Shown here: piece by piece, positions 1 to 13,017 of the stretch
Layout: every line of letters starts with the position of its first letter
How positions within the stretch are numbered: the stretch's first letter is position 1
Source of the DNA: Candidatus Tectimicrobiota bacterium
Lineage (GTDB): Bacteria > JACPSX01
Assembly: GCA_016193065.1 (NCBI GenBank)
Contig: JACPSX010000149.1
Coordinates: 1,690 to 14,706 of the forward strand
Length of the DNA stretch: 13,017 nucleotides
Reading direction: 5' to 3'
Program-made: the position numbers and the translations under genes
The notes under the pieces: model-generated
Told to the model about the DNA's origin: nothing
Seen by the model: the letters and a program-made list of their open reading frames with translations, nothing else
The model's database searches: none

Positions 1-15
1 ACCCTCTGACATGAT

Positions 16-1665
16 TTACCTCTGGTCCATCAGTTCAAGCCCGAAGCGGATGGGGATGCCGAAATTAGAGCCCGTGAAACTCACCAGCACGGCATGATTG
101 ATCCCTATGACTTTCCCCCTGGTATTCACGATGGGGCTACCGCTCCCGCCAGAGGTGGTAAGGGCATCATAGGTTAACTGGTGAGGTCGTACATCGGAGA
201 CGTGACCCCAGGTAGCCAAAGGTCGAATCAATCCCTGCTGGGATAGCTCATTGATAATCTCATTCACCCGGCTGCCTTGAGTTTCAATCATCTTCCTAAG
301 AGTGGCGGGATCGACCCTAGCCAGCAGCGCTTCTACCCCAGTCGGATAACCGATCAAAATAACCGGCCTTCCTACAATTGCTGCCCCCGGACTGCTGTCC
401 AGATTGAGGACGGGAAGCTTCACTCCTTTTTGGTCGAAGCGGAGAAGGGCGACATCGGCTTTGTCGGAGAGCCGGTGGGTGCGCAATGGGAAAGGTTCTT
501 TAATCCCTGGAAAGAAGGCTCTGGAGAGAATGCTCACCGGACGAAAACCAGAATCTATAAAAGGCTTTGCTCCTTGGTCTTCCCACCAAGGCTCAGCCAC
601 ATGGCGGTTGGTTAAAATTTCACCAGCCCTGACCAAAAAGCCCGTCCCACTGGAACGAATAGAGACTATCGGGCCCTTCCCCTCAACAGAGACCGGCGCC
701 TCTCCTGCGGCATCCCGTACGGGTTCCCCCGAGGAATCAACCCTGGAAAAACGGATTCTGCGCCCTGCTTGATCTTCAAAGGTATAAACCACCTCGAGGA
801 AGGCCACACCCCCCATATCCCTCTGGATCACGCTTTCCCCGGCCTTTTCTTCTCTTTCAAGATCATGAATTTTCCGAGTGGCAACGCTAAGTTGCGATTC
901 CAAATCTCTAATTCTCGCGTCCCCTTGTTCTGCAAGGTCAGTGGAGTCCTTGAGTTGGGTCTCCAGGCGGTCCCGCTCTTGGCGCAACCGAGTAAGGGCC
1001 GCCTCGGTCTCTGTGCGGTAGTGGGTCAATTGCTCCCTGGCTTCTAGAAGGCGTTTTTCCAACTCTTTTTGCGACAGGCGATCCGATTGCATCTCCCCGG
1101 AAAGGCGAAGTAAAGATTTCTCGTAATGAAGTCGGTCTACATAGGACTTGTACAGAAATAGGGGAGATCCGACAATGGAAGCGATCATCAGAAATAAGAT
1201 CGAAAAAACCGAGACCCGAACCTTCCAGGAGGCTTCTCGATAGACCTCTTGCAACATCGTTTTGAAGAATGAAGGAAAGGCCACGAGTCTATTCTTTCCG
1301 CCCAATATGGTGCGGTCAAAACAATCCGCACAGATATCCCGGAAAGGCTTGCAGGGCTGATCTTCAGGACGAATCCTGAAGCGGACCTTGGGTCCGCCCT
1401 CGCCAAACTCGATAATATCCCCATCCTGCAGGATGATTTCAGGAGCCATCCGATTATTGACAAAGGTCCCCCGTCCCTTGTCAGAAAGGCTATATTCACA
1501 GTTCTCAAAGCGGATCTCGGCATGAAGTGCAGCTACGAGAGGATCTCTCTGGAGATCAAAACGGAAATCACATTCCTCCCCTGACCCGATCTTAATGTGC
1601 TCCTCGCCCCGGGTTTCAACCGTTCCTCTTTTGCTGCCGGAGAGATGGATAAAGGTGGCGGCCAT
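16..1665 (-). CDS. FHA domain / transmembrane / coiled-coil / trypsin-like serine protease fusion
   Basis: Predicted 550-residue inner-membrane protein. Residues about 4-100 form an FHA domain (IKIGSGEECDF near 25-35, H48 in the ALHAEI segment, two Asn near 70-71), normally a phosphothreonine reader and here cytoplasmic. A short Cys-bearing linker (C105, C112, C115) leads to one membrane helix (about 151-171) and a charged coiled coil (about 180-275). The rest is a chymotrypsin-fold protease of HtrA type: H355 in TNRHVAEP, D404 in KADVALLRF and S508 in GGSGSPIVN make a complete triad. The C-terminus has no visible PDZ domain. The start at 1665 is chosen because GGAGGA precedes it and the FHA begins there; the frame stays open upstream to 1803. 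It lies 144 bases after the orphan anti-sigma gene on the same strand. Family membership is clear; substrate and FHA ligand are unknown. Confidence 0.85.
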   Translation of the reverse strand: MAATFIHLSGSKRGTVETRGEEHIKIGSGEECDFRFDLQRDPLVAALHAEIRFENCEYSLSDKGRGTFVNNRMAPEIILQDGDIIEFGEGGPKVRFRIRPEDQPCKPFRDICADCFDRTILGGKNRLVAFPSFFKTMLQEVYREASWKVRVSVFSILFLMIASIVGSPLFLYKSYVDRLHYEKSLLRLSGEMQSDRLSQKELEKRLLEAREQLTHYRTETEAALTRLRQERDRLETQLKDSTDLAEQGDARIRDLESQLSVATRKIHDLEREEKAGESVIQRDMGGVAFLEVVYTFEDQAGRRIRFSRVDSSGEPVRDAAGEAPVSVEGKGPIVSIRSSGTGFLVRAGEILTNRHVAEPWWEDQGAKPFIDSGFRPVSILSRAFFPGIKEPFPLRTHRLSDKADVALLRFDQKGVKLPVLNLDSSPGAAIVGRPVILIGYPTGVEALLARVDPATLRKMIETQGSRVNEIINELSQQGLIRPLATWGHVSDVRPHQLTYDALTTSGGSGSPIVNTRGKVIGINHAVLVSFTGSNFGIPIRFGLELMDQR

Positions 1666-1809
1666 TGTCTGATCATCCTCCGAGTATGAGTCTCCCGACC
1701 CTCTAGCCAGCCCCGTTTGCCTCTTGTCTATTGAGATGAAAGCCGCCCGAGAAGGATTCAGAGAGATTCCTTCAACCCGGTCAGGATGAGGGAAATAGCA
1801 CAAGCCCGC
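1666..1809 (-). promoter_or_regulatory. Leader of the FHA-protease gene, duplicated copy of 2585-2738
   Basis: This intergenic leader aligns with the leader of the repeat protein gene at 2585-2738. Read on the minus strand both contain CTGAATCCTTC, then TTTCATCT, then CAAGA at the same spacing; a 42-base stretch is about three-quarters identical by eye. A shared promoter is inferred; no clear -35/-10 pair is assigned. Confidence 0.4.
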
Positions 1810-2118
1810 TCAAAGTGGGGGGTAGCGCTCCCACATCTTCTCGTTCAGAAAGCGCTTCAGCCGCAGGCGGATCTCGGAGGGCATGCTGTCGCAGGAAATC
1901 TCCCGGCTTAAGTCAATCGTCTGCCGGTAGGTCCTCATCATCGCGAAACAGTTTGGGCAATCCGTAAAATGAGAATCGAGTCGGGCGCGATCCCCGCCAA
2001 GCATGGTTCCGTCCACGTAGTCGATGAGCAGCCGCGTAAGAGCCTCGCAAGAAATCCCCCTGGTCGCCAGAAGCCAGCAGCCTAAGCTGCTCCACAATTT
2101 TCTAAACAGGCTAAACAT
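1810..2118 (-). CDS. Orphan zinc-binding anti-sigma factor (zf-HC2 type)
   Basis: Predicted 102-residue soluble protein. H50, C54 and C57 in HFTDCPNC, with C24 upstream, form the HxxxCxxC zinc motif of ZAS-type anti-sigma factors, which bind an ECF sigma factor and hold it inactive. No membrane helix is present, so it should act in the cytoplasm. I count 14 differences from the anti-sigma at 2739-3047 over 102 positions, so the two are recent paralogues. Unlike its paralogues it has no sigma gene upstream; a terminator (2213-2244) and a short sigma relic (2119-2193) are there instead. The ATG at 2118 is chosen because AGGAG lies 9-10 bases upstream and it aligns with the paralogues. It could sequester the sigma factors of the other modules; that is inference. 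Confidence 0.8.
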   Translation of the reverse strand: MFSLFRKLWSSLGCWLLATRGISCEALTRLLIDYVDGTMLGGDRARLDSHFTDCPNCFAMMRTYRQTIDLSREISCDSMPSEIRLRLKRFLNEKMWERYPPL

Positions 2119-2193
2119 CGCCGCCCACTCCTGCTTCGTTTCTTTTGGATAGCCCGGACCGGCCGGATACTGAGAACGGAGTCCGGCTCCCGC
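2119..2193 (-). pseudogene. Relic of the 3' end of a lost ECF sigma gene
   Basis: Read on the minus strand, about 22 bases (CTCAGTATCCGGCCGGTCCG and on) match the sigma gene at 7620-8246 just before its stop with about 3 differences, in the same position relative to the anti-sigma start. In the intact gene this encodes the tail after NLSQYLTGAG. The rest of the sigma gene is gone, replaced by the terminator at 2213-2244. This is DNA-level homology seen by eye over a short stretch. Confidence 0.5.
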
Positions 2194-2212
2194 AACGTGT
2201 GAATCTTCTGCG

Positions 2213-2244
2213 AAGAAGAAAAAAGGGGGCCCCGAAGGGCCCCC
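2213..2244 (-). terminator. Rho-independent terminator after the repeat-protein gene
   Basis: On the minus strand an 8-base perfect stem GGGGGCCC / GGGCCCCC (plus-strand arms 2225-2232 and 2237-2244) closes a TTCG tetraloop and is followed directly by TTTTTTCTTCTT. It lies 13 bases past the stop of the gene at 2258-2584 and should end that transcript before the orphan anti-sigma gene. Confidence 0.9.
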
Positions 2245-2257
2245 CGGAGATTGGCAG

Positions 2258-2584
2258 CTAGCTGATCTCCCGATCCAGACTCTCCTGAGCAATGCTTCCC
2301 GGAGCCCGATCCACTAGCTCGGGCAGCGCGCTACCCGAAACCACGGCGGGCACCGCCGGAGAATTGATCTCCCGATCCAGACTTGCCTGCGCGATGCTGC
2401 CCGGGCCTCGGTTCTGCCGATCCCATACCTCGCTTGCGGGCACGGTGGCGGAAACCGCCGGGGAGTTGATCTCCCGATCCAGACTCGCCTGGGCGATGCT
2501 TCCAAACTCTGCCCAGGCACTGGCAGACCCAAGAACCAGGACCGCCGCAACCGTCAAACCCATCAGACTTTTTCCTGCCTTCAT
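2258..2584 (-). CDS. Small exported protein with 34-residue tandem repeats
   Basis: I do not recognise this 108-residue protein. It starts with a Sec signal peptide (MKAGKSLMGL, a hydrophobic stretch, then ASAWA with likely cleavage after residue 25). The mature part is almost only repeats: GSIAQASLDREINSPAV begins at residues 28 and 62, exactly 34 apart, and a third, shorter copy GSIAQESLDREIS begins at 96 and ends the protein. The linkers between cores are Pro/Ala/Val-rich and less conserved. The ATG at 2584 is chosen for the AGGAGG six bases upstream. It lies 154 bases downstream of the anti-sigma gene at 2739-3047 and ends in a strong terminator, so it may be transcribed alone or with that pair. 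A periplasmic role, perhaps as signal or target of the sigma system, is inference; no catalytic motif is visible. Confidence 0.7.
   Translation of the reverse strand: MKAGKSLMGLTVAAVLVLGSASAWAEFGSIAQASLDREINSPAVSATVPASEVWDRQNRGPGSIAQASLDREINSPAVPAVVSGSALPELVDRAPGSIAQESLDREIS
2261..2503 (-). repeat. Coding tandem repeat, 102-base period, two full units plus a partial one
   Basis: Units cover 2402-2503, 2300-2401 and 2261-2299. The plus-strand core TGATCTCCCGATCCAGACT occurs identically in all three, and conservation falls in the linkers. The DNA similarity suggests recent unit duplication within the gene. Confidence 0.85.
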
Positions 2585-2738
2585 GACCTTCCTCCTAGTT
2601 AATCTGTTTGTTGAGTCTCGCTCTCCCGGCTCTATCGCCAGGTTCACTTACTTCTTGCCTACTAAGATGAAAAAGATCCGGGAAGGATTCAGGAATTTTG
2701 CAGATGGGTCGGGATGACGGAACAGAAGAAGGACCAGA
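2585..2738 (-). promoter_or_regulatory. Leader of the repeat-protein gene, duplicated copy of 1666-1809
   Basis: Intergenic stretch between the anti-sigma stop and the repeat-protein start. It shares the CTGAATCCTTC ... TTTCATCT ... CAAGA block (minus strand) with the leader of the FHA-protease gene. This suggests that a block of anti-sigma gene plus leader was duplicated. The promoter itself is not resolved. Confidence 0.4.
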
Positions 2739-3047
2739 TTAAAGAGGGGGGTAGCGCTCCCACATCTTCTCGTTCAGGAAGCGTTTCAGGCGCAGGCGGA
2801 CCTCGGAAGGCATGCAATCACTGGAAATTCCCCGGCTTAAGTCGATCGTTTGCCGGTAGGTCCTCATCATCGCGAAACAGTTGGGGCAATCCGTGAAATG
2901 AGAATCGAGTCGGACGCGGTCCCCAGCCGGCATGGTTCCGTCCACATACTCGATGAGCAGCCGCGTAAGCTCCTCGCAACGAATCCCCCTGGCCGCTAAA
3001 AACCACCAGCCCAGGCTGCTCCACAATTTTCTAAACAGGCTAAACAC
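2739..3047 (-). CDS. Zinc-binding anti-sigma factor paired with the frameshifted sigma gene
   Basis: Predicted 102-residue soluble ZAS/zf-HC2 protein with C24, H50, C54 and C57 as probable zinc ligands. The GTG start at 3047 overlaps the end of the sigma reading frame (stop at 3040) by 8 bases, a typical translational coupling; GGGAGG sits just upstream, and the start aligns with VF/MF in the two paralogues. It is intact, although the sigma gene it follows carries a frameshift, so it may have no full-length partner from its own operon. About 86% identical to the orphan at 1810-2118 by my count, and more distant from the one at 7318-7614. The family call is firm; the partner is inferred from position. 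Confidence 0.85.
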   Translation of the reverse strand: MFSLFRKLWSSLGWWFLAARGIRCEELTRLLIEYVDGTMPAGDRVRLDSHFTDCPNCFAMMRTYRQTIDLSRGISSDCMPSEVRLRLKRFLNEKMWERYPPL

Positions 3048-3667
3048 CGCCTCCCTCTCCTGTTTCGGGCTGCCGGTTGCCCGCATCGGTCAGATACCGG
3101 GAGAGGTTCTCCCGTACAAACAGACGCGCCCGATGCAGCCGGGACTTTACCGCAGCTACCGACAGACCGCAAATTTGTCCCACCTCCTCGTTGCTCAGAC
3201 CATCGACATCTTTCAGGAGCAGGACTTCCCGATACTCGCCGGGGAGCTTTTGAATGGCCGCATCCAGGTGCCTGGCCAGTTCCTTGCTCAAAGCCCCGCC
3301 TTCCACCCGGTCCGTCCAGTCCTCCACGGGTCCCGAACCGGGGCATGTAATCGTCCAGGGAAACCGTGGCTTCTTGTTCCTTCTTGCGCCCCCGGAGCTT
3401 CAGGTAGCAGAGATTTTTGGCGGTGGTGAAAACCCATGGCAGGAAAGAGCCCGGTTCCCTCAGCGTGCCAATCTTCTCCAAAATGGTAACAAAGACCTCC
3501 TGGAGTACCTCCTCGGCGTCGGCGCTGTCGCCCGTCATTTTCAGCGCGTAGTAGTAGAGCTTCTCCTGGCACTGCTCCAGGATAGACTCTAGCGCCGTCT
3601 TATCCCCGGATTGGAGTCGCTTGACAGCCTCGGCGAGGGTCGCACTAACCTGCATATCCTTGACCAT
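3040..3667 (-). pseudogene. ECF-type RNA polymerase sigma factor, frameshifted between sigma-2 and sigma-4
   Basis: Residues from MVKDMQ through DYMPRF encode a good sigma-2 region (ALKMTGDSADAEEVLQEVF, GSFLPWVFTTAKNL). The reading then leaves frame: against the paralogue at 7620-8246 there are 5 bases (3330-3334) where the intact gene has 19, a 14-base deletion. The sigma-4 region (LPGEYREVLLLKDVDGLSN, then the VAAVKSRLHRAR helix) follows in another frame and ends at 3040. The sigma-2 frame stays open to 2996, so a chimeric product of about 223 residues is possible. A GTG at 3327 could start a separate sigma-4 polypeptide, but I see no strong ribosome site. The start at 3667 aligns with the paralogue. 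Most likely inactive; an assembly error is the main alternative. Confidence 0.75.
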
Positions 3668-3723
3668 GGGTCCCAAATTCCCCGGTTTTTAACGTATCCT
3701 GGAGTTAGCTGCCCTAAAAGCAC

Positions 3724-3749
3724 AACATCGGGACTGGCCTCCCGGTTCC
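3724..3749 (-). promoter_or_regulatory. Candidate ECF-type promoter of the frameshifted sigma gene
   Basis: On the minus strand GGAAC (3745-3749) is followed 18 bases later by GTT (3724-3726), 57 bases before the start codon. The same pair with the same 18-base spacing precedes the paralogous sigma gene (8303-8328). GGAAC is the usual -35 of many ECF promoters, which suggests autoregulation. No transcript evidence. Confidence 0.4.
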
Positions 3750-3813
3750 CCCGACCGCTCCGTATTCTCAACTCTCTCTAATAAAAACTTTTATCCTGGA
3801 AAATCTTCTAGGA

Positions 3814-3846
3814 ATGTAACCTTCCCTACAGTGCAGCTCAATTTGG
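3814..3846 (+). promoter_or_regulatory. Operator-like element shared with 11777-11809
   Basis: TGTAACCTTCCCTACAGTGCAG here matches TGTAAGCTTGCCTACAATGCAG upstream of the histidine kinase at 19 of 22 positions. The core TGTA-N8-TACA is an inverted repeat. It ends about 50 bases before the DUF3179 start codon. It could be a regulator-binding site; which regulator is unknown. Confidence 0.4.
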
Positions 3847-3893
3847 GGCTCTAATGTGTTAATTACCGGCTCACGATTCGAGGAGAACGCAGG

Positions 3894-5030
3894 ATGAAAC
3901 GGCCGAATCCCCTTCTCCTTTTTGCCCTTGTCCTCTACCTTTCCGGACTCCCCTTTGCCCTCCGCAGCGATGGCGCGGACGGCGCAAAGTTATGGACGGG
4001 GGATGCCCCCTGGAAGACCGATTTTCGCCGCCATTCGGTTCCCCTGGAGGAGATCATCTCGGGCGGCCCTCCCCGCGACGGGATCCCCTCCATTGACCGC
4101 CCCCTTTTTGTTTCTCCCGAAGCAGCGGCATCCTGGCTTTCCGGCGCGGAGCCCGTGATCCGCCTGGAAGTGGGACGGGAGGCAAAAGCTTATCCACTCC
4201 AGATTCTTATGTGGCACGAGATTGTGAACGACGCCATTGCAAGGACACCGGTTGCTGTGACCTTTTGTCCGTTGTGCAACTCTGCCTATGTGTTTGACCG
4301 CCGCCTGGAAGGAATGATCCTGGAATTTGGCACCACGGGGCGGCTACGGCACAGCGATCTCATCATGTACGATCGGCAGACCGAGTCCTGGTGGCAGCAG
4401 ATGACCGGCGACGCGATTGTGGGGAAACTGACGGGGAAGAGGCTCGCTACCCTGCCGGCCAGCATGATCTCTTTTGCAGACTTTCGAGCGGCCCATCCGG
4501 ATGGAAAAGTCCTGTCTCGAAAAACGGGCTTCCGGCGATCCTACGGGCAAAATCCCTACGTCGGCTACGACCGGATCGACCAGCCACCCTTCCTCTTTCA
4601 GGGAAAGATCGACAATCGCCTTCCACCCATGGAACGGGTGGTCACCGTGAGCGTCGGGACAACCCACAAGGCGTATCCCTATTCAGTCCTCTCCCGCAAG
4701 AAGGTCGTGGCGGATGAGGTGAATGGAAAAAGGATTGTGGTTTTTTACCTGGAGGGAATGGTCTCCGCCCTTGACGGTCCTGCAATCGCCGAGTCTCGGA
4801 AGGTTGGAGCCAGCAGCGTGTTCGAGGACTCCATAGGTGGACGACGCCTCTCCTTTGTCGAAGAAGGAGGCTTCTTCAAGGACCGGGAGACAAAGAGCAC
4901 CTGGAACATCCTGGGACAGGCGTTGGCGGGGCCGCTGAAAGGGCGAGCCCTGACGCCCGTCATTCATGGAGACACATTCGCCTTTGCGTGGTTTGCCTTC
5001 AGGCCTGGTACCCTGCTCTACAATCCCTAG
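3894..5030 (+). CDS. Exported DUF3179 family protein, copy 1
   Basis: Predicted 378-residue protein with an N-terminal signal peptide (MKRPNPLLLF followed by a hydrophobic stretch to about residue 25). The rest fits DUF3179, a family of unknown function: VPLEEIISGGPPRDGIPSID near 49-68, AYPLQILMWHEIVND near 99-113, FCPLCNSAYVFDR near 124-136 with C125 and C128, then LIMYDRQTESWW near 156-167 and NPYVGYD near 220-226. The invariant-looking H108 and CPLC pair could bind a metal or form a disulfide; that is inference. AGGAG lies eight bases before the ATG. It is divergent from the broken sigma gene and followed 279 bases later by a close paralogue. The operator-like element at 3814-3846 may control it. 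Confidence 0.85.
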   Translation: MKRPNPLLLFALVLYLSGLPFALRSDGADGAKLWTGDAPWKTDFRRHSVPLEEIISGGPPRDGIPSIDRPLFVSPEAAASWLSGAEPVIRLEVGREAKAYPLQILMWHEIVNDAIARTPVAVTFCPLCNSAYVFDRRLEGMILEFGTTGRLRHSDLIMYDRQTESWWQQMTGDAIVGKLTGKRLATLPASMISFADFRAAHPDGKVLSRKTGFRRSYGQNPYVGYDRIDQPPFLFQGKIDNRLPPMERVVTVSVGTTHKAYPYSVLSRKKVVADEVNGKRIVVFYLEGMVSALDGPAIAESRKVGASSVFEDSIGGRRLSFVEEGGFFKDRETKSTWNILGQALAGPLKGRALTPVIHGDTFAFAWFAFRPGTLLYNP

Positions 5031-5309
5031 CCAGGTTGCTTAGCAGAAGGGCAAAGGAAGTCAGTCGCTGACTTCTTGAAGAGCATCCGAAAAAGACATG
5101 GAACGACAGGTTGCGCAAAAATGGCTCGTATGCTACGCGGTCAGGAGCAAAATGTGTGACCTAAAAGTACTTCAGGCGCCGGCGGAGCGGCGAACCCCAA
5201 AGATCGCTCGTGTTCTTTCGAGGGTGAGAATGTGGTGAGATGGCCCTAATGGATCGGCAACTTGTCGGTCCGTGTGTTCTGGGGACCATTCACAAGAGGA
5301 GGGAATTCC
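5031..5309 (+). other. Intergenic region between the two DUF3179 genes, with one hairpin
   Basis: A perfect 8-base stem GAAGTCAG / CTGACTTC with a TCG loop sits at 5057-5075, 27 bases after the first stop. Only TT follows, so it is at best a weak terminator. The same stem with a compensated base pair appears at 11635-11656. I see no clear promoter or convincing small gene in the remainder. Confidence 0.5.
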
Positions 5310-6530
5310 ATGAGACTTATCGGTCCGATTATCACAGTACTGGCGACCGGTGTGCTCGGACTGGTCGTGGCAGTGACTGCAGGCCCCCTTCCGACCCACA
5401 ATCCCTGCGGAGCAGCGAATCCATGCGCTTCCCAGCAGATCACCAATCCTTGTGCGGCAACAAATCCCTGCGCGGCCCAGGGCCCATCGTCCATCGTCGA
5501 GGAGGTCCCCTGGAAGACCGATTTCAGTCGGCACTCGGTTCCACTGGAGGAGATCACCTCAGGTGGCCAACCCCGAGATGGCATCCCCTCCATTGACCAC
5601 CCCCGCTTTGTAACTCCACAAGAGGCAGTGTCCTGGCTTGCAGGCGTGGAGCCCGTAATCAGCCTGAAAGTGGGGGGAGAGGCAAAAGCCTATCCTATGC
5701 AGATCCTCACGTGGCACGAAATCGTCAACGATACAATTGCCGGGATACCTGTAGCCGTGACCTTCTGTCCCTTGTGCAACGCCGCCTATGTGTTTGACCG
5801 GCGTCTGGACGGGCTCACGCTAGAATTCAGCACCTCAGGGTTTCTGCGCCGCAGCACCCTGATCATGTACGACCGACAGACCGAATCCTGGTGGCAACAA
5901 TTTATCGGCAACGCCGTTGCCGGAAAGCTTATGGGGAAGCAACTGTCCCATCTTCCTGCCAGCATCATTTCCTTTGAAGACTTCCGTGCTGCCCATCCCG
6001 GAGGCAAAGTACTGTCTCGGGAAACAGGATACGAAAGACCCTACGGGCGGAATCCTTACGTCGGCTACGACCGAATTGACCAGCCTCCATTTCTCTTCAA
6101 GGGGAAGATCGACGACCGTCTTCCCCCAATGGAACGAGTGGTCACCGTCAACCTTGGTGAGATCCACAAAGCTTACCCACATTCGATTCTTTCCAAGAAG
6201 AAAGTCGTGACAGAAGAGCTGGCTGGTAAACAGATCGTGATCTTTTACCGGAAGGGAACTGCATCGCCTCTTGATGGACCCAAGATCTCTGAGTCGCGAA
6301 GGATTGGATCCACCGGTGTCTTCGAGAGTCACCTGGGCGGGCGTCGCCTCACTTTTGTCGCAGAAAGAGATTCCTTCAAAGACAGGGAAACAAAAAGCAC
6401 CTGGAATATTCTGGGACAAGCAGTCGCGGGTCCACTGAAGGGACAGGCCCTGTCGCCTGTTGTTCACGCCAACCTCTTCGCCTTTGCCTGGTTTGCCTTC
6501 AGGCCCAATACGCTTATATACAATCCTTAG
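5310..6530 (+). CDS. Exported DUF3179 family protein, copy 2, with NPC-repeat segment
   Basis: Predicted 406-residue paralogue of the preceding gene, collinear with it from the PWKTDF segment (residue 67 here, 39 there) to the shared end YNP. The CPLC pair is at C153/C156 and the WHEIVND segment is kept. A signal peptide spans about residues 1-25. The extra 28 residues sit near the N-terminus and contain four NPC units (C33, C39, C48, C54). AGGAGG seven bases before the ATG at 5310 fixes the start; the frame is open upstream to 5262. The two genes must be a tandem duplication, later diverged. Function is unknown; the NPC segment may bind metal, form disulfides or act as a spacer (inference). 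Confidence 0.85.
   Translation: MRLIGPIITVLATGVLGLVVAVTAGPLPTHNPCGAANPCASQQITNPCAATNPCAAQGPSSIVEEVPWKTDFSRHSVPLEEITSGGQPRDGIPSIDHPRFVTPQEAVSWLAGVEPVISLKVGGEAKAYPMQILTWHEIVNDTIAGIPVAVTFCPLCNAAYVFDRRLDGLTLEFSTSGFLRRSTLIMYDRQTESWWQQFIGNAVAGKLMGKQLSHLPASIISFEDFRAAHPGGKVLSRETGYERPYGRNPYVGYDRIDQPPFLFKGKIDDRLPPMERVVTVNLGEIHKAYPHSILSKKKVVTEELAGKQIVIFYRKGTASPLDGPKISESRRIGSTGVFESHLGGRRLTFVAERDSFKDRETKSTWNILGQAVAGPLKGQALSPVVHANLFAFAWFAFRPNTLIYNP
5400..5471 (+). repeat. NPC repeat segment (four units)
   Basis: The codons for NPCGAA, NPCASQ, NPCAAT and NPCAAQ form an irregular coding repeat just after the signal peptide of the second DUF3179 protein. The first copy of the gene lacks it. Confidence 0.8.
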
Positions 6531-6593
6531 CCGGATTGTTCAGCCAACCACGGGAGGATAGAGGAAATCACTTGATAACTTCCATCGAAACGG

Positions 6594-7082
6594 TTACCCC
6601 CCGTAATTTAGGTTGTGTTCACGCATGAGAATCGTTTCGTCCTGCCGCCGCATACCGGCTCCCAGCACTTCTCCCACAAAGAGCGTGTGGTCGCCTTTGG
6701 CGACCTCGCCAACAATTTTACACTCCCACCATGCCGGTGCGTTCAGCAGCAGCGGGCAGCCCGTTGCCGGACCGGGTTCGAAATGCTCCCCGCCGATCGA
6801 ATCTCCCTGCCGCTGATGCGACTTAAAAAAGTTGAATGCCATGTCCCGCTGCTCCCTGCCGATGACGTTCATTGCAAAAACACCGGTATCTTTGATATGA
6901 CGGTGGACACCCGAGTCGACCTTCACGCCAATCGCGACGAGAGGCGGTTTAAAGGAAGTTTGCGTGATCCAGTTGACAGTAGCCGCACCAACGTCCCGGT
7001 CGTCCTTACTCCTGGTTGTGAGGACGAACATTCCGTACGGGATCATGCGGAGCGCCGTCTTTTTGGCGTTTTCATCGAGCAT
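6594..7082 (-). CDS. Flavin reductase-like, FMN-binding split-barrel protein
   Basis: Predicted 162-residue cytoplasmic protein of the flavin reductase (DIM6/NTAB, FMN-binding split barrel) family. Support comes from IPYGMFVLTTR near residues 13-23, the GAATVNWITQTSFKPPL segment near 32-48 that usually contacts FMN, HRHIKDTGVFAMNVIG near 60-75 and the C-terminal FVGEV strand near 135. The length is normal for the family. Members reduce flavins with NAD(P)H or carry FMN in other oxidoreductases; the exact substrate cannot be read here. AGGGGG seven bases before the ATG supports the start. It converges with the second DUF3179 gene across 63 bases and lies 235 bases downstream of the intact anti-sigma gene, so it probably has its own promoter. 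Confidence 0.85.
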   Translation of the reverse strand: MLDENAKKTALRMIPYGMFVLTTRSKDDRDVGAATVNWITQTSFKPPLVAIGVKVDSGVHRHIKDTGVFAMNVIGREQRDMAFNFFKSHQRQGDSIGGEHFEPGPATGCPLLLNAPAWWECKIVGEVAKGDHTLFVGEVLGAGMRRQDETILMREHNLNYGG

Positions 7083-7317
7083 CAGAGTACCCCCTCTACT
7101 CCAACTCTACGCAGACTCAATTCCGGATTCGATGGGAATCGAGTTTTCGCCTGATCGCATTGCGGAATAAGGTTACGATACCTCCTCGCCGGAACAATGT
7201 CCAGGGTCCTCCGGGAAACATCCGGAGCCGCGATCTTGCGGAGCGCGGGGAAGAATAAAAGGTTTTTGGCCGGGTAATGCTGCGTGGGGAAGAAAAAGAA
7301 CCAGATCGAGGGAAGGA
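7083..7317. other. Intergenic region between intact anti-sigma and flavin reductase genes
   Basis: Contains a 6-base stem CTCCGG / CCGGAG (7209-7214 and 7222-7227) without a T-tract, and a weak GATTC / GAATC palindrome near 7126-7140. A stretch near 7290-7310 resembles the bases following the paralogous anti-sigma gene. No convincing promoter or gene seen. Confidence 0.4.
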
Positions 7318-7614
7318 TCAGCGCTCCTGTATTTTCTCCTTCAGGAAGCGCTGCAGGCGCAGGCGGACCTCGGAGGGCATGGAGTTGTTGGAAACCCCCC
7401 GGCTCAAGTCAATCGTTTGCCGGTAGGTTCTCATCATCGAGAGACAGTGGGCGCAGTCCTTGAAATGAGCATCGAGCCGGGTGCGATCCTCGGCGGGCAG
7501 AGTACCATCGACGTAGCCGATGAGCAGCCGAACCAGTTCCTCGCAACTGACTCCACGGGCCGCTGAGAACCAGCAGCCCAGTGTATCCCGGACTTTCTTC
7601 AGCAAGTTGAACAC
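7318..7614 (-). CDS. Zinc-binding anti-sigma factor paired with the intact sigma gene
   Basis: Predicted 98-residue soluble ZAS/zf-HC2 anti-sigma factor with C24, H50, C54 and C57 (HFKDCAHC). The segment SMMRTYRQTIDLSRG and the Lys/Arg-rich C-terminal helix match the two paralogues at 1810-2118 and 2739-3047, but it ends four residues earlier. I chose the GTG at 7614 because it aligns with VF/MF of the paralogues, follows the sigma stop by five bases and has GGGAG at a fitting distance. The same frame is open far upstream through the sigma gene, but that part is an out-of-frame reading. It should inhibit the sigma factor encoded at 7620-8246. Confidence 0.85.
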   Translation of the reverse strand: MFNLLKKVRDTLGCWFSAARGVSCEELVRLLIGYVDGTLPAEDRTRLDAHFKDCAHCLSMMRTYRQTIDLSRGVSNNSMPSEVRLRLQRFLKEKIQER

Positions 7615-7619
7615 TGTCC

Positions 7620-8246
7620 CTACTCCCAGCTCGCCTGCTTTGTCCCCGCACCGGTCAGATACTGAGAGAGATTCTCCCGTACAAACAGGCGCGCCCGGTG
7701 CAGCCGGGATTTTACCGCAGCCACTGACAGACCGCAAACCTTTCCCGCCTCCTCGGCGCTCAAGCCTTGGACATCTCTGAGGAGCAGGATTTCCCGGTAC
7801 TCGATGGGGAGTTTCTGAATGGCCGCATCCAGGTGCCTGGCCAGTTCCTTGCTCAGTGCCCCGCTCTCGACCCGGTCCGACCAGTCCTCCACGGCCCCTA
7901 TGTGCCCGCGGTTGAACCGGGGCATGTAGTCCTCCAAGGATACTGTGGCATCTTGATCCTTCCTGCGCCCCCTGAGCTTCAAGAAGCACAGATTCTTTGC
8001 GGTGGTGAACACCCATGGCAGAAAAGAGCCCGGCTCCCGCAGCGTGCCGATCTTCTCCAGCACCGTAACAAAGACTTCCTGGACAACCTCCTCCGCGTCC
8101 GCGGGGTTGCCGGTCATTTTTAAGGCATAATAGTAGAGGCGCTCCTGGCACTGCTCGAGGATAGACTCCAGAGCCGCCTTATCCCCGGATTGCAGTCTCG
8201 TGACGGCCTCGATGAGGGTGTCGGTGTTTTGCGGATTCCTTGCCAT
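7620..8246 (-). CDS. ECF-type RNA polymerase sigma factor (intact copy)
   Basis: Predicted 208-residue sigma-70 family ECF factor. Sigma-2 spans about residues 25-95 (ALKMTGNPADAEEVVQEVF, GSFLPWVFTTAKNL). The linker 105-125 is complete, including NRGHIGAVEDWSDR, which the frameshifted paralogue lacks in part. Sigma-4 spans about 135-192 with the helix-turn-helix LSAEEAGKVCGLSVAAVKSR that reads the -35 element. The ATG at 8246 is chosen by alignment with the paralogue and because the upstream DNA (CCGGGGAAT then GGGA) is shared non-coding leader; the ribosome site is weak. It is co-transcribed with the anti-sigma gene five bases on. A candidate autoregulated promoter is at 8303-8328. Family firm, regulon unknown. 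Confidence 0.9.
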   Translation of the reverse strand: MARNPQNTDTLIEAVTRLQSGDKAALESILEQCQERLYYYALKMTGNPADAEEVVQEVFVTVLEKIGTLREPGSFLPWVFTTAKNLCFLKLRGRRKDQDATVSLEDYMPRFNRGHIGAVEDWSDRVESGALSKELARHLDAAIQKLPIEYREILLLRDVQGLSAEEAGKVCGLSVAAVKSRLHRARLFVRENLSQYLTGAGTKQASWE

Positions 8247-8302
8247 GGATCCCAGATTCCCCGGTTGCCAGCATACCCTGGGTTTAACTGACTCTACAAC
8301 AA

Positions 8303-8328
8303 AACATGGATGGCGGGCTACAAGTTCC
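8303..8328 (-). promoter_or_regulatory. Candidate ECF-type promoter of the intact sigma gene
   Basis: Minus-strand GGAAC (8324-8328), then 18 bases, then GTT (8303-8305), 57 bases before the start codon. Identical architecture and distance to the site at 3724-3749 in front of the paralogue, while surrounding bases differ more. Suggests that the sigma factor reads its own promoter. Confidence 0.4.
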
Positions 8329-8360
8329 TTTGACCGGAAAGTATTTTCAGACCCTAGCGA

Positions 8361-8410
8361 AAAATCAAGGGGAAACACGGCCGGGGCTGCACCGGCTGGC
8401 CCCGGCCGTG
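8361..8410 (-). terminator. Strong terminator of the cupredoxin-lipoprotein operon
   Basis: A perfect 12-base GC-rich stem (arms 8376-8387 and 8399-8410, CACGGCCGGGGC and complement) with an 11-base loop lies 25 bases past the lipoprotein stop. On the minus strand TTTCCCCTTGATTTTT follows the stem, so termination of the minus-strand operon is expected. Confidence 0.8.
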
Positions 8411-8435
8411 ATCACCTCCCTCCCCTGAACCGCAA

Positions 8436-9107
8436 TCAGGGCCGGCTGGCGTATCGGTCCGGGAACTGCTTGGCGATTGCATCGGCCAGCGGGTTCGCGA
8501 TCATTTGCATGTGGTTGTAAGCCATCCGCAACGCCGTATAGGCCTTGACTGGATCCTTGGCCGCCTGGGCATCGATCACCTCCTTCAGCGTGAGAATGTG
8601 AGACTTGACCAGTTCTGCCACGGTGGCCTTGGGCAGATTCGGGTTCGCAGAACTGAGAAAGGCACCGAAATCATCAGCGTACCCGAGCAGGTCGCTGACG
8701 GCCTTGTCCTGCTTGGCCTTATCATTGCTCGCCGCCCCGACGGTGTAGTCCACCACGAAGCTGATATGCTTGCGCCACAGGGGCAAGAAGGCCTTCTCCG
8801 CCTCAACGTCGTACACAGAGCCGATCGCCCTCGAGATGTCAATCGAGTTCGAGTCCAGGGCATCGGCGGCAGCCTTGAATTCTGCCTGACGCCCACCCAG
8901 CGCTGCTCCCGTAGCGGCTGCGGCGAGAATCACGTGCTCACCAAACAGCGTGTTGAGCCCTGTACGCAAATCGGCGTATTTGGTGGTTGAGGTCCGGGGC
9001 ATCGAGAGATCCATAGAGCCCCGTTCGGCGGTGGCCATGCTGCACCCCGTGGCGAGCAGTGCAATCAAGGCTACGGTCCCGGTGAGACGGGCAAACATCT
9101 TGTTCAT
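8436..9107 (-). CDS. Exported helical lipoprotein with three 56-residue repeats
   Basis: I do not recognise the family of this 223-residue protein. It has a lipoprotein signal with LLATGC, so C22 is the likely lipidated residue. From residue 50 the sequence appears all-helical and falls into three helical hairpins in exact register: GEHVIL (H58), RKHISF (H114) and KSHILT (H170) are each 56 residues apart, and a further H199 sits in AYNHMQ about half a unit later. The evenly spaced histidines could bind a metal or cofactor (inference). The ATG at 9107 is favoured over the GTG at 9110 because AGGAGG is five bases upstream. It follows the cupredoxin gene by 18 bases, so both are one operon ending in the terminator at 8361-8410, and a copper- or redox-related role is plausible. 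Confidence 0.75.
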   Translation of the reverse strand: MNKMFARLTGTVALIALLATGCSMATAERGSMDLSMPRTSTTKYADLRTGLNTLFGEHVILAAAATGAALGGRQAEFKAAADALDSNSIDISRAIGSVYDVEAEKAFLPLWRKHISFVVDYTVGAASNDKAKQDKAVSDLLGYADDFGAFLSSANPNLPKATVAELVKSHILTLKEVIDAQAAKDPVKAYTALRMAYNHMQMIANPLADAIAKQFPDRYASRP

Positions 9108-9125
9108 CACTTCCTCCTTTTCCTC

Positions 9126-9503
9126 TTAGTTGACGCGGATCTGACCGCGCATGGAGTTATGCCGGGTGCAGAAATACGAGTAGGTTCCGGCCTGCGTAAA
9201 CGTGAAACTAAATGTGGATCCCTTGCCCTGCAGCCGCCCGTTAAACCGGCTGTCCGGGCTCTCCGGAGTTCCCGAGGTAATGGTGTGCAAAATATCATCC
9301 TGGTTGGTCCAGGTGACCCGTGTGCCCGCCTTCACCTCCAGCAGGGCAGGCCTGAACTGGAAGGTCTGGATGGTAACACTCGCTCCCGGCGTGGGGTTGG
9401 ATTCGACGTTGTCTCCGGAAGCAATGCCGACGACCGGTTTATCAGAGAGTCCTACCAGCCCCAGCACCGCAAGGAACCCAAGGGTTGCCATAATGCGCTT
9501 CAT
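9126..9503 (-). CDS. Exported cupredoxin (plastocyanin-like blue copper protein)
   Basis: Predicted 125-residue protein with a signal peptide (MKRIMATLGFLAVLGLVGLS). The mature domain is a plastocyanin/azurin-type fold: FQFRPALLEVKAGTRVTWTN near residues 48-67, then H73 in DILHTITSG and C112, H115 and M118 in FCTRHNSM. These four are the classic type-1 copper ligands, so it should be a small periplasmic electron carrier. The ATG at 9503 is chosen for AGGAGGGGG just upstream and because the signal peptide starts there; the open frame to 9629 is non-coding leader. It is the first gene of an operon with the helical lipoprotein and is divergent from the ECF sigma gene at 9803, whose regulon may include it (inference). 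Confidence 0.9.
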   Translation of the reverse strand: MKRIMATLGFLAVLGLVGLSDKPVVGIASGDNVESNPTPGASVTIQTFQFRPALLEVKAGTRVTWTNQDDILHTITSGTPESPDSRFNGRLQGKGSTFSFTFTQAGTYSYFCTRHNSMRGQIRVN

Positions 9504-9638
9504 CTGATCCCCCTCCTTTCTCCCTTTGCCTTCTCTACGATTGCTTGGCCGGTTTGGATTTCCTGCCCTCAAAAGATTAAACTGGCGTTTACAGATGGAC
9601 TCGCAACGCGGCTCTTCCGGCTCACTCACGCCGAAAGC

Positions 9639-9699
9639 TCTTCGGGAGCCGCACCCATAGGATGGGTACCCGCATCCTGGGTGTGGGCACTCCCGAAGA
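9639..9699. repeat. Long imperfect inverted repeat between divergent genes
   Basis: Outer stem TCTTCGGGAG / CTCCCGAAGA (9639-9648 and 9690-9699), middle stem CACCC / GGGTG and inner stem AGGATG / CATCCT with an AT bulge and an 8-base loop: 21 base pairs in all. No T-tract follows on either strand. It lies within the 299-base intergenic region between cupredoxin and sigma genes, where I find no other strong signal apart from 9741-9775. Confidence 0.7.
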
Positions 9700-9740
9700 T
9701 GCCGAATAGGAACTGGGGGTGGGCAAGGTCTCCAGTCTTA

Positions 9741-9775
9741 TTGACAGATGCGAAAGGTCTGTGCTAGGGACAGAC
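9741..9775 (+). promoter_or_regulatory. Possible promoter and operator of the ECF sigma gene
   Basis: A perfect TTGACA (9741-9746) is followed, at a sigma-70 spacing, only by a poor -10 (CTAGGG around 9764). The inverted repeat GTCTGT / ACAGAC (9757-9762 and 9770-9775) covers that position and could be an operator. The start codon is 57 bases beyond the TTGACA. Confidence 0.3.
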
Positions 9776-9802
9776 GCCAGAGGACCGGATCAAGGAGGCC
9801 AG

Positions 9803-10378
9803 ATGTCTGCGGACCTGAAGGACGACCCGGTTCAGTTAATCCAACAGGTTGCCGGTGGGGACCGCGAGGCGTTTGGGCGGCTTTATGACCGCTACGCCTC
9901 GCTCGTCTTCACCTTCGCTGTACGCCTGCTCAATCGGCCCTCCGAGGCAGAAGATCTCCTCCAGGAAGTCTTCCTGCAGGTCTGGCGCCAGGCGAGAACC
10001 TATCGCCAAGACCGGGGGAGCCCGGAGGCGTGGATCACCATGATCACTCGGAGCCGGGCAATCGATAAGCTTCGTTCCATACGTAGAATAGAGAAGAGCC
10101 TCACGTCCCTGGAGAATGCGCCTGGCGTGAAGTCTGGAGGTACAGTGGAGACCGTAAGTGAGGAATCGGAGTTAAACCTGACGGTGCGCGGGGCTCTGGC
10201 CGAGCTTCCTGAGGTCCAACGGAGGGTGCTGGAACTGGCTTATTTTGAAGGGTTAACGCAGTCCGATATTGCCGCACGCCTGGGAGAGCCGCTGGGTACG
10301 GTAAAGACCCGCATGCGTGCCGGCCTGGAACGGCTGCGGGGATTTCTCGGTGCAAAGGCCAAAGGGGAGCTCTCATGA
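9803..10378 (+). CDS. ECF sigma factor, SigK/RskA-type pair
   Basis: Predicted 191-residue ECF sigma factor, not closely related to the other two in the window. Sigma-2 covers about residues 24-95 (FGRLYDRYASLVFTFAVRLL, AEDLLQEVFLQVW, TRSRAIDKLRS) and sigma-4 about 128-182 with LPEVQRRVLELAYFEGLTQ and the DNA-reading helix GTVKTRMRAGLERLR. GGAGG a few bases before the ATG at 9803 supports the start; the frame is open upstream to 9719. The stop overlaps the start of the next gene as ATGA, so the pair is translationally coupled. The RskA-type partner places it among sigma factors released by membrane anti-sigma proteolysis. The gene symbol is withheld because orthology to mycobacterial sigK is not shown. 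Confidence 0.9.
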   Translation: MSADLKDDPVQLIQQVAGGDREAFGRLYDRYASLVFTFAVRLLNRPSEAEDLLQEVFLQVWRQARTYRQDRGSPEAWITMITRSRAIDKLRSIRRIEKSLTSLENAPGVKSGGTVETVSEESELNLTVRGALAELPEVQRRVLELAYFEGLTQSDIAARLGEPLGTVKTRMRAGLERLRGFLGAKAKGELS

Positions 10379-11133
10379 ACCACGAAGAGTGGCTTGCACG
10401 AGCAGAAATTTATGCCCTGGGCGCCCTGGACGGAGAGGATCTGACCCTGTTCGAAGCTCATCTAGCCTCAGGGTGTAGCTCTTGCGAGACACGCCTCCGC
10501 GAGACCCAGGAAACGCTCACCCTTCTCCCTCGCTCCCGCACGCCGCTAGCCCCTCCACCTGCCGTCAAGGCCAGGCTCCTTGCCCAAATTGCAGGGGAAG
10601 CAAGCAGGCCTCAGGAGAAAAGACTTCCCGGCTGGCTTTCATGGGGGGTGGGAGCCGGGGCTTTGGTAGCCGCCAGCTTGTTGATTGTTTTAGGCTGGAA
10701 CCTCTCCGTCACGAGGCAAGAGATGCAAAGGCTCAAAAACCAGGTGGCTGCCCTGGGAGATGAAGTGAACCAGCAACAAGAGGTCGTTCGCTTCCTCTCC
10801 GACCCCCAGGTGCGCTTCGTCCAGCTTGCAGGCCTTGCGCCAAGCCCTGCAGCCACGGGTCGGTTACTGTGGAATCCGGTGAAGCATGCGGGGCTTTTCC
10901 TGAGCAGCGGCCTTCCTCCGACCCCATCCGGCAAAGCATACGAGCTTTGGGCTATTGCCGGCAGCGAGCCCGTCCCGGCTGGCGTCTTTACCGTCGATCA
11001 GGGAGGCCGGGTCCTCTATCGTCTCCCACCTCTACCCGAAACAAAAACGTTCGACAAGTTCGCGGTCACGCTGGAGCCCGCAAGTGGTGTTCCCAAACCC
11101 TCCGGCGCCATGTACCTGCTCGGGAGCTTGTAA
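10375..11133 (+). CDS. Membrane anti-sigma factor, RskA-like
   Basis: Predicted 252-residue single-pass protein. The cytoplasmic N-terminus (1-50) has the anti-sigma zinc-type motif H29, C34, C37 (HLASGCSSC) after an ALGALDGEDL segment. A membrane helix lies near 87-109, then a short coiled coil (112-140), and an outer RskA C-terminal domain from about 160, with GKAYELWAIAG, PAGVF and the ending AVTLEPASGVPKPSG typical of that domain. Such proteins hold an ECF sigma at the membrane and release it after regulated proteolysis. The ATG overlaps the sigma stop by four bases. The gene looks complete, although the opposite strand carries the end of a redoxin reading frame from 11133 back to 11032. 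Confidence 0.9.
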   Translation: MNHEEWLARAEIYALGALDGEDLTLFEAHLASGCSSCETRLRETQETLTLLPRSRTPLAPPPAVKARLLAQIAGEASRPQEKRLPGWLSWGVGAGALVAASLLIVLGWNLSVTRQEMQRLKNQVAALGDEVNQQQEVVRFLSDPQVRFVQLAGLAPSPAATGRLLWNPVKHAGLFLSSGLPPTPSGKAYELWAIAGSEPVPAGVFTVDQGGRVLYRLPPLPETKTFDKFAVTLEPASGVPKPSGAMYLLGSL

Positions 11134-11508
11134 GGCAGAGATTTGCGCCCCGGCGTGAGCAAGCTTCTGTGCAAAGCTGCGGTGGGCCGGGAAGTGCTCG
11201 CCCGGATGAGCCTCGCGGGTATATACGAAGAGAAAGGCAATACCCTTTGCCGCAAACTGCCGCGCCATCGGTTCAAGCGCCAGCGCCGCCAGCGCACAGT
11301 AAGGTCAGGTCAGCGAGCCAAACTCAATGACCACGTCACCCTTTCGCCAATAGTCACTCAGTTGAACCGATTGGCCAGTTTCAAGAAGCATAGCCTGAAA
11401 GTCGGGTGCCGGGGATCCCACGGGTAAAATGGTGCGAAATGCCAAGAATTCCTCTGAACCCACAAACCGGCTGTAGTTATAAACTTCGATCTCCGCCTGA
11501 TCGATCAT
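11032..11508 (-). CDS. Redoxin/deiodinase-like protein with in-frame UGA at the active site (candidate selenoprotein), 3' end truncated
   Basis: The minus-strand frame from ATG 11508 (AGGGGG six bases upstream) gives YNYSRFVGSEEF, a VGSPAPDF segment and VVIEFGSLT, the usual approach to a thioredoxin-fold active site. The next codon is TGA at 11305-11307, then PYC and in the same frame GIAFLFVYTREAHPGEHFPAHR and FAQKLAHAG. Bacterial redoxin/deiodinase-like proteins have Cys or selenocysteine exactly after FGSxT, so reading TGA as Sec gives U68-P-Y-C71, a thioredoxin-type redox pair. Both halves are clearly one gene. From about residue 122 (near 11146) to the stop at 11032 similarity is lost, and the last 102 bases are antisense to rskA; the C-terminal half seems deleted. 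Alternatives: an opal mutation in a decaying gene. No SECIS element was verified. Confidence 0.65.
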
Positions 11509-11540
11509 CACGCACCCCCTTTCCTACCCTCACTACTCTA

Positions 11541-11559
11541 CGGGTCTTAACTCGACCCG
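11541..11559. repeat. Hairpin in the redoxin leader
   Basis: Perfect 6-base stem CGGGTC / GACCCG with a 7-base loop, 33 bases before the redoxin start codon. No T-tract. May form in the leader RNA. Confidence 0.45.
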
Positions 11560-11634
11560 CCAGCGCAACTTTCCTCTGGAAACCTCCCGCCCCAAGCCCG
11601 AAAGCACAAATGGAAGCGATGGATATGCCATCAA

Positions 11635-11656
11635 GAAGTCGGCGGGTTCCGACTTC
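11635..11656 (-). repeat. Hairpin at the predicted 5' end of the redoxin transcript
   Basis: Perfect 8-base stem GAAGTCGG / CCGACTTC with a 6-base loop. It begins 8 bases past the candidate -10 box, so it would open the transcript. The stem repeats that at 5057-5075 with one compensated base pair, and both are followed by TTGA. Confidence 0.5.
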
Positions 11657-11663
11657 CCGGTAA

Positions 11664-11692
11664 AGTATCAACCTTTCGATAACACCGGTCAA
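11664..11692 (-). promoter_or_regulatory. Candidate sigma-70 promoter of the redoxin gene
   Basis: Minus-strand TTGACC (11687-11692), a 17-base spacer and GATACT (11664-11669). It would give a leader of roughly 150 bases containing the hairpins at 11635-11656 and 11541-11559. Good match to consensus, but the distance to the gene is long. Confidence 0.45.
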
Positions 11693-11776
11693 GTCCCGAT
11701 CCCACATTTCACAAGCGAAACTGCCTCCTCTCTTTCCTTTGAAAATTTGTCTGTCTCACTCCTTCCACCGTCGTCA

Positions 11777-11809
11777 TTGTAAGCTTGCCTACAATGCAGG
11801 CTGATTCGG
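11777..11809 (+). promoter_or_regulatory. Operator-like element shared with 3814-3846
   Basis: Contains the inverted repeat CATTGTA / TACAATG (11775-11781 and 11790-11796) and matches the element before the first DUF3179 gene at 19 of 22 core positions in the same orientation. It lies 36 bases before the -35 box of the kinase promoter. The 390-base region 11509-11898 otherwise holds only the promoters and hairpins listed here. Confidence 0.4.
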
Positions 11810-11844
11810 ACCCCTATCATGACCAACGGGTCCATTGGAGTGGC

Positions 11845-11872
11845 TTGACAGGAAAAGCGGAGGCAGTACAAT
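11845..11872 (+). promoter_or_regulatory. Sigma-70 promoter of the histidine kinase gene
   Basis: TTGACA (11845-11850), a 16-base spacer and TACAAT (11867-11872): eleven of twelve consensus bases. It is 26 bases before the kinase start codon, leaving a short leader that contains the GGGAGGGG ribosome site. Confidence 0.75.
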
Positions 11873-11898
11873 CACCCGAAAGGGAGGGGAATCGCCAG

Positions 11899-13017
11899 GT
11901 GAACCTTCGGCGCCTGAAGTGGATTGCCATCATCGTCCCCTTGGGATTCCTGATCCTTCTGGAGGTCGTCCGCTACCTCTACCTTGAACCGCTACTCCCT
12001 TATCCTACGGGCCACCTGCTGGCCATCGCTGTGATGATTCCCGCCGTCTATTTGTTTTCGCACTCGATCTTCACGATTATTACACGAATGGAGCAGGAAG
12101 TTCTCCGGCACAATCGCCATCTTGCGGCCATGAACCAGATCCTGACCGCCGTATCCCGCTCCCTGGAACTCGACGAAATCCTTCAGGTGGCTCTGGATCA
12201 GGTCTTGGAGGTGATGCAGATCGAGATGGGAGCCATCGCCCTGCTGGATGCCGAAAAGGAGGAGCTTAAAATAGCCGTCAACAGGGGACTCCCTCCTGAG
12301 ATATACCTGCATGTAAAGTGTTTAAAGCTTGCCGACGCTCCGCTCGAATGGGAGGTAGTGCGGTCGGGAAAGCCGGCAGTTATCGAAAACCTGATGGAGG
12401 ATCCCCGAGTCTTGGATATTGCCAAGCAGGCAGGGTTCCAGTCCCTCGTCTGCTTGCCGCTGAAATCAAAGGGAGTGGTGCAGGGATTGCTGGGCATCGC
12501 CAGCTGCCAGAAGCGGAGCTTCAGCCAGTCAGATGTAGATCTCCTGATGGCCACAGGCAGCCAGATCGGCATGACCATCGAGAACGCTCGGCTTTTCGCC
12601 GAGGCCCGTAAACAGAGCGAGCGGCTCCGGATCCTGCAGGAGCGGGAGCGCATCGCCATGGACCTCCATGACGGCGTCATCCAATCCCTCTATGCCGTCG
12701 GCCTGAGCCTGGAGAGCTGCGCCGAGACGGCGCGCGAAGCCCCGGAGGAGGTGACCCGGAAAATCGACCGAGCGGTGGATGATCTCAACGGCGTCATCAA
12801 GGATATTCGCAATTACATCTTCGACTTGCGCCCCAATCCAATGGGGGCAGAAGGCATCAAAGGGGCACTGGAGGAAACCGTCAAAGCTTTCAGGGTGAAT
12901 TCCCTCCTGGAGGCGGAGCTCAGCGCGGAGGAAGTAGAGGGGCTCGGCCAGGAAGAGATCGTCCAGCTCGCCCACATCGCGCAGGAGGCTCTGGCCAATA
13001 TCATGAAACACGCCCGG
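11899..13017 (+). CDS. NarL-type sensor histidine kinase with GAF domain (3' end outside window)
   Basis: Open from the GTG at 11899 to the window edge, 373 codons without a stop. Two membrane helices (about residues 8-24 and 40-62) with a very short loop leave little extracellular sensor. Residues about 85-230 are a GAF domain (LDEILQVALDQVLEVM at the start, SQIGMTIENARLF at the end), which may sense a small molecule or redox state. A HisKA_3 domain follows, ERIAMDLHDGVIQSLYAVGL, with H257 as the phosphorylated histidine, and IFDLRP near 307-312. The ATPase domain begins with the N-box QEALANIMKHA (N367) and is cut off. GGGAGGGG nine bases before the GTG supports the start. A LuxR/NarL response regulator is expected downstream, beyond the window. 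Confidence 0.9.
   Translation, partial: MNLRRLKWIAIIVPLGFLILLEVVRYLYLEPLLPYPTGHLLAIAVMIPAVYLFSHSIFTIITRMEQEVLRHNRHLAAMNQILTAVSRSLELDEILQVALDQVLEVMQIEMGAIALLDAEKEELKIAVNRGLPPEIYLHVKCLKLADAPLEWEVVRSGKPAVIENLMEDPRVLDIAKQAGFQSLVCLPLKSKGVVQGLLGIASCQKRSFSQSDVDLLMATGSQIGMTIENARLFAEARKQSERLRILQERERIAMDLHDGVIQSLYAVGLSLESCAETAREAPEEVTRKIDRAVDDLNGVIKDIRNYIFDLRPNPMGAEGIKGALEETVKAFRVNSLLEAELSAEEVEGLGQEEIVQLAHIAQEALANIMKHAR

Follow-up and report, generated by a model that had tools for sequence, protein, structure and literature searches.

Does the UGA codon that interrupts a redoxin-like frame in the window, by which we mean the whole 13,017-nucleotide stretch of DNA analysed here, encode selenocysteine (Sec), and does the gene that contains it still yield a working protein? 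The frame, on the minus strand, begins with an ATG (11508-11506), meets the TGA at codon 68 (11307-11305) and runs on to the next in-frame stop at 11034-11032. Reading through the TGA gives a product of 158 residues, in which PYC and then a redoxin body follow in the same frame. The initial annotation had proposed that this is a candidate selenoprotein with a U-P-Y-C motif, the UGA standing at the redox position with P-Y-C directly after it, and this placement is borne out.

The in-frame UGA and its homologues

The following features define the gene up to the end of its homology:
11515..11525, minus strand: Shine-Dalgarno-like AGGAAAGGGGG, read from the sequence
11149..11508, minus strand: homologous part of the deiodinase-like (UPYC) gene, from the ATG to codon 120, Sec codon included (Pfam matches; alignment with 9 homologues; 24 invariant positions retained)
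11305..11307, minus strand: in-frame TGA, putative selenocysteine codon 68, at the redox position of U-P-Y-C (TGA in 11/11 UPYC homologues)

The gene has a good ribosome-binding site, AGGAAAGGGGG, placed 6 nt before the ATG at 11508. Against Pfam, the 158-residue product scores 39 bits for AhpC-TSA, 37.7 for Redoxin and 32.3 for T4_deiodinase, all over the respective cut-offs, and these matches span the UGA; the T4_deiodinase match covers residues 12-107 around the Sec (cut-off 27). The 68-residue piece upstream of the UGA, taken alone, passes none of these three cut-offs.

Homologues were collected from a scan of genome contigs, from 400 genomes of Chloroflexota and from 386 genomes spread over the domain. 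Two good relatives came from the contig scan, one in a Thermomicrobiales MAG (56% identity) and the other in a Ktedonobacterales MAG; each has an in-frame TGA at the corresponding codon. Further homologues were found in Chloroflexota MAGs and beyond; a search of plasmids returned one weak match only. In total, 11 UPYC homologues from separate genomes align with the window gene across the UGA, as the initial annotation had suggested checking, and every one of them carries TGA at the Sec codon. Thus, its claim that the UGA does not occupy this position by chance is confirmed. More distant deiodinase-like members present TGA, Cys or other residues at that codon.

The window copy has changed none of the 24 positions that are invariant in the 11 other UPYC sequences. 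Compared with L057, its nearest relative, it is 55% identical before the UGA and 72.5% identical after it, and in the tree it clusters with the Thermomicrobiales protein (support 96/95). A 466-residue open frame antisense to the entire UPYC gene of that Thermomicrobiales relative (L021, 3002-4402, minus strand) is probably a high-GC artefact.

Hairpin and selenocysteine machinery

A bacterial SECIS (bSECIS) element downstream of the UGA had been proposed as a check, and the outcome supports the Sec reading:
11277..11295, minus strand: bSECIS-type hairpin, 7-bp stem GCGCUGG/CUGGCGC, loop CGGCG (covariation; MFE -12.3 kcal/mol)

The hairpin, 16-17 nt downstream of the UGA, has a stem of 7-8 bp, a loop of 3-5 nt and a G in the loop's first two positions, and the 36 nt counted from the UGA fold with an MFE of -12.3 kcal/mol. 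These values lie within the published bSECIS constraints (loop 3-9 nt with G in its first two positions, stem 4-16 bp, distance to the UGA 16-37 nt, MFE <= -7.5; PMC13188914), and compensatory changes across the family accompany the hairpin. We compared ten UPYC genes, numbering the stem from the first base of the UGA (positions 13-19 with 25-31): 87% of the stem cells are paired, against 30-47% when the partners are slid by 1-3 bases. No shuffle out of 500 attained the covariation score of 0.429, and four pairs have changed on both sides. The inner five pairs form in all ten sequences, the window included, where two of them are G-U. The shuffle control leaves relatedness in, while the slid control removes it and gives an agreeing result. 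Since the hairpin is no more stable than shuffled sequences (z = -1.0, not exceptional), its support comes from the covariation. A search of Rfam with positions 11000-11800 gave no matching family.

We then consider the machinery in the window's own genome, an assembly of 2.9 Mb in 294 contigs that is 86.29% complete. A full selB is present (C175:260-2179), together with two selD genes (contigs 175 and 120), each having an in-frame TGA near its start in a UxxK context. The two selD genes (L049 8391-9449; L050), both of the Sec type, have diverged from each other. Thus, the search for sel genes named in the initial annotation succeeded for selB and selD; selA and selC (tRNA-Sec) were not found in this 86%-complete assembly. 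For comparison, selA scored above the cut-off in 22 of 40 other genomes, and the homologue-bearing genomes that were checked have both tRNA-Sec and selB (5/5). Matches to tRNA-Sec at 47-50 bits in the window's own genome were rejected, ARAGORN having identified them as tRNA-Trp and tRNA-Ser. Because selB starts 260 nt from a contig end and selA lies directly upstream of selB in two other genomes, an assembly gap is a reasonable, though not proven, explanation for the missing selA and tRNA-Sec; a search of the 260 nt preceding selB on its contig found no piece of selA. The formate dehydrogenase of this genome has no in-frame stop and therefore adds no evidence for Sec.

The conserved TGA, the covarying bSECIS-type hairpin and the selB with two UGA-containing selD genes together back the proposed UPYC selenoprotein. 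At the level of sequence, the UGA at 11307-11305 is supported as the selenocysteine codon of a deiodinase-like redox gene, homology and covariation being the grounds for both the codon and its hairpin. In this mechanism SelB and tRNA-Sec would read the UGA as selenocysteine, with the hairpin at 11295-11277 directing them.

Place among deiodinase-like proteins

Bacterial deiodinase-like selenoproteins have been described since 2005, from the Sargasso Sea (PMC1088965), and a 2026 review gives UxxC as their motif (PMC13188914). The window gene belongs to this already described group. With its members (PF00837) it shares the thioredoxin-type fold, an active-site Sec followed by Cys, a bSECIS after the UGA and a T4_deiodinase match over the cut-off. 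It differs from them in that the window copy is without its C-terminal half, and in that UPYC proteins reach only 42-64 bits against the NCBIfam model NF038285 (deiodinase_rel): 42.4 bits for the window and 53-64 for full-length homologues, all below the cut-off of 250. A whole-genome search with PF00837 gave no match in the window's own genome, but the control genomes were also blank, so this result is uninformative on absence.

Two other families come close. The Redoxin family selenoproteins (PF08534; PMC13188914) likewise have a UxxC motif, and the Redoxin Pfam match is of comparable strength; however, the solved structure that matches best by sequence is iodothyronine deiodinase 3 (4tr3, E = 4e-12) and not a redoxin. 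A Foldseek search of the predicted fold returned thioredoxin-like proteins, ResA and deiodinases. The ResA/TlpA thiol-disulfide oxidoreductases thus resemble the UPYC protein in predicted fold and in their CxxC-type active site, but they are only 15-19% identical to it in sequence, have Cys where it has the Sec, and lack its additional C-terminal helices.

Fold and motif suggest that intact UPYC members are most likely thiol/selenol redox enzymes acting through the Sec-x-x-Cys pair. Such a redox protein would have about 235-248 residues and a thioredoxin fold, and its active-site helix would open with the Sec-x-x-Cys pair. The neighbours of the homologues show no consistent shared function, and a literature search on 'UPYC' returned only matches with unrelated titles. 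It is conceivable, and we put it forward tentatively, that UPYC is a separate clade of deiodinase-like selenoproteins with a function distinct from that of the wider family: all 12 sequences, from distant genomes, have Sec and none has Cys, and they carry a C-terminal extension past the thioredoxin fold.

Elsewhere in the window, two tandem genes on the plus strand (3894-5030 and 5262-6530) belong to DUF3179 (Pfam) and both have Cys in a CPLC motif; DUF3179 is among the families with selenoprotein members (PMC13188914).

Truncation at the rskA junction

Downstream, the frame runs into its convergent neighbour:
11032..11148, minus strand: non-homologous read-through tail, no counterpart in homologues, mostly antisense to rskA
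10375..11133, plus strand: RskA-like anti-sigma factor gene, intact, convergent (PF10099 RskA_C, 86 bits, profile 3-133 of 135)

The homology of the window copy stops after FAQKLAHA (~11149), at residue 120 of about 248 and ~50 residues past the Sec. The relatives continue for ~130 residues more, a stretch that contains the thioredoxin fold's PNMT loop; UPYC homologues measure about 235-248 aa, with about 163-180 residues after the Sec. In one UPYC homologue with TGA and hairpin (L069, 1483-2088, plus strand), ~31 residues including the PNMT loop are missing in frame; L069 has 134 residues after the Sec. The redoxin-like body of the initial annotation therefore holds as far as FAQKLAHA; nothing in the relatives corresponds to the final ~39 codons of the frame. 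As homology ends at ~11149 and the frame enters rskA in antisense, the 158-residue read-through is neither the natural protein nor a normal family member, a point that the initial annotation missed: compared with the family protein, its C-terminal half is missing.

In the AlphaFold model of full-length L057 (mean pLDDT 72.8), the break falls inside helix 112-126. The elements beyond it, namely strands 132-134, 152-155 and 160-165, the PNMT loop and the subsequent helices, are absent from the window copy, which does not contain a complete thioredoxin-fold domain with PNM(T) loop. On this model the window product is unlikely to fold.

Genes for ECF sigma factors and zf-HC2 anti-sigma factors also occur in the window as paralogous sets, on the minus strand (1810-3676 and 7318-8378). 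In the sigma gene at 2996-3676 only region 2 is matched in its frame and the remainder lies in a different one (3040-3327), suggestive of a frameshift.

We consider it likely that the locus is a deiodinase-like UPYC selenoprotein gene with a Sec-decoded UGA, which recently lost its C-terminal part here and is now probably non-functional. A deletion or rearrangement in this genome would have taken ~130 residues from the C-terminus, extending as far as the end of the adjacent rskA, whose stop lies ~15 nt from the truncation point. The loss is judged recent because the copy retains its Sec codon, its hairpin and every family-invariant residue. The same intactness is what a live gene would show, and the assembly is fragmented, so the gene could instead be whole in the organism, encoding a full-length selenoprotein of ~248 residues, with the break at 11149 a metagenome assembly error. 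The junction argues otherwise: GC content is even across it (~58-60%), rskA is complete right up to it, no long shared sequence is visible that could cause a false join, and the missing half appears nowhere else in the assembly (chance-level match only, E = 0.3). We favour a real deletion over an assembly error and regard the latter as improbable.

The preserved Sec codon and bSECIS would also suit a truncated 158-residue form that works as a short selenoprotein, and L069 likewise dispenses with a block including the PNMT loop. Such a form would have to function without that loop, the core strands and one thioredoxin-fold helix, and with a tail that is mostly rskA antisense, which makes it very improbable. 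An ordinary nonsense mutation in a Cys gene, with no Sec codon at all, would agree with the truncation and with the failure to find selA and tRNA-Sec in the assembly, but it is hardly credible in view of the TGA shared by all 11 homologues, the tRNA-Sec and selB in all five of their genomes checked, the covarying hairpin, and the selB and two UGA-containing selD genes of the genome itself. On the preferred reading of a recent loss, the window copy is probably a decaying gene, most likely non-functional or nearly so.

Standard gene calling would leave a 68-residue orphan at this UPYC locus. Read as proposed, it contributes a Sec-encoding gene to its lineage and, taken together with selB and two selD, a Sec-using organism. 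The compact bSECIS of the UPYC clade, with its clear covariation, is directly testable, and the truncated copy may be a selenoprotein gene caught soon after breaking, its Sec signal still intact.
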